DNA of 64,000 nucleotides, taken from assembly GCF_016775155.1 (NCBI RefSeq), contig NZ_JAEUGD010000018.1, forward strand, positions 80,049 through 144,048. The letters are read 5' to 3'. The notes beneath the pieces were generated by a model. It was not told the origin of the DNA. It searched no databases and saw only the letters and a list, made by a program, of their open reading frames with translations. Positions 1 to 64,000 of this stretch are shown here, piece after piece. A program made the position numbers and the translations under genes. The DNA is from Fulvivirga marina. GTDB taxonomy: Bacteria; Bacteroidota; Bacteroidia; Cytophagales; Cyclobacteriaceae. Numbering within the stretch: position 1 is the first letter of the stretch; the number at the start of each line of letters is the position of its first letter.

Positions 1-1169
1 TGCTTAATCGCATCGATAATTTTGGATAGAAACTGATGATAAGTGATGTCCTTTTTACTCTTGTACAAATGATAGTTGACACCGAGTTTATAACTAAGCA
101 TACTTCCACAATCTGATCCTGATTCAACTATATGTACAACATAGTTCTTAAAGTAATTCTCCAGATAGTTTAAGTAACAATTCAGAGAGAATGAATAATC
201 TGTGTTTATATCATCTATTAATACGAGAATGGCACAATTAGAAAGATCCATCTTTGAATTTTGCGCAATGGACAAAGAGTAATTTGATGAATCATTTAAG
301 TAACTATATTCATTACTGGCATTAAGCTCCAATTTTTTGAATCCATTGAGAACATATAGCTGTAAAGATTCCTTATCCATACTATTTACTAGATGCCACT
401 CTTTTTCATTACTCCTATAAAACCCATTGTACCGACTATCAACTCCTCTATAATGCTCTAAATGGTATATATTATTAGACTTAAAAGTATAGTGCTTTAG
501 CCCAAGTTTTTTTGCCCTGTAAACAAACTCCATATCCTCATATCCATAGGAAATAATATTAGTATTCCATCCTCCTATAAGGCTGAACGCCTTCTTATGA
601 TACATTATACATCCACCTGTACTAAAATAATCGCTGTTTCCATATATAGGATACATATTGGACAAGTCATATTGCTCAATCTCCTGTCGATAATTTCTTG
701 GATAAAAAGTAAGGCTATCAGTCAACTGTTTTACACTATTGGCATGAATAAAAAATTTTGATATCTCCACCATAATACCGTTATGTGGAGATAGTATTGA
801 CCATTCATTTTTTTCGATTCTCTTAAGAGCCTTAAAGATTACTTTAGGCTCTACTAAAACATCCACATCAATCATCATTACCACGGGCCTAGTGGCCAGA
901 CTCGTCGCCAGATTTAAATTTCTTGTTTTATAATGGGTTCCTGCATCATGGATAAATTGATATTGAAAATGATTTTCAGAAGCTAATTGTTGTTCAGTAA
1001 GAAAAACATTCTGATGCTCACCTTGCTCTACAATAATTATCTCAGTATTAGAAAGATAAGAGCACAGATAGTCAATTACAAAATGTAGATTGTTAATCCT
1101 GTCTTCGGAATCAACCTTGACTTCCATAATTACTGAAAGCTTTCCCAAATCATACCTTTCCATGCTCAT
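1..1169 (-). CDS. GT-A family 2-type glycosyltransferase, C-terminus cut by window edge
   Basis: The reading frame starts at the ATG at 1169 (MSMERYDL) and runs off the left edge, so about 389 residues are visible. The N-terminal half has the layout of a family 2 nucleotide-sugar transferase: a beta-alpha start, then VVMMIDVDVLVEP (a DxD-type metal/sugar-nucleotide site), then FSTGGCIMYHKKAF and GGWNTNIISYGYEDMEF. The last of these is the acceptor-side GGW..GYEDxE motif of the galactosyltransferase C-terminal (Glyco_transf_7C) type. After about residue 280 a second segment begins (LSNCAILVLIDDINTDY) that could be another domain. The gene is last in a leftward run with the carbamoyltransferase, ATP-grasp and hydrolase genes and lies 26 nt below the carbamoyltransferase stop. 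Donor and acceptor are unknown. An ATG two codons later (1163) is an alternative start. Confidence 0.8.
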   Translation of the reverse strand, partial: MSMERYDLGKLSVIMEVKVDSEDRINNLHFVIDYLCSYLSNTEIIIVEQGEHQNVFLTEQQLASENHFQYQFIHDAGTHYKTRNLNLATSLATRPVVMMIDVDVLVEPKVIFKALKRIEKNEWSILSPHNGIMVEISKFFIHANSVKQLTDSLTFYPRNYRQEIEQYDLSNMYPIYGNSDYFSTGGCIMYHKKAFSLIGGWNTNIISYGYEDMEFVYRAKKLGLKHYTFKSNNIYHLEHYRGVDSRYNGFYRSNEKEWHLVNSMDKESLQLYVLNGFKKLELNASNEYSYLNDSSNYSLSIAQNSKMDLSNCAILVLIDDINTDYSFSLNCYLNYLENYFKNYVVHIVESGSDCGSMLSYKLGVNYHLYKSKKDITYHQFLSKIIDAIK

Positions 1170-1195
1170 CTTATCTCATTGATTATTTATAATTA

Positions 1196-2779
1196 CTACA
1201 ACTGCTTTAAGTAAATACTATCATCGGTAATAAAACCATCCAAGTCGGTTGTACCTACAAAATGCTTAATATCATGCAAACTATTGATGAAACCTACACC
1301 AAGAAAATTCAGTGACGTGTTGCATAGCACACCAAAACCAGTTTCATACTTAAATGCATTAAGGATATTATAAAGATGAGCATTGGAGGTTTGAGTCACG
1401 GTCTGCACTCTGGCCGTATCATCCACATGGGTAATAGCTTTTAATTTGGGTGAAATTACCTTTTGGAAGTAGAGCATATAGGGGCTAGACTGATCCCAGT
1501 CGAAAAACTTTGCAACATCTTCTTCCAGGCATACCGGAGCCACAGGACGATAGTCTTCCCGCTTTTTGATCGCATTAATTCTTCGCTTTGATTCCAGAGT
1601 AAAAGGAGCTGCTATAATTGATCTATTCCCAAGAGCCCGAGGCCCTATCTCGCACTTACCATGAATAAGACCGAAAATTTTACCGTCTTTGAGCAACTTC
1701 GCCACAGATTTAGCATCAAAGTCATGCCTGTCAAATTTTACTCCAGAATAGTTGTCAACATGTTTCTTAAAATCCTGTCCACAGTAAACATCCCAAGAAA
1801 CCTTGGCAACACCTGTATGATGGTATAATGCATCCACAGCCGTCCCAATCGCTGAGCCTGTATCATTTGTAACAGGCGCTACAAATATATCGGAGAATAA
1901 GCCTGAATTCTTCCACTTACTATTCCACTCACAGTTTAATCCACAGCCTCCTGATATTAAGAGCGGATATCCCTTCTTACAATTCTTTTGAGCAAATGCT
2001 AAAAACTCATTGAATATGAGATCAGAAAACTTTCCACAAAACTCTTTAAAATCAGCATCCTCCACCCCTGCGTTATAGAATGGAGACCACTCCATGTAAT
2101 CTTCCAGTCCATCATAAACCGTATTGTTTAGTATAAAATCAGCTGTTTTCTTTTCAATTTCATTCAATTCTCCTCTATTCGAAAATCCGGCCAAGGCCAT
2201 CACCTTACCAGAATAACTATTGCTTATCTTAGCAGAACCTTCCGAGGCCAGATGATATAGAAAACCGTATTTCACACCGGGTTGATTCATTACTGTCCCG
2301 AGTTTTTTAATTTTTAGACTTGGGTCTATTTCGTAAAAATCACCAAATCTACCTTCCCATATCAAAGCATAGCAGGGCTCCCCCTGTGCGAATGGGGACA
2401 TGGCGTAAGTACCCATAAGATGAGACCTCTCATGAGAAGACGAAAACATATCAATCTGCCTACCCATAAAATTCATCTTCTGTGACTGCATATGCGGCAA
2501 GTCAATCCCAGCATATCCCGATCCTATGTCTGCCAAGCCATCAAACTCGAGCGTTTTAGCCCATCCGCTGATCGCCACTACATCAGGAATATCATCAATA
2601 TACTGAAATGCATCAAATATAGTGGATGCGTTAAGTTGTGAATACCTACCATGAGAGTCCTTTTCCGCTTCGTAAGAAAACTCCAACTTGCCGTCTTTGA
2701 TGTAAGCAATACTTCCGTCATGTCCGGGCTTAAAGGATAATATAGAAGTTACATTGCTATTTGGTACATGACCTCCCAT
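1196..2779 (-). CDS. Full-length NodU/CmcH/TobZ-family O-carbamoyltransferase
   Basis: This 527-residue protein has both domains of the O-carbamoyltransferase family. The N-terminal Kae1-like domain begins with a PGHDGS motif (residues 18-23), and SHERSH (H116, H120) sits where the family has its metal-binding HxxxH. A GGCGLNCEWN segment (277-286) and a TNDTGSAIG segment (305-312) follow. The C-terminal YrdC-like domain starts near 355 and carries the signature GPRALGNRS (379-387) and YRPVAPV. In characterised members the C-terminal domain makes carbamoyl-adenylate from carbamoyl phosphate and ATP, and the Kae1-like domain passes the carbamoyl group to a hydroxyl of a sugar or antibiotic. The acceptor here is unknown, though neighbouring glycosyltransferases suggest a sugar. 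The first half is divergent from typical NodU (HERSH rather than HHxAHA), so substrate predictions by similarity would be unsafe. Confidence 0.88.
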   Translation of the reverse strand: MGGHVPNSNVTSILSFKPGHDGSIAYIKDGKLEFSYEAEKDSHGRYSQLNASTIFDAFQYIDDIPDVVAISGWAKTLEFDGLADIGSGYAGIDLPHMQSQKMNFMGRQIDMFSSSHERSHLMGTYAMSPFAQGEPCYALIWEGRFGDFYEIDPSLKIKKLGTVMNQPGVKYGFLYHLASEGSAKISNSYSGKVMALAGFSNRGELNEIEKKTADFILNNTVYDGLEDYMEWSPFYNAGVEDADFKEFCGKFSDLIFNEFLAFAQKNCKKGYPLLISGGCGLNCEWNSKWKNSGLFSDIFVAPVTNDTGSAIGTAVDALYHHTGVAKVSWDVYCGQDFKKHVDNYSGVKFDRHDFDAKSVAKLLKDGKIFGLIHGKCEIGPRALGNRSIIAAPFTLESKRRINAIKKREDYRPVAPVCLEEDVAKFFDWDQSSPYMLYFQKVISPKLKAITHVDDTARVQTVTQTSNAHLYNILNAFKYETGFGVLCNTSLNFLGVGFINSLHDIKHFVGTTDLDGFITDDSIYLKQL

Positions 2780-2811
2780 GTATTAAAATTTTAGTATGTT
2801 GAAAAATTATA

Positions 2812-3744
2812 TTAGGTTAATATCCTGGCTCTTTCGGCTAGTATCTGCACTGCTTGACGTGGTAAGTCTACATGAGTAACCTCAAGCACATTTCGATATA
2901 AGAACACCGTGTTTATCTCAATCAAATGATAGTGATTACTTTCACTTAAGCCAACATCTATCCCATATAGGCCTAACCTACAATCTTGAGGAAGTGCTTT
3001 AAGAAGAAACTCTTCTACATACTCAAAATCCTCTTCGATAGGCATCATTTTACCTCCTCTTGAAAGATTCTTAAGGAGTCTATTATCTCCTGCATGCTTT
3101 TCATAGGCACAGATAATATTATTATCTGCTATATAAACTCTCCACTCCTTCACAAACCGTATGAATCGTTCGAGAAGAATAATTCGCTCACCCTCATCAA
3201 AATTTTCAAGGATAAACTGACGCGCTTGCGTCAGAGTCTTTAATTTCTGAATTCCCATTCCTCCAAGTCCATTGATTGGCTTGTTCAGAAGAGGAAAATC
3301 TCCGTTTTTCTCGGCCATAGCCAGAGTTTCATCCACCATAGCTCTGCTGTGGATCAAGTAACTATTTGTTCTGACATTCGAACCTTTGGTTTGTAACAAT
3401 TCATAGCATTTTCCTATATTGTCCGTTATGCCATTATAACAATGAACAAATCTTTCCAGTCCGGTACTTAGCGGACATCCATCCTTCTCCAGATTACCTA
3501 ACAACAATAATAACTGTTGCGCTGTACAATCTCCATATTCAAGAAAATATACCATGGATAAATCATTGAGCGATACACCATCCATCCACATTAATGGATA
3601 AACACTATCTCTTCTGTACTCATAAATCACCCTTTCTGGATGGATTATGATGATTTCATCATAAAGAGATCTTGAGTGCTCAATAAACCCACGTCTTTCA
3701 TCAAAAATACTCGAATGGTATATAATACCTAATCGCTTTTTCAT
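2812..3744 (-). CDS. RimK-like ATP-grasp ligase
   Basis: The protein has ATP-grasp fold landmarks: a glycine-rich ATP-binding loop LLNKPINGLGGMGIQKL near residue 160, an LLERFI...KEWRVYIADNNII strand pair, and a C-terminal GIDVGLSESNHYHLIEINT segment containing the Asp/Glu/Asn residues that usually bind Mg-ATP. ATP-grasp enzymes join a carboxylate, as an acylphosphate, to an amine or thiol. I take the ATG at 3744 (MKKRLGIIYHSS, 310 residues) because it begins the first beta strand and lies just after the upstream hydrolase stop; an ATG 15 nt earlier (3759) would overlap that gene by 14 nt. It is not closely similar to the ATP-grasp gene at 17843-18775. The substrate is unknown: a peptide, amino acid or amino-sugar conjugate is plausible. 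Confidence 0.8.
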   Translation of the reverse strand: MKKRLGIIYHSSIFDERRGFIEHSRSLYDEIIIIHPERVIYEYRRDSVYPLMWMDGVSLNDLSMVYFLEYGDCTAQQLLLLLGNLEKDGCPLSTGLERFVHCYNGITDNIGKCYELLQTKGSNVRTNSYLIHSRAMVDETLAMAEKNGDFPLLNKPINGLGGMGIQKLKTLTQARQFILENFDEGERIILLERFIRFVKEWRVYIADNNIICAYEKHAGDNRLLKNLSRGGKMMPIEEDFEYVEEFLLKALPQDCRLGLYGIDVGLSESNHYHLIEINTVFLYRNVLEVTHVDLPRQAVQILAERARILT

Positions 3745-3745
3745 A

Positions 3746-4423
3746 TTAAACGTACGCATTTAAATAGGGACTTAGCACTTCTTTCAGACGCCCATTGTCA
3801 CGCATCTCCCTGGCCACAAAATGTCCTCCGGTAGTACCTACTACATTAGTGTTATTCCATTTAGAAATAAGATTGCTCACATGTAGCTGATCTCGCTCAT
3901 GATTGGGATCATAAAACAGGTCAATGGTATCATTTGATAGATCAAGCTGACTCAAATCCAAATATCTATGACCTTTGTAATCCTCGTTTATTCTAGTTAA
4001 GTGCTTCATGTACCGGCTGGGTATAGATCCATTTAAAAGCGTTTGAGGTGAAAAACAAAAGATGCGATTAGCCTTAAGAAGATGTCCATAAAGCAGACTT
4101 GCGTAACCTCCAGCACACATACCTAGTGTATAGACACTTTGAAAATTATGCTCGCTGATCACTGAACGCAACTTATTGAGCGTTTCATCATGAGAGTTAG
4201 AAAATCCTTTTATTCCTTTATAATACCAAGATCTTTGACTGTCCTTTAGAAACAAAAAATTATGTTCAGGGAAACTTCTGCTCAAAAAGCCTTTGAACTC
4301 AAAATAAGTTTGTACTCCAAAACTGGAAAAAACTATGGTCAAAGCTGGAATATTATGTGCAAAATTAAAGTTATAGTCAATCTTATCCATTACTGAAACA
4401 AACTTATAGCTCCCCGGAGTCAT
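3746..4423 (-). CDS. Alpha/beta-hydrolase-like protein with Cys in the nucleophile elbow
   Basis: This 225-residue protein looks like a small alpha/beta hydrolase. After a YTLGMCAGG segment (99-106) comes a helix, then IFCFSPQTLL. The nucleophile elbow reads G-M-C-A-G (C103) instead of GxSxG. A later DLFYDPNHERDQL (D172) and GTTGGHFVAREM (H201) supply plausible acid and His partners. Cys nucleophiles occur in dienelactone hydrolases and some acyltransferases, so the change need not mean inactivity. The start may be the ATG at 4423 or the internal ATG before DKIDYNFNF (residue 12). It is the first gene of the leftward set hydrolase, ATP-grasp, carbamoyltransferase, glycosyltransferase. A role in releasing or transferring an acyl group during cluster product assembly is inference only. 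Confidence 0.6.
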   Translation of the reverse strand: MTPGSYKFVSVMDKIDYNFNFAHNIPALTIVFSSFGVQTYFEFKGFLSRSFPEHNFLFLKDSQRSWYYKGIKGFSNSHDETLNKLRSVISEHNFQSVYTLGMCAGGYASLLYGHLLKANRIFCFSPQTLLNGSIPSRYMKHLTRINEDYKGHRYLDLSQLDLSNDTIDLFYDPNHERDQLHVSNLISKWNNTNVVGTTGGHFVAREMRDNGRLKEVLSPYLNAYV

Positions 4424-4655
4424 TAGTCAATAATAATCCGAGATTAATAGTTGATTGTACAATTTTTAATGAAAAATAAAACAAAAACCCATCTCAATAC
4501 CGAATTGAGGGACATAAGTAACCGTTTTCAAAAATTAAAAAAATAGTTAACTGGAATTAATATTTAAGCAAAATGTTCAAGTTAAAAAAACAAATATAGG
4601 CAGTTAAGTTTAATTATTTAATTCTTAACTTTAGCAAGTTTTATTTTATTAAAAG

Positions 4656-4670
4656 CTATCATATTGATAG
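4656..4670. promoter_or_regulatory. Short perfect inverted repeat in the divergent intergenic region
   Basis: CTATCA-TAT-TGATAG forms a perfect 6-bp dyad 35 nt upstream of the split carbamoyltransferase gene pair, in the 281-bp AT-rich region shared with the leftward hydrolase operon. A TAACTTTA sequence about 25 nt further upstream resembles the Bacteroidota -7 box TAnnTTTG with one mismatch. Either could belong to the divergent promoter. Such a short dyad can arise by chance in AT-rich DNA. Confidence 0.25.
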
Positions 4671-4704
4671 TATATAGTATTATTTTTTAATCTTCAATTC
4701 TTTT

Positions 4705-5271
4705 ATGTCTCAAAAAGTATTGATGTATTCGGCACAAACTGCAGCCGAATATCTCTTTAACGGCTTTATAGGCGGTTTTACCCGAGGAAGAGCCGAAGCA
4801 GGCCCCAGAGCTTTGGGTAATAGATCCATATTAGCAGATGCAAGAAGTGTTACTAACAAAGATCGAATTAATGGTTTTATAAAAAACAGAATGGCCTTTC
4901 AACCACTGGCACCATTATGTCTGGATGAGGATTTTGACAAGTATTTTGAAAGATTATCTTGTGACATCTCCCTAGATTATATGCTTTTCGCTGTTAAGTG
5001 CAAACCACTGGCAGAACAGACTGTACCAGCTATAATTCACGCTGACCAGACGGCAAGAGTTCAATTAATTAATAAGGAAAACTATCCGCATTTATACGAG
5101 TTACTGATTGAATTCAAAAAACTTTCGGGAATAGGTATATTAATTAATACTTCATTTAATGGCAAAGGCGAGCCCATAGTTAATACCCCGGATCAGGCTT
5201 ATGCCGCTTATAAAACTTTAGATCTTGATTTCCTCGTTCTTGACAAATACTTTATAACAGAAAGACTATGA
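4705..5271 (+). CDS. Stand-alone carbamoyltransferase C-terminal (YrdC-like) domain
   Basis: This 188-residue protein corresponds to only the C-terminal domain of NodU/TobZ-type carbamoyltransferases. It carries EAGPRALGNRSILADAR (signature at residues 33-41), FQPLAPLCLDEDF, HADQTARVQ and ILINTSFNGKGEPIVNTP, all family landmarks in family order. In TobZ this domain makes carbamoyl-adenylate. The N-terminal Kae1-like domain is missing here and is encoded by the next gene, which overlaps this stop codon by ATGA. The domain starts cleanly at an ATG with no remnant of an upstream N-terminal domain, and the gene order is the reverse of the usual domain order. It is therefore not simply a frameshifted full-length gene. 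The two products presumably form a two-subunit enzyme. Confidence 0.88.
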   Translation: MSQKVLMYSAQTAAEYLFNGFIGGFTRGRAEAGPRALGNRSILADARSVTNKDRINGFIKNRMAFQPLAPLCLDEDFDKYFERLSCDISLDYMLFAVKCKPLAEQTVPAIIHADQTARVQLINKENYPHLYELLIEFKKLSGIGILINTSFNGKGEPIVNTPDQAYAAYKTLDLDFLVLDKYFITERL

Positions 5272-6302
5272 TATTGGGCGTAAACCTCAACCATGATTAT
5301 GCATATTGTAAAATCGATGGCGATAATATTTATTTACTTGAAATGGAAAGGCATTCCAGAATAAGGCATCACTGGAATAAAGAATCATATACATTAGCCA
5401 TACTGGACGATCTTTCTGTTGAAGAACTAAAAAATACAGAAACTATCTACCTCAATTCTCCGAATATGGACCAAATTGAAGAAAAAGGAGGCAATTTATC
5501 TTCTCTAAAGCGTGAATATCACTATCGAGGTGACTATCTGACATTAGATAATAATAGCGGCCTGAGCCATGGCAAACTTGAAGTCGAGGGAATTGAAATA
5601 GATTGCACTTGGGTCAGCCACTATCATGCCCATGCTGCGAGTTCATTCTTCACATCATCTTACGACCAGGCTGATATTCTCTGTATTGACGGAGGAGGCG
5701 ATTTTGGACTTGGCGCATGGTTTTACGGAGACAAGACCGCCATAAATCTTAAATCTAGGTATTTGGATTGTCAATTGGGTCTAAGCTATCATGAATTCTC
5801 AAAAAACGTTTTTAATGTACAAGGCCGTGGATTTTATGAGAGTAAAGTAATGGCACTAGCCGGGTTTGGTAAGAGAGAAAAAAGTGCAAACAAGTTTCTC
5901 AAAGCTGATTCCACTTTGAATGACATGTCAGCCTATAACAAAATATCTGTACACGATATTGCTCAGTTTCAACATGATTTTGAACAAGGCATAGTCGACC
6001 TTATACTTAAAGACAAGAAAAATGACTATTTATGTTGTGCTGGTGGTTGTTTCTTAAATGTCAGCCTCAACAGAGAACTTGTTGAACGTGGCTTATATAA
6101 AGGTATATGGATACCTCCATATACCTCTGACATGGGTATAGCCATCGGCTGCGCTCTCTACGCATATATAGATTGCAAGGGCGAACTCCCTCCTAGCACT
6201 CTGCTTAAAAATCCGTACCTTGGAGATCATTTAAGCGTCTCTCTTGAGAAAATTAAATCTATAATAGAAAAGAGCGGCGAAGAATATGAGCTTCACACGT
6301 AA
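5268..6302 (+). CDS. Stand-alone carbamoyltransferase N-terminal (Kae1-like) domain
   Basis: This 344-residue protein is the N-terminal half of an O-carbamoyltransferase. It opens with ILGVNLNHDYAYCKIDGD, the family's HD segment, and has the metal-site motif VSHYHAHAASSFF (H118, H120, H122). DILCIDGGGDFGLGAW, ESKVMALAGFG, CAGGCFLNVSLNREL and PPYTSDMGIAIGCA follow, all Kae1-like landmarks. It ends near where the linker to the C-terminal domain would begin. In TobZ this domain transfers the carbamoyl group from carbamoyl-adenylate to the acceptor hydroxyl. The start codon overlaps the stop of the preceding C-terminal-domain gene (ATGA at 5268-5271), suggesting translational coupling. It is closer to classical NodU (HxHAHAAS) than is the full-length copy at 1196-2779, so the two enzymes probably differ in substrate. 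Confidence 0.88.
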   Translation: MILGVNLNHDYAYCKIDGDNIYLLEMERHSRIRHHWNKESYTLAILDDLSVEELKNTETIYLNSPNMDQIEEKGGNLSSLKREYHYRGDYLTLDNNSGLSHGKLEVEGIEIDCTWVSHYHAHAASSFFTSSYDQADILCIDGGGDFGLGAWFYGDKTAINLKSRYLDCQLGLSYHEFSKNVFNVQGRGFYESKVMALAGFGKREKSANKFLKADSTLNDMSAYNKISVHDIAQFQHDFEQGIVDLILKDKKNDYLCCAGGCFLNVSLNRELVERGLYKGIWIPPYTSDMGIAIGCALYAYIDCKGELPPSTLLKNPYLGDHLSVSLEKIKSIIEKSGEEYELHT

Positions 6303-6322
6303 AACTAGACATTCCCTCAAAA

Positions 6323-7207
6323 TTACGGTTTAAAAACAAATGAACGCATCGCAGATCTGGTTCTGTGTAAGGGAATCAGTTCTGATTTATATTCAGCATG
6401 AAATCTAATTAATCCAGTAGCATTTAAATTACCAAACTGAGGAGAAACAACTATAGATTTACCAGGCACTAGCTTATCTCTCAACTTATTATATATTGAA
6501 ACCATCGACTCATACTCATCTGTAAAGTCTTGGATCAATAAAACAACAGACTCAGGTGTTATATAATCATAATCATGATTCAATATATCACATTCATGAA
6601 TTGTCACATGATCTTTAGGATTTACGAGCGTTTTAAACTTTTCACTAAAAGACTGACCCTTTTGAAAAGACTCAAAATTTGGATTATCCAAATCTCTACA
6701 GGTAGAATACATCCAATCCTCCCATAAGAACTGGTCATAGACATGTACTTTATTATTTTTGAGGTTTTTATTTAGGATATTGGTTGTAGCGCCCATCCAA
6801 GGGCCAAGTTCAAGAATACTGCAATCCTGATACTCACGACCGATAGCTTGGCAGGTATCCTTTATGTAACTCAATGTTTGAGGGTATATCAATTTTGGTA
6901 TACCCACTTCATCAATATCGAGCTCCTTGGTTTCCAAAGATGTAAACTGTGTTTCTACCTCAAGATAATCTCTGTATGACTTTAGAAGCTCCGCTACTTT
7001 TGGTTGTATATTCTCAATATTTTCAAGAAAAAATCGACATTTTCTGACGTAATTACTAGTATCAAAATCAAGCAGCGCATTTCTCCTTTCTAAGGAAATA
7101 AGAAATTCACATAGAGAAAAATTTAGGGTATCATTTGAAAATGGATTTAAAAAAATTCTTCTATTTAGTATTTCCCTTTGAAGAGAAAGAATATCGTCAC
7201 TTTTCAT
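6323..7207 (-). CDS. Class I SAM-dependent methyltransferase-like protein
   Basis: The 294-residue protein has a Rossmann-type motif I SILELGPWMGATTNIL in its middle, followed by a KVHVYDQFLW strand, an IHECDILNHD acidic segment and VVLLIQDFTDEY, as expected of a class I SAM methyltransferase fold. The first about 120 residues are helical and family-specific. The layout resembles sugar or macrolide O-methyltransferases of the TylF/macrocin type, but I cannot assign a subfamily. The gene lies 34 nt downstream of the FtsX-like permease gene on the same strand and converges with the Kae1-like carbamoyltransferase gene 20 nt away. Its role in tailoring the cluster product is inferred from context. 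Confidence 0.7.
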   Translation of the reverse strand: MKSDDILSLQREILNRRIFLNPFSNDTLNFSLCEFLISLERRNALLDFDTSNYVRKCRFFLENIENIQPKVAELLKSYRDYLEVETQFTSLETKELDIDEVGIPKLIYPQTLSYIKDTCQAIGREYQDCSILELGPWMGATTNILNKNLKNNKVHVYDQFLWEDWMYSTCRDLDNPNFESFQKGQSFSEKFKTLVNPKDHVTIHECDILNHDYDYITPESVVLLIQDFTDEYESMVSIYNKLRDKLVPGKSIVVSPQFGNLNATGLIRFHAEYKSELIPLHRTRSAMRSFVFKP

Positions 7208-7241
7208 TTAAATCAGTTTATATACTATAAAAAAATTGAGC

Positions 7242-9635
7242 CTATTTTTCACGGATCACTTTAACAGGATTGACATTACTCGCCTTGACTATTTGAATTA
7301 CTATGGTTAGCAATGATACAAATAATAAAATAAGAGCTGGAAGAAGTATATGCGCTATGTTCATATCGATTCTATAATGAAAATCATTAAGCCATCGACC
7401 TATTGAGTAGTAAGCAATTGGTAAAATCATCAAGATCACACCCAAAAACAGAATCAGATATTTTTTAACAAAAAGAATAATTATCTGAAATGAGGTAGCT
7501 CCAAACGTTTTCCTTATGCCCACCTCCAACTTACTATCGGTAATTTCATAGAGTGACAAACCAACAAGACTGAAACAACCCAAAAACACTGCTATAAAAG
7601 TAAGAAGTTTCATTACTCTTAGTAGCTGACTTTCATCATTGAATTGATTTTTATAGTAGGTATCTAATGAAATGAATTCAAACGGCTGATCAGTGTACAC
7701 TTTATCCCATATAGCCCTTAATTCTTCTACCCTTTTATCAGAAAGTGGGTTTTGCTCAGCAGCATAGCTAACAGTGAAATACCCTCTTACAGGATTGAAT
7801 TTCATTATCATGGGGCCTATTTTCTCTTTCGGAGAAGTTTTATGATAATCCTGAAATACGCCTATAATTGTATATACATTATTATCATCATCATTCAGGC
7901 GCTCTCCTATAGCTTCAGCAGTTTCTAACCCTAGCAATTTCAATGAAGCTTCATTAATTAGAACTTGATTTTTATTCAACTCCTTTTCACTTTTCTGAAA
8001 ATCCTTCCCGAAGATTATTTTGACAGAGTATGTAGATAAAAATTTTCTATTAACATTATTTACATACATTAATACCTTATCATCCGAACCCACCAGAGAA
8101 TAATTCTCACCCTGCCTATACGGCTGTCCGGGTATTGTGGATGAGGAGGAGACATTCTCAACCCATGATATTTGCTTTAGCTCATACCTAAAAGAACCTG
8201 CTCTCGCACCTTTGCCTTCCCAGCTATCTTTCGGTGGTTTGATTATCAGTTTATTATTTAATTCGATACCCTTATCCAGATCATACAAGTACTTAATCTG
8301 AACATCCATAATGTATGTAAAAGACATCATAAATACGGCTATAGCAAACTGAAAGCCCGTCAAAAGTCTTCTTTTTAATAATGTTGACCTGGATTTATAT
8401 TTATGTGACTGAGATGTGGCAGCATTATTAGACACAAATACTGTTTTCAACACATAAAGCGAAGGAAGTAGCGCTCCTAAAATGAAGATAGCTATAAATA
8501 TGGTATTGATATGATACTTATTACTTGCTAATGGCAGCAAATGATTTGCCGCAAGTCCGGAAAAATAGTCATAGACCCCGTTTAAAAGCAATACTGCAAT
8601 ACCAATAGCCACCAACAGCACAAGAGCCGTTTCAAAAAGATATTGAAGTAGTAGCTGTGTATTACTAGCTCCTATGGATCTCCTTATAAACATCTCGCTT
8701 TGTCTGCGCATAAACTGTACTACGGAAAGATTTGAGAAGCTTATCCATGAAAGAATCATAATCAAGACGCCTATCGATATCAATAATATTTCAAATTTTG
8801 ACAAAGATGGTTTCAATGGCTTTAAAGTTATAGAAATGCTCCTATTATCACCTTTGAAAATCTGCTTTCGGTTGATGACATCAGAGATTTTAGCTGCCAC
8901 GCTCTCATAATTTTCTGAATCACCAATTAAAATATATTGATTGTGCTCAGGGTTTTCCCAGAGATCATTGGTCTCTTCTGCGGCTCTCAAGAGTATATTA
9001 AAATCCAGATTAGAGCTGGCCGGAGGATCCTTTACGACACAAGTAATAGTCCAAATATCTTCCTGCCCCCAAGGTGCCCGCGCCCTTATTGACTTACCCA
9101 ATGCATTTGTATTACCAAAGTACTGCCTGGCTATATCTTCAGTAATAATAATTGAGTTAGGCCTTTCTAAGGCACCTATCAAATCTCCATCAACCCGCTC
9201 CAGGTTAAATATTTTAGTAAAAGTAGAATCGACTGAAAATATTCCTGTCTGATTAAAACTCTCTGAACTACCTCCATCATCATCGACATAAATTAATGTC
9301 TCAACATGCCAATCAAATTTGGTGTAATTTTCGACCTCGGGAATTTCTCTCATCGCTGTAATGCCTACACCACGATAACTAGAACTTCCATCGTAACTTA
9401 TATTCCCATTATTGCTCTCCGTTTGATCAATATGAAAGATCCTATCTCTATTATTATAATTTTCATCTAATGTCAAAGAATAACCAACATATTTGCCTGC
9501 GAGTAGCACTGATGCCATGCCAATTAGCAAACCGCATATAGTAATTAAATTGGCCACCCAATTACTTTTAAAAATCTTTAAAAAAGTTCTCAGATAGTGA
9601 TAAATTATATCAGGATTAAAAAACATTTGAAACAA
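7242..9635 (-). CDS. FtsX/MacB-type ABC transporter permease, Bacteroidota type
   Basis: This 797-residue protein has the duplicated architecture of Bacteroidota FtsX-like permeases. A first membrane segment near residues 27-50 is followed by a large periplasmic MacB_PCD-like domain, a three-helix FtsX block (about 280-400), a second anchor near 425-445, a second periplasmic domain (about 450-660), and a last FtsX block containing LSLYEITDSKLEVGIRKTFGATSFQ near residue 690. It ends with the family's NVNPVKVIREK tail. Such proteins pair with a LolD/MacB-type ATPase acting on envelope lipoproteins, peptides or glycolipids. No ATPase gene is adjacent, so a partner must be encoded elsewhere, as is common in this phylum. 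Its place in the cluster suggests export or self-protection, by inference. Confidence 0.85.
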   Translation of the reverse strand: MFQMFFNPDIIYHYLRTFLKIFKSNWVANLITICGLLIGMASVLLAGKYVGYSLTLDENYNNRDRIFHIDQTESNNGNISYDGSSSYRGVGITAMREIPEVENYTKFDWHVETLIYVDDDGGSSESFNQTGIFSVDSTFTKIFNLERVDGDLIGALERPNSIIITEDIARQYFGNTNALGKSIRARAPWGQEDIWTITCVVKDPPASSNLDFNILLRAAEETNDLWENPEHNQYILIGDSENYESVAAKISDVINRKQIFKGDNRSISITLKPLKPSLSKFEILLISIGVLIMILSWISFSNLSVVQFMRRQSEMFIRRSIGASNTQLLLQYLFETALVLLVAIGIAVLLLNGVYDYFSGLAANHLLPLASNKYHINTIFIAIFILGALLPSLYVLKTVFVSNNAATSQSHKYKSRSTLLKRRLLTGFQFAIAVFMMSFTYIMDVQIKYLYDLDKGIELNNKLIIKPPKDSWEGKGARAGSFRYELKQISWVENVSSSSTIPGQPYRQGENYSLVGSDDKVLMYVNNVNRKFLSTYSVKIIFGKDFQKSEKELNKNQVLINEASLKLLGLETAEAIGERLNDDDNNVYTIIGVFQDYHKTSPKEKIGPMIMKFNPVRGYFTVSYAAEQNPLSDKRVEELRAIWDKVYTDQPFEFISLDTYYKNQFNDESQLLRVMKLLTFIAVFLGCFSLVGLSLYEITDSKLEVGIRKTFGATSFQIIILFVKKYLILFLGVILMILPIAYYSIGRWLNDFHYRIDMNIAHILLPALILLFVSLLTIVIQIVKASNVNPVKVIREK

Positions 9636-9718
9636 TTTAATGAACTTTAAATCTAAATTTTTTCTTGATTAAATTTCTCACAAAGCTAATAATATCTCAT
9701 AATTAACCCCTTTCATTT

Positions 9719-10789
9719 ATGCCTAATAAAATTAAAGACGATATGGAACATTTTTTTTGTTCAAAACCATTTGATTTTTTGTCAGTCCGTACCGATGGTA
9801 ACGCCTGGGTATGCTGCGAAGATTGGCTCCCAGTATCGATAGGCAATCTCTCTGGAGGCTTAACTTTGGAAGAGGTGTGGAACAGCGACACCGCTAAATC
9901 AATAAGAAAATCGATACTTGATGGCTCTTACAAATACTGCAAAGAAAATCGTTGCCCCTTTCTTGTTGCCAAAACGCTGCCGGAGATCAGCAAGGAAAAA
10001 GTAAATCACCTGATGAAATATACTTCTCCCGTAAAATCCGTGCGAGCACCATTACCAGAGAAAATTAGTCTAACTTATGATCCTACGTGTAATTTAAAAT
10101 GTCCGTCATGCAGGTCTGACTATATCGTGCTAAAAAAAAGTGGTAGATCAAAAGCGCAGGATATTCAAGATAAAATTTTTACTTCTACGTCCTCAAAAGA
10201 CTTAAAACAAATTATATTAACCGGATATGGCGATCCCTTTTCAAGTTCTGTACTTAGAAGTTTTCTTAAAAATATAGTTCCTGAGGAATTTCCTTCGTTA
10301 AGAATAAACCTGATGACTAATGGACTATTGCTTACACCAAGAATGTGGGAAAGCATATCATCTTCACATAGTCTAATTAAAAACATCCATGTATCCATTG
10401 ATGCATGTAGTCATGAGACCTACTTGCAGAATAGAGGAGGTGATTTTTCAAAACTACTTGAAAATTTAGAATTTATTGGTTCTCTAAGAAAGAAAAATAC
10501 ACTAGCTAGATTTGAAATCAGCTTTGTTGTTCAAGAAAATAACTTTACAGAAATGCCAGATTTTGTTCGTTTGGGTAGGAGGTTGAAATGTGACGAGGTA
10601 CTATTTCAGAAAATCTTCAATTGGGGCACTTATGAAGACACTGATTTTAAAAAACATGCAATTCATAAATCAACTCACGAAAGACACAATGATCTGGTTA
10701 GAGTTTTAAATTCAGAAATACTAGCTGACAGCATTGTAAACCTTTCAAATCTAACCGATTTAAAGACTTCAACTAACTTTACACTGTAA
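9719..10789 (+). CDS. Radical SAM enzyme with N-terminal SPASM-like cysteine region
   Basis: This 356-residue protein has the radical SAM cluster motif CNLKCPSC (C124, C128, C131), preceded by KISLTYDPT and followed by glycine-rich LTGYGDPF and HVSIDACSHETY segments of the SAM barrel. Before the barrel lies a SPASM/twitch-like region: C14, the C32-C33 pair in DGNAWVCCED, the IGNLSGG..LEEVWNSD segment, and C74/C79 in KYCKENRC. This probably binds an auxiliary iron-sulfur cluster. SPASM is more often C-terminal, but an N-terminal version occurs in radical SAM proteins of natural-product and glycan clusters. The substrate is unknown. A divergent 83-nt spacer separates it from the permease gene, and the next gene follows 16 nt downstream, so the two are probably co-transcribed. 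Confidence 0.85.
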   Translation: MPNKIKDDMEHFFCSKPFDFLSVRTDGNAWVCCEDWLPVSIGNLSGGLTLEEVWNSDTAKSIRKSILDGSYKYCKENRCPFLVAKTLPEISKEKVNHLMKYTSPVKSVRAPLPEKISLTYDPTCNLKCPSCRSDYIVLKKSGRSKAQDIQDKIFTSTSSKDLKQIILTGYGDPFSSSVLRSFLKNIVPEEFPSLRINLMTNGLLLTPRMWESISSSHSLIKNIHVSIDACSHETYLQNRGGDFSKLLENLEFIGSLRKKNTLARFEISFVVQENNFTEMPDFVRLGRRLKCDEVLFQKIFNWGTYEDTDFKKHAIHKSTHERHNDLVRVLNSEILADSIVNLSNLTDLKTSTNFTL

Positions 10790-10805
10790 CCAACTATCTC
10801 AAAAC

Positions 10806-11651
10806 ATGGTTTTTGATATATTTATCAAATCGACAGGACAAGATCTTCTTTGTTTTCAAGAACTACAGAAAGATATTAAAATATATTCAAATCTTGGAGG
10901 CAAGGTGTACGTCAGTGTACCAAAGCAGGATTACGAGCTTTTTCAAAACGTCATATCTGAGGATTTTATTCTTCTGACAGACCAAGAAATAATAATATCC
11001 TGGAATTATAGTGGTAAGTACTACAGCGACAACTGGTACATGCAGCAAGCACTGAAACTTCTTATCTCTAGATACATTGAAAATGAATATTATCTCATTC
11101 TTGATTCGAATACACTTATTACAAGAAGGTTTGACGAGAATGATTTTTACCTGAACGGTCTGGTCAAATATAATATAGGTAATGAAAACGGTGATGATCT
11201 CAACTTTGAATATTCGACAGCTGCCTTTCTGGGATTACAATCTTACAAGGCCGTTGGCTTCAATAATGTCAATCAGGTATTCAATACGGCTAACGTCAGA
11301 CAGTTACTTAAACACATAGAATCACTAGTAGATGAGCCTGTAGCAGATAATCTTATTACCTCGTGCCTCCCTAATCATGAAAAATGTCCTCCACCATGGA
11401 CCGAATTTCACCTTTATGGAATATTTAGCAAAGAACTCAGTCCAGTACAACATCATGCTTATTCAAGGGATAATCAAATAGCACATTTCAAATACACCGG
11501 ACGAGATGCCATACTCAAATTTATCAACGATATTCAAGCGTCAAAACCATTATTTATAAAATTCTGGAAATCGAGACGCCTGGATGTCGCTGACATTCCT
11601 GACAAAGAGTATCTTCAACTGATTAGTGAGTTAAAATCTTCATTTCAATGA
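10806..11651 (+). CDS. GT-A-fold glycosyltransferase-like protein (DUF6492-like)
   Basis: The 281-residue protein begins with FDIFIKSTGQDLLCFQELQKDI and contains WYMQQALKLLISRYIENEYYLILDSNTLITRRF, where LDSNT takes the place of a DxD site. Later PPWTEFHLYGIF appears. This order resembles the DUF6492 group of nucleotide-diphospho-sugar transferase-like proteins found next to other glycosyltransferases; the assignment rests on my memory of that family. The gene follows the radical SAM gene by 16 nt and converges with the large glycosyltransferase gene, leaving 1 nt between stop codons. The substrate is unknown. Confidence 0.6.
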   Translation: MVFDIFIKSTGQDLLCFQELQKDIKIYSNLGGKVYVSVPKQDYELFQNVISEDFILLTDQEIIISWNYSGKYYSDNWYMQQALKLLISRYIENEYYLILDSNTLITRRFDENDFYLNGLVKYNIGNENGDDLNFEYSTAAFLGLQSYKAVGFNNVNQVFNTANVRQLLKHIESLVDEPVADNLITSCLPNHEKCPPPWTEFHLYGIFSKELSPVQHHAYSRDNQIAHFKYTGRDAILKFINDIQASKPLFIKFWKSRRLDVADIPDKEYLQLISELKSSFQ

Positions 11652-11652
11652 T

Positions 11653-14241
11653 CTACTCTGGCTCACATACCTCCTCACCAAGTACAGGCCTCCAGTTTCT
11701 ATCATAGTGATAAAGATAAAAAGCCACTTTATGATACTTTATATTAGGATTACGTGAAAGAGCTATCTCAGAATCATTTTTATCATTATCATTAGTGAAT
11801 GACAAAAACGCATCTCCTTTGATTTTTCGTAATTCTACACCCAATACATGAGACAGTAGATATGACAACCAATAATCATCTATCCATGCCATTTCTGGCT
11901 GTGGATAGCTATAGGTTGCTGCCTGTTTCAATAATTGTTTGGACAGAATACAGCTATTAGCATGAAAATAATGAACTTCACACGTAGGTTCATCATAAGT
12001 GTGCCACCTTATATTATCTTTCTTCCAAATCAGGTGTGGATTATCTTCGTCTAACTCATTGGATAAAAAGCTCTCCCCACTCACACATACCAAAGATTTG
12101 TCCCCATACCTTTCATGGTTCTCCCAAAGTTCTTCAAGATATGTAATTCCGGGAAGTACATCATCGTCACAAAATACAACTTTCTCCCCCCTAACCAGGC
12201 TAGAAAGTGCGAGTCTTGGTCTGCAAAGTATATTCTCAGAAGAATGTATAAGTTTTATATCTAACTTATCTCTGTAAATCGCTGCAATTTCGTTGAGATC
12301 ATTCCTGAATTCAAAATTATTATTCCAGATGACCAACTCAAAACTCCTTTGAGTGGACTGCTTACTGAAACAATCAAGTATCTCTCTGATATTGAAGAGT
12401 CTTGAGTACACACACATGATGATAGAAATATCAAAATCTTTAAAGTGGATACTCTCTCGTGACAACATTACATCTGCCTCGTCAGTCTCGTTGCTTTTAG
12501 TCGGGGCAACTGGTGTTTCATTCTCATGATCATTCTCAATGACTGAGGCTGGCCAGCCTTTTCTCATGTGATATTTATAAAAGGTGGCCCTTTCTTTGCG
12601 AACCTTAGGATTGTGAAATAGCGCTATATCCTTGTTATCCGCACATGGGGTAAATTTAAAGTTATCATCGAATTTAACTTTCCATATCGGAATACGGAGC
12701 TCGTGAGATATGATATATGACATCCAGTAATCATCAATAAGTATGAAATCGAGGTTCTCCCATTCATAATTATTGAGCTTAAGCAAAATACTTCTTGGTA
12801 TCAGACAGTTATCTGCATGAAAAAAGTGGATCTGAATATCTTCCTTGGTTTCATCATAGAATGTCATGTGCTTACCTCTATCCCACACTTTATCAGCAGT
12901 TTCCTCATCCAGTGTGTGTGGCTCAAATTTATGTCCTCTTGTGCAAAGAACAGCCTCTGGCCCGTAAGCTTGATATTTCTGCCAAAAATCTCGTATGTAA
13001 TGCTTGCCCGGCTGAACGTCGTCATCACAAATAAGTAAATAATCACTCTGCATCAGATGTGCCATAGCCAGCCTCATAGCACAGTAATAATTTTCTGACG
13101 AATGTATCAATCTGATATTGATCTTATCCTTGAAATCTTCGACGATAAGATCAAGCTCTGCCATCGTACTTATATTATTATTCCAAAGGATTACCTCAAA
13201 GGTTCCATCAAATTCCTGATTGGAAAACCGTTCAAGAATCCCTCGTATATTATAAACACGATTGTAAGAGGTGATGACGACGGTAATGTCGTATTGTTTG
13301 AATATTTTATCCTTTTGACTGTTTGGTATATCCAAGCTCCTATAAATTGGTGAAGCATGCAGGCTTTTCACAAAGAATTCTTTTGTTATCTTTTGCTTGT
13401 CCATCGAAACGAGATATTGATGAGCTTCCATAACAAGATCTAATTTTTTCAATTTATCACCTGCCTCTTCCACACTATTATAGTATAGGGGATAATCCTC
13501 ACCCAGATATTCTATAACACCGGGAAGCCTATTGATCAAAATCGGCGCATTTCTCGCAATACATTCTAGAACTGTAGTATTGGCAGGAGCGTCATAAAGG
13601 TTTAGGAATACTATACTTGTAGACAAAAGTGAGTCATATTCCTCGTCACTCACTCTCGCGACAATCTCTACGGATTCATTGATATTGACATCCTGCTGCC
13701 TAAAAGCTTCATTATCAAGAAGTATTTTTTTGTACCCATCAGCTTTGATATCAAAAAAGGGTTGAAAATTCCTCAAATATTCTCCTATAAAGATTATCTT
13801 TCTCTCCCCTTCCAAAAATCCATCTTTGTCGAACTCAACGAAATCAAAGTCCATCGGATAAAACAATCGATTAACCTTAACTGGTAGATTCTGAGCATCC
13901 AGAAAATCCTTCAGGTAGCTTGAAAGAGTATAAATACCCTTGCAATATTTGATACTCCTTTTCCATGAGTTGTAATTGATCAGCCGTTTTAAGTCTGGAA
14001 ACACCATATTATTATTATCAGGCACCTGATGTATAAAAGCTATCCACGGCTGTTCTAAAGGCTTACGATGAAACAGATGATCTTCTAGCGCATTGATAAA
14101 TAAAATGCCATCTTCTGCATGAACTTCATATTTCAAAATATCTACTACGTACTTCCAACCTCCACGGTGTAAGTCCCAATAGATGGTGTCATCAACCTTG
14201 ACCTTATTATATTCCAGAATATAGTGATTATTATTACTCAT
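11653..14241 (-). CDS. Three-module glycosyltransferase: GT-B-like plus two tandem GT-A domains
   Basis: This 862-residue protein has three parts. Residues about 1-310 look like a GT-B (family 4-like) transferase, with IIFIGEYLRNF and a C-terminal VFLNLYDAPANTTVLECIARNAPILINRLPG segment. Residues about 318-565 form a GT-A domain (DITVVITSYNRVYNIRGIL, WNNN, LICDDDV, HFFHADNCL, LIDDYWMSY). Residues about 600-862 form a second GT-A domain with the same motifs in the same order (DISIIMCVYSRLFNIREIL, WNNN, VFCDDDV, HYFHANSCI, WIDDYWLSY), so the two GT-A units arose by duplication. Both keep DDDV metal-binding aspartates, suggesting both may be active. The gene begins 2 nt after the upstream aminotransferase stop. 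It may add successive or alternating sugars; acceptor and donors are unknown. Confidence 0.82.
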   Translation of the reverse strand: MSNNNHYILEYNKVKVDDTIYWDLHRGGWKYVVDILKYEVHAEDGILFINALEDHLFHRKPLEQPWIAFIHQVPDNNNMVFPDLKRLINYNSWKRSIKYCKGIYTLSSYLKDFLDAQNLPVKVNRLFYPMDFDFVEFDKDGFLEGERKIIFIGEYLRNFQPFFDIKADGYKKILLDNEAFRQQDVNINESVEIVARVSDEEYDSLLSTSIVFLNLYDAPANTTVLECIARNAPILINRLPGVIEYLGEDYPLYYNSVEEAGDKLKKLDLVMEAHQYLVSMDKQKITKEFFVKSLHASPIYRSLDIPNSQKDKIFKQYDITVVITSYNRVYNIRGILERFSNQEFDGTFEVILWNNNISTMAELDLIVEDFKDKINIRLIHSSENYYCAMRLAMAHLMQSDYLLICDDDVQPGKHYIRDFWQKYQAYGPEAVLCTRGHKFEPHTLDEETADKVWDRGKHMTFYDETKEDIQIHFFHADNCLIPRSILLKLNNYEWENLDFILIDDYWMSYIISHELRIPIWKVKFDDNFKFTPCADNKDIALFHNPKVRKERATFYKYHMRKGWPASVIENDHENETPVAPTKSNETDEADVMLSRESIHFKDFDISIIMCVYSRLFNIREILDCFSKQSTQRSFELVIWNNNFEFRNDLNEIAAIYRDKLDIKLIHSSENILCRPRLALSSLVRGEKVVFCDDDVLPGITYLEELWENHERYGDKSLVCVSGESFLSNELDEDNPHLIWKKDNIRWHTYDEPTCEVHYFHANSCILSKQLLKQAATYSYPQPEMAWIDDYWLSYLLSHVLGVELRKIKGDAFLSFTNDNDKNDSEIALSRNPNIKYHKVAFYLYHYDRNWRPVLGEEVCEPE

Positions 14242-14243
14242 GA

Positions 14244-15359
14244 TTATTTCATATTTCGATGAATTTGCAGTATTACACTACAAACCTCTTCTATTTCATC
14301 ATCTGACAAGTCCATGTAAGATGGCAGATACAACCCGTTTTCTCCCAATTTTCGAGAGTTGGAATATTTACCCGGGAAAGTATATCCTTTTAAAAATTGC
14401 TGTTGGTGGATAGGTGTGAAGAAATTTCTTGTCTCAATACCTTTTTCTTCAAGCAAATCTTGTAACGTATTTCTCGAACATCCAAACCCCTCCGTTATAA
14501 CTATTCCAAATACCCAGTAGACATTTTTTGCCCATGTCTCCTCACATGGAAGTTCTAATCCATCAATGTCTGCCAATAAGCGTTTGTACACCTGAGCTAT
14601 GTGAATTTTCTTTGCTATCGCTTGTTCTACAAATTCTAGCTGAGCCACTCCCAAAGCAGCCTGCAAATTGGTCATTCTATAATTAAAACCTACTGAAGAG
14701 TGGTTAAATCTGGATTGATTATCACAACCAAAAGCCATATTTTTCCTTGAATGAGCCTTTTCATACAACTCCTTATTATTGGTGACTATCATCCCCCCTT
14801 CCCCAGTAGTAATGATTTTATTAGCATAAAAACTAAAGCATGATGCATCTCCCCAACTGCCCACATATTGGTCACCGACTTTGGCTCCTATCACCTCAGC
14901 ACAATCTTCCATAAGTAGAAGTTTATGCCTATCGCAGATTGATTTTATCAAAGGCATATTAGCAGGATGTCCATAATTATGAACTACCAATATCGCCTTC
15001 GTCTTATCGGTTATATAATTTTCTATCTGACCTACGTCGATATTCCAGGTATAATCTACATCGACCGGCACAGGTATAGCACCTGCCTGTAATATTGCGA
15101 AAACAGGTGCCATCATGGTAAAATCCGGAATTATTATTTCATCTCCTTCTCCTAACCCCAATACATCAAGAGCTAGATGTAGCGCATTTGTACCGTTGCT
15201 AACTGTGGAGGCATATTGATAATTAAATTGAGAGGCAAAATCCTTCTCAAATTGATCTATGAAACGTCCTTTGGAAGAAATCCAACCTTCCTGCATGGCT
15301 TGGTTGACGTATTCTTCCTCATTTTTCCAAAAAACAGGCTTACTTACAGGTATTTTCAT
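14244..15359 (-). CDS. DegT/DnrJ/EryC1/StrS PLP-dependent sugar aminotransferase
   Basis: The 371-residue protein has the family's GWISSKGRFIDQFE start, SNGTNALHLAL (PLP phosphate binding), IIPDFTMMAP, MEDCAEVIGAK with the PLP-contacting Asp, and SFYANKIITTGEGGM, where K181 is the expected Schiff-base lysine. Closest resemblance from these motifs is to GDP-perosamine synthase-like enzymes, which transaminate 4-keto-6-deoxy sugars, but sugar specificity is not readable. The gene is flanked 22 nt upstream by an NDP-sugar epimerase/dehydratase gene that could supply a keto-sugar, and 2 nt downstream by the three-module glycosyltransferase that could use the amino sugar. Confidence 0.9.
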   Translation of the reverse strand: MKIPVSKPVFWKNEEEYVNQAMQEGWISSKGRFIDQFEKDFASQFNYQYASTVSNGTNALHLALDVLGLGEGDEIIIPDFTMMAPVFAILQAGAIPVPVDVDYTWNIDVGQIENYITDKTKAILVVHNYGHPANMPLIKSICDRHKLLLMEDCAEVIGAKVGDQYVGSWGDASCFSFYANKIITTGEGGMIVTNNKELYEKAHSRKNMAFGCDNQSRFNHSSVGFNYRMTNLQAALGVAQLEFVEQAIAKKIHIAQVYKRLLADIDGLELPCEETWAKNVYWVFGIVITEGFGCSRNTLQDLLEEKGIETRNFFTPIHQQQFLKGYTFPGKYSNSRKLGENGLYLPSYMDLSDDEIEEVCSVILQIHRNMK

Positions 15360-15381
15360 CAGGTCGATATGAAATTCTTAT

Positions 15382-16377
15382 TTATTTCAAAATATTAGAA
15401 TTTTTCACAAAGCTTTCCCAGCTCCATTTGCAATCATTTTTGTAAAACCAATCAACAGTCATTTTCAATCCCTCAATCATGTCAATCTCAGGCTGCCAAT
15501 CTGTAATACTCTTCAATTTGGTATTATCACATCTAAATCTATCGATATCACAAGCCCTGAGTCGATCAGTATCTACTTCGATCTTTAGATCCTTCACATT
15601 CATAATATCAGCGATTTGATTGGCCAACCACTCAACAGAAAATGAGGTGTTTGATCCTACATTCACTACATCTCCATTTTCCATATTTGAAAACAAGACC
15701 TTAATGAGCGCTCTGGCGGTATCGTGTACATAGGTAAAGTCTCTTTCAGCCTTTATATTACCTAATCTTAGCACATTACCTTTATTTAGCTGGTGTATTA
15801 TTTCTGGTATTATATAAGGCTCTGACTCACGTGGGCCATAACAGTTAAATATTCTTGCTGTCACCACCGGCACATCGTGCTCAATACAATACGTATAGCA
15901 CAGTCGATCTGCTGCCAATTTCGATACGGCATAAGTATTAACCGGCTTTAAAGAAACATACTCATCCAATGTTTCTTCTTCCGTGATTCCATAAACCTCT
16001 GTTGAAGATACATATAGCATCCTTTTGACATCACAAATCTTGCAGGCTTCCAGAATATTCAAACATGCCGTCAAATTGATATCGAAAAATCTTCTAGGCC
16101 ACTTGTAAGCAGTGGGAACGTAAGTATCACCAATACAGTTAATGATATACTTCACATCACAACGCGTAATAGCATCTATGATTTCCAATTGGTTGAGCGC
16201 ATCACCTTGTACAACTTCAACATTATCTAACCCTTCCACATTCTCAGGAATGCCGTGAAGATAATTGTCAAAGCATACAACTTTGGCATTTAGTTTCAAC
16301 AATTCTCTTATTATCGCTGAGCCTACAAAACCGGCACCGCCAGCAACCATTACGGTCAAGTTAGAATTATCAATCAT
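15382..16377 (-). CDS. NDP-sugar epimerase/dehydratase, extended SDR family
   Basis: The 331-residue protein has the NAD-binding GGAGFVGS loop (residues 13-20), a VVCFDNYLHG segment, YVSSTEVYG with the catalytic Ser/Thr region, and the catalytic pair Y149-x3-K153 in NTYAVSKLAADR. This is the extended short-chain dehydrogenase architecture of UDP-glucose 4-epimerase and GDP-mannose 4,6-dehydratase relatives. RIFNCYGPRE and ERDFTYVHDTA are typical of the group. Substrate cannot be fixed from sequence. With the adjoining PLP aminotransferase it probably makes a nucleotide-activated amino sugar for the neighbouring glycosyltransferases. Confidence 0.88.
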   Translation of the reverse strand: MIDNSNLTVMVAGGAGFVGSAIIRELLKLNAKVVCFDNYLHGIPENVEGLDNVEVVQGDALNQLEIIDAITRCDVKYIINCIGDTYVPTAYKWPRRFFDINLTACLNILEACKICDVKRMLYVSSTEVYGITEEETLDEYVSLKPVNTYAVSKLAADRLCYTYCIEHDVPVVTARIFNCYGPRESEPYIIPEIIHQLNKGNVLRLGNIKAERDFTYVHDTARALIKVLFSNMENGDVVNVGSNTSFSVEWLANQIADIMNVKDLKIEVDTDRLRACDIDRFRCDNTKLKSITDWQPEIDMIEGLKMTVDWFYKNDCKWSWESFVKNSNILK

Positions 16378-16462
16378 CGTAAAAAAATAAATTTATAATT
16401 GTATATTCGATTGTCATTTTATAAAAAATAAGTGTATTCACAGAGGACAGCGTAAATGTTTC

Positions 16463-17665
16463 TCAAAGCCTCAATTTGGAAACAAAATCTCCAAAAGTAC
16501 TCTTCCAGGTCATATTCAATGCATATTCTCTGGCATTTTTCTTCACCTCTGTTCTTATACCATCTTTTTGTATAGTTTTTATTAATTCAATTAATTCTGG
16601 CGTTGAAGAAAATTCCCAGCCACAATCATATTGTTGTATTATACGTCCCATTTCACTACCTCTTGTTGCAAATACCGGAAGTCCGCAACTGAGCGCCTCA
16701 AGAGCGATCATTCCGAATGTGTCCCATTTGCCATAAAAGACAAGAGCATCGGCCTTAGCCATCTCATCAGCAAGACTTTCATGGTCAAGATAACCGAGAA
16801 ATGAAGTATTCTTTGAAAAATCCAGGTTCTGACCATTAGAAACTTTCCCTGCGAGTATCCATTGAGCAAAGGGTGTAGATGTAGTAAGTGTGCTAATATT
16901 GTCAATACCCTTTTCCTCTGAAAATCTTCCTACGTACATTATCTTTAACGTACCATTCTGTCTCTTCAATTTTGGTTTGAAGATCGAGGTATCAACACCG
17001 GGAGTGAAAATTTGATAGTTGAATGCCTCACCTATTCTGAAAAACCCCTCAGAAACATCTGAATTAAGGAATATATTATTCTTATTATTTATGAAATGTT
17101 TATGCAGTCGACGCTGAGCATTCATCTCAACATAATCGAACAACTCGTTCTCCTTGCCAGCTATTCTAATGGCATAAAACGATGGGTAATTGGTATGCAA
17201 ACAAATAGCCGGATCCTTGTCTCTATAGATGGACTCCACTACAAACCCTAAAAAGGATTGCGTAGCTATCACAACTTTAGCTGGTTCAATAGAGTTTGCA
17301 AATTCTTCACACTTTCGGAAAAAGTCCGGATACCAACCCCTGTCACCGTTCCAGGCATCCAGCCATTCGACATCGCTGTAGTCAATATTGCCTTTCAGAA
17401 GATCTTCATGTATTACGTCCTCTCCCTCTACTAAAGCGTATAGCGGCCTTCTTTTCAAAACAAGCCCCTCTCGAGAATCCCTCACAACCAAATTTAGTTG
17501 TGCCCGTACTGATTTGAAAGTAAGATTATGATCCAAATCAGATACCAACGCCAGGGTAATACCAGCAGATTCACACCATTCTATAAACTTTAAGTAAGTA
17601 TATCGAACACCACATTCCACATTTAAGTGATCAACGACAAGCAGTAGGTCAACCTTCATTTTCAA
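16463..17665 (-). CDS. GT-B family 4 glycosyltransferase
   Basis: The 400-residue protein has the C-terminal donor-binding half of a family 4 glycosyltransferase: IMYVGRFSEEKGIDNI near residue 240, then DALVFYGKWDTFGMIALEALSCGLPVFATRGSEM, which holds the EX7E-type motif. The N-terminal half begins KVDLLLVVDHLNVECGVRYTYLKFIEWC, an acceptor-domain Rossmann start. It is the first gene of the leftward block containing the epimerase, aminotransferase and three-module glycosyltransferase, with 85 nt before the next gene. Donor and acceptor are unknown. Confidence 0.88.
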   Translation of the reverse strand: MKMKVDLLLVVDHLNVECGVRYTYLKFIEWCESAGITLALVSDLDHNLTFKSVRAQLNLVVRDSREGLVLKRRPLYALVEGEDVIHEDLLKGNIDYSDVEWLDAWNGDRGWYPDFFRKCEEFANSIEPAKVVIATQSFLGFVVESIYRDKDPAICLHTNYPSFYAIRIAGKENELFDYVEMNAQRRLHKHFINNKNNIFLNSDVSEGFFRIGEAFNYQIFTPGVDTSIFKPKLKRQNGTLKIMYVGRFSEEKGIDNISTLTTSTPFAQWILAGKVSNGQNLDFSKNTSFLGYLDHESLADEMAKADALVFYGKWDTFGMIALEALSCGLPVFATRGSEMGRIIQQYDCGWEFSSTPELIELIKTIQKDGIRTEVKKNAREYALNMTWKSTFGDFVSKLRL

Positions 17666-17842
17666 ATGTTAGAGTTTCAAATCCTGGCATTCCTATAACA
17701 ATACCCACTTAACGAGCAATTAATTTTTCTCCCTGCCCTGAAGCAAAACTTCAAAAATAAGAACTAAAACAATAAACTGTATATTAAAATAAAAATAACG
17801 ACAAATATAGTACTAAATCATTAACAAATTAAAACCTATTGA

Positions 17843-18775
17843 TTAGGAAAGAGACCTTGTTTTTCTTATAAGGATATCGGCTGCTTTATCAATGCCCTGA
17901 AATTGGGATTCGTAATTGATGTTGGAATGCTTCTGTGAACTGATGCCCATTGGTGAAGAGAAATGCCACACAAGTCCGAGTGAATTGACCTCTATAATAT
18001 AAATTTCACCTGTATTGGGATCTTTAACAATGTCACACCCTATAAGTGGTACGTCAGGAAATGCTTTTTTATGCGCTTCCTCGCCTAGTCCTATAATATC
18101 TTCATCATAACTGAGCGTAAAATCACAACCTTTACCTGTTGAAACTATTGAACCGCCAAAATCTTTAAAGGAATCAGCCGACTCCAAAGGTTGCCTGCTC
18201 TTATCGGCCTCTATTTTCACTGAAAATAATACTTCACCAAACAAGGATGTAACTCGATAGCTGACTGGCCACTTGCCAGTATAAATAAAATCCTGGATAA
18301 CCCACATTTGAGTGTGGTCTGCAGCTTTGGTTTTAGGCTCTCTCCACTTTACCTTTGAATTTTTCACAATCCTGACATCAGCCCCCTGAAGACCTCTAAC
18401 TGGTTTCATAACTACATAGTCTCCAAACTCATTCATATCAGGTCTGTAGTTTTTTGATAAAATTCGAGTAAAAGGCACAGGCAGATCATTACATCGTAAA
18501 GCCCGTATTTCATCATACTTGTCCATTCTCGAACCCTGATAGATAGTTCCTGGGAGTTCATCCAGGTGCTGAAGAGGAAATATAGCAAAAACAAGAGTAG
18601 GCTTTCCTTTTAATTCATCACCAACAGCCAGATTCTCTTCAGTATCCTCTAATACAAAAACCTTGATATCCTCTGTATTCGTCTCAATGTATTTTGCTAT
18701 TCTATTGAAATCATCCGTCTGATTTGAATAAATATGCGGAACAAGTACTAAGTTATATTTTCTACTTAAAATCAT
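17843..18775 (-). CDS. Second ATP-grasp ligase-like protein
   Basis: The 310-residue protein shows an ATP-grasp core: GDYVVMKPVRGLQGADVRIV (ATP-binding lysine and glycine-rich loop) near residue 137, MWVIQDFI, YRVTSLFGEVLFSVKIEA, and a C-terminal GCDIVKDPNTGEIYIIEVNSLG with the Asp/Glu/Asn Mg-ATP ligands. It is not close to the ATP-grasp gene at 2812-3744. The N-terminal part includes LVFAIFPLQHLDELPG and PFTRILSK, typical of the pre-ATP-grasp domain. The gene stands alone, 177 nt above the GT4 gene and below a 450-bp gene-poor stretch. Peptide ligation or modification is possible, but no precursor peptide gene was seen nearby. Confidence 0.75.
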   Translation of the reverse strand: MILSRKYNLVLVPHIYSNQTDDFNRIAKYIETNTEDIKVFVLEDTEENLAVGDELKGKPTLVFAIFPLQHLDELPGTIYQGSRMDKYDEIRALRCNDLPVPFTRILSKNYRPDMNEFGDYVVMKPVRGLQGADVRIVKNSKVKWREPKTKAADHTQMWVIQDFIYTGKWPVSYRVTSLFGEVLFSVKIEADKSRQPLESADSFKDFGGSIVSTGKGCDFTLSYDEDIIGLGEEAHKKAFPDVPLIGCDIVKDPNTGEIYIIEVNSLGLVWHFSSPMGISSQKHSNINYESQFQGIDKAADILIRKTRSLS

Positions 18776-18793
18776 TTTTTATCAAAATAAAAA

Positions 18794-18819
18794 TGCTTAA
18801 TATATAATAATATTAAGCA
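18794..18819. repeat. Perfect 10-bp inverted repeat upstream of ATP-grasp gene
   Basis: TGCTTAATAT and ATATTAAGCA are perfect 10-bp arms around a 6-nt loop, 18 nt upstream of the ATP-grasp start codon. The location suits an operator or 5'-leader hairpin for that gene. It is AT-rich and lacks a flanking T run in either direction, so a terminator is less likely. Confidence 0.4.
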
Positions 18820-19145
18820 AAAGAATGGTTCATCAACCTAAAGCGACTACTGGCCTCCGGAATTCAATCCGTCAATATTAAATATGAAAATAATAATAAA
18901 CAAGAGATACACGGTCTTATCAGTAAATCTGACAGTTTAACCTTTTGAATAATTTTGGAACACAACTGAGAGGTGAAGTCTTCTGAAGAATAAAAAATAT
19001 CTTCTTCACAATCGTCAAGCTTGGGAAGCTCGACTGATAAATAAATTAAAAGAAACCCTCTTGAGACTTTCTTTTCAAGTTATTGAAGACGAGATCATTG
19101 AGCTGTAGATCATGGGATCTGGGAACTATAATTAAATTTTCAAAA

Positions 19146-19214
19146 GTTGAGAACACCAACCAAATATATTCTTCCCGTAAGCTCTAGCAACTACCTTTGA
19201 TTGGAGTTCTTAAC
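19146..19214. repeat. Imperfect 19-bp inverted repeat
   Basis: The arms at 19146-19164 and 19196-19214 are complementary at 16 of 19 positions by eye, with a 31-nt loop. The repeat lies 13 nt beyond the end of the lipoprotein pseudogene. It may be that gene's former terminator or a small mobile-element scar. Confidence 0.4.
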
Positions 19215-19226
19215 ATTAGCTTTTAC

Positions 19227-19721
19227 TTATTGCTTCTTCAAAAGATTAAACGTCCAATCACCATTTACTGAAGCTGTACGACTTCCCTGATGAACGCTAT
19301 CGTTAAATACGAAACTTAAAGTCATTGTTGTTTCAGTCAATGACACTACCACGGGTAGATTCTCATTACCGGTTCTGATTACGGTAAAAGAGGAGAGGCC
19401 GGGGACTCTTCTTCAAACTCCCATCCCCCACTTGCCGGCCAAGGAGAAACTCCTGACGGGTCTCCTAAAAGCACTGTATGTTCCTTTCCCCTGCCCATTA
19501 TCATAATTTATTGTTAATTAAAAATCAGCATAGCCTGCTGTTCTATCCTCGGTTTGGTATAAGACCGCTCGTGCTGATTCATCCACTACCCAGGTTCCTG
19601 AAAAATTATTACCTGCCTGATCATGAGGCGACAACCCGTTATCATCGTCATTTTTACACCCGGATAAGACAACCATTATTACTAAAACCGCTGCACTTAA
19701 TATATATGATGTTTTTTTCAT
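19227..19721 (-). pseudogene. Decayed calycin/lipocalin-like lipoprotein gene
   Basis: The intact start encodes a lipoprotein signal (MKKTSYILSAAVLVIMVVLSGC, lipobox Cys at residue 22) and an SGTWVVDESARAV segment. A TAA at about 19518 interrupts the frame just where LTINYDNGQGKGTYS would continue. The rest is readable only after frame changes: GVSPWPASGGWEFEEESP in one frame, then VIRTGNENLPVVVSLTETTMTLSF and GSRTASVNGDWTFNL in another, ending at a TAA at 19227-19229. The pieces in this order match Bacteroidota lipoproteins with a small lipocalin-like beta-barrel. At least one nonsense and two frameshift changes mean the gene is dead. Confidence 0.75.
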
Positions 19722-19799
19722 TCTTATTATTAGTTTTTCAATTTAAAGCTTGATTTGAGATGTTCAATTGGACACTTATACTTGCCTAAAATCTCATTA

Positions 19800-20205
19800 T
19801 TAATTACTCTCCATTACTATTTTGTTTCCTGAAGTCTCTAGCAGCACCAGTTGATTACTGTTTATTTTAAATTGATAAGACTTACCGCTCAACTGTTTTA
19901 ATAGCTGTTGTTCAACCTCAATATCAGGACAAATCATTCTGGTTGAAGAGATTGTTCCAAAGTCAAGTTGGTTCTCATTAAGATCTACCAAATCCCTTTA
20001 GCCTTTTGTCTGCCAGATTCAGGGTTAGCTCTGGAGCTTTGCGAGCGAATTCATAAGTCTTAAGATCATTGCCTCCAATAGATATTATCGACCATGACCT
20101 GCTTAATTGCTCTTTCACCTTCTCCACTTCACTTTTTTGTCCATCCGATGGCCGTGAACTCATACACGATACAAACAGTACATAAATGATCAAGATTTTT
20201 CGCAT
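19800..20205 (-). pseudogene. Broken META/HslJ-like lipoprotein gene
   Basis: The 5' part starts at 20205 (MRKILIIYVLFVSCMSSRPS, a lipoprotein signal) and reads LSRSWSIISIGGNDL, APELTLNLADKRLKGFG. It then hits a stop at about 19978. The continuation is in another frame: LDFGTISSTRMICPDIEVEQQLLKQL and YQFKINSNQLVLLETSGNKIV. Together these follow the META domain order (W..I.G, AP.L.F, GF.GCN, STRM.C, E..., L.L....G). The GCN-containing turn is missing at the junction, so a small frameshifting deletion there is likely. META-domain proteins act in the envelope, for example heat-shock lipoprotein HslJ. A TTG start for the distal part is theoretically possible but would leave half a domain. Confidence 0.7.
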
Positions 20206-20359
20206 AATAATGAAAACGTCAGGACACTTTCTCAAAAAAAGCAGACCCCAGATCATCTCGTAATAAACCGGAGATCCCATGGTCTTTTTGAGGCTGTCCT
20301 TGTCTTACTTTTTATTTATTAGCATTGTCTCATTAAATACTAAGCTTATGGTCCTACAT

Positions 20360-20583
20360 TGTCAGGTGTACTCATTAAGTAATACTCAGTTTAAATCCTT
20401 CAACACCGTTTCAAGGACGATCCAGCAACATTATCTGACTATCCTCAATTATTTTGAACGTAGAAGCACCAATGCCGCAGCTGAGTCTTTCAATGCTAAA
20501 ATTAAAGCTTTCAGGAGTCAATTCAGAGGATTTAAAAACGTTAGTTTCTTCCTTTACAGGCTTTCCAGAATCTATGCTTAGTA
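20360..20583 (+). pseudogene. C-terminal remnant of an ISL3-like (ISAon1-type) transposase
   Basis: The last about 65 residues, including ILNYFERRSTNAAAESFN, AKIKAFRSQFRGF and FFLYRLSRIYA, match the conserved C-terminus of DDE transposases of the ISL3/ISAon1 group, with the ExxN-type ESFNAKIK motif containing the catalytic Glu. The rest of the catalytic domain is absent: the upstream frame (MVFLRLSLSYFLF...) is unrelated. No matching terminal inverted repeats were found, so this is an IS scar rather than a mobile element. It lies between pseudogenes and supports past IS activity here. Confidence 0.75.
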
Positions 20584-20995
20584 CAATTGCTCCGCAGGTT
20601 TTCGGCTTGATCCCCTCCAAGCCCAAAACATATATCATGGATATAATAGATTTTAACAGGTATGACATTCCTTACTTTCCATTAAAGAATGAATATAACA
20701 TCCAACTTTTATCAAGTAGTCAACCAGACATAATCAATTCCAAGAAGAATTCTCTATGCTCTTCCTTACTGAATAGGAATAGGTAAAGGCAGCCGCACCA
20801 TGGTGCAGACGCAAGTGAGCTTTCATTTATCAAGTATTCATTACGAAACGAGCTCTTATGGGACAGTTTCTTTAAAGAACGGGATAAGACTACTATTTAT
20901 GACCGAAGTTCTGGTAAAGTGAAATGTTCCGTTCAACTTAGGGTTAGTGAAAAGGAGGACATATCCTACAACCGCTACACTAAGACTATTGACTA
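20584..20995. other. Stretch with unrecognised coding scraps
   Basis: No intact gene seen. A 50-codon frame starts with MDIIDFNRYDIPYF at about 20638. Another frame, open without a start codon from about 20793 to a TAA at 20997-20999, reads SFIKYSLRNELLWDSFFKER and ends NRYTKTIDY. It converges on the methyltransferase gene. I recognise neither. Both look like remains of genes broken when the adjoining IS inserted or was deleted. Confidence 0.4.
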
Positions 20996-22609
20996 CTAAG
21001 CCTTAAACAAATTAATGGTCACTGTTGCCAAATCGGAGTCCGGATATTTTCTAAACATCTCTTTATCATGAGAAAGGCCAGCCTCCTGTAATACTTTGAT
21101 AAACTCCTCTACTTCAACAATATATTGATCAGAATAGCCATGAGTAACATCATAAGCAGTAGCTGCAGTTTTGCCCAGATTTTGAGCTACGAGTTCAGGG
21201 CTTACGGTGTGAAGCTCAATAAGGAGTAATCCATACTGCTTTACATAGGGTGTCCACCTTTTGAAATGCTGCCTGAGCGATTCAGAAACCAAATTATTAC
21301 TCAGCCTCCTACCCTCACTGCAATAAGCTCCGGTAGAGGAACTTATTCTCAGGTCATCTTTTTGCTCAGGTTCCTCCCAGATGCGATTATGATCCAGAAA
21401 GGTGCGTACATTGAGTAAATCCTTCAGGTCAATATTATACGCTTCCTTAAGGTCAGAAGCCAGTATATCCGGCTTACCAATATCTCCCCAAATAATCTTA
21501 GCCCAAATATCCGCCTGTATCAGATTCGCCTTTGATACTTTCAAGGCGGCTTCATTATAATCCACCCCTATCAATAATAGTGGATGTTCCTCAAGCACCC
21601 TTCCTCGTTGCGTCTGATTAGCTACTACATTAAACAAATGTTTTAAGAAAGCTCCATTACCACAGCCCATATCCAGGATACCCTTAGGCTGTTCGTCGAT
21701 TGGTCTGTTAAAGATCTCAATGATAATTTCATCGACTACCTTAAAATAAGCTGCATGCGCACCACCACTTCCCCATACATTCATTTCGCGATCTACATGC
21801 TTCTCATTCCCATTAGTGTCTGTCCCTTTTAATATTATGGGATCTCCAAAAATCAGATCATTGAGCTTTCTGAGCGTGGGAATATAAGATACGGTTACGC
21901 CATAAGCACTAGCCCTCTTTGCAAAGAACAAACCTTCCTCTGTAAACTCGTAAGTGTTATTGATTTTATTAAACCATTTCAGATGAGTAAGAATATCCAG
22001 CAAGCGCCCAAAACCATCGGCATCTTTATGAAATTCCTCCGCTTTAAACCGGGTCTCCATAAAGTACTTATGAAACATACCGCTCATACCAAGGTGCACG
22101 AGCGTTGGGCCTACTACTATTCCTTCAATATGCGTTAGTATTTGTTGATGAACTTCCTCCTCCAATGGGTTGGAATAGGCAGATTTCTCATGTTCATGCT
22201 TCAGTTTGCTAAAAACCACCTCCAATTTTTGGAAGGGTTCCATTTCAAACTTACGGTTATGATATTTCTCCGATAAAACCAGTAACTCCACTGCATCCTT
22301 ATAAAGGCTAAAAAAATCAAAGGCTATTTCTGAATGGTCATTAATCTCAAAAGTTACCTGATCCGCCTCATTATCAACCTGCTGATCAAGCCATCCCTGA
22401 GAGCACATAGCCCTAAGGGCTACATTAAGATACCCATCATTTGCATTGAATTGAGTGGCTATTGTTTTAAGGTCTGCCCTCTTCTCCACAAGCAAAAAAT
22501 CTGTAACACCATACTGCTTTAGGGTATATGCTGAAGGTGCTGTAACAATTCCGTCCAAATGCCGAAATATCTTACTTCTGAGTATGGCTTGTTCTTTTTT
22601 TGCGAGCAT
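20996..22609 (-). CDS. Large class I SAM methyltransferase with duplicated N-terminal helical module
   Basis: This 537-residue protein carries a SAM-binding motif ILDMGCGNGAFLKHLF near residue 304, followed by LIGVDYNEAALKVSKANL (ribose-binding acidic segment) and a WGDIGKPDIL motif. The first about 60 residues and residues about 155-215 look related: HLDGIVTAPSAYTLKQYGVTD...LRAMCSQGWL and HIEGIVVGPTLVHLGMSGMF...LTHLKWF, each resembling the winged-helix dimerisation module of O-methyltransferases. The layout recalls AprA-related methyltransferases of natural-product pathways, a tentative link. It stands alone among decayed genes on the minus strand, with no biosynthetic partner beside it. Confidence 0.7.
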   Translation of the reverse strand: MLAKKEQAILRSKIFRHLDGIVTAPSAYTLKQYGVTDFLLVEKRADLKTIATQFNANDGYLNVALRAMCSQGWLDQQVDNEADQVTFEINDHSEIAFDFFSLYKDAVELLVLSEKYHNRKFEMEPFQKLEVVFSKLKHEHEKSAYSNPLEEEVHQQILTHIEGIVVGPTLVHLGMSGMFHKYFMETRFKAEEFHKDADGFGRLLDILTHLKWFNKINNTYEFTEEGLFFAKRASAYGVTVSYIPTLRKLNDLIFGDPIILKGTDTNGNEKHVDREMNVWGSGGAHAAYFKVVDEIIIEIFNRPIDEQPKGILDMGCGNGAFLKHLFNVVANQTQRGRVLEEHPLLLIGVDYNEAALKVSKANLIQADIWAKIIWGDIGKPDILASDLKEAYNIDLKDLLNVRTFLDHNRIWEEPEQKDDLRISSSTGAYCSEGRRLSNNLVSESLRQHFKRWTPYVKQYGLLLIELHTVSPELVAQNLGKTAATAYDVTHGYSDQYIVEVEEFIKVLQEAGLSHDKEMFRKYPDSDLATVTINLFKA

Positions 22610-22829
22610 AAGTTTCTAATTCAATTGATACCTTCTCAATTCATTGCTTCATAAAATAGCAACTTTTTAAACAGGGCACAATGCTCCCTGCTATCTTTTA
22701 AGACCAATTTCAGATGATGTTTTTCTTATGCAACAGACAAAACATTAACTTCGACGCTTCTATGTAAAATGCCTAGAAAGCAATAATTAATAAAGCATTT
22801 GATTATCAATATCGTAAGACTTAATCTTG

Positions 22830-23471
22830 ATGAACAACACACTTCCAATATATCTACTGTCCGATAGTCAGCTACTGTTTTCACATAACGCCGCCGGGCA
22901 GCACTTTCTTCAGTCAATTATTACTGAAATCGATAAGCCTGATATCAAAGCCGCATATATTGGATGGTCAAATGGTGACCAGCCTGAGTTTTATGAGCTC
23001 TTTAAAGAGGGCATGAAACACCTACATATTACCAATTGTAGTATGATCTCCGCTGACTTTAATTCAATCGATAAAGAGAACCTGTTAAAAGCTGATGTTA
23101 TATTGCTGGCCGGTGGCGATGTAAATAAGGGCTGGCAAAGATTGCTGGAAACCAAAACGGTAGATATAATTAAGAAAAAGTATACATCAGGGGCAATTTT
23201 AATAGGCATATCAGCCGGTGCTATTCAACTGGGCTGGCAGACACCCTTTACAACTGATGATAAATACGAAGAAATGATGCAACTCGTCCCCTTCATCATC
23301 GGTGCTCATGACGAGGTAAACCAATGGATAGATTTAAAAAGTGCCGTACTCAAATCTGGCAAGGAAGGAATAGGCATTCCTTTTGGGGGAGGTCTTAAAT
23401 ATTACCCCGATCAAAGGATTGAGATCATCAATAAACCGGAGGAAATTTTTTACTTTACTAATAATGCTTGA
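22830..23471 (+). CDS. Peptidase S51 / class I glutamine-amidotransferase-like protein
   Basis: The 213-residue protein has IKAAYIGWSNGDQPEFY, ADVILLAGGDVNKGW and AILIGISAGAIQLGW, the last being the GxSAGA nucleophile elbow of S51 peptidases (peptidase E, cyanophycinase relatives). A GAHDEVNQW segment may supply the His. These enzymes cleave Asp-containing dipeptides or related substrates in the cytoplasm; no signal peptide is seen. I use the ATG at 22830, because a TTG immediately before it is a less likely start. It is divergent from the large methyltransferase gene, with a 220-bp spacer, and converges with the GNAT gene. Confidence 0.8.
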   Translation: MNNTLPIYLLSDSQLLFSHNAAGQHFLQSIITEIDKPDIKAAYIGWSNGDQPEFYELFKEGMKHLHITNCSMISADFNSIDKENLLKADVILLAGGDVNKGWQRLLETKTVDIIKKKYTSGAILIGISAGAIQLGWQTPFTTDDKYEEMMQLVPFIIGAHDEVNQWIDLKSAVLKSGKEGIGIPFGGGLKYYPDQRIEIINKPEEIFYFTNNA

Positions 23472-23475
23472 TTAA

Positions 23476-24294
23476 TTACACCAATCTTTCCATTTGATAT
23501 TGATTGATAGTGTTTTGCAAACCTGAAGCTTTGAGCCATTCCAGCTTCCTTTCCAAAGTTCCAACAACATTGTTTACTTTGATTTGAGTTGAAACAGATT
23601 GAATAGCAGCACCTAACCGTCCCCATACATCCGGCTTATCGAAAAGGACATCAAATTGAGCCAGATACCCTGTAGATTTATTGATAATGAATAATGATTC
23701 TTTCTTATCATTATTCATTACTGTAAAGAAGTGAAAGGGGCCATTAATAATAGATTCTATCCTGTTCTCCCAGGAGTAAATTGATTGATCCGCTAATTCA
23801 TCTTTATGGATGGAAACCACTGAAGCTTCCTCCACCTGTCCTATACTACCCTCACACTGAAACTTTCCTCCAAAACAATGATAGTTCCGGGCAACCTTAA
23901 AACCACATTTTTCATAAGCTCTTACGGCATTTTCATTTTCCTGAATAACCTCAAGTGAACAATGCTTCACCCTATTACTTCTAAGAACCGGCAGAGCAAA
24001 ATCAAACATCTTTTTAACGAGGCTATTTCCCCTATAAGCAGGCAATACACCTGTAGCTGCATTAAATGCAGAAAGAACCCCATCTCTTTCATCTATGGCC
24101 AAAAGCATAAAAGCAATGAGCTCCTCTCCCTCAAATACCCCTACGGAAAAGTCATACCTGACTTTGGCTACTCTCCAGCGCTCCTCAAAGAGTCTTGCAT
24201 TTTTTGTGAATTGGACATAGTAATTTTCAAAGGACTTAAAAAAGCACTTTGCTACAATCTCAAACGGCACATCAACTAAAGTCTTGAACTTCAT
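23476..24294 (-). CDS. GNAT-family N-acetyltransferase
   Basis: The 272-residue protein has an N-terminal GNAT domain: VLPAYRGNSLVKKMFDFALP near residue 84 (the acetyl-CoA-binding R/QxxGxG/A-like loop, here RGNSL) and HCSLEVIQENENAVRAYEKCGFKVARNYHCF, the classic final strand-helix of the fold. A further about 130 residues form a second, degenerate half with NQYQMERLV at the end. This could be a partial second GNAT-like fold, since tandem GNATs are common. The substrate is unknown. It converges with the S51-like gene with only 4 nt between stop codons. Confidence 0.8.
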   Translation of the reverse strand: MKFKTLVDVPFEIVAKCFFKSFENYYVQFTKNARLFEERWRVAKVRYDFSVGVFEGEELIAFMLLAIDERDGVLSAFNAATGVLPAYRGNSLVKKMFDFALPVLRSNRVKHCSLEVIQENENAVRAYEKCGFKVARNYHCFGGKFQCEGSIGQVEEASVVSIHKDELADQSIYSWENRIESIINGPFHFFTVMNNDKKESLFIINKSTGYLAQFDVLFDKPDVWGRLGAAIQSVSTQIKVNNVVGTLERKLEWLKASGLQNTINQYQMERLV

Positions 24295-24395
24295 ACCATT
24301 ACAAACGTTTTTTGTAGTATTACGCAGTTCTGTCCAGTGAGTAGAGTGAAATTACATGCAAGGCATTAATAGATTGCCAATGGATTGAAAAAAGA

Positions 24396-25022
24396 TTATA
24401 CAGGTTTTAGCTTTTGGTCCAAAACTGATTTGATCTTATCAAATTCGAAGAAAAAACGAAATGCCGGAGTTGTCATTAAGTACATTTTATTCTCTATCCG
24501 CCACCATAGAATCCCTCCTTTATTAATACACTCTCTATCATCCATAGCAATATCGGTTAGGTAAGTTGTGAATGCTGCGGCTACACTATCACTTTCAAAT
24601 TCCCACTCCAGAATATCTACCTTTAGATACATATGATCTATGGTCTCCTTGCTTTTAACCAAAGTCTTTTTAACTCCTTTGATCAATGTAAAATCAATCT
24701 TGTTCAACCGCGGATCCTGGTCAGCACATGAGGTAAATAATTGCGCTAACCCTGGAGCTACTCTATCATTAAGATCATACAAAGTATCCCCATTGACCAC
24801 TTGTGATTGATAACCAAATTCGGCATCAAGCAACACCAAGGCTTCATTAAAACGATCATAATCAGTTTTGACAACTGGTTCTTCAATCGTCTCCAACCGG
24901 CTTGTGTCAGTTATGACGGTATCTGAAAGCAAGTCTTCAGAGGTTGATTCGGTATTTTGAGCTTCCCGGTTGCAGCAAATCAGTATAGTAAAGAGCAAAG
25001 AAAGGAGAAGATATCTGATCAT
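24396..25022 (-). CDS. Uncharacterised lipoprotein
   Basis: The 208-residue protein starts with a lipoprotein signal peptide (MIRYLLLSLLFTILICCNRE, lipobox Cys 16 or 17), followed by an acidic Ser/Thr-rich linker to about residue 55 and a globular alpha/beta domain. The mature domain includes TLVKSKETIDHMYLKVDILEW and WWRIENKMYLMTTPAFRFFFEF. I do not recognise the family. The codon pattern and long open frame support a real gene. It stands alone, 100 bp from the GNAT gene. Confidence 0.65.
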   Translation of the reverse strand: MIRYLLLSLLFTILICCNREAQNTESTSEDLLSDTVITDTSRLETIEEPVVKTDYDRFNEALVLLDAEFGYQSQVVNGDTLYDLNDRVAPGLAQLFTSCADQDPRLNKIDFTLIKGVKKTLVKSKETIDHMYLKVDILEWEFESDSVAAAFTTYLTDIAMDDRECINKGGILWWRIENKMYLMTTPAFRFFFEFDKIKSVLDQKLKPV

Positions 25023-25183
25023 GATCAGTTTAAAAATTTAGTAATTCAAATTAGTCAATAATGACCAAATACCAAATAATCAATTACGTCTGATCAACCC
25101 GACAAACGTGCCGCTTTCTCCCCTTATCATTGCCGTATTCATACAGTTAAAATCAAGCCATATTATAAAAAATAAGAAACACC

Positions 25184-25614
25184 ATGAAAATCAATCCCTA
25201 TTTAAACTTCCCTGGTACTACAGAAGAGGCCTTTAATTTTTATAAATCTGTATTTATAAAATAGTTCATATTTTAATAACCCTATTTAGACACAAATTCA
25301 TTTGATAAATAAAAAATATTATAATATAATAAAAATAAAGTAATGCATATTGCGCTACCCATAAGGACGGAAATATACTCATGGCTACAGATGCCATGGA
25401 GTCCATGGGACAGAAACTGAGCACTGGCAACAACTTTTACATTTCTGTATCTACTGACAAGTACAGATGGGGCCAAAGATATCTATGATAAGCTCTCTGC
25501 AAGTGGTTCTATAGAAATGCCTATTGGTGATGCCCCTTGGGGGCATACTTTGGTATGTTTAAAGACAAATTAGGTATACCGTGGATGGTTAGCTATGACT
25601 ACCCTAAGGAATAA
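25184..25614 (+). pseudogene. Decayed PhnB/glyoxalase-superfamily (VOC) gene
   Basis: It begins with a good start, MKINPYLNFPGTTEEAFNFYKSVF, the hallmark N-terminus of PhnB-type VOC proteins, then stops after about 27 codons. About 130 bp of very AT-rich DNA follows. Family sequence then resumes in pieces across frames: HIALPI, KDGNILMATDAMESMGQKL, TGNNFYISVSTD, KDIYDKLSASGSIEMPIGDAPWG, and finally GAYFGMFKDKLGIPWMVSYDY to a TAA at 25612. Several frameshifts and a lost middle segment show it is dead. Intact homologues are about 140 residues. Confidence 0.8.
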
Positions 25615-25727
25615 CCATTATATACTAAAGCTTTGCTATCCCTACAGGGTTTAGTAAAGCTTACTTTTCCTTTTTCACACGTAGTTCGTACCTTGTGCCC
25701 TGCAAGTCGAAGTTTCTTAACCCATAC

Positions 25728-25913
25728 CATGAAACCAAATATTGTCCACACTGCAACTCCGCTTTTGAGTGTAAAGTAGATTCCATAACACAATGTCAGT
25801 GTTCCTCAGTCAAACTGAACCAGGAAGAGCGAAACTTTGTCCGCAGCAAATACCGGAACTGACTTTGCGCTACATGCCTCAGAAAACTCAGAGATGAGTA
25901 TAATCAGCTGTAG
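25728..25913 (+). pseudogene. Broken cysteine-rich CWC-family gene
   Basis: The frame reads HETKYCPHCNSAFECKVDS, then ITQCQCSSVKLNQEERNFV and RSKYRN, a TGA at 25860-25862, then LCATCLRKLRDEYNQL and a TAG at 25911. This matches the small cysteine-rich CWC proteins of about 60-70 residues, in which the TGA position is normally Cys (TGC/TGT). No ATG lies upstream in frame at the expected place. One nonsense change and a lost start suggest recent decay. Function of the family is not established. Confidence 0.65.
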
Positions 25914-26028
25914 GAACACTTCTTAAAGAAACAGGCCTTATCTAAAACAGTAGTGTATATTTCAGTTATTCTTCTTTTATTAAAATTCTTTTTTTTGCTA
26001 ACTTGAATATTCATTTTATTCTATTTTC

Positions 26029-28542
26029 ATGAGGTCTATAGTTCTATTATTTCTTTTCATTTTATCTGTAATTTCGTTCCAATCGCAAGCCCAAACAGGC
26101 TCTAAAAAGCGACTGGCACTGGTGATTGGCAATGCTGACTATCAGAATGCCAACAAACTGCTAAACCCTGTCAACGATGCCCGCTCCATGAAAAAAGCAC
26201 TAACGAGTTTAGGCTTCGAAGTTATGCAGTATGAAAATCTGACCCAGCGAGAAATGAAGCAGGTGATAGATGAATTTGGCCGAAAGCTGGAAAGTTATGA
26301 AGTGGGACTATTCTACTTTGCGGGACATGGCATACAGGCCAGTGGAAACAACTACCTCATACCGGTAGAAACCAACCTGACGAACGAACAACAAATAGAA
26401 TATGACTGCGTGCGTGCTGATCGTGTATTGGGACTTATGGAGTATGCCAAAAGCAAAGTAAACATTGTCATTTTGGATGCTTGTCGCAATAACCCATTTA
26501 AACGAAGCTGGAGCAGGTCTGCCCAGGGAGAGGGACTCGCTTTTATGAATGCCCCGAGCGGTTCGCTCATTGCCTATGCAACGGCTCCCGGGAAAACAGC
26601 CTCTGATGGATCTGGAAGTAACGGACTGTATACTGAAGCCTTACTAAAAAACCTGGCCACCCCCGACCTGACCATTTTACAAGTATTTCAAAACGTGCGC
26701 AAGAATGTTGTTGATCAATCTGATCAACGACAAATTCCTTGGGAGTCAACCTCTCTGATTGGAGATTTTTATTTTAATAAAACACAAGCAGGCGGCAAGG
26801 AACAGCAACCCGACAAGACACTTATAGCCAAAGAAAGCAGTAATATAACCAGTACTACCCCTACTTCTATAAACTCACGTGCCATTTGGAAATCAGATGA
26901 AAAAACATGGCACCTGCTAGACAATAAAGTACAGATTGCCTCTCGCACCAAATATACCTATGCTGGCGATGATCTACTGGCCTATGACCCTGAAACTGGT
27001 GTATCCTATTTATTACCTGGTTACACACATCTGACCGACAATGTCTTCCGTCCAGCCGAGATCCTTTCTGAAAAAGATCAGTATTTCTGGAGATCTAAAG
27101 ACCTTAGCTTTTATGTTTACGATAAGGGTACAAGCATCAGTACAGAAATAGTCCATTCCAAATCTGACGATGACCTACTGGTTTATCACCCTCAGACCAA
27201 CACCACGCTACTGCTGGAAAAGTACTATCAACTGCAAGACAATAAGCTGCGCTCGGCTGAAGTGGTTTCCAAAGCAGACAATATTTTCTGGAAATCAAAA
27301 GACAATAAATACCTATTCTTCATTAAGGGAGAACAAGTGGCCAGTACTACCTCCTCAGCTGCCGTGAACAACGATCTGCTGGTATACCATGAAAAAACGG
27401 GGTCCAGCTACATTTTAAAGAATTTTTATAATCTACAGGATGACAAGCTGCGCTCAGCAATGCTCATCAGTGACCAAAAAGATGTCTTCTGGTCTGGGTT
27501 CAACAATAAATTTCACCTGTATGTCAAAGGAAAGGATGTTTCTTCGCAAGTCACTAACAAATGGTCAGGCAGTGATCTGGAAGTTTACTATGGAGACAAC
27601 ACTTATCTACTCAAAAACTTTGCTAACCTTCAAGACAGACAATTGAGGGAGGCCACTGTAATGGAATCAACAAGCAAAGTAGAATGGAAGGCAGAAAATA
27701 ACCTGTTTTATATAAAAGATAATAACAAGGAAATACAGCTACAGACCGTTTATGCTATGGCCGGCAACGACCTGCTGGTATATCATCCTGATAAACAAAA
27801 GACTTACTTACTAGAAAACTATAGCCACCTGCAAGACAACCAATGGAGGTCGGCTCGTCTGTTATCTTCTTCAAAGGAATCAGTTTTTTGGATGTCCGAA
27901 GACAATGTTTACTGGTTATACGTGCAGGGAAAACAAGTTGCACAGGAAACATCAAGTGTAGCCGAAGAACGTAACCTGGTCGTTACTCATACTCCAACAG
28001 GTTCCAGGTATCGTCTTACCGGCTTCTATGATCTTCAAGATAAGCAACTAAGGGCTGCTGAGATTTTAAGTTTAAATACACCCATCACTACCAAAACTTC
28101 ATCTACCAATGATAATAATTCATATAAAAGCAAGGGTAATGCTACCTGGCGATCAAAAGATAACTTATACTGGCTCTACGTCAATGGGGAACAGATAGCA
28201 AAGCGAACCAATAGTGTATTTATTGATAACGACCTTTTGATCTATGACCCTTCAGACAATCTTTCTTACCTCCTCGAAGGTTATAAAGAAAAGCAGGATG
28301 ACCAGATCAGGTCAGCCATAATTCTGGATTCTTCAGAACAAACCTGGTGGCGTGCCAATGACAATGGGTATTATATCTATGTGAAGGGTGAGTTAATTAC
28401 CACCGCCACCAATGTTCAATCTTATTGGGCTGATAGTGATCTCATTGTATATCACAAACCATCCGGGGTTACCTACCGGTTGGAAGACTACAATACCAAT
28501 AAAGACGATCAGCTAAGGCCAGCATTTAAGGTAGTGGAATAG
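26029..28542 (+). CDS. Secreted caspase-like (C14) protein with eight C-terminal repeats
   Basis: A signal peptide (residues 1-22, cleavage near SQAQ) precedes a caspase/metacaspase-like p20 domain: RLALVIGNADYQN, LLNPVNDARSMKKAL, FYFAGHGIQ with catalytic H100, and VILDACRNNPF with catalytic C152. After a linker ending near residue 284 come eight tandem units of about 63-70 residues. Each has W-[KR]-S-x-[DN]-N near its start, then DLLVYHP, Y-L-L, LQD.QLRSA. The eighth ends at the C-terminus (residue 837). Eight similar beta-rich units suggest an eight-bladed propeller or a repeat fibre, by inference. The protein is probably exported. The gene stands alone with no obvious partner, and its substrates are unknown. 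Confidence 0.85.
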   Translation: MRSIVLLFLFILSVISFQSQAQTGSKKRLALVIGNADYQNANKLLNPVNDARSMKKALTSLGFEVMQYENLTQREMKQVIDEFGRKLESYEVGLFYFAGHGIQASGNNYLIPVETNLTNEQQIEYDCVRADRVLGLMEYAKSKVNIVILDACRNNPFKRSWSRSAQGEGLAFMNAPSGSLIAYATAPGKTASDGSGSNGLYTEALLKNLATPDLTILQVFQNVRKNVVDQSDQRQIPWESTSLIGDFYFNKTQAGGKEQQPDKTLIAKESSNITSTTPTSINSRAIWKSDEKTWHLLDNKVQIASRTKYTYAGDDLLAYDPETGVSYLLPGYTHLTDNVFRPAEILSEKDQYFWRSKDLSFYVYDKGTSISTEIVHSKSDDDLLVYHPQTNTTLLLEKYYQLQDNKLRSAEVVSKADNIFWKSKDNKYLFFIKGEQVASTTSSAAVNNDLLVYHEKTGSSYILKNFYNLQDDKLRSAMLISDQKDVFWSGFNNKFHLYVKGKDVSSQVTNKWSGSDLEVYYGDNTYLLKNFANLQDRQLREATVMESTSKVEWKAENNLFYIKDNNKEIQLQTVYAMAGNDLLVYHPDKQKTYLLENYSHLQDNQWRSARLLSSSKESVFWMSEDNVYWLYVQGKQVAQETSSVAEERNLVVTHTPTGSRYRLTGFYDLQDKQLRAAEILSLNTPITTKTSSTNDNNSYKSKGNATWRSKDNLYWLYVNGEQIAKRTNSVFIDNDLLIYDPSDNLSYLLEGYKEKQDDQIRSAIILDSSEQTWWRANDNGYYIYVKGELITTATNVQSYWADSDLIVYHKPSGVTYRLEDYNTNKDDQLRPAFKVVE

Positions 28543-28710
28543 CCTAGGCTGATTATGGAATGTTATTAATAAAAAGGAGGCCGGGGCAAACTTATCAGGA
28601 TTCGATCAATAACCTAAACACATTTTTTAACTTTTATACCTCTCGTTCCTAAACTCATTTGCCCAAAGCCAGCCTAACCCCAGATTTTTTAATTTCTTTT
28701 TGACCTTATC

Positions 28711-29955
28711 TCAGTTATAGCGATCGGGGTTGAGTATCGCTATCTCTATATCTGTTTTTTGACCGGAAACTATCTGTGACACCAATTTCCCTGTTACAGG
28801 CCCAAGACTCATACCCATCATGGAGTGTCCTGTTGCAGCGGTCAGGTTATCATAGTGCTTAAACTTACCGATATAAGGAAGCCCATCCGGAGAGCAAGGT
28901 CTAAGCCCTACCCAGACATCAGATTTTTGAAAATCAGTATTTTTAAATTGGGGATAGTAATCTGGTATAGATTTGTATATGCCTCCTACCCGTTTATCAT
29001 TCACTGTCCTGTCGGTTCCATTGAGTTCCATAGTTCCGCCGAATCGTATTGCGCTATTCATTGGCGTGACAGACACCCTCGCCTCTGATAATAGCGCACA
29101 AATACCCGGATATGCCGGAGGTTGGTCTACCATTACGCTGTATCCCTTGCCTCCCTGAAGCGGAATGTTGACTTTCAATGCTTTTATCAACTCTGATGAC
29201 CATGCACCAGCTGCAATCACAAATTCGTCTGCTCTTACCAAATCTCCTGAAGTTTGAAGGGCGATCACCCTGCCTCCACGCATATCCAAGCCCTTTCCCC
29301 TTTCTGATACAAAGCTGACACCTCGCTTTTCCAAAAGAACCTTCATACCTGACATAAATAAGCCAGGCACCATATATGCATCCATAGGAAAGTACACTCC
29401 TCCCTCCACATCCATCTCTACTCCCTCATCCATGCTCATAAGCTCAGCTGCTGTCAGGGTCTCAGCTTTCATTCCCAACTGCCTGGCCCGCTCCGCCACC
29501 ATGCGCTCTTCTTTAAGGGCATGACTGGTTTTGCACAACATAAAAAGACCTTTGGTCTGCAATGAGAAATCCAGGGACTCTTCTTCAGCCAATTGTAAAT
29601 AAAGGTTGCGGCTCTCCATATTCATCTCTTTGAGCACATGCATAGCTCTTTGAACATTAGCTGGCGTTGCCGCTTTGTAAAACTTCCAACCCCACGATAT
29701 GAGATCTTTACTAAAACGGGGCTTGATATGGAAAGGACTATCGTTCCTAAGCATCCATTTAAGCCCTAATATCACCATACCGGGAGCTGCCAAAGGAATA
29801 AAATGGCTTGGCACGATCATACCTGCATTCCCATATGAGCACCCCTTGTTTTGATCGTCATCGCTAACCACCGTAACCTGATATCCTAATTCGGACAGGT
29901 AATATGCAGAGCTCAGCCCTACTACACCTCCACCAATAATGGCAACCTTTTTCAT
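28711..29955 (-). CDS. FAD-dependent D-hydroxyproline dehydrogenase/oxidase (DadA-like)
   Basis: The 414-residue protein has an N-terminal FAD-binding VAIIGGGVVGLSSAYYLSELG motif (residues 4-23), ATP-like acidic VTVVSDD, SYGNAGMIVPSHF near residue 42 (typical of DadA), and a C-terminal GLRPCSPDGLPYIGKF and TAATGHSMMGMSLGP. This is the D-amino acid dehydrogenase/D-hydroxyproline dehydrogenase group. Next to a hydroxyproline epimerase, a DapA-type deaminase and a semialdehyde dehydrogenase, the expected reaction is oxidation of cis-4-hydroxy-D-proline to 1-pyrroline-4-hydroxy-2-carboxylate. It is the last gene of the leftward four-gene operon, 20 nt after the epimerase stop. General D-amino acid oxidation is the alternative. 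Confidence 0.88.
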   Translation of the reverse strand: MKKVAIIGGGVVGLSSAYYLSELGYQVTVVSDDDQNKGCSYGNAGMIVPSHFIPLAAPGMVILGLKWMLRNDSPFHIKPRFSKDLISWGWKFYKAATPANVQRAMHVLKEMNMESRNLYLQLAEEESLDFSLQTKGLFMLCKTSHALKEERMVAERARQLGMKAETLTAAELMSMDEGVEMDVEGGVYFPMDAYMVPGLFMSGMKVLLEKRGVSFVSERGKGLDMRGGRVIALQTSGDLVRADEFVIAAGAWSSELIKALKVNIPLQGGKGYSVMVDQPPAYPGICALLSEARVSVTPMNSAIRFGGTMELNGTDRTVNDKRVGGIYKSIPDYYPQFKNTDFQKSDVWVGLRPCSPDGLPYIGKFKHYDNLTAATGHSMMGMSLGPVTGKLVSQIVSGQKTDIEIAILNPDRYN

Positions 29956-29975
29956 CGTATAATCATTAATACACC

Positions 29976-30977
29976 TTAAATTACCTGAAAGCCTCCCGCA
30001 TACGGATCATCATCATCGACCATGATGTTATTATAACCATATACCATAGCCCAGCCTTCTACGCTAGGGATAATACCTTTTTTGCCTCCTACCTCAACTT
30101 CATTTTCAATTCTTCCGGTGAATTTTGAGCCAATAATACTTTCATGAATAAAAGGTTGTCCTTTTTTCAGCAGACCTTTAGCATACCATTGAGCCATCCT
30201 GGCAGACGTACCCGTGCCACAAGGTGAGCGGTCAATAGCCTTATCACCATAAAAAACCGCATTTCTTGCTGTAGAATCGGGAGACAAAGTTTCTCCGGTC
30301 CAAAGAATATGACTCAAGCCTGAAATAGTCGGGTTATCAGGGTGCTCAAAGCTGTAGTTGTTATTGATGTTTTTCCGCAACTTTCTGCTCCACTGGATCA
30401 ACTGCTCAGCTGAATACGCCTGAACTCCTTTGAAATTCTCCTGAGGATCAACAATCGCATAAAAGTTTCCTCCGTAAGACACATCAACTTTCAGTTCACC
30501 CAAATCCGGACAGATAGCCACTAACCCTTCCGCTTCCAAAAAAGAAGCTACATTCGTCAGTTTTACTGATTTAACCTTTTCCCCTTCTTGGGTATAGCTA
30601 ACCTTTACCAAACCAGCAGGGGTTTCCAGACAAAGCTGTCCCGGTACTTTGGGGGTTATTAAACCTTCTTCAATCGCAATGGTCACCGTACCTATAGTAC
30701 CATGCCCGCACATTGGCAGACACCCGGAAGTTTCAATAAATAACACCCCCACATCATTATTTGTGTCTGTCGGTGGATATAAAATACTTCCCGACATCAT
30801 ATCATGGCCTCTGGGCTCGAACATCAGGCTTTTACGGATCCAGTCATACTCGCGGAGGAAGTGCTGTCTTTTTTCGCTCATGTTAGCCCCCTCCAGGTTA
30901 GGTCCTCCACCGGCTACTACCCTAACCGGATTTCCACAGGTATGGGCATCTACACAAAAGAATGTCTTCTTAGCCAT
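29976..30977 (-). CDS. 4-hydroxyproline 2-epimerase (proline racemase family)
   Basis: The 333-residue protein keeps both catalytic cysteines of the racemase/epimerase branch: C90 in PMCGHGTIG and C253 in SPCGTGTSA. Trans-3-hydroxyproline dehydratases of the same family replace one Cys with Thr, so an epimerase role is favoured. The N-terminal DAHTCGNPVRVV and GGGPN are also typical. It should interconvert trans-4-hydroxy-L-proline and cis-4-hydroxy-D-proline in the cytoplasm. The start overlaps the end of the aldehyde dehydrogenase gene by 8 nt. Proline racemase activity cannot be excluded from sequence, but the neighbours support hydroxyproline. Confidence 0.9.
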   Translation of the reverse strand: MAKKTFFCVDAHTCGNPVRVVAGGGPNLEGANMSEKRQHFLREYDWIRKSLMFEPRGHDMMSGSILYPPTDTNNDVGVLFIETSGCLPMCGHGTIGTVTIAIEEGLITPKVPGQLCLETPAGLVKVSYTQEGEKVKSVKLTNVASFLEAEGLVAICPDLGELKVDVSYGGNFYAIVDPQENFKGVQAYSAEQLIQWSRKLRKNINNNYSFEHPDNPTISGLSHILWTGETLSPDSTARNAVFYGDKAIDRSPCGTGTSARMAQWYAKGLLKKGQPFIHESIIGSKFTGRIENEVEVGGKKGIIPSVEGWAMVYGYNNIMVDDDDPYAGGFQVI

Positions 30978-32559
30978 TTATAGCGTCCCTCGTTAACTCT
31001 CCATTCACTTTTCTCCAGATACCCAACGGGTTGCTATTCTTTACCTCATCTGGCAACATCTCCTCAGGAAATCCCTGTAAGGCAAGTGGACGAACAAAAC
31101 GCTTAATAGCATCCGTACCTACTGAAGTAAACCTACTGTCCGTTGAAGATGGGAAAGGCCCTCCATGCTGCATGGCATGGCATACTTCAACACCTGTAGG
31201 CACTCCGTTAAACAACAACCTTCCGGCAACGTCAGAGGCAGCTCTTACAATGTCTTGATAATCTTCCAGTTCACCTGGCTCTGCCATAATAGTCGATGTA
31301 AGCTGTCCCTTTATGGTGCGAATAACTTTAAGTAATTGTTCTTTGTCAGTACACTTCACTACCAATGAAAACGGTCCGAATACCTCTTCATGTAAATTTG
31401 GATTGTCAAGGAAGTCTTCGCCGGAAACCTGAGCGACAGCCGCAGAACCCAAGTGATTTCCCTCCTGCTCAGCTCCAGCTCCCAGCAAGGTCACACCAAT
31501 TTGTTCCAATACTTTTACTTTTCCACTTTGATAGCTTTTCCAAATACCTTCATTTAGCATGGTTGCCGGTGTTACCTCCTGAATTTCGGAAGCTAATGTT
31601 TCCAGAAAAGATTTTAACTCTTCTCCTTCAATAGCCAATAACAGCCCTGGATTAGTACAAAACTGTCCTACACCTAAGGTAATGGAGCCTGCATATTGTT
31701 TAGCGGTTTCCGCTGCTGATGCTTTTAATTTTCCGGGGAGCAGTATCACAGGGTTTACACTACCCATTTCTGCAAAAACTGGGATGGGATCTTCTCTTTG
31801 GGCCGCAGCTTTGTACAATGCCATTCCGCCGGTGAAGGAACCTGTAAAACCAACTGATTTGACAACGGGATGCATCACCAGTTGCTGGCCCAAAGAAGAA
31901 CCTCTACCATTTAAGCTTGAAAAGACTCCATCAGGCATCCCTGTATTTTGAGCAGCCTTAGCAATAGCTCTTGCCACGAGCTCATTGGTGCCCAGGTGCG
32001 ACATATGCGCTTTAATAATTACAGGATTACCTGCTGCCAGAGCAGATGCAGTATCTCCACCGGCAGTAGAAAAGGCCAATGGAAAGTTACTTGCTGCAAA
32101 GACCACTACAGGCCCAACGGGCACCAGCATTTTCCTGATATCAGGTTTAGGCAAGGGCTCTCTTGCCAGCTGAGCGGTCTCAATGATCGCATCAACCCAG
32201 GAGCCCTCGCGAAGCAGCTGAGCAAATAACATCAATTGCCCAACCGTTCTGCCTCTCTCCCCGATAATTCTGGCTTCAGGCAAACCACTTTCTTTCACGG
32301 CCATTTGAACAAGCTCATCATCAAGCACCAATATTTCATCAGCTATGGCCTCAAGAAAATCAGCCTTTTTACTCCCTGGGAATTGCTTGTACACTTCGAA
32401 AGCTTTAGCTGCTTTTTGAAGAGTTTCTTCTATCTCCTCTTTGGTGGCCATATAAAATTTCTCCAGGGTTCTTGCTTCCCTGGGATCGTAAGAGTTAACA
32501 AACTCCTCTGATGCGGCTGATAAACTGAATCCGATAATGTTCTTTCCTTGTACTACCAT
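30970..32559 (-). CDS. 2,5-dioxovalerate (alpha-ketoglutaric semialdehyde) dehydrogenase
   Basis: The 529-residue aldehyde dehydrogenase has VFAASNFPLAFSTAGGDTASALAAGNPVI with the NAD(P)-binding and oxyanion Asn region, VGFTGS (residues 236-241), the general base E264 in FAEMGS, and catalytic C301 in GQFCTNPG. Length and the SNFPLAFS/GQFCTNPG motifs match the group that oxidises alpha-ketoglutaric semialdehyde to 2-oxoglutarate. The deaminase gene lies 9 nt upstream and the epimerase gene overlaps its end. It completes hydroxyproline breakdown, feeding the TCA cycle. Confidence 0.9.
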   Translation of the reverse strand: MVVQGKNIIGFSLSAASEEFVNSYDPREARTLEKFYMATKEEIEETLQKAAKAFEVYKQFPGSKKADFLEAIADEILVLDDELVQMAVKESGLPEARIIGERGRTVGQLMLFAQLLREGSWVDAIIETAQLAREPLPKPDIRKMLVPVGPVVVFAASNFPLAFSTAGGDTASALAAGNPVIIKAHMSHLGTNELVARAIAKAAQNTGMPDGVFSSLNGRGSSLGQQLVMHPVVKSVGFTGSFTGGMALYKAAAQREDPIPVFAEMGSVNPVILLPGKLKASAAETAKQYAGSITLGVGQFCTNPGLLLAIEGEELKSFLETLASEIQEVTPATMLNEGIWKSYQSGKVKVLEQIGVTLLGAGAEQEGNHLGSAAVAQVSGEDFLDNPNLHEEVFGPFSLVVKCTDKEQLLKVIRTIKGQLTSTIMAEPGELEDYQDIVRAASDVAGRLLFNGVPTGVEVCHAMQHGGPFPSSTDSRFTSVGTDAIKRFVRPLALQGFPEEMLPDEVKNSNPLGIWRKVNGELTRDAING

Positions 32560-32568
32560 GCTTCTTGT

Positions 32569-33504
32569 TTAAATCGTGTTCATTACATTTTCAATATTCA
32601 AATATTCAGGTAGCTCTGGCCTTACACTCAGCCCCTCCTCGATAATCTTCACTACCCTCTCCCGCTCTGCTCCATTCAAAGGCATGCGTGGAAGCCTTAC
32701 CTCTTCCGTACCTAATCCTACCATAGTTTCGGCCAGCTTTATATTTTGTACCAGTTGCGGATTAATATCAAGTTCTAGCAAAGGAAGGAACCATCTATAG
32801 ATTTTCAGCGCTTCGGCATGATATCCAGACTTTTGCAGACGGTATATGGCCACTGTCTCTCGCGGGAAGGCACAAACAAGGCCTGCCACCCATCCATCAG
32901 CACCCATAAACAGACTTTCCAAAGCAAGTGTATCTACGCCTGACAAGATCTTAAACCTGTCACCGAACCTGTTAATCATTCTTGTGACATTGCTAATATC
33001 TCTGGTCGACTCCTTTACCGCCTGAATGTTAGGGATTTCAGCTAGCTGCTCAAACATATCCATCGTGACTTCTATTTTATAGTCAACCGGATTGTTGTAA
33101 ATCATAATAGGCAAATCCGTGGATGGTGCCACCGCTCTGAAGTATTCCACGGTTTCCTGATCTGTAGCTTTATACCTCATCGGCGGCAATATCATCAGTC
33201 CGCTGGCTCCGCTCTCTTTGGCTTTTGCCACCGCCTTTATAGCAGATGCCGTGCTTTGCTCAGCTATATTCAAAATCACGGGCACCTTGTCGCCAACTAA
33301 GGACACCGTGCGTCTGACCAGTTCATATTTTTCATCATCACTCAGAGAACTGGCCTCTCCAAGAGTACCTCCCAAAATAATACCATCAACACCCGCATCG
33401 AGTTGGGCCTCAATGTTCTTTTCAAACCACTGCCAATCCAGTTCATCGTCTTTGGTAAATTTAGTAGTCACTGCGGGAAATACCCCTTGCCATTGAAAAT
33501 TCAT
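32569..33504 (-). CDS. DapA-family 1-pyrroline-4-hydroxy-2-carboxylate deaminase
   Basis: From the ATG at 33504 the protein is 311 residues and begins MNFQWQGVFPAVTTKF, the typical N-terminus of the dihydrodipicolinate synthase family. A further-upstream ATG (33555) would add a 17-residue extension with no counterpart in the family, so I reject it. GTLGEASSLSDDEK (residues 47-58), IMIYNNP with Y136, and the Schiff-base lysine K164 in AVKEST fit the family. In the hydroxyproline pathway this enzyme deaminates and dehydrates pyrroline-4-hydroxy-2-carboxylate to 2-oxoglutarate semialdehyde. It is the first gene of the operon. No regulator or transporter gene sits beside it. Confidence 0.85.
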   Translation of the reverse strand: MNFQWQGVFPAVTTKFTKDDELDWQWFEKNIEAQLDAGVDGIILGGTLGEASSLSDDEKYELVRRTVSLVGDKVPVILNIAEQSTASAIKAVAKAKESGASGLMILPPMRYKATDQETVEYFRAVAPSTDLPIMIYNNPVDYKIEVTMDMFEQLAEIPNIQAVKESTRDISNVTRMINRFGDRFKILSGVDTLALESLFMGADGWVAGLVCAFPRETVAIYRLQKSGYHAEALKIYRWFLPLLELDINPQLVQNIKLAETMVGLGTEEVRLPRMPLNGAERERVVKIIEEGLSVRPELPEYLNIENVMNTI

Positions 33505-33806
33505 ACGGTAAAATTTTAAGTTCTTTTTCAGGAGCCAAATTAGTACAACGGTCAATTGAAAGTTTTTACTATCTGACCCTATTATGATACTATTATAACA
33601 TGTTTATCTAATTCAAAGCTCAAATAAAGATTAGATAGTATTCATTCGATCAAATCTGATAAAAAATGGATGAAGTGAAGAGGTGAAATAAAGTCTTAAA
33701 ATACCCATATAGAACCTCTGATACGGCACCACTTTTGTCTATAGGTACTTTCACAAAATTTCACTATATTATAAGAGCTATCAGAACCCTTAAAAACACG
33801 CCCCAT

Positions 33807-34385
33807 ATGAAGAATATATATATAATATTGATTATCAGCTTTATAAGTTCAATAAGTTTAGCTCAGAGCACCTGGGTTATTGATCCTACGCACTCGTCAG
33901 TTCAATTTGATGTTTCACACCTCGCTGTATCTTCCGTAACTGGCTTCTTCACTTCTTATGCCGGAACTTTGACCTCCAAGAAAAGTGACTTCGAAGGTGC
34001 CAAAGTGAATGCCACCATTGAGGTTGCCAGTATTACCACCAACAATATGGAAAGGGATAAACACCTGAAGGAAGACGATTTCTTTAATGCTGAGAAATAC
34101 CCTGAAATCAAATTTGAAAGTACCAGTTTTAAAAAAGTTTCTGATAACAATTTCCTAATTGAAGGAAACCTCACCATAAGAAATGTTACTAAGCCGGTGA
34201 CTTTGGAAGCTGAATTTGGCGGTATTGTTTCCATCAATAATAAAAAGAAAGCTGGGTTTACAGCTACCGGTACAATCGATCGTTTTGAGTTTGGACTAAA
34301 GTGGGATGACGTCCTGGATAATGGCGGATTGATAGTAGGTGAAAAAGTAGATATTATATTAAAAATGGAACTGGTAAAGCAGTAG
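33807..34385 (+). CDS. YceI-family periplasmic protein
   Basis: Starting at the ATG at 33807 gives a signal peptide (MKNIYIILIISFISSISLAQ) and a 192-residue precursor. The mature protein follows the YceI pattern: STWVIDPTHSSVQFDVSHL, then FEGAKVNATIEVASI and TNNMERDKHLKEDDFFNAEKY (the conserved R.HL+..DFFn...P segment), then NVTKPVTLEAEFGG and TIDRFEFGLKW. YceI proteins form an extended lipocalin-like barrel that can bind polyisoprenoid-like ligands. The longer upstream frame (from 33735) is rejected because it would bury the signal peptide. It converges with the response regulator gene with 7 nt between stops. Confidence 0.88.
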   Translation: MKNIYIILIISFISSISLAQSTWVIDPTHSSVQFDVSHLAVSSVTGFFTSYAGTLTSKKSDFEGAKVNATIEVASITTNNMERDKHLKEDDFFNAEKYPEIKFESTSFKKVSDNNFLIEGNLTIRNVTKPVTLEAEFGGIVSINNKKKAGFTATGTIDRFEFGLKWDDVLDNGGLIVGEKVDIILKMELVKQ

Positions 34386-34392
34386 ACCTGAC

Positions 34393-34827
34393 TCAGTTAC
34401 TGGGCTGATTTTCCTTCAAAACTCGAATCTGCTCCAATTTCTGATCATTGAGAGGCTTGGATAGAAATTTAATGACATCAGGGTTAACTTCGATCTTTTC
34501 CTTGTCCCTCATATTATCAGAACTGGTAAGTACTACAATGGACACTTTGTTGCGTACGTGATCTGGGAATTTGGAAAATTCGTAAAGGAACCTGAAACCA
34601 TCTACGACAGGCATGTTGAGGTCCAGAAATATGATATCGGGAATATCAACCACTGGAGCAGAAAGCAGATACTCTAAAGCTTCTCTACCCGAACTGTAGG
34701 TCAGGAGCCTTTTGGTAAAATGACAGAACTCTATTACCTTTTGGTTAATAAACAAATCTATTTCATTGTCATCTATTAGCATGACAACTTCAGCACACTC
34801 TCTATTCATCTGACCCGCAGAACTCAT
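34393..34827 (-). CDS. Stand-alone response regulator receiver protein
   Basis: The 144-residue protein is a single receiver domain: the acidic pair D19-D20 in VVMLIDDNEIDLF, phospho-acceptor D69 in IIFLDLNMPVVDGF, T101 in VLTSS, and K124 in FLSKPL. There is no output domain, so it is of the CheY-like type common in Bacteroidota, which signals by protein contact. No histidine kinase is adjacent. The orphan kinase at 59391-61442 lacks a receiver, but any partnership is speculation. Confidence 0.9.
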   Translation of the reverse strand: MSSAGQMNRECAEVVMLIDDNEIDLFINQKVIEFCHFTKRLLTYSSGREALEYLLSAPVVDIPDIIFLDLNMPVVDGFRFLYEFSKFPDHVRNKVSIVVLTSSDNMRDKEKIEVNPDVIKFLSKPLNDQKLEQIRVLKENQPSN

Positions 34828-35074
34828 TAGCTTAAAAAATCAATAGCTATAATAGCTATTCACCGGCGTGAAAACAATGCCCTATGCATATATTTTTCAT
34901 TCATTAATAAAACTATTTAAAATATTATTAAAATTATACCAAAAACATTCTGTTATAGTGCTACCTCAAGCCTTCATTATCAATAATTTCTACGTTAAAC
35001 AGTCATCAAAAAATGAATCTTTATGTTTTATTCGCAAAAAAAATATCTTAAAATTGAAGAATCATAATTTAACC

Positions 35075-35977
35075 ATGAAAACTATGAATTATAAATCTAT
35101 AGGATCATTCAGTTTATCATTCCTTCTACTTTTCGGCATGTTTGCCTGCGGTTCAAAAACAACCGAGGAAAAAACTGATTCCTCAGAAGAGTTTGAGCAG
35201 GCTGAAACAGATCTGAAAGAGCAAATCCAGGAGGTAATATACGAAATACCTTCTCCTTCAGAAATCCCATTCCTTTTGGAAGCAACCGGTGCTGAATTTA
35301 ATCAATCATTGATTAACGATAACAGCAAGGCTGACCAATATGCTTCAAGAAATGATAAGGCTGCACTAAACCTTGGGACTTACGCTGCGGACATTGGTTA
35401 TCTGGTTTCATATGATAAAGTTCAGGAAGCGCTTACGTACATGAGTTCAGCAAAAAAACTAGCTGACAATCTGGGTGTTACCGGTGCATTTGACACTGAA
35501 TTAATCAAAAGATTTGAAGAGAACCTGTCTAGAAAAGATTCATTATCATTCTTATTAAATGAAACCATCAACAAAACAGAATCTTACCTTAAAGATGACG
35601 ACCGCAATAAACTGGCTGCTTTGATCATCACAGGAAGTTTCGTTGAAGGGCTTTATATCTCAACAGCTTTAATCAAAACATACCCTAAGGATATTCTGCC
35701 TGAAGACAGCAGAAACCTTGTTTTAACTCCGCTCATAAGGGTAGTACTTGAGCAGGAAAAATCTCTGAATGACCTGGTAGGGATGTTAGGGACAGTTGAA
35801 AACACTGCTCCGGTTGACAATCTGATCAAAGACCTTCGTGAGTTACAAAAAGATTATGATTCTCTAAATATTGAAGAGCAAATTCAAAACCAACGTGCTG
35901 ACCTTGTTCTTTCAGATGAAACTTTAGAAAAAATCACTTCAAAGGTAGCTGCTATCAGAAGCACTATTGTTGAGTAA
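35075..35977 (+). CDS. Uncharacterised helical lipoprotein
   Basis: From the ATG at 35075 the product is 300 residues with a lipoprotein signal (MKTMNYKSIGSFSLSFLLLFGMFACGS, lipobox FACG). The frame is open further upstream to 34868, but that would put an AT-rich extension before the signal, so I reject it. The mature part is acidic and strongly helical, with EIPSPSEIPFLLEATGAEF and AALNLGTYAADIGYLVSYDKVQ. The latter looks like a conserved domain seen in Cytophagales lipoproteins, function unknown. A hairpin followed by a T run is just downstream. It could be cotranscribed with nothing else. Confidence 0.75.
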   Translation: MKTMNYKSIGSFSLSFLLLFGMFACGSKTTEEKTDSSEEFEQAETDLKEQIQEVIYEIPSPSEIPFLLEATGAEFNQSLINDNSKADQYASRNDKAALNLGTYAADIGYLVSYDKVQEALTYMSSAKKLADNLGVTGAFDTELIKRFEENLSRKDSLSFLLNETINKTESYLKDDDRNKLAALIITGSFVEGLYISTALIKTYPKDILPEDSRNLVLTPLIRVVLEQEKSLNDLVGMLGTVENTAPVDNLIKDLRELQKDYDSLNIEEQIQNQRADLVLSDETLEKITSKVAAIRSTIVE

Positions 35978-35996
35978 CAAAAATTCTCAGATCACT

Positions 35997-36031
35997 TAAA
36001 GGGGGTTGAATTTGATTCAATCCCTTTTTTT
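35997..36031 (+). terminator. Rho-independent terminator after lipoprotein gene
   Basis: A stem GGGTTGAA / TTCAATCCC with a 4-5-nt loop, extended by flanking A/T pairs, is followed by seven T residues. It lies 20 nt after the lipoprotein stop codon and 60 nt before the ABC transporter gene. Confidence 0.75.
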
Positions 36032-36088
36032 ATTCCTTCAAAACACTAAATTAGTAAATTGTCCATTACTACAGCTTAACCATCACTC

Positions 36089-39000
36089 ATGAGTGAACCT
36101 CTACTTAAAGCCATTATTCAGTTATTTGCAATTGTTGCAAAAGAAGATGAAGTTACTGATCAGGAAAGGGATCAAATTGAAGCTTTTTTAGTTGAGCATC
36201 TAAATAAGAATGCAGTCCCTCAATTTCTGCAGGAATTTGACGCATACAGTGATTCCATTATTATTGATGACACCATTGATATTGAAGAAGAGCAACGCCG
36301 GATAGAAGGTATATGCTCAAAGATCAACAAGGAACTCACTCAAAAACAAAAGGTAGTAATCATTCTGGAGTTAATGGGCATTATACTGGCAGATGGCCAC
36401 ATTTCAAATCGCGAAGAAGAGTTACTCAGATCCATAGGCTCAGCATTTAATGTTTCGTCGGAAGAAATTGACCTCATTAAACAATTTGTTGTAGGCAAAT
36501 CGTATGAGGAGTTTGACGCTCCAAATATTCTGATCATTGACGCTAAAAAGTACGACAACCCTACTTTTAAACACCTAAGGCGTGAAGGACTTAACGGCTT
36601 TATAGCTATACTTCATTTGTCTAAAGCAGATACTTATTTCATTAAATACCAAGGCACTACAGACTTGTACTTAAACGGAGTGCCGCTAAAATCTGGCAGT
36701 AAAGGTGTGCTGGCGATTGGCTCAACGATCAGAGCAGAAAAAACACCACCTGTTTACTATGGTGATATCATCAGCCAGTTCATCAAAAATGAGAACGAAA
36801 AGCCTATCACTTTCGAAGCACGCAACATTTCTTATCGTTTTAAAAATGGCAAATTAGGTCTAAGAAACATAAACATTGCAGAAGAATCCGGTAAGCTCAT
36901 CGGGCTCATGGGTGCCAGTGGCGCAGGAAAATCTACTTTACTGCATGTACTCAACGGAAGTGACAGGCCAACAGAAGGACACGTACTGATCAATAATATT
37001 GATATCCATAGGCAAGAAAGCATGATCAAGGGTGTTATAGGCTTTGTACCGCAAGATGACCTACTGATAGAGGAACTGACCGTTTACGAAAACCTCTATT
37101 ATGCCGCCAGGCTATGCTTCGATCAGCTCAAACATGAGGAGATCAACGAGCTGGTCATTAAAACGCTTAACAACCTTGGTTTATACGAAACCAAAGATCT
37201 GAAAGTAGGTTCTCCCCTGGAAAAGACTATCAGTGGCGGCCAGAGAAAGCGTCTGAATATTGGCCTGGAATTACTTCGAGAGCCTTCCATCCTATTTGTT
37301 GATGAGCCTACTTCCGGGCTATCCTCCAGAGATTCGGAGAACATTATGGATTTGCTCAAAGAACTGTCATTAAAAGGGAAGCTGATATTTGTAGTTATTC
37401 ATCAGCCATCATCCGATATCTTTAAAATGTTTAACAAGTTGATTATTCTGGACACGGGTGGTTATCAAATCTACTACGGCAACCCTATTGAAGCTGTAGT
37501 TTATTTTAAAGAGATCATCAACCTGATCAACAGTGACCAGGGTGAATGTCATGAGTGCGGCAACGTAAATCCGGAACAGATCTTCAATATCATTGAGACC
37601 AAGGTCATCAATGAGTATGGTAATTTCACCAATGAAAGAAAAGTACTTCCCGAGCAATGGAACCAGTACTTCCTGGAAAAAACTTCTATCCCAAAAGTAG
37701 AGCAGGTAACAACCGCACCAGAATCGACTCTCAATATCCCGGACCGGTTAAAGCAGTTGAAACTTTTTACTACACGTGACCTGCTCTCAAAACTAAGTAA
37801 TAAGCAATACCTGATCATCAACCTGCTGGAAGCTCCTCTTTTGGCTCTCATACTGGCCTATATTGTAAGGTATTACAACACTTACCACTCAGAAGACCCG
37901 ATTTACCTTTTCAGCAAAAACCCCAACATACCGGCATACCTGTTTATGAGTGTGATCGTTGCCCTTTTTATGGGCCTAACGGTGAGCGCGGAAGAAATCA
38001 TAAGGGATCAAAAAATACTGAAACGAGAAGCTTTTCTTCACCTCAGCCGAGGAAGTTATATTTCGTCAAAAATAGCGATTCTGTTTACTCTATCGGCTAT
38101 ACAGACGTTTACTTTTGTTGTTATCGGAAATACAATCCTCCAAATAGACAATATGTTTATCATTCACTGGGCCATTTTATTTTCAACTTCTTGCCTGGCC
38201 AATATCATGGGGTTGAACATTTCTTCGGCATTCAACTCGGCAGTTACGATATACATCATGATCCCTATTCTTCTTATTCCTCAATTGGTTTTAAGTGGCG
38301 TAGTAGTTCGTTTTGACAAGCTAAACCCTGACTTGAGCAGTACAGGAGAAGTGCCATTGGTTGGTGACCTAATGGCTTCGCGCTGGGCTTTTGAAGCTGC
38401 AATGGTTTCTCAGTTTAAGGATAATGAGTATGAGGAAATGTTTTACCCCTATGAAAAGGTAATGGCAGCATCGGACTATAAAAAAATATACTACATTCCT
38501 TCATTGGAAACCAAACTGGAATATAGTCTTAATAACTTCAGAGAACCCTCCCCGAGGGTACAAGAAAATATCGCTAAAAATCTGCAGCTTTTAAGATCAG
38601 AAATAAAAAAGGAGCTTCAGTTGGTTGGTAATGATAAATTTGAGCACATCGACTTACTCACTCCTGAGAAGTTTGACTCAACAGCCTATGCAAAAACTTA
38701 TGAGTTTTTGGAAAAGCTACGCTCATTTTATGTAGCCAGATATAACAAAGCAGACCAGGCAAAAGAGAAGCTGATTATAGGTATGACAGAAACCCCTGAG
38801 GAACGAGAGGCTTTTGAAAAGCTGAAAGAGCGTTATCGCAATGAAACAATAGCTGAAATCGTTAAAAATCAAAATGAACCTCACAGAATACTGGAGGCTC
38901 ATGGTGAACTGGTTCAAAAGATATTCCCCATCTACAACGACCCCGAGCCTAAACACATATTTGACTACAGGTCACAGTTTTATGTACCCAAAAAACATAT

Positions 39001-39145
39001 TCTGGGCAATTCCTTTGATACTTTGTATTTCAACATTGGTGTGATATGGTTGATGTCTATTGTGCTTATCTTTACACTTTATTTCAACATCCCCAGGAAA
39101 ACAATTAATGGTATGGAAAGCCTGGCAAGAAAATCGAAACCATGA
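36089..39145 (+). CDS. TerB-like/ABCG-type ABC transporter half (fused ATPase and permease)
   Basis: The 1018-residue protein has an N-terminal TerB-like helical domain (about 1-130), including IVAKEDEVTDQERDQIEAFL and ILADGHISNREEELLRSIG. A beta-rich domain of about 100 residues follows that may be FHA-like. The ABC ATPase (about 245-480) has Walker A GASGAGKST, signature ISGGQRKRLNIGLELL and Walker B ILFVDEPTSGLSS, the ABCG/WHITE pattern. A membrane domain of about six helices (about 580-760) follows, with a large hydrophilic insert (about 770-955) before the last helix (about 980-1000). ABCG-type half transporters usually dimerise to export lipids or polyketides; the cargo here is unknown. 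The stop codon overlaps the start of a 24-codon microprotein gene (ATGA). Confidence 0.85.
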   Translation: MSEPLLKAIIQLFAIVAKEDEVTDQERDQIEAFLVEHLNKNAVPQFLQEFDAYSDSIIIDDTIDIEEEQRRIEGICSKINKELTQKQKVVIILELMGIILADGHISNREEELLRSIGSAFNVSSEEIDLIKQFVVGKSYEEFDAPNILIIDAKKYDNPTFKHLRREGLNGFIAILHLSKADTYFIKYQGTTDLYLNGVPLKSGSKGVLAIGSTIRAEKTPPVYYGDIISQFIKNENEKPITFEARNISYRFKNGKLGLRNINIAEESGKLIGLMGASGAGKSTLLHVLNGSDRPTEGHVLINNIDIHRQESMIKGVIGFVPQDDLLIEELTVYENLYYAARLCFDQLKHEEINELVIKTLNNLGLYETKDLKVGSPLEKTISGGQRKRLNIGLELLREPSILFVDEPTSGLSSRDSENIMDLLKELSLKGKLIFVVIHQPSSDIFKMFNKLIILDTGGYQIYYGNPIEAVVYFKEIINLINSDQGECHECGNVNPEQIFNIIETKVINEYGNFTNERKVLPEQWNQYFLEKTSIPKVEQVTTAPESTLNIPDRLKQLKLFTTRDLLSKLSNKQYLIINLLEAPLLALILAYIVRYYNTYHSEDPIYLFSKNPNIPAYLFMSVIVALFMGLTVSAEEIIRDQKILKREAFLHLSRGSYISSKIAILFTLSAIQTFTFVVIGNTILQIDNMFIIHWAILFSTSCLANIMGLNISSAFNSAVTIYIMIPILLIPQLVLSGVVVRFDKLNPDLSSTGEVPLVGDLMASRWAFEAAMVSQFKDNEYEEMFYPYEKVMAASDYKKIYYIPSLETKLEYSLNNFREPSPRVQENIAKNLQLLRSEIKKELQLVGNDKFEHIDLLTPEKFDSTAYAKTYEFLEKLRSFYVARYNKADQAKEKLIIGMTETPEEREAFEKLKERYRNETIAEIVKNQNEPHRILEAHGELVQKIFPIYNDPEPKHIFDYRSQFYVPKKHILGNSFDTLYFNIGVIWLMSIVLIFTLYFNIPRKTINGMESLARKSKP

Positions 39146-39216
39146 AAATACACAAAGACCTCATTGCTGTTATCATATTCCTTTGTACCCTAATTATTTT
39201 ATGGTTGATCTTTTGA
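39142..39216 (+). CDS. 24-residue single-pass membrane microprotein overlapping the ABC transporter stop
   Basis: ATGA at 39142-39145 joins the ABC transporter stop to an ATG. The reading frame then encodes MKIHKDLIAVII, FLCTLIILWLIF and a TGA at 39214. It has a short basic N-terminus (K2, K5) followed by about 18 hydrophobic residues, a plausible single transmembrane helix. The start position suggests translational coupling. It is too short for routine gene calls and could be chance, although translational coupling plus a clean hydrophobic helix argue otherwise. The 18 nt after it precede the convergent T9SS gene. Confidence 0.45.
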   Translation: MKIHKDLIAVIIFLCTLIILWLIF

Positions 39217-39234
39217 TCAAACAAAGCCGATAAG

Positions 39235-42200
39235 CTATTTGATCAGATGTACCCAACCTTTACAGATAGTCTCTTCTGCGACCTCTGCCTCATAATAATA
39301 TACTCCTGATGGATGTCCTTCTCCATCCCAAGTATTATTATAGTCTTCATCCTCATACAAAAGCTTACCCCAGCGATTGAGTATCTTTAAATGTACCTGG
39401 GTGCCTGATTCAATAATAAAGGTATCATTATGTTCCTTTACGCCCGGAGTAATCACATTAGGCACCTTAACCGTTCTCACGGTAATGCTCGCACTTTTCT
39501 CATATACGCAAAACTCTCTTGCGCCCACAAGAGTCACATTATATGTCCCGTCATTATCATACAGGTATATAAACTCATCTTCTTCAGAAGTATTACCATC
39601 TCCTAGCAGCCAGTGAAAAGAGTCGCCCTCTCCGCTTTTATTGGTAAACCTTACCGGCGGTCTTGAAAAACAATCATGCAGCTTCTCATATTCAAAGTCG
39701 ATCACAACCTGAGGAATCACCTCAACAAACACAGTATCACGCCCATTGCACCCATTCGAATCAGTCATTGAAACATAATAGATAGTATTTTTCTCAGGGG
39801 AAACCACTGGAGTTCTTTCATTGGACAGAAATGTACTGTCAGCACTTATCCATTGATAATTTGTACCGCCCGAAGCCGTCAACCTCAGTTCATCGCCGTA
39901 GCACAATTGTGCATCATCACTCGCGGTAAACGAAGGCTGAGAGACAGTCACAACCGTGGTGGCTATATCTTCACCTATGCAAGTATCATCATCTATTGCA
40001 CGAAGTACAACTTTATATTTACCGGGGGCCTTATAGTTATGCGTTATGTAGGTTGTATCTATCCGTGTAGTGCCGGTACCATCACCAAAAGTCCATTCAA
40101 ATGTTTTACCCCCAATGCTTAAATTCTGAAATACAATATCATCAGGCATGCAAACATGTTCCAAACCTGGTTGATCAAAGGCAACCGAATTGGTTTGAAT
40201 TCTGGCTCGTAGCGATGCCAGATCAAATTTAAATGCCGCATTATTACAACCACCATTTGCTCCGTTGACCTGAGACCAAGCATCATCGGTTGTAGGAAAT
40301 GAAGAACCTCCGAAGCAGCTGGCACATACAGAGTGGTACACTATGCCTCTTTTATCAAATCGACTCGTGCCCCCATCCACATGAATAGCGGCTTCTGACC
40401 CTCCAAAAAATGTGGCATAAAGCAAAGATGTGGCATCAGAATCCAGTACCATCAGATAAAAATCCTGGCCGTTTGTACTGCTTCTTATAGCATCTGGAGT
40501 TGTTGGTAGCCCTACAGTAGACAAATTCATATATCTTCCTCCTGAAAAATTCCCAGAATTATTTCCCCATCCGGCCACATAGAGGTTATTACAATCATTC
40601 ACTAAAAAAGCTGTAGGTGATATATTGGGCTCTCCACGACCGGCAGAGCCAAAGGTGGTAGAAAAGATGGTCTCACTAAGATCTTTGCTCAATTTATGGA
40701 TAAACTGACCAGCTCCGGAATTATTGTATACCCCTGAGGTAACGGGATAGCTACCCCTTGTCTGCCCAAGAATATATACATCTTCATCTGCATCCAGATC
40801 TAAAAAATAAGCCTGATCATAATCCGTGGTACCAAGAAAAGCGGTGGTAACAATCGAATCGCCTGTATTCGCAATAAGTCCTACCCAACCATCAACAGCA
40901 CCATTATAGGTACCATCAAAGCCATCCACAGCGGCCGGAAAATCGGCACTTTCTGTACCTCCTGCAGCATACACATTTTTTTCTTTATCCACCTTGATGG
41001 CAAACCCTGCATCATCAGCGCCACCTCCCAGATACCCCCCCCACAATAAGGACGACAAATCGCTACTAAGCTTGGCAATCACTGCATCTGTAACTCCACC
41101 ACCATAGTTGCGTTCAAAAGAGGGGACACCCATATCCAAAAACAAGTTCGTAGAGCCTGTACTTCCTGTTATATAAATATCATCATTATCATCAATAAAC
41201 ACTTCGCCTCTTTGCTGATCTCCATAATTTCGGGTTAATTCACCTCCCGTTACATTCAAACCATCGTTACCAGCGCCTCCAAAGTAAGTACTCCCTGTCA
41301 ATGAGCTTCCATCCTTACTTAGTTTTGCTATAAACATATCTGATCCATTATTAAAAGACACCCCTAAAATGGTATTGATAAAACTACCTCCTCCAAACGC
41401 TTTTTGATATGCATCGGACGAGATAGGAAAATCGGTAGAATTTGTAATACCAAAAATAACCAGCTCCCCATCTTTATTCATAATCAGACTAACAGGCACT
41501 TCTGAGTTACTACCGCCCAAATAAGTGGCATACTCAAGTTGTGTGCCCCCTGAATCATACTTTAAAATAGCAATATCCCAGACACCCGCCCAAGAAGTCT
41601 GATAGGCACCCGGGGTAGCGGGAAACTCTCCCAGATAAGCTCCATTGCGAAAGTGGTTAGTAATACCTCCCGAGTATAACTTGCCGTTCTCTCCAAAAGT
41701 CGCCGTATTACCCCAATTATCAGCTGGGGAACCTGAATACGTAGAAAATATAAGAATAGGGTCAATGACCAGATCATGGCATGAATCATAGCCTGATGGA
41801 AAGTTATAACTCAGAACATTGTCAACCAACACATACTCACAATCTACCTGCCGCTGCTGACCATTTATTACCTGATAGGCATACGGCTGATACTCCTGAA
41901 TCTGATTAACCGAGGTTTTTAAATATAGACTTCCATCCTTTAGGGAAATATCATCCACTCCCGTATATTCAATTTTTATATCATCCGTATTTCCACTTTC
42001 TCTCACCAGAACATCATATTTCATATGGTTTCCTGTAGAATAGGTCACCAGATCAATACCTTCGTAAAGCTGCTCCAAATAAACCTTGCCAAATGCCCGG
42101 GCTTTGCTTACCCATGTATCTGGATCATTACCATAGAAATAGTTGTATGACGTCCTCTCCTCATTCTCTGACCTGACTCCTGTAGTTTGCGCCCCGATGA

Positions 42201-42522
42201 ACTGTGCATTAAAAATATGGACGCCCAGTGTATGTTCATCTGCATTTTGTTCAGACAACTGACCTGAAGGCAAATACCCTTCCTGCTTTTCATGCCCTTC
42301 GTGCCTTCTGTGCAGTGCCTCGGTATCGTAAAAAACATAGGTAAATCCTGACTTGCCAATGTATATGTTACCTCCCGGGATATCCGCACCAAAAAGCACA
42401 CCTTTTGTCCATTGACCTTTATTTTCAATATACTTTAAAGCAGGGTCACCTGATGAAGCATGGGCTTCCACACAAAACAAAGCCACGACACTACATATTA
42501 ACAGTAATCGGAATAGTTTCAT
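39235..42522 (-). CDS. T9SS-secreted protein: SBBP-type beta-propeller, PKD domain and type B gliding C-terminal domain
   Basis: This 1095-residue protein has a signal peptide (residues 1-22, FCVEAHA) and an N-terminal YIENKGQWTKGVLFGADIPGGNIYI segment, as in DUF7948-type Bacteroidota surface proteins. Repeated YLGGS/G-x-DFP units (SBBP beta-propeller) run over about 280-770, for example TYLGGSNSE and STYFGGAGNDG. A PKD domain contains FEWTFGDGTGTTR, and a second PKD-like segment contains HWLLGDGNTSEEDE. The C-terminus NVITPGVKEHNDTF, VHLKILNRWGKLLYE, WDGEGHPSGVYYYE is the CHU_C gliding-motility/type B T9SS sorting domain. It is therefore predicted to be carried across the outer membrane and may be surface-bound or released. 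Confidence 0.9.
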   Translation of the reverse strand: MKLFRLLLICSVVALFCVEAHASSGDPALKYIENKGQWTKGVLFGADIPGGNIYIGKSGFTYVFYDTEALHRRHEGHEKQEGYLPSGQLSEQNADEHTLGVHIFNAQFIGAQTTGVRSENEERTSYNYFYGNDPDTWVSKARAFGKVYLEQLYEGIDLVTYSTGNHMKYDVLVRESGNTDDIKIEYTGVDDISLKDGSLYLKTSVNQIQEYQPYAYQVINGQQRQVDCEYVLVDNVLSYNFPSGYDSCHDLVIDPILIFSTYSGSPADNWGNTATFGENGKLYSGGITNHFRNGAYLGEFPATPGAYQTSWAGVWDIAILKYDSGGTQLEYATYLGGSNSEVPVSLIMNKDGELVIFGITNSTDFPISSDAYQKAFGGGSFINTILGVSFNNGSDMFIAKLSKDGSSLTGSTYFGGAGNDGLNVTGGELTRNYGDQQRGEVFIDDNDDIYITGSTGSTNLFLDMGVPSFERNYGGGVTDAVIAKLSSDLSSLLWGGYLGGGADDAGFAIKVDKEKNVYAAGGTESADFPAAVDGFDGTYNGAVDGWVGLIANTGDSIVTTAFLGTTDYDQAYFLDLDADEDVYILGQTRGSYPVTSGVYNNSGAGQFIHKLSKDLSETIFSTTFGSAGRGEPNISPTAFLVNDCNNLYVAGWGNNSGNFSGGRYMNLSTVGLPTTPDAIRSSTNGQDFYLMVLDSDATSLLYATFFGGSEAAIHVDGGTSRFDKRGIVYHSVCASCFGGSSFPTTDDAWSQVNGANGGCNNAAFKFDLASLRARIQTNSVAFDQPGLEHVCMPDDIVFQNLSIGGKTFEWTFGDGTGTTRIDTTYITHNYKAPGKYKVVLRAIDDDTCIGEDIATTVVTVSQPSFTASDDAQLCYGDELRLTASGGTNYQWISADSTFLSNERTPVVSPEKNTIYYVSMTDSNGCNGRDTVFVEVIPQVVIDFEYEKLHDCFSRPPVRFTNKSGEGDSFHWLLGDGNTSEEDEFIYLYDNDGTYNVTLVGAREFCVYEKSASITVRTVKVPNVITPGVKEHNDTFIIESGTQVHLKILNRWGKLLYEDEDYNNTWDGEGHPSGVYYYEAEVAEETICKGWVHLIK

Positions 42523-42598
42523 TCTATTGATTATAACTAAGAAGCATCAACCTTTTCAAACAATCGGTTTAATCACATTGATTTTAAAGATAATGATT

Positions 42599-45160
42599 CT
42601 ATCCCTCTTTTCTGAGTACTTCCAATGGAGAACGGCTAATTACATCCCTTGTATTAAACCAACCTACTAAAATTGTAAGCACCATAACACCACCCCATAT
42701 CAATAAAAGGCTCATGATGTCCGGTAGAAAAACTACTTCAAAGAAGTAAATTGACAATGCCCAGCCACTAATTACTGACAAGCTAATACCGGTAAATGCT
42801 GCAAAAAAACCGAGATATCCATATTCAAGGATTGTCATCCCCCATATCTGTTTCTTCACAGCTCCAATAGTTCGCAATAGCACATTTTCTTTTAACCTCA
42901 GGTATTTACTATTGATCACAGCACCTGCAAGTACGACAAGCCCTGTTATAATACTAAACAGTGCCATGAACTGGATAATGAACGATACCTTATCAAAAAA
43001 CTCATCAATAGTGGCCAGTACCAACCGCAGGTCAATCAGCGAAACGTTTGGAAAAAGTGAAACCAGCTCTCTCTGGTAGCTATTAGCTTCCACTTTTTCA
43101 TCAATCCTGGTGGTAAGTACGAATATTTGCGGAGCCTCTTCCAACACTCCTGTTGGAAAAACAAAGATAAAGTTGGGGGGATCCTTGGGCCACTCAACAT
43201 CTCTTACTCCACCGATATACGTAGTTACAGGTACACCCTGGATATCAAAAATTATTGAGTCACCAACATCTACCTCTAGGTTTTCCTGCATACCAGAAGA
43301 TATCGTAACATAAATGGAGTCATTGGAAATATGCTGTACAGCTCCTTGTTGCATAGTCTCTGATGCTGTCAGGGTATCTCTATAAGTTACCCTATACTCT
43401 CTGGTGATCGCCCAGTTAGGAATGGCATCCGTTGTATCGTTTTGTATCTCTGAGATCGTTTTACCCGCCACCTGGCTGAGTCGGCAGGTAATAATAGGAA
43501 CTACTTGTTGTACCGGCAGGTCATTATCGCGAGTGAGCCGGATCACTCCCTCCTTTTGCTGTGGTTGAATATCAAAGAGTATAGTATTTGACTGATTTTC
43601 CCTCCCCACAAATTCAACCTGATTAAGCAAGCTGTTCTGCACAATATTTAATGTTGCTATCAGAAAAGCGCCCAGCCCAATAACTACCACAAGTACCAGT
43701 GTCTGATTGTTTGGTCTAAATAAATTGGCCAGACTTTGACGCCATATAAAACTCCAGTTCCGTGGAAAAAATTTCTTTACTGCCTTCATCAAAAGATTCG
43801 CAACCAATGCAAGGCATCCAAACGCCAGCAAAAGCGCCCCGAAGAAAGCCCCTCCAACCATGAAGCTACCACTCTGGTACGTAGCAAAAGCCAGAGGAAA
43901 CAATATGATGAGCACAATAACTAAGACTCTGACTTTTGAAAATGTTCTTAAGGGTTCATAATTAGTCCTTAAAACAGAAAGTGGAGGCACGAAACGAACA
44001 GCGACCAATGGCAATACTGAAAACAAAAGAGAGATCATCAATCCCAAAATAATGGCTTCCAGCACTGCACTCCAGGCAATTTGCAAGTCCAGATCAAGAG
44101 GAATAAACTCTTTTAATAAAGGTGGTAATGCAAACTGAATCCCCAGCCCCAGCAACACACCAAGTATACTTCCAATAATGCCTAGGATTACGGTTTGAAC
44201 AAAAAAGATATTAAATGCCTGCCAACCGGAAGTACCAATGCACCTCATAACAGCCACCATCTCCCGTTTTTCTCTTACATAAATATGAACAGAGCTGGCT
44301 ACGCCGATACATCCCAAGATCAATGCAACAAAGGCAAGTAAATTAAAAAAACGGTAAAGGTTCTCAAACCCTTCCCCAAGGTTATTCTTTCTGTCCTCAA
44401 CAGTCTCTGAGGAGTGACCGTATTTCTTCACCAGTGGCTTAACCTGACTGACAGCAGTTTCAACCGCTTCTTCACTATCAATTTTAAAGTACTGCTTATA
44501 ACTTACCCTGCTTCCAAACTGTACAAGACCTGTGCTATCGAGGTAGTCCATTGATATATAGACTGAGGGAGTAAAGGTTGCCTGTATTCCACCGCCACCA
44601 GGAATTTTACTTACCTCACCAGCAACTTTGAAAACCATGTTGCCTAAACGTATTGAATCCTCACTACTCACATCATAATGACTCGCCAGATTTTCATCAA
44701 CCATAGCATAAGGCCCTGTCTTCATTACCTCATAAGCACCTTCCGGAGAAGTTACCAAATCACCATAAAATGGAAAATCACCCTCCAGGGCTACTATGCG
44801 AATCAGTCGCGTACCTGGTGTACTAGTCATAAACATAGCCATAGATGCAGTAGTAGCTTCAGTAGCCTGCTGCCCCGGTATAGAATCAAAGATAGTCTGA
44901 AGGTCTTCCTCAAATCGGGTATTGGCATTAACTACAAGATCGGCTCCAAGTAAATCCTTGGCCTGCTCATTTATACTGCGCTGTAGGTTGATATTAAATG
45001 AGTTAATAGAAACTAAAGCCGCAATACCAATAATGATAGATGATATGAAGAGAAATAATCGGGAAAAGTTTTTCCTTGCATCACGATAAGCCATTTTCCA
45101 AACCCATTTATCTTTAAACAGGTTTCTTTTCTCCTTTTTTATCTTAATAATATACTCCAT
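42599..45160 (-). CDS. ybbP: YbbP/FtsX-type ABC transporter permease
   Basis: The 853-residue protein has four or more helices in each of two FtsX-type blocks, with a YbbP-type layout: AYRDARKNFSRLFLFISSIIIGIAALVSINSF at the N-terminus, a periplasmic domain (about 55-260), helices about 270-420, a WRQSLANLFRPNNQTLVLVVVIGLGAFLI second anchor, a second periplasmic domain, and a C-terminal NVLLRTIGAVKKQIWGMTILEYG block. ATPase and permease genes share one nucleotide (TAATG), showing translational coupling. In E. coli ybbAP lies divergent from tesA, as here. The E. coli pair is proposed to be an efflux or envelope-assembly transporter; its substrate is not settled. Confidence 0.85.
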   Translation of the reverse strand: MEYIIKIKKEKRNLFKDKWVWKMAYRDARKNFSRLFLFISSIIIGIAALVSINSFNINLQRSINEQAKDLLGADLVVNANTRFEEDLQTIFDSIPGQQATEATTASMAMFMTSTPGTRLIRIVALEGDFPFYGDLVTSPEGAYEVMKTGPYAMVDENLASHYDVSSEDSIRLGNMVFKVAGEVSKIPGGGGIQATFTPSVYISMDYLDSTGLVQFGSRVSYKQYFKIDSEEAVETAVSQVKPLVKKYGHSSETVEDRKNNLGEGFENLYRFFNLLAFVALILGCIGVASSVHIYVREKREMVAVMRCIGTSGWQAFNIFFVQTVILGIIGSILGVLLGLGIQFALPPLLKEFIPLDLDLQIAWSAVLEAIILGLMISLLFSVLPLVAVRFVPPLSVLRTNYEPLRTFSKVRVLVIVLIILFPLAFATYQSGSFMVGGAFFGALLLAFGCLALVANLLMKAVKKFFPRNWSFIWRQSLANLFRPNNQTLVLVVVIGLGAFLIATLNIVQNSLLNQVEFVGRENQSNTILFDIQPQQKEGVIRLTRDNDLPVQQVVPIITCRLSQVAGKTISEIQNDTTDAIPNWAITREYRVTYRDTLTASETMQQGAVQHISNDSIYVTISSGMQENLEVDVGDSIIFDIQGVPVTTYIGGVRDVEWPKDPPNFIFVFPTGVLEEAPQIFVLTTRIDEKVEANSYQRELVSLFPNVSLIDLRLVLATIDEFFDKVSFIIQFMALFSIITGLVVLAGAVINSKYLRLKENVLLRTIGAVKKQIWGMTILEYGYLGFFAAFTGISLSVISGWALSIYFFEVVFLPDIMSLLLIWGGVMVLTILVGWFNTRDVISRSPLEVLRKEG

Positions 45161-45852
45161 TAAACCGCCCTCATGGATTTTTGATCTGAGATCAACTTAC
45201 CTCCCTTAAGTTGCAGTATCCGCTCTGTATGAGCGGCCAAATCAAGGTTATGCGTAACCAGCACGAGTGTTGTTCCCTCCGATCGGTTAATATCAAAGAG
45301 TAGTTCTGTAACACGGTTCGCAGTTTCTTCATCAAGATTACCTGTAGGCTCATCCGCAAAAAGTATTTTTGGAGAGCTAATAAAGGCACGGGCCATAGCT
45401 ACACGCTGTTGCTCACCCCCTGATAGCTGTGAAGGATAATGATAAGCCCTATCAGATAACCCTACCCTGTCCAACAGATCAAGAGCTTTTTTCTTGTATT
45501 GCTTTTCTCCCCTCAACTCCAAGGGGACCGTTACATTTTCAAGGGCAGTAAGTGTAGGTAGTAGTTGAAAGTTCTGAAATATAAATCCTACATACTGATT
45601 TCTGACATATGCTCTATCATCCTCGCTAAGCGCATTAAGCTTAATTCCCACCAATGAAACAGACCCTCCGGTGGACACATCCAGTCCTGCACAAAGCCCC
45701 AGCAAGGTAGTCTTTCCACTTCCGGACGGGCCTACTATTGAAATGCTGGCACCCTCAGGCACGCTGAATGAAACATCATCAAGCACAGTGAGTGTTTTAT
45801 CTCCTGTAGTAAAAGATTTTTTTAGGTTTTCTACGACTAGTATATCGGACAT
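45160..45852 (-). CDS. ybbA: YbbA/LolD-type ABC transporter ATPase
   Basis: The 230-residue protein is an ABC ATPase of the LolD/MacB type: Walker A GPSGSGKTTLLG, Q-loop NFQLLPTLTALENV, signature LSGGEQQRVAMARA, Walker B ILFADEPTGNLDE, and H-loop VTHN. The stop overlaps the start of the permease gene by one base. It should power the adjacent permease, and its divergent neighbour is the SGNH esterase gene. The neighbourhood matches E. coli ybbA-ybbP-tesA. Confidence 0.9.
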   Translation of the reverse strand: MSDILVVENLKKSFTTGDKTLTVLDDVSFSVPEGASISIVGPSGSGKTTLLGLCAGLDVSTGGSVSLVGIKLNALSEDDRAYVRNQYVGFIFQNFQLLPTLTALENVTVPLELRGEKQYKKKALDLLDRVGLSDRAYHYPSQLSGGEQQRVAMARAFISSPKILFADEPTGNLDEETANRVTELLFDINRSEGTTLVLVTHNLDLAAHTERILQLKGGKLISDQKSMRAV

Positions 45853-46082
45853 AGTATATTTTGTAACAAGCTGTTAAGTAAAGCGTAAATTCTATTATTA
45901 AGTTTTACCTTTTTTATAAGTGGTTATTTTTTTGGTGTAAAATTTGATCAACAACCTGAGAAGAACTATAATTTACAATAACTAAATAATTAACATAGAC
46001 TTAAAATAGTTATTTCCCTTTTATAACTAGCAAACGGCCAGATATAAAACAAGTTTGCATTGAAAACAAAAACTTAAATATC

Positions 46083-46106
46083 AAGTAGCCTACCCTTAGG
46101 CTGCTT
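46083..46106 (+). promoter_or_regulatory. 10-bp stem, CCCT loop hairpin in the tesA leader
   Basis: AAGTAGCCTA and TAGGCTGCTT form a 10-bp stem with one G-U wobble around a CCCT tetraloop, 31 nt upstream of the tesA ATG. It lies in the 284-bp region shared with divergent ybbA. No T run follows, so a terminator is unlikely; a leader structure or operator is possible. Confidence 0.35.
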
Positions 46107-46136
46107 CGGTACGATGAGGTTTACAAATGATAATAT

Positions 46137-46751
46137 ATGAAACTTAGAATCTCCCTTTTCATCGTTGCACTTTCCATAATCTGTTTTGGGTTCACCCAAC
46201 AAAGAAAAACCATTATCTTCTTTGGGGATAGTATTACAGCTGGTTATGGCCTGTCAAAAGAACAAGCCTTTCCAGCCCTAGTGGAAAACAAACTACAGGC
46301 TGCCAGATATAACTATAAAGTAATCAACGCAGGGCTAAGTGGAGAAACTTCCGCTGGCGGTTTGAACCGCATAGACTGGATACTGAAGCAACCTGTTGAT
46401 GTATTTGTCCTTGAACTGGGTGCAAACGACGGATTAAGGGGTCTACCGCTGGATCAGACGAAGAAAAACCTTCAGGGTATCGTCAATAAAGTCAGAGCAA
46501 AAAACCCAAAGACAAAAATTATTATTGCTGGCATGATGGTACCTCCTAACCTGGGAAAGACTTACACCGATGAATTTAAATCTATCTTTCCCGAACTGGC
46601 TAAAAAAAATAAAGCAACCTTAATCCCTTTTCTCCTGGAAGGTGTAGCAGGACACAGTAGTCTTAACCTTGCTGACGGCATTCACCCAAATATAGAAGGA
46701 CATCAGGTAGTGGCACAAAATGTTTACGAGGTTTTAACGAATATGCTCTAA
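46137..46751 (+). CDS. tesA: SGNH/GDSL arylesterase/lysophospholipase (TesA-like)
   Basis: The 204-residue precursor has a signal peptide (residues 1-20, up to GFTQ), then FFGDSITAGYGL (the GDS nucleophile block), AGLSGETSAGG, LGANDGLRG (the GxND block) and DGIHPNIEGH (the DxxH block). This is the four-block SGNH hydrolase order, and the length suits TesA. E. coli TesA is a periplasmic thioesterase/lysophospholipase. It is divergent from ybbA-ybbP, a conserved arrangement. Subcellular location here is likely periplasmic. Confidence 0.9.
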   Translation: MKLRISLFIVALSIICFGFTQQRKTIIFFGDSITAGYGLSKEQAFPALVENKLQAARYNYKVINAGLSGETSAGGLNRIDWILKQPVDVFVLELGANDGLRGLPLDQTKKNLQGIVNKVRAKNPKTKIIIAGMMVPPNLGKTYTDEFKSIFPELAKKNKATLIPFLLEGVAGHSSLNLADGIHPNIEGHQVVAQNVYEVLTNML

Positions 46752-46848
46752 ACATTTCGCTTCTTTAATGAGTAAAACGCAAAAAAGGAAAAGAGGCCTC
46801 TACTCATAAAACTTAAGTCTTAGCTTTAAGACTAGCCCTTCTATATAT

Positions 46849-46886
46849 CAAAAAAGCCTTGACAAACATAATGTTTATCAAGGCTT
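46849..46886 (-). terminator. Rho-independent terminator for tRNA-Cys
   Basis: AAGCCTTGA and TCAAGGCTT form the arms of a strong hairpin (about 46855-46886), with further pairing of AAACAT/ATGTTT, and the left flank is a run of A on the plus strand, which is a U run on the minus strand transcript. It lies 16 nt beyond the tRNA-Cys 3' end and is oriented to end minus-strand transcription. Confidence 0.75.
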
Positions 46887-46901
46887 AAATTTACTTTCTT
46901 G

Positions 46902-46972
46902 AGGCGCTGAGCGGATTCGAACCGCTGTAAAAGGTTTTGCAGACCTCTGCCTAGCCACTCGGCCACAGCGCC
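46902..46972 (-). tRNA. tRNA-Cys (anticodon GCA)
   Basis: The minus strand folds as a 71-nt tRNA. The acceptor GGCGCTG pairs with CAGCGCC. The D arm GCC...GGC follows, then the anticodon arm with CTGCAAA loop (anticodon GCA at 46938-46940) and the T arm with AGCGG-TTCGAAT-CCGCT. The unpaired discriminator is T (46902). The CCA is not encoded. The GCA anticodon reads Cys codons. Confidence 0.95.
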
Positions 46973-47516
46973 ATGATGCAAAACTGAAAATCTCTTTTTA
47001 TTTTCAGGTGTGCAAAACTATGAATATTCGTAAATTCATCAAAGGTATTTCAATAATTAGTGAAAATTTTTATTCTCCCCATCCAGCATTTAAGTTTAAA
47101 ATACAAAAAATACCTTTCAAGGCAGATTTTAACCAATCAGAACAATTATTTTGTCAACTCAATATTTTATACATATCAATCATGGCATTCTTCACTAAAA
47201 AATCCGACATAATAGCTACTTTAAAAGCCAGCCTCACCCCATTGAAACTTACTTTCCTCTATTCTACGCTTAGCCGAACCCATTACCCCAATCAACTATT
47301 TTAATAATCACTGAGCAACGGTCTTTATCTTATACTCACAACTTGTAGCATTCCCCACAAGGATTTTGCAAAGTCGATTCCAGAATTATTCTCTCATTTA
47401 CAGACTGTTTGACATGAACATGATAAGATTCAGGGCTACACGATTACTATAAATCTAATAAAACAAAAAAGGCTGCTTCAGAAGAAGCAGCCTTTAGTAT
47501 TATAACAAAAGAGAAA
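46973..47516. other. Non-coding stretch between tRNA-Cys and rpsA
   Basis: Apart from the rpsA terminator at 47465-47495 I see no gene. A 98-codon frame (47008-47304, MCKTMNIRKFIKG...) has no recognisable domain and an unlikely composition, and I reject it. The region is AT-rich and may hold the tRNA promoter on the minus strand. Confidence 0.5.
47465..47495 (-). terminator. Rho-independent terminator after rpsA
   Basis: GGCTGCTTC and GAAGCAGCC (47471-47479, 47484-47492) form a perfect 9-bp GC-rich stem with an AGAA loop. The plus-strand A run at its left gives a U run in the minus-strand transcript. It sits 21 nt beyond the rpsA stop. Confidence 0.9.
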
Positions 47517-49508
47517 TTATTTTTCTTCTTCCTCATCAGCCTTAGATTCATCAGCTTTAGCAGCAGAAGTTTTACCTTCTTCCTCCGCCTTAGCTTCAGA
47601 TTTTTTTGGCTTCTCCTCAGAAGAGACGTTTCCTTCCATTTTATCTTTCAATGCGCTCAATGCTTCAAGATCACCAAGCGTAGACTTTTCAGTCTCGCTA
47701 TTGATCTTACTCATTGTGCTCGCAGATTTGCTCTTTTTCTTAGCTCCACTTGCAGCTTTTGGCTTCTCTTCAGTTTTAGAGTAAACTGCTCTGTGTGAAA
47801 GCACGATTCTCTTATCGTCTTTAGAGAATTCCTGAACTTTGAAATCTAAAGTTTCACCGTTCTCAGCTTTACCACCATCTTCTTTTGCAAGATTCTTGGT
47901 TGAGCAGAAACCTTCAATACCATAAGGAAGCTCCAAAGTAGCACCTTTATCATTTTGCGAGATTACAGTACACTTGTGGACAGAACCAGGGGTAAACACT
48001 GTTTCGAAAGTATCCCAAGGATTCTCTTCAAGGTGTTTGTGGCTAAGAGCCAATCTTCTGTTATCAACATCAAGCTCAAGTACTACTACTTCAAGCTCAT
48101 CACCTACCTTAACAAACTCAGAAGGATGCTTGATCTTCTTAGTCCAAGACAGGTCAGAAACGTGCACTAATCCATCGATACCCTCTTCAAGTTCGATGAA
48201 CAAACCAAAGTTAGTAAGGTTTCTTACCACTCCTTTGTGCTTAGTATCTACAGCATATTTTGTAAGAACATCTTGCTTAGTCCAAGGATCCTCAGTCAAC
48301 TGCTTAATACCCAATGACATTTTTCTATCATCTCTGTCAAGAGTCAACACAACAGCTTCAAGCTCATCTCCGATGTTGATGAAATCCTGAGGATTTCTCA
48401 AGTGCTGAGACCATGACATTTCAGAAACGTGGATAAGACCTTCAACACCTGGTTGAATTTCAAGGAATGCACCATAGTCTGCTACATTAACGATCTTACC
48501 TTTAACTTTTGATCCTATATCAAGATCAGCAGGCAGTGAATCCCAAGGGTGAGCAGTAAGCTGCTTCATACCCAAAGATATTCTCTTTTTATCCTCGTCG
48601 AAATCAAGAACAACAACCTTAACTGTTTCATCAAGGCTAAGGACCTCTTCAGGGTGATTAATTCTACCCCATGAAATATCAGTAATGTGAAGGAGACCAT
48701 CAACACCACCAAGATCGATGAATACACCGAAGTTTGTCATGTTCTTAATGGTACCTTCAAGTACCTGACCTTTCTCAAGGTTGTTCAGAATTTCTGCTTT
48801 TTGCTCTTCAAGATCTTTCTCGATCAATACTTTGTGAGAAACAACTACGTTATCATTAGTATAGTTGATTTTCACAACTTTTACTTCCATAGCCTTATCA
48901 ACAAATATATCGAAGTCTCTGATAGGCTTCACATCAATTTGCGAACCAGGCAAGAAAGCTTCCACACCATATATGTCAACGATAAGACCACCTTTAGTTC
49001 TTCTTTTCACAAAACCTTCGATAACTGTATCGTTTTCGTAAGCTTTAGTGATTTTATCCCAAGCCTGAACAATCTTAGCCTTTCTTCTTGAAAGCACTAA
49101 TTGTCCGTTGGCATTCTCCTGCTCTTCAATGAAAACCTCAACCTTATCACCAACTTTCATATCAGGTATATCCCTAAATTCAGTTGCTGATACAAGTCCG
49201 TCAGATTTGAATCCGATGTTAAGGATCACATCTCTGTCATTGATACCTACAACGGTACCTTCCACTACTTCCTTCTCCTCGATGGTTGTCAATGTATCTT
49301 CATACATTGAAGCCATCTCTTCCTTCTTCTTTTTGCTGTAGCCTTCTCCAAAACCTTTGGTTTCAAAAGCTTCCCAATCGAAGTCTTCTGGCGCTACATT
49401 TTCACTTTTTTCAGCAGGCTTCTTTACTTCTTTTGCAGAAGACTCAACAGCCTTTTCTTCAGTTTTTGCAGATTCTACTTCCTCTGCAGATGTTTTTTCT
49501 TTTGCCAT
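47517..49508 (-). CDS. rpsA: 30S ribosomal protein S1
   Basis: The 663-residue protein has six S1 RNA-binding repeats after a variable N-terminal charged segment (about 1-70): VVEGTVVGINDRDVILNIGFKSDG, VIEGFVKRRTKGGLIVDI, VLEGTIKNMTNFGVFIDLGGVDGLLH, KVKGKIVNVADYGAFLEI, HKGVVRNLTNFGLFIEL and VHKCTVISQNDKGATLEL. The HVSEMSW/HVSDLSWTK turns are typical of S1. A Lys/Glu/Ala/Ser-rich tail of about 90 residues follows, as in other Bacteroidota S1 proteins. It binds mRNA on the 30S subunit. It has its own promoter and terminator, so it is probably monocistronic. Confidence 0.96.
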   Translation of the reverse strand: MAKEKTSAEEVESAKTEEKAVESSAKEVKKPAEKSENVAPEDFDWEAFETKGFGEGYSKKKKEEMASMYEDTLTTIEEKEVVEGTVVGINDRDVILNIGFKSDGLVSATEFRDIPDMKVGDKVEVFIEEQENANGQLVLSRRKAKIVQAWDKITKAYENDTVIEGFVKRRTKGGLIVDIYGVEAFLPGSQIDVKPIRDFDIFVDKAMEVKVVKINYTNDNVVVSHKVLIEKDLEEQKAEILNNLEKGQVLEGTIKNMTNFGVFIDLGGVDGLLHITDISWGRINHPEEVLSLDETVKVVVLDFDEDKKRISLGMKQLTAHPWDSLPADLDIGSKVKGKIVNVADYGAFLEIQPGVEGLIHVSEMSWSQHLRNPQDFINIGDELEAVVLTLDRDDRKMSLGIKQLTEDPWTKQDVLTKYAVDTKHKGVVRNLTNFGLFIELEEGIDGLVHVSDLSWTKKIKHPSEFVKVGDELEVVVLELDVDNRRLALSHKHLEENPWDTFETVFTPGSVHKCTVISQNDKGATLELPYGIEGFCSTKNLAKEDGGKAENGETLDFKVQEFSKDDKRIVLSHRAVYSKTEEKPKAASGAKKKSKSASTMSKINSETEKSTLGDLEALSALKDKMEGNVSSEEKPKKSEAKAEEEGKTSAAKADESKADEEEEK

Positions 49509-49614
49509 TATTTCTGCCCTTGATTACATGTTGCCTTAGAGCAATCAGACAACAAATTTATTTTAAATCATGCCCGGACACTACCAGACACACCCGTCCA
49601 CCTGAACGGGACCG

Positions 49615-49622
49615 CAAAGTTA
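49615..49622 (-). promoter_or_regulatory. Bacteroidota-type -7 box of the rpsA promoter
   Basis: The minus strand reads TAACTTTG, an exact match to the Bacteroidota -7 consensus TAnnTTTG, 107 nt upstream of the rpsA start. A weak TAG-type match stands about 20 nt upstream of it for the -33 element. A leader stem CCCGT..ACGGG (about 49593-49610) follows in the transcript, which could be the site of S1 autoregulation. Confidence 0.5.
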
Positions 49623-49642
49623 ATAAAAATTTGAATTTTAAG

Positions 49643-50029
49643 CTAGTTGATATCTCGTTTATTCAAGAAAGGAATATCAGTTCTATGCAGTACCAGAGTA
49701 ATTATAGAACAAACGCTTACGACAATAGCAAGCCAGAACAAGTACCCTTCGTCTCCCATCACCTCTACGCCCAGCGTGGTTAGATGAAAAAATATAGCCC
49801 CGGCCATAATCCCCAGCGCCATAAAAGCCCCGAGCCATGCGGTTCGGGGAATTAGTAACAACAAAGATGCTATGAGTTCAGCGATGCCTGAACCTATTCG
49901 CCCCCAAGGCTCCATACCTACCTTTGTAAAAATATAGATACTCTCTTCCGCACCTGTAAATTTAAAAAAAAGAGTTTGCAGCAAAATAATTGCTGCAATA
50001 ATACGCACTATCCAGGATAAGGCTTTCAT
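49643..50029 (-). CDS. DoxX-family membrane protein
   Basis: The 128-residue protein has about four transmembrane helices: near residues 6-25, 46-60, 66-85 and 97-113. The family motif LLQTLFFKFTGAEESIYIF (the N-terminal DoxX segment) is followed by GIAELIASLLLLI and AWLGAFMALGIMAGAIFFHL. DoxX-like proteins are membrane proteins of varied roles, including quinone-related oxidoreductase partners. The gene stands 30 nt below the tolC-like stop on the same strand. Function here is not known. Confidence 0.8.
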   Translation of the reverse strand: MKALSWIVRIIAAIILLQTLFFKFTGAEESIYIFTKVGMEPWGRIGSGIAELIASLLLLIPRTAWLGAFMALGIMAGAIFFHLTTLGVEVMGDEGYLFWLAIVVSVCSIITLVLHRTDIPFLNKRDIN

Positions 50030-50059
50030 TGGAAATATGCCATAGTTTTATGCCTGCGG

Positions 50060-51424
50060 TTATTTAATGTCCTCAAAAGACAACGTACCCGTAGCATAAT
50101 CTAGCAAAAGTTCCTGAAACATCAAAGTGAACCTGGCACTAGCATAATCAGCCTGAGCCTGTACGTAATCCTGATTAGCCTGAGTATATTCCACCAGATC
50201 CGAAATACCTAATTCGTACCTTTCTGTTCCTAATTTGTATGAGAGCTCTGCCGCTTCCAGCTGTGTTTGTGTCACCTGATAGGTAGTCACCGCATCGTTA
50301 AAATTCTGATAAGCTCTCAACACCTCTGACTTTACAGTATTCTCCATATTTTCTGCATCAAGCCTGGAATTTTCGTAGTTCACTCTTGACTCAACTACAT
50401 TGGAACGGGTTGAAAATCCACCGAAAATTGGGATAGTAAATGCTATACCATAAGTTTTCTGAACATTATCCTTTGTAAACTGCTGATCAAAGGTCCGGTT
50501 TTCCGTACCATGAATATAATTATAAGCAGACCCATAGTTAAAAAAAGCACTAACACTTGGATAATAGTTACCCTTAAGAGCCATATAGTTAAACCTAGAA
50601 GCAGCCATAGAATGCTTAGTACCTTCAAGATCCGACCTGTTATTTAGCGCCACTGTATAAAGTTCTTCCAAAGAAGAATTAGCATCAATTTTTGAAACAT
50701 CCCAGTTCGGGTCTTCAACATTAAAATTAACTCCAGGATCCATTTGAAGAGTTTGCGCCAGTATAGCTTTGTCATTTCGAAGGGCATTTTCAGCCCTTAA
50801 AAGATTCAGTTCAGCATTTTTTAACTGGTATCTCTGATTAGTAGCATCTACCCCTGCCCTGCTTCCCGCCTCAACCTGAGTATTGATTTGATCCAGTTGC
50901 TTCTGCTGCGTTTTAACATTTTGCTCCGCAATTCTCACCAACTCCTTATCTAAAAGGCATTGAAGGTACCTGGCTGTAACGAGCTGCATAATATCCTGCT
51001 TTGTTCTCTCCACCGTTTCGATCTGTGTATCAAACTGCTCCCTGGTAGCTTTAAATGAGTTCAGTCTGTTAAACCCCTGAAACAAAGGCATTGATGTTCT
51101 CAAATAAACCTCTGTAAAGTCAAGCACACCATTAACCACCCTTCCTTCTTGCTGGTTAAATGAATTACCATCATTCCTCCCCATATTACCTTCAATACGT
51201 GCAGAAGGCCCTAATCGCAAAAGGCTGGAGGTTTTTACCATATTGGAAGACCTAAGGTTATTCTGTTGCTGCTTAAGTGTAACATTATTATCCAAGGCGA
51301 TTTTAACCGCCTCCTTAAACGAAAGAGGAGTATCTATAGTAGATGTATCTGCTTCTTGGGCAAGACCTGTTATGCAAAAAGCAGATACTAAAATTGTTGT
51401 TATTGAAGCTATTCTATTTATCAT
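50060..51424 (-). CDS. TolC-family outer-membrane efflux protein
   Basis: The 454-residue precursor has a signal peptide (residues 1-22, ITGLAQ) and the two coiled-coil repeats of the OEP fold, SFKEAVKIALDNNVTLKQQQNNLRSS at the start and SYKLGTERYELGISDLVEYTQANQDYVQAQADYASA near the end. It forms an outer-membrane trimer channel for export. It overlaps in operon context with the ABC ATPase gene 16 nt upstream on the same strand. No permease or periplasmic adaptor gene is in the neighbourhood, so partners lie elsewhere. Confidence 0.88.
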   Translation of the reverse strand: MINRIASITTILVSAFCITGLAQEADTSTIDTPLSFKEAVKIALDNNVTLKQQQNNLRSSNMVKTSSLLRLGPSARIEGNMGRNDGNSFNQQEGRVVNGVLDFTEVYLRTSMPLFQGFNRLNSFKATREQFDTQIETVERTKQDIMQLVTARYLQCLLDKELVRIAEQNVKTQQKQLDQINTQVEAGSRAGVDATNQRYQLKNAELNLLRAENALRNDKAILAQTLQMDPGVNFNVEDPNWDVSKIDANSSLEELYTVALNNRSDLEGTKHSMAASRFNYMALKGNYYPSVSAFFNYGSAYNYIHGTENRTFDQQFTKDNVQKTYGIAFTIPIFGGFSTRSNVVESRVNYENSRLDAENMENTVKSEVLRAYQNFNDAVTTYQVTQTQLEAAELSYKLGTERYELGISDLVEYTQANQDYVQAQADYASARFTLMFQELLLDYATGTLSFEDIK

Positions 51425-51440
51425 GATTAGGTTTTGTTTC

Positions 51441-52133
51441 TCAATTAGAAGCTATTTTCTCAACGGGTGAATCTGAAACAACCGCACCGTCAACCAGTCT
51501 GACTATCCTTTTCCCAAAGTTTGCACACTTTTCAGAGTGCGTCACCTGAACAATCGTCATGCCTTCATTATTCAATTTTTTGAATATTTCCATGATCTGC
51601 TCGCCCTGCTCAGAGTGCAAATTACCTGTTGGTTCATCAGCCAACAGCAATTTAGGTTGTCCTATAATAGCTCTTGCCACCCCTACCAATTGTTGTTGTC
51701 CGCCGGAAAGCTGCTCCGGAAATAGATCCTTCTTGGCCACCATCTGAAAGCGATCCAGCATTTCTGCCACCATGCTCTTTCTTTGAGCACTCTTCACACC
51801 TTTATATAGCAATGGAGTTTCAATGTTTTCATAAACCGTAAGTTCATCGATAAGATGATAAGCCTGAAAGATAAATCCAATATAGTTTTTATGCATATCT
51901 GACTTTTTACGTTCTTTCATCTTATGCACAGGCTCATCAAAAAAGTAGTATTCACCTTGCGAAGGTTCATCCAACATACCTATAATATTCATGATGGAAG
52001 ACTTACCCGCTCCACTAGGCCCCATAATAGTAAGAAACTCACCTTGTTCCACCTCCAGATCAATCCCTTTTAAGATAAAAGTTCTCTGAAAGCGTGAGTC
52101 TACATACTTGTCAATTCCCTTTAGTTTGATCAT
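51441..52133 (-). CDS. MacB-type ABC transporter ATPase
   Basis: From the ATG at 52133 (MIKLKGIDKYVDSRF) the protein has 230 residues, with Walker A GPSGAGKSSIMN, Q-loop FQAYHLIDELTVYENI, signature LSGGQQQLVGVARA, Walker B LLLADEPTGNLH and H-loop VTHSEKC. The upstream ATG at 52157 would add eight residues with no counterpart. The position of QL between signature residues (QQQLVG rather than QQQRVA) departs from the usual R. A permease is not adjacent; TolC follows 16 nt downstream. It may drive an FtsX-type permease encoded elsewhere. Confidence 0.85.
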   Translation of the reverse strand: MIKLKGIDKYVDSRFQRTFILKGIDLEVEQGEFLTIMGPSGAGKSSIMNIIGMLDEPSQGEYYFFDEPVHKMKERKKSDMHKNYIGFIFQAYHLIDELTVYENIETPLLYKGVKSAQRKSMVAEMLDRFQMVAKKDLFPEQLSGGQQQLVGVARAIIGQPKLLLADEPTGNLHSEQGEQIMEIFKKLNNEGMTIVQVTHSEKCANFGKRIVRLVDGAVVSDSPVEKIASN

Positions 52134-52246
52134 AAAATTTATGTCTTCGATTAACATTTATTCCCTTTGCCAATAAATATGCCAACAAAAAAAGTAGGCT
52201 TATAGCGTGAAATAATGTACTTTCACTACAAGAAACAAATCAAATG

Positions 52247-52281
52247 CGTCCGATTATGGAATAGAGTGTTTGATATCGGAC
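52247..52281. repeat. 7-bp inverted repeat upstream of cysE
   Basis: GTCCGAT and ATCGGAC are perfect 7-bp arms, 20 nt apart, in the divergent region between the ABC ATPase gene and cysE. A possible operator; its significance is unproven because short dyads are common. Confidence 0.25.
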
Positions 52282-52346
52282 AGTTGTTTTATTGGGCGTA
52301 ATTTGTTTAAAAAAAACAGTAAGTATTCTTAACTATTTAACAAGTA

Positions 52347-53171
52347 ATGGATTATAGTTTCATCAAGCACATTTACAGCACGCACCTGGAGCTCACTAAA
52401 TGTCCCTCATCAAAGGCTATCGAACGATTTTTCGTTGACCTATTGGGGGTTTTCTTTCCAAACTTTGCCAGTTCACCAGTAGAATCTCATGCTGAGCTGG
52501 AAAATAGAGTAAATATCCTTAAGAAAGAGATGGAGGATATTTTATATGAAAATCTATTGGAAGAAGGGAAAAACTCTGAAGAAACCATAGAAAAGTTCTT
52601 TGCGGCCCTGCCTGACATCTACTACAAACTGCAAAAAGATGTGGATGCGACTTTTGAAGGAGACCCTGCTGCCCATAATAAAGAGGAGATTATCAGGGCT
52701 TACCCCGGGTTTTACGCCATATCAGCATACAGAATAGCTCATGAGTTGGCTACACTAGGAGTAATAACCGTTCCCAGACTTATTACCGAACATGCACACA
52801 GTAAAACCGGCATTGATATTCACCCTAATGCTCAAATCGGCGAACACTTCTTTATAGACCATGGCACTGGAATAGTAATTGGAGAAACTGCCATCATAGG
52901 CGACCATGTAAAGATTTACCAAGGTGTAACATTAGGTGCATTAAGTGTAGATAAAGAGGACGCAAAAATTAAACGACATCCCACAATTGAAGATAACGTA
53001 ATCATTTATTCAGGAGCCACCATTTTAGGAGGCAACACAATAATAGGGCGTGGCTCGATTGTAGGCGGTAATGTATGGCTGACAAGAAGTGTACCGGCCG
53101 GTTCTAAAATTTACTATAAAGTTCAAATGCAAAACAGTAAAGAGCAAGCAAATACAATCTTATCCAAATAA
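52347..53171 (+). CDS. cysE: Serine O-acetyltransferase
   Basis: The 274-residue protein ends in the left-handed beta-helix of serine acetyltransferases: IDIHPNAQIGEHFFIDHGTGIVIGETAIIGDHVKIYQGVTLGAL, then HPTIEDNVIIYSGATILGG. HGTG and IGET hold the catalytic His and neighbouring residues. An N-terminal helical region of about 150 residues precedes it, longer than E. coli CysE and typical of Bacteroidota. It makes O-acetylserine from L-serine and acetyl-CoA. The next gene, 9 nt downstream, uses that product. Confidence 0.92.
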   Translation: MDYSFIKHIYSTHLELTKCPSSKAIERFFVDLLGVFFPNFASSPVESHAELENRVNILKKEMEDILYENLLEEGKNSEETIEKFFAALPDIYYKLQKDVDATFEGDPAAHNKEEIIRAYPGFYAISAYRIAHELATLGVITVPRLITEHAHSKTGIDIHPNAQIGEHFFIDHGTGIVIGETAIIGDHVKIYQGVTLGALSVDKEDAKIKRHPTIEDNVIIYSGATILGGNTIIGRGSIVGGNVWLTRSVPAGSKIYYKVQMQNSKEQANTILSK

Positions 53172-53180
53172 AACATTCTT

Positions 53181-54059
53181 ATGACCATTTTCGACCTAAT
53201 AGGCAACACGCCTTTAGTTAAAATCAACCGAATACCCGTACCTGAAGGCGTAACCATATACGGTAAACTTGAAGGCCAAAACCCCGGAGGAAGTGTAAAA
53301 GACAGAGCTGCTTACGGCATGATCAGCAATGCACTTAAACGGGGTGACATTTCTAAAGGAGACCGTCTGGTAGAAGCTACAAGCGGCAATACGGGAATAG
53401 CTCTAGCCATGATCGCCAACTCTCTGGGCCTAAAAATGACACTGATAATGCCAGACAACTCTACTCAGGAAAGAGTTCAGGCCATGAGAGCATACGGTGC
53501 CGAAGTTATTCTGACACCTGCAAAAAAGACTATAGAGCATTCGAGAGAATTAGCCGAAAAAATGGCGGCTGAAGACGGTTATTTTATACTTAACCAATTT
53601 GCTAATAAAGATAATTACGGGATGCACTACGCCACTACCGGCCCTGAAATATGGAAGGACACCGATGGGCAAATAACCCATTTTGTATCTGCTATGGGTA
53701 CCACTGGTACTATCATGGGGGTGTCCCGTTACCTTAAAGAGCAAAATTCCGACATTCAAATAATTGGAACTCAACCTACTGACGGCTCCAGTATTCCCGG
53801 TATCAGAAGATGGTCTCCTGAATTTTTACCTAAAATTTTTGAACCTAGCCGAGTTGATCGTGTTATAGACGTTAGCGAAGCTCAGGCCAGAGAAATGACC
53901 AAGCGGCTTGCCAACGAAGAAAGTATACTGGCAGGTATGAGTAGTGGCGGGGCTTTATCCGCTGCATTACAACTGGCGCAGGAAATTAAAAAAGGGATTA
54001 TTGTTTTTATTGTCTGCGACCGTGGAGACAGGTATCTCAGCTCCGATTTGTTCAGCTGA
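53181..54059 (+). CDS. cysM: O-acetylserine sulfhydrylase, CysM-type cysteine synthase
   Basis: The 292-residue protein has GQNPGGSVKDRAAYGMI with the PLP lysine K40, EATSGNTGIALAM (PLP phosphate/Asn loop), MGTTGTIMGVSRYLKE and a C-terminal SGGALSAALQLA segment. These identify an O-acetylserine sulfhydrylase; GSVKDR and the size lean toward CysM/type B. It joins sulfide to O-acetylserine, made by the adjacent CysE, to give cysteine. The genes form a cysE-cysM operon. Confidence 0.92.
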   Translation: MTIFDLIGNTPLVKINRIPVPEGVTIYGKLEGQNPGGSVKDRAAYGMISNALKRGDISKGDRLVEATSGNTGIALAMIANSLGLKMTLIMPDNSTQERVQAMRAYGAEVILTPAKKTIEHSRELAEKMAAEDGYFILNQFANKDNYGMHYATTGPEIWKDTDGQITHFVSAMGTTGTIMGVSRYLKEQNSDIQIIGTQPTDGSSIPGIRRWSPEFLPKIFEPSRVDRVIDVSEAQAREMTKRLANEESILAGMSSGGALSAALQLAQEIKKGIIVFIVCDRGDRYLSSDLFS

Positions 54060-54094
54060 TATTCCAGAAATCTCAAAAACACTTACCTGCCAAT

Positions 54095-54136
54095 AATTAT
54101 TATTTTCCATGGTCGTTTCTATGGAAAATAATAATT
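54095..54136. terminator. Perfect 16-bp inverted repeat after cysM
   Basis: AATTATTATTTTCCAT and ATGGAAAATAATAATT are perfect 16-bp arms with a 10-nt loop, 35 nt after the cysM stop. The AT-rich right arm is followed by TT. It probably acts as a transcription terminator or 3' stabiliser; a bidirectional terminator or operator for the next gene is also possible. Confidence 0.5.
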
Positions 54137-54159
54137 TTGAAGTTTAAACGGGTAAATTT

Positions 54160-55398
54160 TTGAAGAAGCGATACATATTTATACTGCTTATCGTCTGTGG
54201 TATAGGGCCCCTACTGTTTTTCTCCCTTTCCGGCAACAACCCAATTTTAAGAAAGCCTGTAGGAAAGCCTGACTTAGCCCGAACGAAACCATATGCCATA
54301 AATAGAACTGACAAGCAGTTCCTAAAAGATTTTGACAGTTACATTGCTGAACAATTTGACGCAACAAACACTCCTGGTGCAACTGTAGCTATTGTAAAGA
54401 AGGGTGCTGTCATCTATCAAAAAGCTTTTGGGCTTAAAGCTTCTGGTGGTATTGACTCTATAAACACTAAAACCTTATTTCGACTAGCCTCCGTCTCTAA
54501 AGGCTTCTCCTCCATACTGGCTGCGCTTATGGCTAAAGACACTCTCTTTAACATGAGCGACCCTATAAGTAGCTACTTAAAATACCCCATATCCGGAAGC
54601 GCCAGTGATATTACCATCAGGCACATTCTATCACACACTGCCGGGTTTCCCTACCAGGCATACTCTACGCTAGTGGAAGATGAGCTTCCTCGAGACACCA
54701 TGATCCGCAAACTGTTAAAAATACCACTATCAAGACTTCCGGGAAGGATTCACAGTTATCAAAACGTCGCCTATAGTATTATTGAAGTTGTTTTGGAATC
54801 TTCTTCAGGGAAACTTTTCCCTCAACTAATGCATAAGCATATATTCGAACCATTGGAAATGAATCATTCCTCCCTGTCCTACGACTCCATGATCAGTAAT
54901 AATAATATTGCTATACCACACGAATATAGACATGGACAATATATACCTACTACAGTTAAGCCTAGCTACTATAATGTAGCTGCTGCTGGAGGGTTAAATA
55001 CTAACATAGAAGACCTTTCAAAGTGGCTTGCTGCTGTTCTTGGTAATAAAACTCATATTATTCCTTCATCCGTTTTGGACACAGTGTTCAAGCCGGTAAT
55101 ACCTATCAGAGTCAAAAATCCATATTTCAGCCAGTTTGAAAAGCCTCGAAACGGATTCTATGGTCTGGGATGGAGAATCATGGAATACCCTAATGATACG
55201 CTGATATATCATGGGGGGTATGCCAATGGCTACAAAAGTGGCATTGCGCTAGATCGTAATAAGAATATTGGTATATGCGTGCTCACCAATGCACCTTCAA
55301 AGTTTTCTAACCTAATCATGATTAACTTCTTTAAAATGTATAAACAATATTTTAAAGAGCAACCAGCCTCTAAAGAACAGTTCTTCTCAACAAGATAA
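54160..55398 (+). CDS. Beta-lactamase-fold serine hydrolase (penicillin-binding-protein-like)
   Basis: The TTG at 54160 starts a 412-residue protein with a hydrophobic anchor (MKKRYIFILLIVCGIGPLLFFSL). The S-x-x-K nucleophile is S111-V-S-K114 (LASVSKGF), YQN (near 204) is the Y-x-N element, and YHGGYANG (near 350) is the H/K-x-G element. This is the class C beta-lactamase/esterase fold shared by penicillin-binding proteins and EstB-type esterases, anchored in the inner membrane. The start codon TTG is unusual; an ATG far downstream would lose the anchor, so I keep the TTG. Confidence 0.85.
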   Translation: MKKRYIFILLIVCGIGPLLFFSLSGNNPILRKPVGKPDLARTKPYAINRTDKQFLKDFDSYIAEQFDATNTPGATVAIVKKGAVIYQKAFGLKASGGIDSINTKTLFRLASVSKGFSSILAALMAKDTLFNMSDPISSYLKYPISGSASDITIRHILSHTAGFPYQAYSTLVEDELPRDTMIRKLLKIPLSRLPGRIHSYQNVAYSIIEVVLESSSGKLFPQLMHKHIFEPLEMNHSSLSYDSMISNNNIAIPHEYRHGQYIPTTVKPSYYNVAAAGGLNTNIEDLSKWLAAVLGNKTHIIPSSVLDTVFKPVIPIRVKNPYFSQFEKPRNGFYGLGWRIMEYPNDTLIYHGGYANGYKSGIALDRNKNIGICVLTNAPSKFSNLIMINFFKMYKQYFKEQPASKEQFFSTR

Positions 55399-55406
55399 CC
55401 TCTTTA

Positions 55407-56213
55407 TTACCCCTTCAACACACCTTTCCATGAGGCTTTCAATGTCAAATTAGCAGGTTCCTCATTAAAAATACCGTAAACACTGGAGCCAGAACCACTC
55501 ATACTGGCATAAATCGCTCCTGAATCGTAAAGTGTTCTTTTCACAGTTTCAATTTCAGGGTATGCAGGGAATACAGAAGCTTCAAAATCATTTTTGAGAC
55601 AATGCCTCCATTCAGATATTGGTATGTTTTCAACAACCTCTCGAATGCTTTTTTCAGGTATACGAGGCTTGACTTTGCTATACGCTTCTGCCGTACTTAC
55701 ATGTACACCAGGACATATCAAAACCAAATATTTACCTTTTAGATCTACAGCTATCGGTGAAAAATCAGTACCAGTACCCTCAGCCAGAACTGTTTCCCCT
55801 TTAATAAAGAAAGGGCAATCACTCCCCATCCTACCTGCCAGGATCCTCATGCTTTCACCTGACAACTCTAAATCGAATAGACTATTGAGCGCTTTAATGA
55901 CAAAAGCTGCATCTGCCGACCCCCCCCCTAGCCCAGCCCCCATGGGAATAAGCTTATGTAAATGAATATGGACAGGAGGTAGTTTGTATTGCTCCTGAAG
56001 CAATTTGTAGGCCTTAATAATCAGGTTGTCATCAACATTACCAGGGATAGCCAACCCAGACGCTTCAAAATGAAAGTCATCATATGGCAACACTTCCAAA
56101 ATTTCTTCAAATGGCAGAGGGTAAAAAACAGATGAAATATTATGATAGCCGTCATCCCTTTTCGAAAGGATATCCAAACCTAAATTTATTTTAGCATGAG
56201 GAAAAACTACCAT
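55407..56213 (-). CDS. ispE: 4-diphosphocytidyl-2-C-methyl-D-erythritol kinase
   Basis: The 268-residue GHMP kinase begins VVFPHAKINLGLDILSKRDDGYHNI (substrate site) and has the ATP-binding loop PMGAGLGGGSADAAFVIKAL. SMSGSGSSVYGIF near the C-terminus is the third GHMP motif. It phosphorylates CDP-methylerythritol in the MEP isoprenoid pathway. The glycine loop is encoded by a run of nine G on the coding strand (plus-strand C run, 55920-55928). It converges with the serine hydrolase gene with 8 nt between stops. Confidence 0.92.
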   Translation of the reverse strand: MVVFPHAKINLGLDILSKRDDGYHNISSVFYPLPFEEILEVLPYDDFHFEASGLAIPGNVDDNLIIKAYKLLQEQYKLPPVHIHLHKLIPMGAGLGGGSADAAFVIKALNSLFDLELSGESMRILAGRMGSDCPFFIKGETVLAEGTGTDFSPIAVDLKGKYLVLICPGVHVSTAEAYSKVKPRIPEKSIREVVENIPISEWRHCLKNDFEASVFPAYPEIETVKRTLYDSGAIYASMSGSGSSVYGIFNEEPANLTLKASWKGVLKG

Positions 56214-56348
56214 AAAACATCAAGGTGAAATCACGCAGTCACACATCGCAAAGTATGTATAATAGGTTACAGATGAGGTTTACAAAGAAATTTCAGCAGG
56301 GAAGCATCAGTCACTTCCCTGGGAAAACTTCTAAATACATACAATTAT

Positions 56349-57161
56349 TTACTTGCTAAGTTCAGCTACCATATCCTCAGTAATTCCGGAGTTTGAAAAA
56401 CCTCCATCATGCATAAGGTTCTGCATAGTTACCATTCTGGTGTAATCAGAGAACATCATAAGTATATAATTAGCACAATCTTCCGAACTGGCGTTGCCCA
56501 GTGGAGACATTTTATGCGCATAATCAAAGAAAACGTCAAAGCCTGAAACTCCACTACCCGCAGTAGTCATTGTAGGCGACTGAGAAATGGTATTTACTCT
56601 AACATTTTTAAGTTTAGCAAACCTATACCCATAGCTTCTTGCAATTGATTCCAATACAGCTTTAGCCTGAGCCATATCGGAGTAATCAGGGAAGGTTCGC
56701 TGCGCAGCAATATAGCTTAATGCCAAAATTGAACCCCACTCATTCATTGCATCGGTTTTCTCAGCTGTTTGTAATACCTTGTGAAAAGAAATACCAGATA
56801 TGTCCAGCGTTTTCAGAAACCAATCATAGTTAAGATCTCCGTATTCTTTACCTTTTCTCACATTAGGGCTCATACCTATTGAGTGAAGTACAAAGTCCAG
56901 CTTACCTCCGAGTATTTCCATAGACTTTTCGAAAAGATTTGTCAAATCCTCAATAGAAGTAGCGTCTGCCGGGATAACTTCAGCATTACACTGCTCAGCT
57001 AATTTATTTATAGCTCCCATTCTTAGAGCCACTGGAGCATTTGTAAGAACAAATTCAGCACCCTCTTCATGAGCTTTGACTGCCGTCTTCCAGGCAATTG
57101 AGTTTTCATCCAAGGCACCGAATATTATGCCTTTCTTTCCTTTAAGTATGTTATTACTCAT
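56349..57161 (-). CDS. fabI: NADH-dependent enoyl-ACP reductase
   Basis: The 270-residue SDR protein has LKGKKGIIFGALDENSIAWKTA, the FabI N-terminal cofactor loop, SIGMSPN, and the catalytic pattern Y150...Y160-x6-K167 in FPDYSDMAQAKAVL, preceded by LALSYIAAQRTFP. It reduces trans-2-enoyl-ACP in fatty acid synthesis. It has its own upstream promoter, and the upstream gene, murI, is divergent. Confidence 0.94.
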   Translation of the reverse strand: MSNNILKGKKGIIFGALDENSIAWKTAVKAHEEGAEFVLTNAPVALRMGAINKLAEQCNAEVIPADATSIEDLTNLFEKSMEILGGKLDFVLHSIGMSPNVRKGKEYGDLNYDWFLKTLDISGISFHKVLQTAEKTDAMNEWGSILALSYIAAQRTFPDYSDMAQAKAVLESIARSYGYRFAKLKNVRVNTISQSPTMTTAGSGVSGFDVFFDYAHKMSPLGNASSEDCANYILMMFSDYTRMVTMQNLMHDGGFSNSGITEDMVAELSK

Positions 57162-57200
57162 AGTATGTTAGTTTTTTTCTTTTTTAGAAGTGCAATAATA

Positions 57201-57208
57201 CAAAATTA
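57201..57208 (-). promoter_or_regulatory. Bacteroidota-type -7 box of the fabI promoter
   Basis: The minus strand reads TAATTTTG, an exact match to TAnnTTTG, 39 nt upstream of the fabI start. A clear -33 element was not seen. Confidence 0.4.
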
Positions 57209-57355
57209 TTTACCTAAATAGTGTAGAGACCCTTCTCCCAAAGAAAAACCTGAGATTCTTTATTAACCATAAAAAGGGAAAGGCAGCAGAATCGATTAAC
57301 TTAACTCGTTGACATTTTTATCAAAAAATGCTTCGGGGCGCCAATTATATTTCAA

Positions 57356-57363
57356 TACTTTTG
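57356..57363 (+). promoter_or_regulatory. Candidate -7 box of the murI promoter
   Basis: TACTTTTG at 57356-57363 matches TAnnTTTG, 15 nt upstream of the murI start, with no clear -33 element. Confidence 0.35.
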
Positions 57364-57378
57364 AGGCTTTAAATTTTC

Positions 57379-58197
57379 ATGATGAATCTTGGTACAAACA
57401 GTCCCGTTGGGATTTTTGATAGTGGAATTGGAGGCTTAACAGTAGCACATGCCATCCGGCGCGTGCTTCCTCACGAGTCTATGATATATTTTGGTGACAC
57501 TGCCCACCTGCCATACGGGGACAAGTCTGAAGCAGCAGTTCAGGCTTATTCTGTCAAAATCGCAGATGTACTATTAAAGAAAGGCTGTAAGGTAATTGTC
57601 ATAGCCTGCAACTCTGCCAGCTCTGCTGCTTATGAGTTATTAAAAGAGTATACCGGCAAGCGAGCCAAGGTCATAAACGTTATTGACCCTATGGTATCCT
57701 ATATTAAAGAAAACTTCAGCGAACATAAGATAGGCTTAATAGGAACCAAACGCACGATACAGTCCAATGTTTACGCAAAAAGAATAAAGCAACTCAGACA
57801 AAATATACAGCTGGTATCCATCGCCACACCACTACTGGCACCCATGATTGAAGAAGGTTTTTTTAATAACAAAATCAGCTATGAGATTATTGAAAAATAT
57901 TTAAGCACCAGCCAGTTCAAAGACATAGAGGCATTAATACTTGGGTGTACACACTACCCATTAATTAAAAATCAGATCAATAATTTTTTCAAAGGACAGG
58001 TTAAAATATTAGACTCATCAGAGATCACTGCGAAATACTTAAAGAACTACCTGACCGAAAATAACTTGTTAGCCTCTGAAGGACAGGTAGTAAAAGACGA
58101 GTTTCTGGTATCAGACTTTACTCAGTCTTTCGAAGCTTCTACCAAAATATTCTTCCGGGAACTTGTACATTTAGAGAAGTATCCTTTATGGGATTAA
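57379..58197 (+). CDS. murI: Glutamate racemase
   Basis: The 272-residue protein has GIFDSGIGGLTVAHAI (first Asp/Ser block), FGDTAHLPYGDKS, C77 in IACNSASSAAY and C190 in LGCTHYPLI. The two cysteines are the acid/base pair for racemisation. It supplies D-glutamate for peptidoglycan. The ATG used here is followed by a second ATG one codon on. It is divergent from fabI and precedes the nuo block by 111 bp. Confidence 0.94.
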   Translation: MMNLGTNSPVGIFDSGIGGLTVAHAIRRVLPHESMIYFGDTAHLPYGDKSEAAVQAYSVKIADVLLKKGCKVIVIACNSASSAAYELLKEYTGKRAKVINVIDPMVSYIKENFSEHKIGLIGTKRTIQSNVYAKRIKQLRQNIQLVSIATPLLAPMIEEGFFNNKISYEIIEKYLSTSQFKDIEALILGCTHYPLIKNQINNFFKGQVKILDSSEITAKYLKNYLTENNLLASEGQVVKDEFLVSDFTQSFEASTKIFFRELVHLEKYPLWD

Positions 58198-58308
58198 AAC
58201 ATATTGCTGTTTTATATCTGAAATATTAATATATTGACGAGCGATACATTACGTAATCTGAACAGTATTGGTTTATTTTGCCAGAGGCTGATAAATTAAA
58301 TTATACAG

Positions 58309-59391
58309 ATGTCAACTATTTTATTTTTTCTTCCATTCTTACTTATATATGCCGTTTTTGCCATTTATGCAGAACGAAAATTATCAGCTTTTATCCAGGA
58401 CAGATATGGTCCCATGGAAGTAGGCTACTATGGTCTTTTGCAAACTATTGCCGATCTATTGAAACTCATTCAGAAAGAAGATATAGTTCCCAAAAGTGCA
58501 GACCGAAAGCTTTTCCTCCTCGCACCTATTCTGATATTTGCTTTTGTTTTTGCAGGCTTTGCAGTACTACCTGTCACCTCTGTATGGGAAGGTGCCCCTA
58601 TACAAACAGGCGTATTTTACCTGCTGGCTATCGTCTCTCTTGATGTTATCGGCATCATTATGGCGGGGTGGAGTTCTAACAACAAATACTCACTTCTAGG
58701 CGCCATGCGGTCTGCCGCACAAATAATATCTTACGAGGTGCCTTTAACACTTAGTGTACTGTGCGTAATAATCATAAGTCAATCTCTCGATCTTCAGGCT
58801 ATTTCTGCACAACAAGGCATTTGGACTAATGAAACCAACTACCTCTTCGGCATTAAAGCATTAGGCGTTGATGTAACCTATGTCGGAGGCTTCTTGAGCT
58901 GGAATGTTGTTCGAATGCCATTATTGTTTTTTGCATGGCTAATCTTTTTTATCACTTCCCTTGCTGAAAGCAATCGTGCTCCTTTCGATTTGCCAGAAGC
59001 AGAGTCTGAAATCGTTGCAGGATTTCAAACCGAATATTCAGGGTTCAGATGGTCAGTAATCATGCTGGCCGAATATGGCATGATGCTTTTGGTTTCATTA
59101 CTGGGCGTTATACTGTTTTTTGGTAGTTGGAATACTCCCTTCCCTAATATAGGCTCTCTAAAGCTGGCCGAATGGACCAGTGGTGTACCAGGTACATGGT
59201 TTGGTCATCTTTGCAGTGGCTTTTGGCTCATCAGCAAAGCTATGCTGATGGTGCTGCTTCAAATGTGGGTAAGATGGACCTATCCGAGGGTAAGAATAGA
59301 TCAGTTAATGAGCCTTGGATGGAAATATCTGACTCCTGCGGCCCTTGTCCTGTTATTATTATCAGGGGTATGGAGATTGTTTATGATTTAA
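58309..59391 (+). CDS. nuoH: NADH-quinone oxidoreductase subunit H
   Basis: The 360-residue protein has about eight or nine transmembrane helices and the conserved AERKLSAFIQDRYGPMEVGYYGLLQ, MRSAAQIISYEVPL, AESNRAPFDLPEAESEIVAGFQTEYSG and MWVRWTYPRVRIDQLM segments of NuoH/ND1, which form the quinone entry site. The last stop overlaps the start of a histidine kinase gene (TAATG), and nuoI follows that gene. No nuoG precedes it here; the upstream gene is murI. Confidence 0.95.
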   Translation: MSTILFFLPFLLIYAVFAIYAERKLSAFIQDRYGPMEVGYYGLLQTIADLLKLIQKEDIVPKSADRKLFLLAPILIFAFVFAGFAVLPVTSVWEGAPIQTGVFYLLAIVSLDVIGIIMAGWSSNNKYSLLGAMRSAAQIISYEVPLTLSVLCVIIISQSLDLQAISAQQGIWTNETNYLFGIKALGVDVTYVGGFLSWNVVRMPLLFFAWLIFFITSLAESNRAPFDLPEAESEIVAGFQTEYSGFRWSVIMLAEYGMMLLVSLLGVILFFGSWNTPFPNIGSLKLAEWTSGVPGTWFGHLCSGFWLISKAMLMVLLQMWVRWTYPRVRIDQLMSLGWKYLTPAALVLLLLSGVWRLFMI

Positions 59392-61442
59392 TGTATATTA
59401 AAAATATTTTGAGAAAACGCTTATACATATTTTTTCTTCTTTTTGCATGTTTCGGGCTATTGAAGGCACAAAATCAGGCAAAAATTGACAGCTTAACCCG
59501 TGCCTATAATGAAACCCAATCAGACTCATTAAGGCTTGAAATTTTATTTTATCTTGTCAATGAGTATAACTACGATGATGTAGACACCGCTATTCATTTA
59601 GCCACCAGAGCCCGCAACCTCGCTGTAGAGCTTCAGGACTCCCTCTATCTCGCTTTTGCTGATGAAATGCTGGCGGGCTATCACACCGTTCAAAGTAATT
59701 ATAAGGAAGCTCTCAAATATGATCTGGAGGCCCTCCGTCTCTACAAACAAATGAATTATGGAGCAGGTGTTACCCTTGCTCTCAATAGTATAGGTGAAGA
59801 TTACTATGACCTTGACTTATTTAGTGATGCTTATGACTACTATCAGCAGAGTTTAAAAAAAGCGCAAGAAATCAATGATAAGTTATATATCGCCATAGCC
59901 ACTTACAACATTGGAAGGGTACTAAAATCCATGGGACAGCTTGAAAAGGCCAGGGAGTATATCGAGAACTCTATGAAATTGAGTAGTGTTATCGACGACC
60001 ATGAGGGGCTGGCGTATTCTGGACATGACATCGGTGAAATACTCATATTGGAAGGACACTATGAAAAAGCGTTAACAGAACTACACAAAGCACTGGAGTT
60101 GAGCACAAAGCTCGAAACCACTGTTTTGATTCCTCAAATCCTAAACAAAATAGCTATAGCCTACGAAAACCTGGGCGAATTTGAAAAGTCTCTGGATTAC
60201 CATAATCGAGCCTTGGAAAGGTACGAGGAACTAAACAACAAAAGCGGTATTGCTGAAACACAGCTAGGTCTGGGAATAGCCAGAATGAAAATGGGTGAGT
60301 ATGACTTAGCCAATGAGCTTCTGGACACTTCCCTGAAAATATCGAAAGGAATGAATAATAACGAGCTGATTATTAAGGCTTATGAAGAAATGTCTATCCT
60401 TTATGAAAGGAAAGGTGAATATCAACAATCGCTGAAGTACTACAAAATGTTTAAGGCAATGGAAGACAGCGTATTCAGCGAAAAACAAAAAGAGCAGTTT
60501 GCACAAATCCAGATAAAATATGAAACCGCCAACAAGGATATGGAAATTGCCCTCCTGAACCAAAAGGAGGAACAACAAAAGACCCAGTTAAAGAATGAGG
60601 AATTTTTTCGAAATATACTTGTAGTCATTCTTGCCTTTACCGCTGTATTACTTATTACTTTGTACAGAAGCAGCGTTCGCCGCAAAAAGATCAACAACCT
60701 TCTGGTTATACACCAAAAGGAAATGGAGGAGCAAAGCCGTGAGCTGGCAGGCTTGCTTGAAATGAAGGATAAGTTTTTCTCCATTGTATCCCATGACGTT
60801 CGTTCCCCTATTCATGCCTTGGTTGGCATCCTTGATATGCTAGATGAAGGCAGCCTTAACCAGGAAGAACTACGTCAGTTAACAAAATCACTAAAGGTAA
60901 GGCTTGACAATACCCGTAAGCTGCTAGACAACCTTCTTGATTGGGCGCTGGTCCAAATGAATGAGATCACCATTCAGGAAGAACCCTTGGAGCTAAAAGA
61001 TCTGGTGACAGAAAATCTAAATTTTTTCCGCGAAATCAATGACAAAAACATTGAGTTTATTGATCTGGTAGAAAAAGATACCAGTGTATTAGCAGACAGG
61101 AATATGCTTGATCTGATCATCAGAAATCTGGTAGCCAACTCAATAAAATTTACCCGAGAAGGAGGGTTTGTTGAAATCTCCGCTGAAGATAAAGATAATG
61201 ATACACTCATTATAAAGATAAGGGACAATGGTATAGGTATGAGTGAGGAACAAAAGTCACAATTATTCAATACCACTGTACTCTACACCACCAAAGGTAC
61301 TGCCAATGAAAAAGGCACAGGCCTTGGTCTCAAACTTTGTAAAGAATTTGTCGAAAGAATGGGAGGAAAGATTTGGGTGGAAAGTAAAGAGGGTGAGGGA
61401 AGTACCTTTAAGTTCACTATAAAAAAGGAACCAATCTTCTAA
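59391..61442 (+). CDS. TPR sensor histidine kinase inserted between nuoH and nuoI
   Basis: The 683-residue protein starts at the ATG overlapping the nuoH stop (TAATG); the frame is open further into nuoH, but the signal peptide (residues 1-26, FGLLKAQ) begins here. Residues about 85-360 hold about seven TPR units in the periplasm (for example ALNSIGEDYYDLDLFSDAYDYYQQSL and ATYNIGRVLKSMGQLEKAREY). A coiled coil (about 360-405) leads to a single helix (about 408-425) and a cytoplasmic kinase: H468 in FFSIVSHDVRSPIHALVGIL, N-box RNLVANSIKF, G1 RDNGIGMS and G2 GTANEKGTGLGLKLCKEF. There is no receiver or HAMP domain. Such TPR kinases are common in Bacteroidota, but not usually within complex I operons. 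Confidence 0.9.
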   Translation: MYIKNILRKRLYIFFLLFACFGLLKAQNQAKIDSLTRAYNETQSDSLRLEILFYLVNEYNYDDVDTAIHLATRARNLAVELQDSLYLAFADEMLAGYHTVQSNYKEALKYDLEALRLYKQMNYGAGVTLALNSIGEDYYDLDLFSDAYDYYQQSLKKAQEINDKLYIAIATYNIGRVLKSMGQLEKAREYIENSMKLSSVIDDHEGLAYSGHDIGEILILEGHYEKALTELHKALELSTKLETTVLIPQILNKIAIAYENLGEFEKSLDYHNRALERYEELNNKSGIAETQLGLGIARMKMGEYDLANELLDTSLKISKGMNNNELIIKAYEEMSILYERKGEYQQSLKYYKMFKAMEDSVFSEKQKEQFAQIQIKYETANKDMEIALLNQKEEQQKTQLKNEEFFRNILVVILAFTAVLLITLYRSSVRRKKINNLLVIHQKEMEEQSRELAGLLEMKDKFFSIVSHDVRSPIHALVGILDMLDEGSLNQEELRQLTKSLKVRLDNTRKLLDNLLDWALVQMNEITIQEEPLELKDLVTENLNFFREINDKNIEFIDLVEKDTSVLADRNMLDLIIRNLVANSIKFTREGGFVEISAEDKDNDTLIIKIRDNGIGMSEEQKSQLFNTTVLYTTKGTANEKGTGLGLKLCKEFVERMGGKIWVESKEGEGSTFKFTIKKEPIF

Positions 61443-61495
61443 ACATTTCTTAAATTTTCTTGCATTTTCTTAATTCGCTGACCAATATTTGTAGC

Positions 61496-62323
61496 ATGAA
61501 CCATTCCTACTGGAGCAACATTGGACAAACGGTAAAAACCTTGTGGGGAGGTTTACAGATCACTTTTAAGCACATTTTACAGGCAAAAACACTACAAAAG
61601 CCTGTACCTGTGTGCAATACAGATTACTTCAAGCAAGATAAGGGTCTGGTAACTGTCCAGTACCCTCATGAAAGCTTCCCTATTCCGGATAATGGAAGGT
61701 ACAGACTGCATAATGAAATTGATGATTGTATCGTATGCGACAAATGTGCTAAAATATGTCCGGTAGATTGTATTGACATTGATCCCATCCGGGCGGTAGG
61801 AGAAATAGGTAAAACATCTGATGGCACTTCCAAGCGGATATATGCTGCTAAGTTTGACATCGACATGGGTAAGTGCTGCTTTTGTGGCCTTTGCACAACA
61901 GTATGCCCTACCGAATGTCTAACAATGACCAAAACATACGATTTTAGTGAATACGATGTTGATGACCATACATACTCTTTTGCTACTATGACTCCATTAG
62001 AAATTTTAGAAAAGAGAAACGAGCTGGAGGAATTTGAAAAGCAAAAGGCCGCAGCAAAAGAGCAATCAACAGAATCGGCCGAAAAGAAACCTGTAGCAAA
62101 GCCGAAAATTGGCAGCACTAAGCCTAAGGTAAGTGGAGCTAAACCTAAGATGGGTGGAGCCAAGCCTGTATTCAAACCTAAAATTAAAACAACTAAGGAA
62201 AGCTCAACAGAAGGAAAATCTGAGCCAAAGCAGAAACCTAAACCAATTATGAAGCCCAAACCGGTTATGAAACCCAAGCCGGTCATAAAAAAGAAAGATA
62301 AGGGGGAGGATAGTGATGGTTGA
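61496..62323 (+). CDS. nuoI: NADH-quinone oxidoreductase subunit I with long basic C-terminal tail
   Basis: From the ATG at 61496 (MNHSYWSNIGQ) the protein is 275 residues. It holds two [4Fe-4S] motifs, CIVCDKCAKICPVDCIDID and CCFCGLCTTVCPTECLTM, that relay electrons from the peripheral arm to quinone. A long Lys/Pro/Ala-rich tail (about residue 190 to the end) follows, with repeated KPK/KPV-type units such as KPKPIMKPKPVMKPKPV. Other NuoI proteins are about 160-190 residues, so the tail is an addition. It probably starts in the cytoplasm near the hydrophilic arm. The nuoJ start (62316) overlaps the end of this gene. Confidence 0.92.
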   Translation: MNHSYWSNIGQTVKTLWGGLQITFKHILQAKTLQKPVPVCNTDYFKQDKGLVTVQYPHESFPIPDNGRYRLHNEIDDCIVCDKCAKICPVDCIDIDPIRAVGEIGKTSDGTSKRIYAAKFDIDMGKCCFCGLCTTVCPTECLTMTKTYDFSEYDVDDHTYSFATMTPLEILEKRNELEEFEKQKAAAKEQSTESAEKKPVAKPKIGSTKPKVSGAKPKMGGAKPVFKPKIKTTKESSTEGKSEPKQKPKPIMKPKPVMKPKPVIKKKDKGEDSDG

Positions 62324-62852
62324 GTTTATATTTTATTTTTTCTGTTTTGTGGCAGTGCTTTCTGCACTGGTCATCTTATTTTCTAAAAACATTCTTTACG
62401 CAGCCTTTTCTCTGGTTGCTACCTTTATGGCTGTGGCTGGCATTTATGTTATTGCAGGAGCTGAATTTGTGGCCATAACACAAATTATGGTTTATGTAGG
62501 AGGCATTGTGGTGCTACTGATCTTCGGTGTTATGCTGACCAATAAGATCTCTGGAAAAGCCATGATAACAGAGTCTCGCAATAAATTTTCAGGAGCGATA
62601 GTCATGATTTCCTTATCTGCTCTTTTAATATATGCCATTTTCAGAATCAACTTTTCAGCATTACAATCTCAGTCAATAATAGATAACCATACTAATAACC
62701 CGGCAGAAGGCTTCAACAATATAAATCATTTAGGTATTGGCTTAATGAGTGATTATATATTACCTTTTGAAATTGCAGCGGTGCTGCTGCTCATAGCACT
62801 GGTAGGTGCAGCTACAGTTGCCGGTTATAAAGAAAGATCTGATGGCCATTGA
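62316..62852 (+). CDS. nuoJ: NADH-quinone oxidoreductase subunit J
   Basis: The 178-residue protein has five predicted transmembrane helices: VLSALVILFSKNILYAAFSL, then AVAGIYVIAGAEFVAITQIMVYVGGIVVLLIFGVMLTNK (the conserved NuoJ core), then three further hydrophobic stretches. The final helix is IAAVLLLIALVGAATVAGY. The ATG overlaps the end of nuoI by 8 nt, and nuoK starts within the last codons. Confidence 0.92.
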   Translation: MVEFIFYFFCFVAVLSALVILFSKNILYAAFSLVATFMAVAGIYVIAGAEFVAITQIMVYVGGIVVLLIFGVMLTNKISGKAMITESRNKFSGAIVMISLSALLIYAIFRINFSALQSQSIIDNHTNNPAEGFNNINHLGIGLMSDYILPFEIAAVLLLIALVGAATVAGYKERSDGH

Positions 62853-63144
62853 ACATTATTTCATATTATCCGCAATACTTTTTTGCATTGGGATGACAGT
62901 GATCATCACCAAAAAGAATGCTATCGTAGTCCTTATGGGCGTAGAGCTGATTTTAAATGCAGCCAATATTAATTTTATAGCTGTCAGCCAATTGGATAAT
63001 ATAAAATTGGGAGGGCAGTTTTTCGCATTGTTTGTTATAGTAGTTGCTGCAGCTGAAGCAGCCGTGGGGTTGGCGATCATCTTGAAGATCTATAAATATT
63101 TTAGTACAACCAACCTGGATGAGATAAACCAGTTAAAAGGATAA
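62842..63144 (+). CDS. nuoK: NADH-quinone oxidoreductase subunit K
   Basis: From the ATG at 62842 (MAIEHYFILSAILF) the protein is 100 residues with three helices. VLMGVELILNAANINFIAVS carries the conserved Glu, and AAAEAAVGLAIILKIYK carries the second conserved Glu. It overlaps nuoJ by 11 nt. The longer frame upstream has no membrane segment and is rejected. Confidence 0.94.
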   Translation: MAIEHYFILSAILFCIGMTVIITKKNAIVVLMGVELILNAANINFIAVSQLDNIKLGGQFFALFVIVVAAAEAAVGLAIILKIYKYFSTTNLDEINQLKG

Positions 63145-63148
63145 GCCT

Positions 63149-64000
63149 TTGGAATACTCTGAACTATTACAACCTTTACCCTGGACCCCCCCCACGATCT
63201 TATGCCTAGTCATACTAGCTTTACCGTTCGTGAGTTTTCTTCTCATGGCCACAACACCAAATGGTTCCAGGAAACCAATGTCATGGATAGCCTCTGGTAT
63301 GATCCTGTTTGCAGCATGCCTATCGCTATACCTTTTACTATCAACATGGGCTAGCCCGGCCAACCACACCCGCTTTGAGTGGTTTACCATAGCAGGAATG
63401 CCCAAAGTTACTGCGGGCATCCTTCTGGATATCAATACCGCACTGATGCTGGTAGTGGTTAATGTAATCTCCTTTTTGGTGCATGCGTATTCCACTGCAT
63501 ATATGAAAGATGATGAGGGGTACAAAAAGTACTTTGCTTTTTTAGGCCTGTTCACTTTTTCTATGTTAGGCATCATAATGGCTGACAACCTCCTGATCAT
63601 CTTCATCTTCTGGGAACTTGTAGGACTATCTTCTTACCTGCTGATTAGCCATTGGTACCAAAAGGACAGTGCCTCAAAGGCTGCAAAAAAAGCATTTATT
63701 GTAAACCGAGTCGGGGATGCGGGTTTCTTAATTGGGTTGGCAATCCTTTGGGTTCAGTTTAATACTTTAGACATTGAGGCTTTAAAAGTACTGATGCAGC
63801 AATCTATGTTAGCAGAAGGGCAATGGGCCTCCTCTCTTGGGCATGTTTTAAATGCAGATTGGCTTACTATTGCCGGAATAGCACTGTTTCTTGGAGCTAT
63901 GGGTAAATCTGCCCAGTTTCCGCTTCAAATATGGCTACCGGATGCTATGGAAGGTCCAACTCCTGTATCTGCACTGATCCATGCTGCTACCATGGTGGCA
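63149..64000 (+). CDS. nuoL: NADH-quinone oxidoreductase subunit L, truncated by window end
   Basis: The frame runs to the window end. I take TTG at 63149 as the start, 4 nt after the nuoK stop, since no nearby upstream ATG exists. VHAYSTAYMKDDEGYKKYFAFLGLFTFSMLGIIMADNLLIIFIFWELVGLSSYLLISHWYQ is the NuoL/antiporter core with the conserved Glu in FIFWELVG, and KAAKKAFIVNRVGDAGFLIG with the key Lys follows. This is a proton-pumping antiporter-like subunit. Start choice is less certain than identity. Confidence 0.9.
   Translation, partial: MEYSELLQPLPWTPPTILCLVILALPFVSFLLMATTPNGSRKPMSWIASGMILFAACLSLYLLLSTWASPANHTRFEWFTIAGMPKVTAGILLDINTALMLVVVNVISFLVHAYSTAYMKDDEGYKKYFAFLGLFTFSMLGIIMADNLLIIFIFWELVGLSSYLLISHWYQKDSASKAAKKAFIVNRVGDAGFLIGLAILWVQFNTLDIEALKVLMQQSMLAEGQWASSLGHVLNADWLTIAGIALFLGAMGKSAQFPLQIWLPDAMEGPTPVSALIHAATMVA

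Follow-up and report, generated by a model that had tools for sequence, protein, structure and literature searches.

A split O-carbamoyltransferase gene pair with reversed domain order in Fulvivirga marina, probably derived from a single-chain enzyme

Class III O-carbamoyltransferases (the CmcH/NodU/TobZ type) such as TobZ, GdmN, NovN and VtdB consist of one chain in which a Kae1-like domain comes first and a YrdC-like domain second. What, then, is a locus of Fulvivirga marina in which both domains are present on two separate genes, with the YrdC gene first? The pair lies within the 64,000 nucleotides that we analysed (hereafter the window), and its split, swapped architecture is real and unusual. 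The first open reading frame (4705–5271, + strand) encodes a YrdC-like half of 188 residues, the predicted carbamoyl-adenylate synthase subunit, whose sole Pfam match at an E-value cut-off of 0.001 is Carbam_trans_C (PF16861; E 3.2e-56, 190 bits, profile positions 1–169 of 170). The second (5268–6302, + strand) encodes a Kae1-like half of 344 residues, the predicted carbamoyl-transfer subunit, with Carbam_trans_N (PF02543; E 2.2e-21, 77.1 bits) as its only match at the same cut-off; both scores exceed the curated cut-offs. The YrdC half ends and the Kae1 half begins within one ATGA (5268–5271, + strand), where stop and start codons overlap, an arrangement likely to couple translation of the two. 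The locus is thus organised as the original prediction, made from the letters alone, had described it, with one domain family per gene (Carbam_trans_C on the first protein and Carbam_trans_N on the second in the profile searches that it had proposed), an ATGA overlap, an order reversed relative to TobZ and a full-length copy nearby. This copy (1196–2779, − strand), 1.9 kb from position 4705, encodes a carbamoyltransferase of 527 residues with both Pfam domains, Kae1 first. Neither frame of the pair contains an internal stop, and codon scores are positive in-frame for each half and higher than in both off-frames, by a measure that is weak (9 of 24 other genes of the window scored better off-frame). 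The GC content of the pair is close to that of its surroundings, promoter and terminator scans gave results near chance, and a search of positions 1–12000 of the window for repeats marking a duplication returned just weak short pairs.

The predicted folds of both halves are closest to those of class III enzymes. The AlphaFold2 model of the YrdC half (pLDDT 93.7, pTM 0.90, 31 relatives in the alignment) was compared with the PDB by Foldseek; GdmN is the best match (TMq 0.92, rmsd 1.6), and GdmN, NovN, TobZ and VtdB occupy ranks 1–19 (TMq 0.86–0.92), against TMq 0.53–0.68 for TsaC/Sua5/YciO proteins. No match to PF01300 (Sua5_yciO_yrdC) was found for this half at E 0.001. The model of the Kae1 half is of moderate confidence (pLDDT 77.2, pTM 0.80, residues 67–93 below 50); TobZ, GdmN, NovN and VtdB are again at the top (TMq 0.60–0.65, rmsd 5.9–12), led by TobZ and GdmN with TMq 0.61–0.65, and Kae1/TsaD/Qri7 proteins rank next (TMq 0.48–0.54). 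We aligned the pair with 55 relatives, each a single ORF matching both halves. The four iron ligands reported for GdmN (H133, H137, D156 and D333; PMC9633730) are all present in the Kae1 half, as H118 and H122 in the motif HYHAH (residues 118–122; 5619–5633, + strand), both found in 55/55 relatives, D141 (5688–5690, + strand; D in 54/55) and D288 (6129–6131, + strand; D in 55/55). With these ligands among them, 24 of the 24 columns that are at least 90% conserved in the relatives are retained in this half. Its H9 (5292–5294, + strand) aligns by eye with TobZ H14, the residue changed in an H14N variant that one PDB title mentions. The pair thus shares with TobZ, GdmN, NovN and VtdB both domain families, the predicted folds, the iron ligands, the KxR/SxN tetrad and the linker; it differs from them in its two chains, in its YrdC-first order and in the replacement of E and R in the motif KxRExFRP, and it lacks the C-terminal dimerization domain described for GdmN (PMC9633730).

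The border between the halves falls beyond the border between the domains. In the alignment with the 55 relatives, the Kae1 half extends through the inter-domain linker (PYLGDHLSVSLEKIKSIIEKSGEEYELHT) of the single-chain enzymes; its residues 308–344 (6189–6299, + strand) correspond to this linker and the lead-in to the YrdC domain, with a helix predicted by AlphaFold2 at residues 326–336. The YrdC half resumes where the Kae1 half stops, with the helix that precedes GRxExGPRALGNRS, and between the two there is no large loss or doubling. In GdmN, the Kae1-like domain is reported to end at residue 351 and the YrdC-like domain to start at 368 (PMC9633730); by gap-free extrapolation of the alignments, the cut corresponds approximately to GdmN 384–388, past both positions. 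About 37 residues beyond the Kae1 domain are therefore retained on the Kae1 half, and they are best explained by a former continuation into a YrdC domain, which points to a Kae1-YrdC ancestor that underwent fission and swap rather than to a never-fused state or a kinship with HypF. From sequence and models, we consider it probable (about 0.62) that the pair is a two-subunit class III O-carbamoyltransferase derived from a single-chain Kae1-YrdC enzyme by fission and swap; it is best read as a variant of a known enzyme, broken up and rearranged, rather than as a new or ancestral kind. The ancestral chain would have been cut within the inter-domain linker, and the order may have been swapped, for example, through a tandem duplication followed by loss of the outer domains, of which we found no remnant. 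The YrdC half would convert carbamoyl phosphate and ATP to carbamoyl-AMP. The Kae1 half, attached to the YrdC half via the retained linker, would then pass the carbamoyl group on to a hydroxyl on a glycan or small-molecule product of the tailoring cluster around the pair.

The original prediction had proposed a newly fissioned form among its alternatives, and this finds no support in the divergence of the halves: over most of its length, the YrdC half shares about 45% identity, and the Kae1 half about 28%, with the nearest of the relatives compared. Both halves form long branches and, given these together with the low identities, a recent fission is not supported by the sequences. The YrdC half has its nearest match in a single-chain enzyme encoded on an Agrobacterium plasmid (44.9% identity), the Kae1 half in a Mycetohabitans enzyme (28%). 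The source genome, of 6.78 Mb in 69 contigs, also encodes two further full-length carbamoyltransferases (contigs C64 and C39). The Kae1 half joins a group of eight rows that includes the neighbouring full-length enzyme and the C39 copy (98/70, not starred), with support 99 under a simpler model. The YrdC half has no starred place in the tree; IQ-TREE under LG+G4 puts it with L206, L210 and L128 at a weak support of 67. FastTree places the YrdC half with the same eight rows (0.91) as it does the Kae1 half (0.81–0.83) and the joined halves (0.99), a shared placement that could be caused by long branches. Grouping of the YrdC half with the eight rows is not rejected (AU p 0.32), and at the 60 columns that tell these rows from the rest, the halves match the group at 6, the rest at 22 and neither at 32. 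The sequences are compatible with one common ancestor for both halves.

Is the YrdC half still able to form an adenylate? The key motifs of both halves had been predicted to be intact, and this holds for GPRALGNRS (residues 33–41; 4801–4827, + strand), a run of columns conserved in the 55 relatives and all retained, for KxR, SxN and the iron ligands. The KxR/SxN tetrad described in the literature (PMC9654439, PMC10321239) is present as K60 and R62 in KNRMAFQP (residues 60–67; 4882–4905, + strand) and S150 and N152 in NTSFN (residues 148–152; 5146–5160, + strand). By alignment, with hand-counted numbering that allows for six extra N-terminal residues, K60 corresponds to TobZ K443, Q66 to TobZ position 449 and S150 to TobZ S530, and PDB titles show that K443 and S530 variants of TobZ have been crystallised. 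The claim fails at M63 and Q66, where 55/55 relatives have E and R, respectively. Together with D91 (P in 50/55), these are the three exceptions among 33 columns that are at least 90% conserved, the other 30 being retained. Since they fall at conserved columns, these changes may have impaired or altered the YrdC half. The full motif KxRExFRP is thus absent from the YrdC half, which reads KNRMAFQP; judging from the sequences, this motif is probably not strictly defining for class III O-carbamoyltransferases.

These substitutions, at places otherwise invariant in the 55 relatives, are the main point in favour of a decaying pair or a dead YrdC half, in which the adenylating site lost its E and R after the fission and the locus now drifts or serves a purpose other than catalysis; the long branches of both halves and the failure to find an orthologue of the pair (in genome searches among the matches listed, and via rare 8-mers) fit this account as well. 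We consider it unlikely, if a serious contender, because internal stops are absent, 54 of the 57 conserved columns are retained over both halves and the glutamine at position 66 recurs elsewhere. A genome scan for GPRALGxR followed by [FY]QP at the right spacing returned at least 117 stretches (L138–L254), each with a carbamoyltransferase match; all 117 listed loci, selected for Q, have Q at position 66, and they are mostly single-chain enzymes; Q66 is thus consistent with an enzyme that is being maintained. The 80 titles listed, out of at least 117, include Micrarchaeota, Woesearchaeota, Magnetococcales, Nitrospirae, Campylobacterales and Bacteroidota; many of these 80 are Micrarchaeota and other archaea (for example L143, L155 and L229). 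The same pattern gave 0 matches in viral_contigs. Position 63 in the 117 listed loci is E in 45, P in 33, V in 23 and another residue in 16. Among 112 further ORFs, position 66 is R in 108 and Q in 4, the one of the window included (5 ORFs had no motif match in this tally), and M63 is found in the window only among all 229 ORFs. The [FY]QP carbamoyltransferases therefore resemble the YrdC half in having Q for R at position 66 and differ in position 63, with M in 0/117, and in domain order, as all of their two-domain ORFs start with Kae1. A single clade of the YrdC half with the [FY]QP enzymes is not rejected (AU p 0.24). A literature search listed no obvious study of this group, which has the R-to-Q change in KxRExFRP. 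We also aligned the YrdC half by hhalign, at first with one TsaC row and then with a wider set. The profile alignment with PF01300 proteins of the same order is weak (E 0.0019, probability 14%), yet it pairs the known KxR and SxN, and the rows in which the motif is printed have D, K or Q at the position of residue 66; Q66 is therefore within the letters that TsaC/Sua5 proteins show there, as far as this weak alignment goes, which again weighs against decay.

The surroundings of the pair look like a glycan or small-molecule tailoring cluster. A RimK-type ATP-grasp ligase (2812–3759, − strand; PF08443, E 4.2e-8) and, convergent with the pair, a probable methyltransferase (6323–7207, − strand; PF13578, E 0.0018, a weak match under the curated cut-off) lie close by, followed by a radical SAM/SPASM protein (9719–10789, + strand) and, near the cluster, an AprA-type protein with AprA_N, winged-helix and MT2-like methyltransferase domains (20996–22609). 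As a whole, the neighbourhood encodes two ATP-grasp proteins, glycosyltransferases, a DegT aminotransferase, an epimerase and a DUF6492 protein, and upstream of the window are two sulfotransferases, two TauD oxygenases, an HMGL-like enzyme, an FkbM methyltransferase and an ABC transporter. About 10 kb upstream of the window, a tyrosine recombinase with an arm-binding domain (L124:9191–10498) lies at the edge of the tailoring cluster; its position suggests a genomic island, on which the cluster may possibly be carried.

The full-length neighbour retains KxRExYRP and has E at one aspartate iron-ligand column, being the one enzyme of the 55 compared that lacks D there. It and the pair show opposite patterns, a ligand D-to-E change with a canonical YrdC motif in the one and KNRMAFQP with all ligands in the other. 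Such complementary oddities would fit a division of labour in which the canonical YrdC motif of the neighbour supplies carbamoyl-AMP to the split Kae1 half. This is improbable in our estimate, because glutamate is itself a possible metal ligand and Q stands at position 66 in many single-chain enzymes. That the two enzymes act on different acceptors, as the original prediction supposed, is a guess. The changed letters at positions 63 and 66 could also mean that carbamoyl phosphate is no longer used. The pair would then have reverted to a two-protein layout like that of TsaC and TsaD, with a YrdC half that uses an N-carboxylated amine or amino acid, and the group installed on a metabolite of the cluster would be a substituted, ureido-type carbamoyl; we regard this as a long shot.

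A comparison with HypF and with the t6A synthesis proteins bears on whether the halves were ever fused. The original prediction had noted that the order matches HypF. This stands for the order itself, as the YrdC part precedes the Kae1 part in both (for the pair, in gene order only), and falls as a sign of kinship, given the fold ranks and the missing HypF domains. HypF, for which the same two-step chemistry is reported (PMC6022934, PMC9654439), is one chain with acylphosphatase and zinc-finger domains, neither of which is found in the pair at E 0.001, and its fold match to the YrdC half is far weaker (TMq 0.55–0.68, against 0.86–0.92 for GdmN, NovN, TobZ and VtdB). We rejected a HypF remnant on these two grounds. 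The source genome has two PF01300 matches, in frames of 326 and 213 residues, and thus no HypF-sized protein was seen in it. The TsaC/Sua5 and TsaD/Kae1 proteins of t6A synthesis resemble the pair in dividing adenylation and transfer between separate proteins and in the KxR/SxN tetrad, and differ from it in belonging to other families by Pfam and fold rank; moreover, the genome has its own PF01300 proteins besides the pair. Separate genes with YrdC first, and a letter at position 66 like that of TsaC/Sua5, would suit a primordial state of never-fused YrdC-like and Kae1-like proteins (compare TsaC and TsaD) whose order was later fixed in HypF. We judge this very unlikely, as both halves match class III families and not TsaC, TsaD or HypF, and as the Kae1 half retains roughly 37 residues of linker and YrdC lead-in, which contradict an early-diverging form that was never fused, the other alternative of the original prediction.

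How rare is this arrangement? Among 239 carbamoyltransferase ORFs of different sequence in the fetched loci (some genes are counted twice, since loci cut them differently), 223 hold both domains and all 223 have Kae1 first; the set is not a random sample, because most loci were retrieved by the same domain or motif. Nine single-domain ORFs are clipped by contig or locus ends, and the remaining seven are the two halves of the window, four Kae1-side pieces of broken-frame genes and one partial YrdC domain. We searched with the YrdC half the genomes of 58 relatives, 390 of the order and 395 of the phylum, three sets that overlap, and 289 genomes of another class reached via a Reyranella locus; among the matches listed, 16/58, 123/390, 162/395 and 89/289 genomes had one, and none showed a second adjacent, reversed split pair of the kind that the original prediction had proposed to look for, although a very diverged one could lie outside the matches listed for the 390, 395 and 289 genomes. 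A check of short YrdC-domain frames, which left out a few of 465–500 residues, found L031, L136, L137, L301, L302 and L304 to be clipped by contig or locus ends and L303 to be a partial YrdC domain. Rare 8-mers in genome_contigs and viral_contigs gave candidates for close orthologues, none of them confirmed. Plasmid records matched the Kae1 half 71 times and the YrdC half 309 times (top rows 28.3% and 44.9%), and phage records 5 and 143 times; all these matches are below 60% identity, and we rejected mobile carriage of the pair. Five sites were inspected, four with annotated single-chain genes and an unannotated fifth with an ORF of both domains. In the Synechococcus phage PQ898602.1 (H75), the gene at a match to the YrdC half bears the annotation 2OG-Fe(II) oxygenase, which may reflect a fusion or a misannotation. 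In the literature, covered as titles and abstract openings and mostly outside subscription journals, nothing was recognisable as a split class III enzyme.

A frameshift of a normal gene was rejected because of the order, since the broken-frame relatives (L133, L134, L135/L012 and L193) all have Kae1 first. Their frames break within the Kae1 part, except in L135, where the break is near the linker. That an assembly or sequencing artefact swapped or broke one normal gene is hardly credible, given that the domain border has a start and a stop codon overlapping as ATGA, that broken-frame relatives look different, that neither half recurs elsewhere in the source genome (other matches are at most 46% identical) and that the pair lies inside a contig of 154,865 bases, about 69 kb from its nearer end, which excludes a contig-end effect.

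Reports on TobZ and HypF describe a channel between the fused domains through which the labile carbamoyl-AMP passes (PMC9654439, PMC6022934). If the pair is indeed a natural two-chain version of such an enzyme, fusion of the domains would be dispensable. The pair would then supply a ready-made heterodimer for combining adenylating halves with transferring ones, and a natural test of possible changes in domain order, which is reversed between TobZ and HypF. The pair also draws attention to the R-to-Q change in KxRExFRP that is common to the large group of [FY]QP enzymes.
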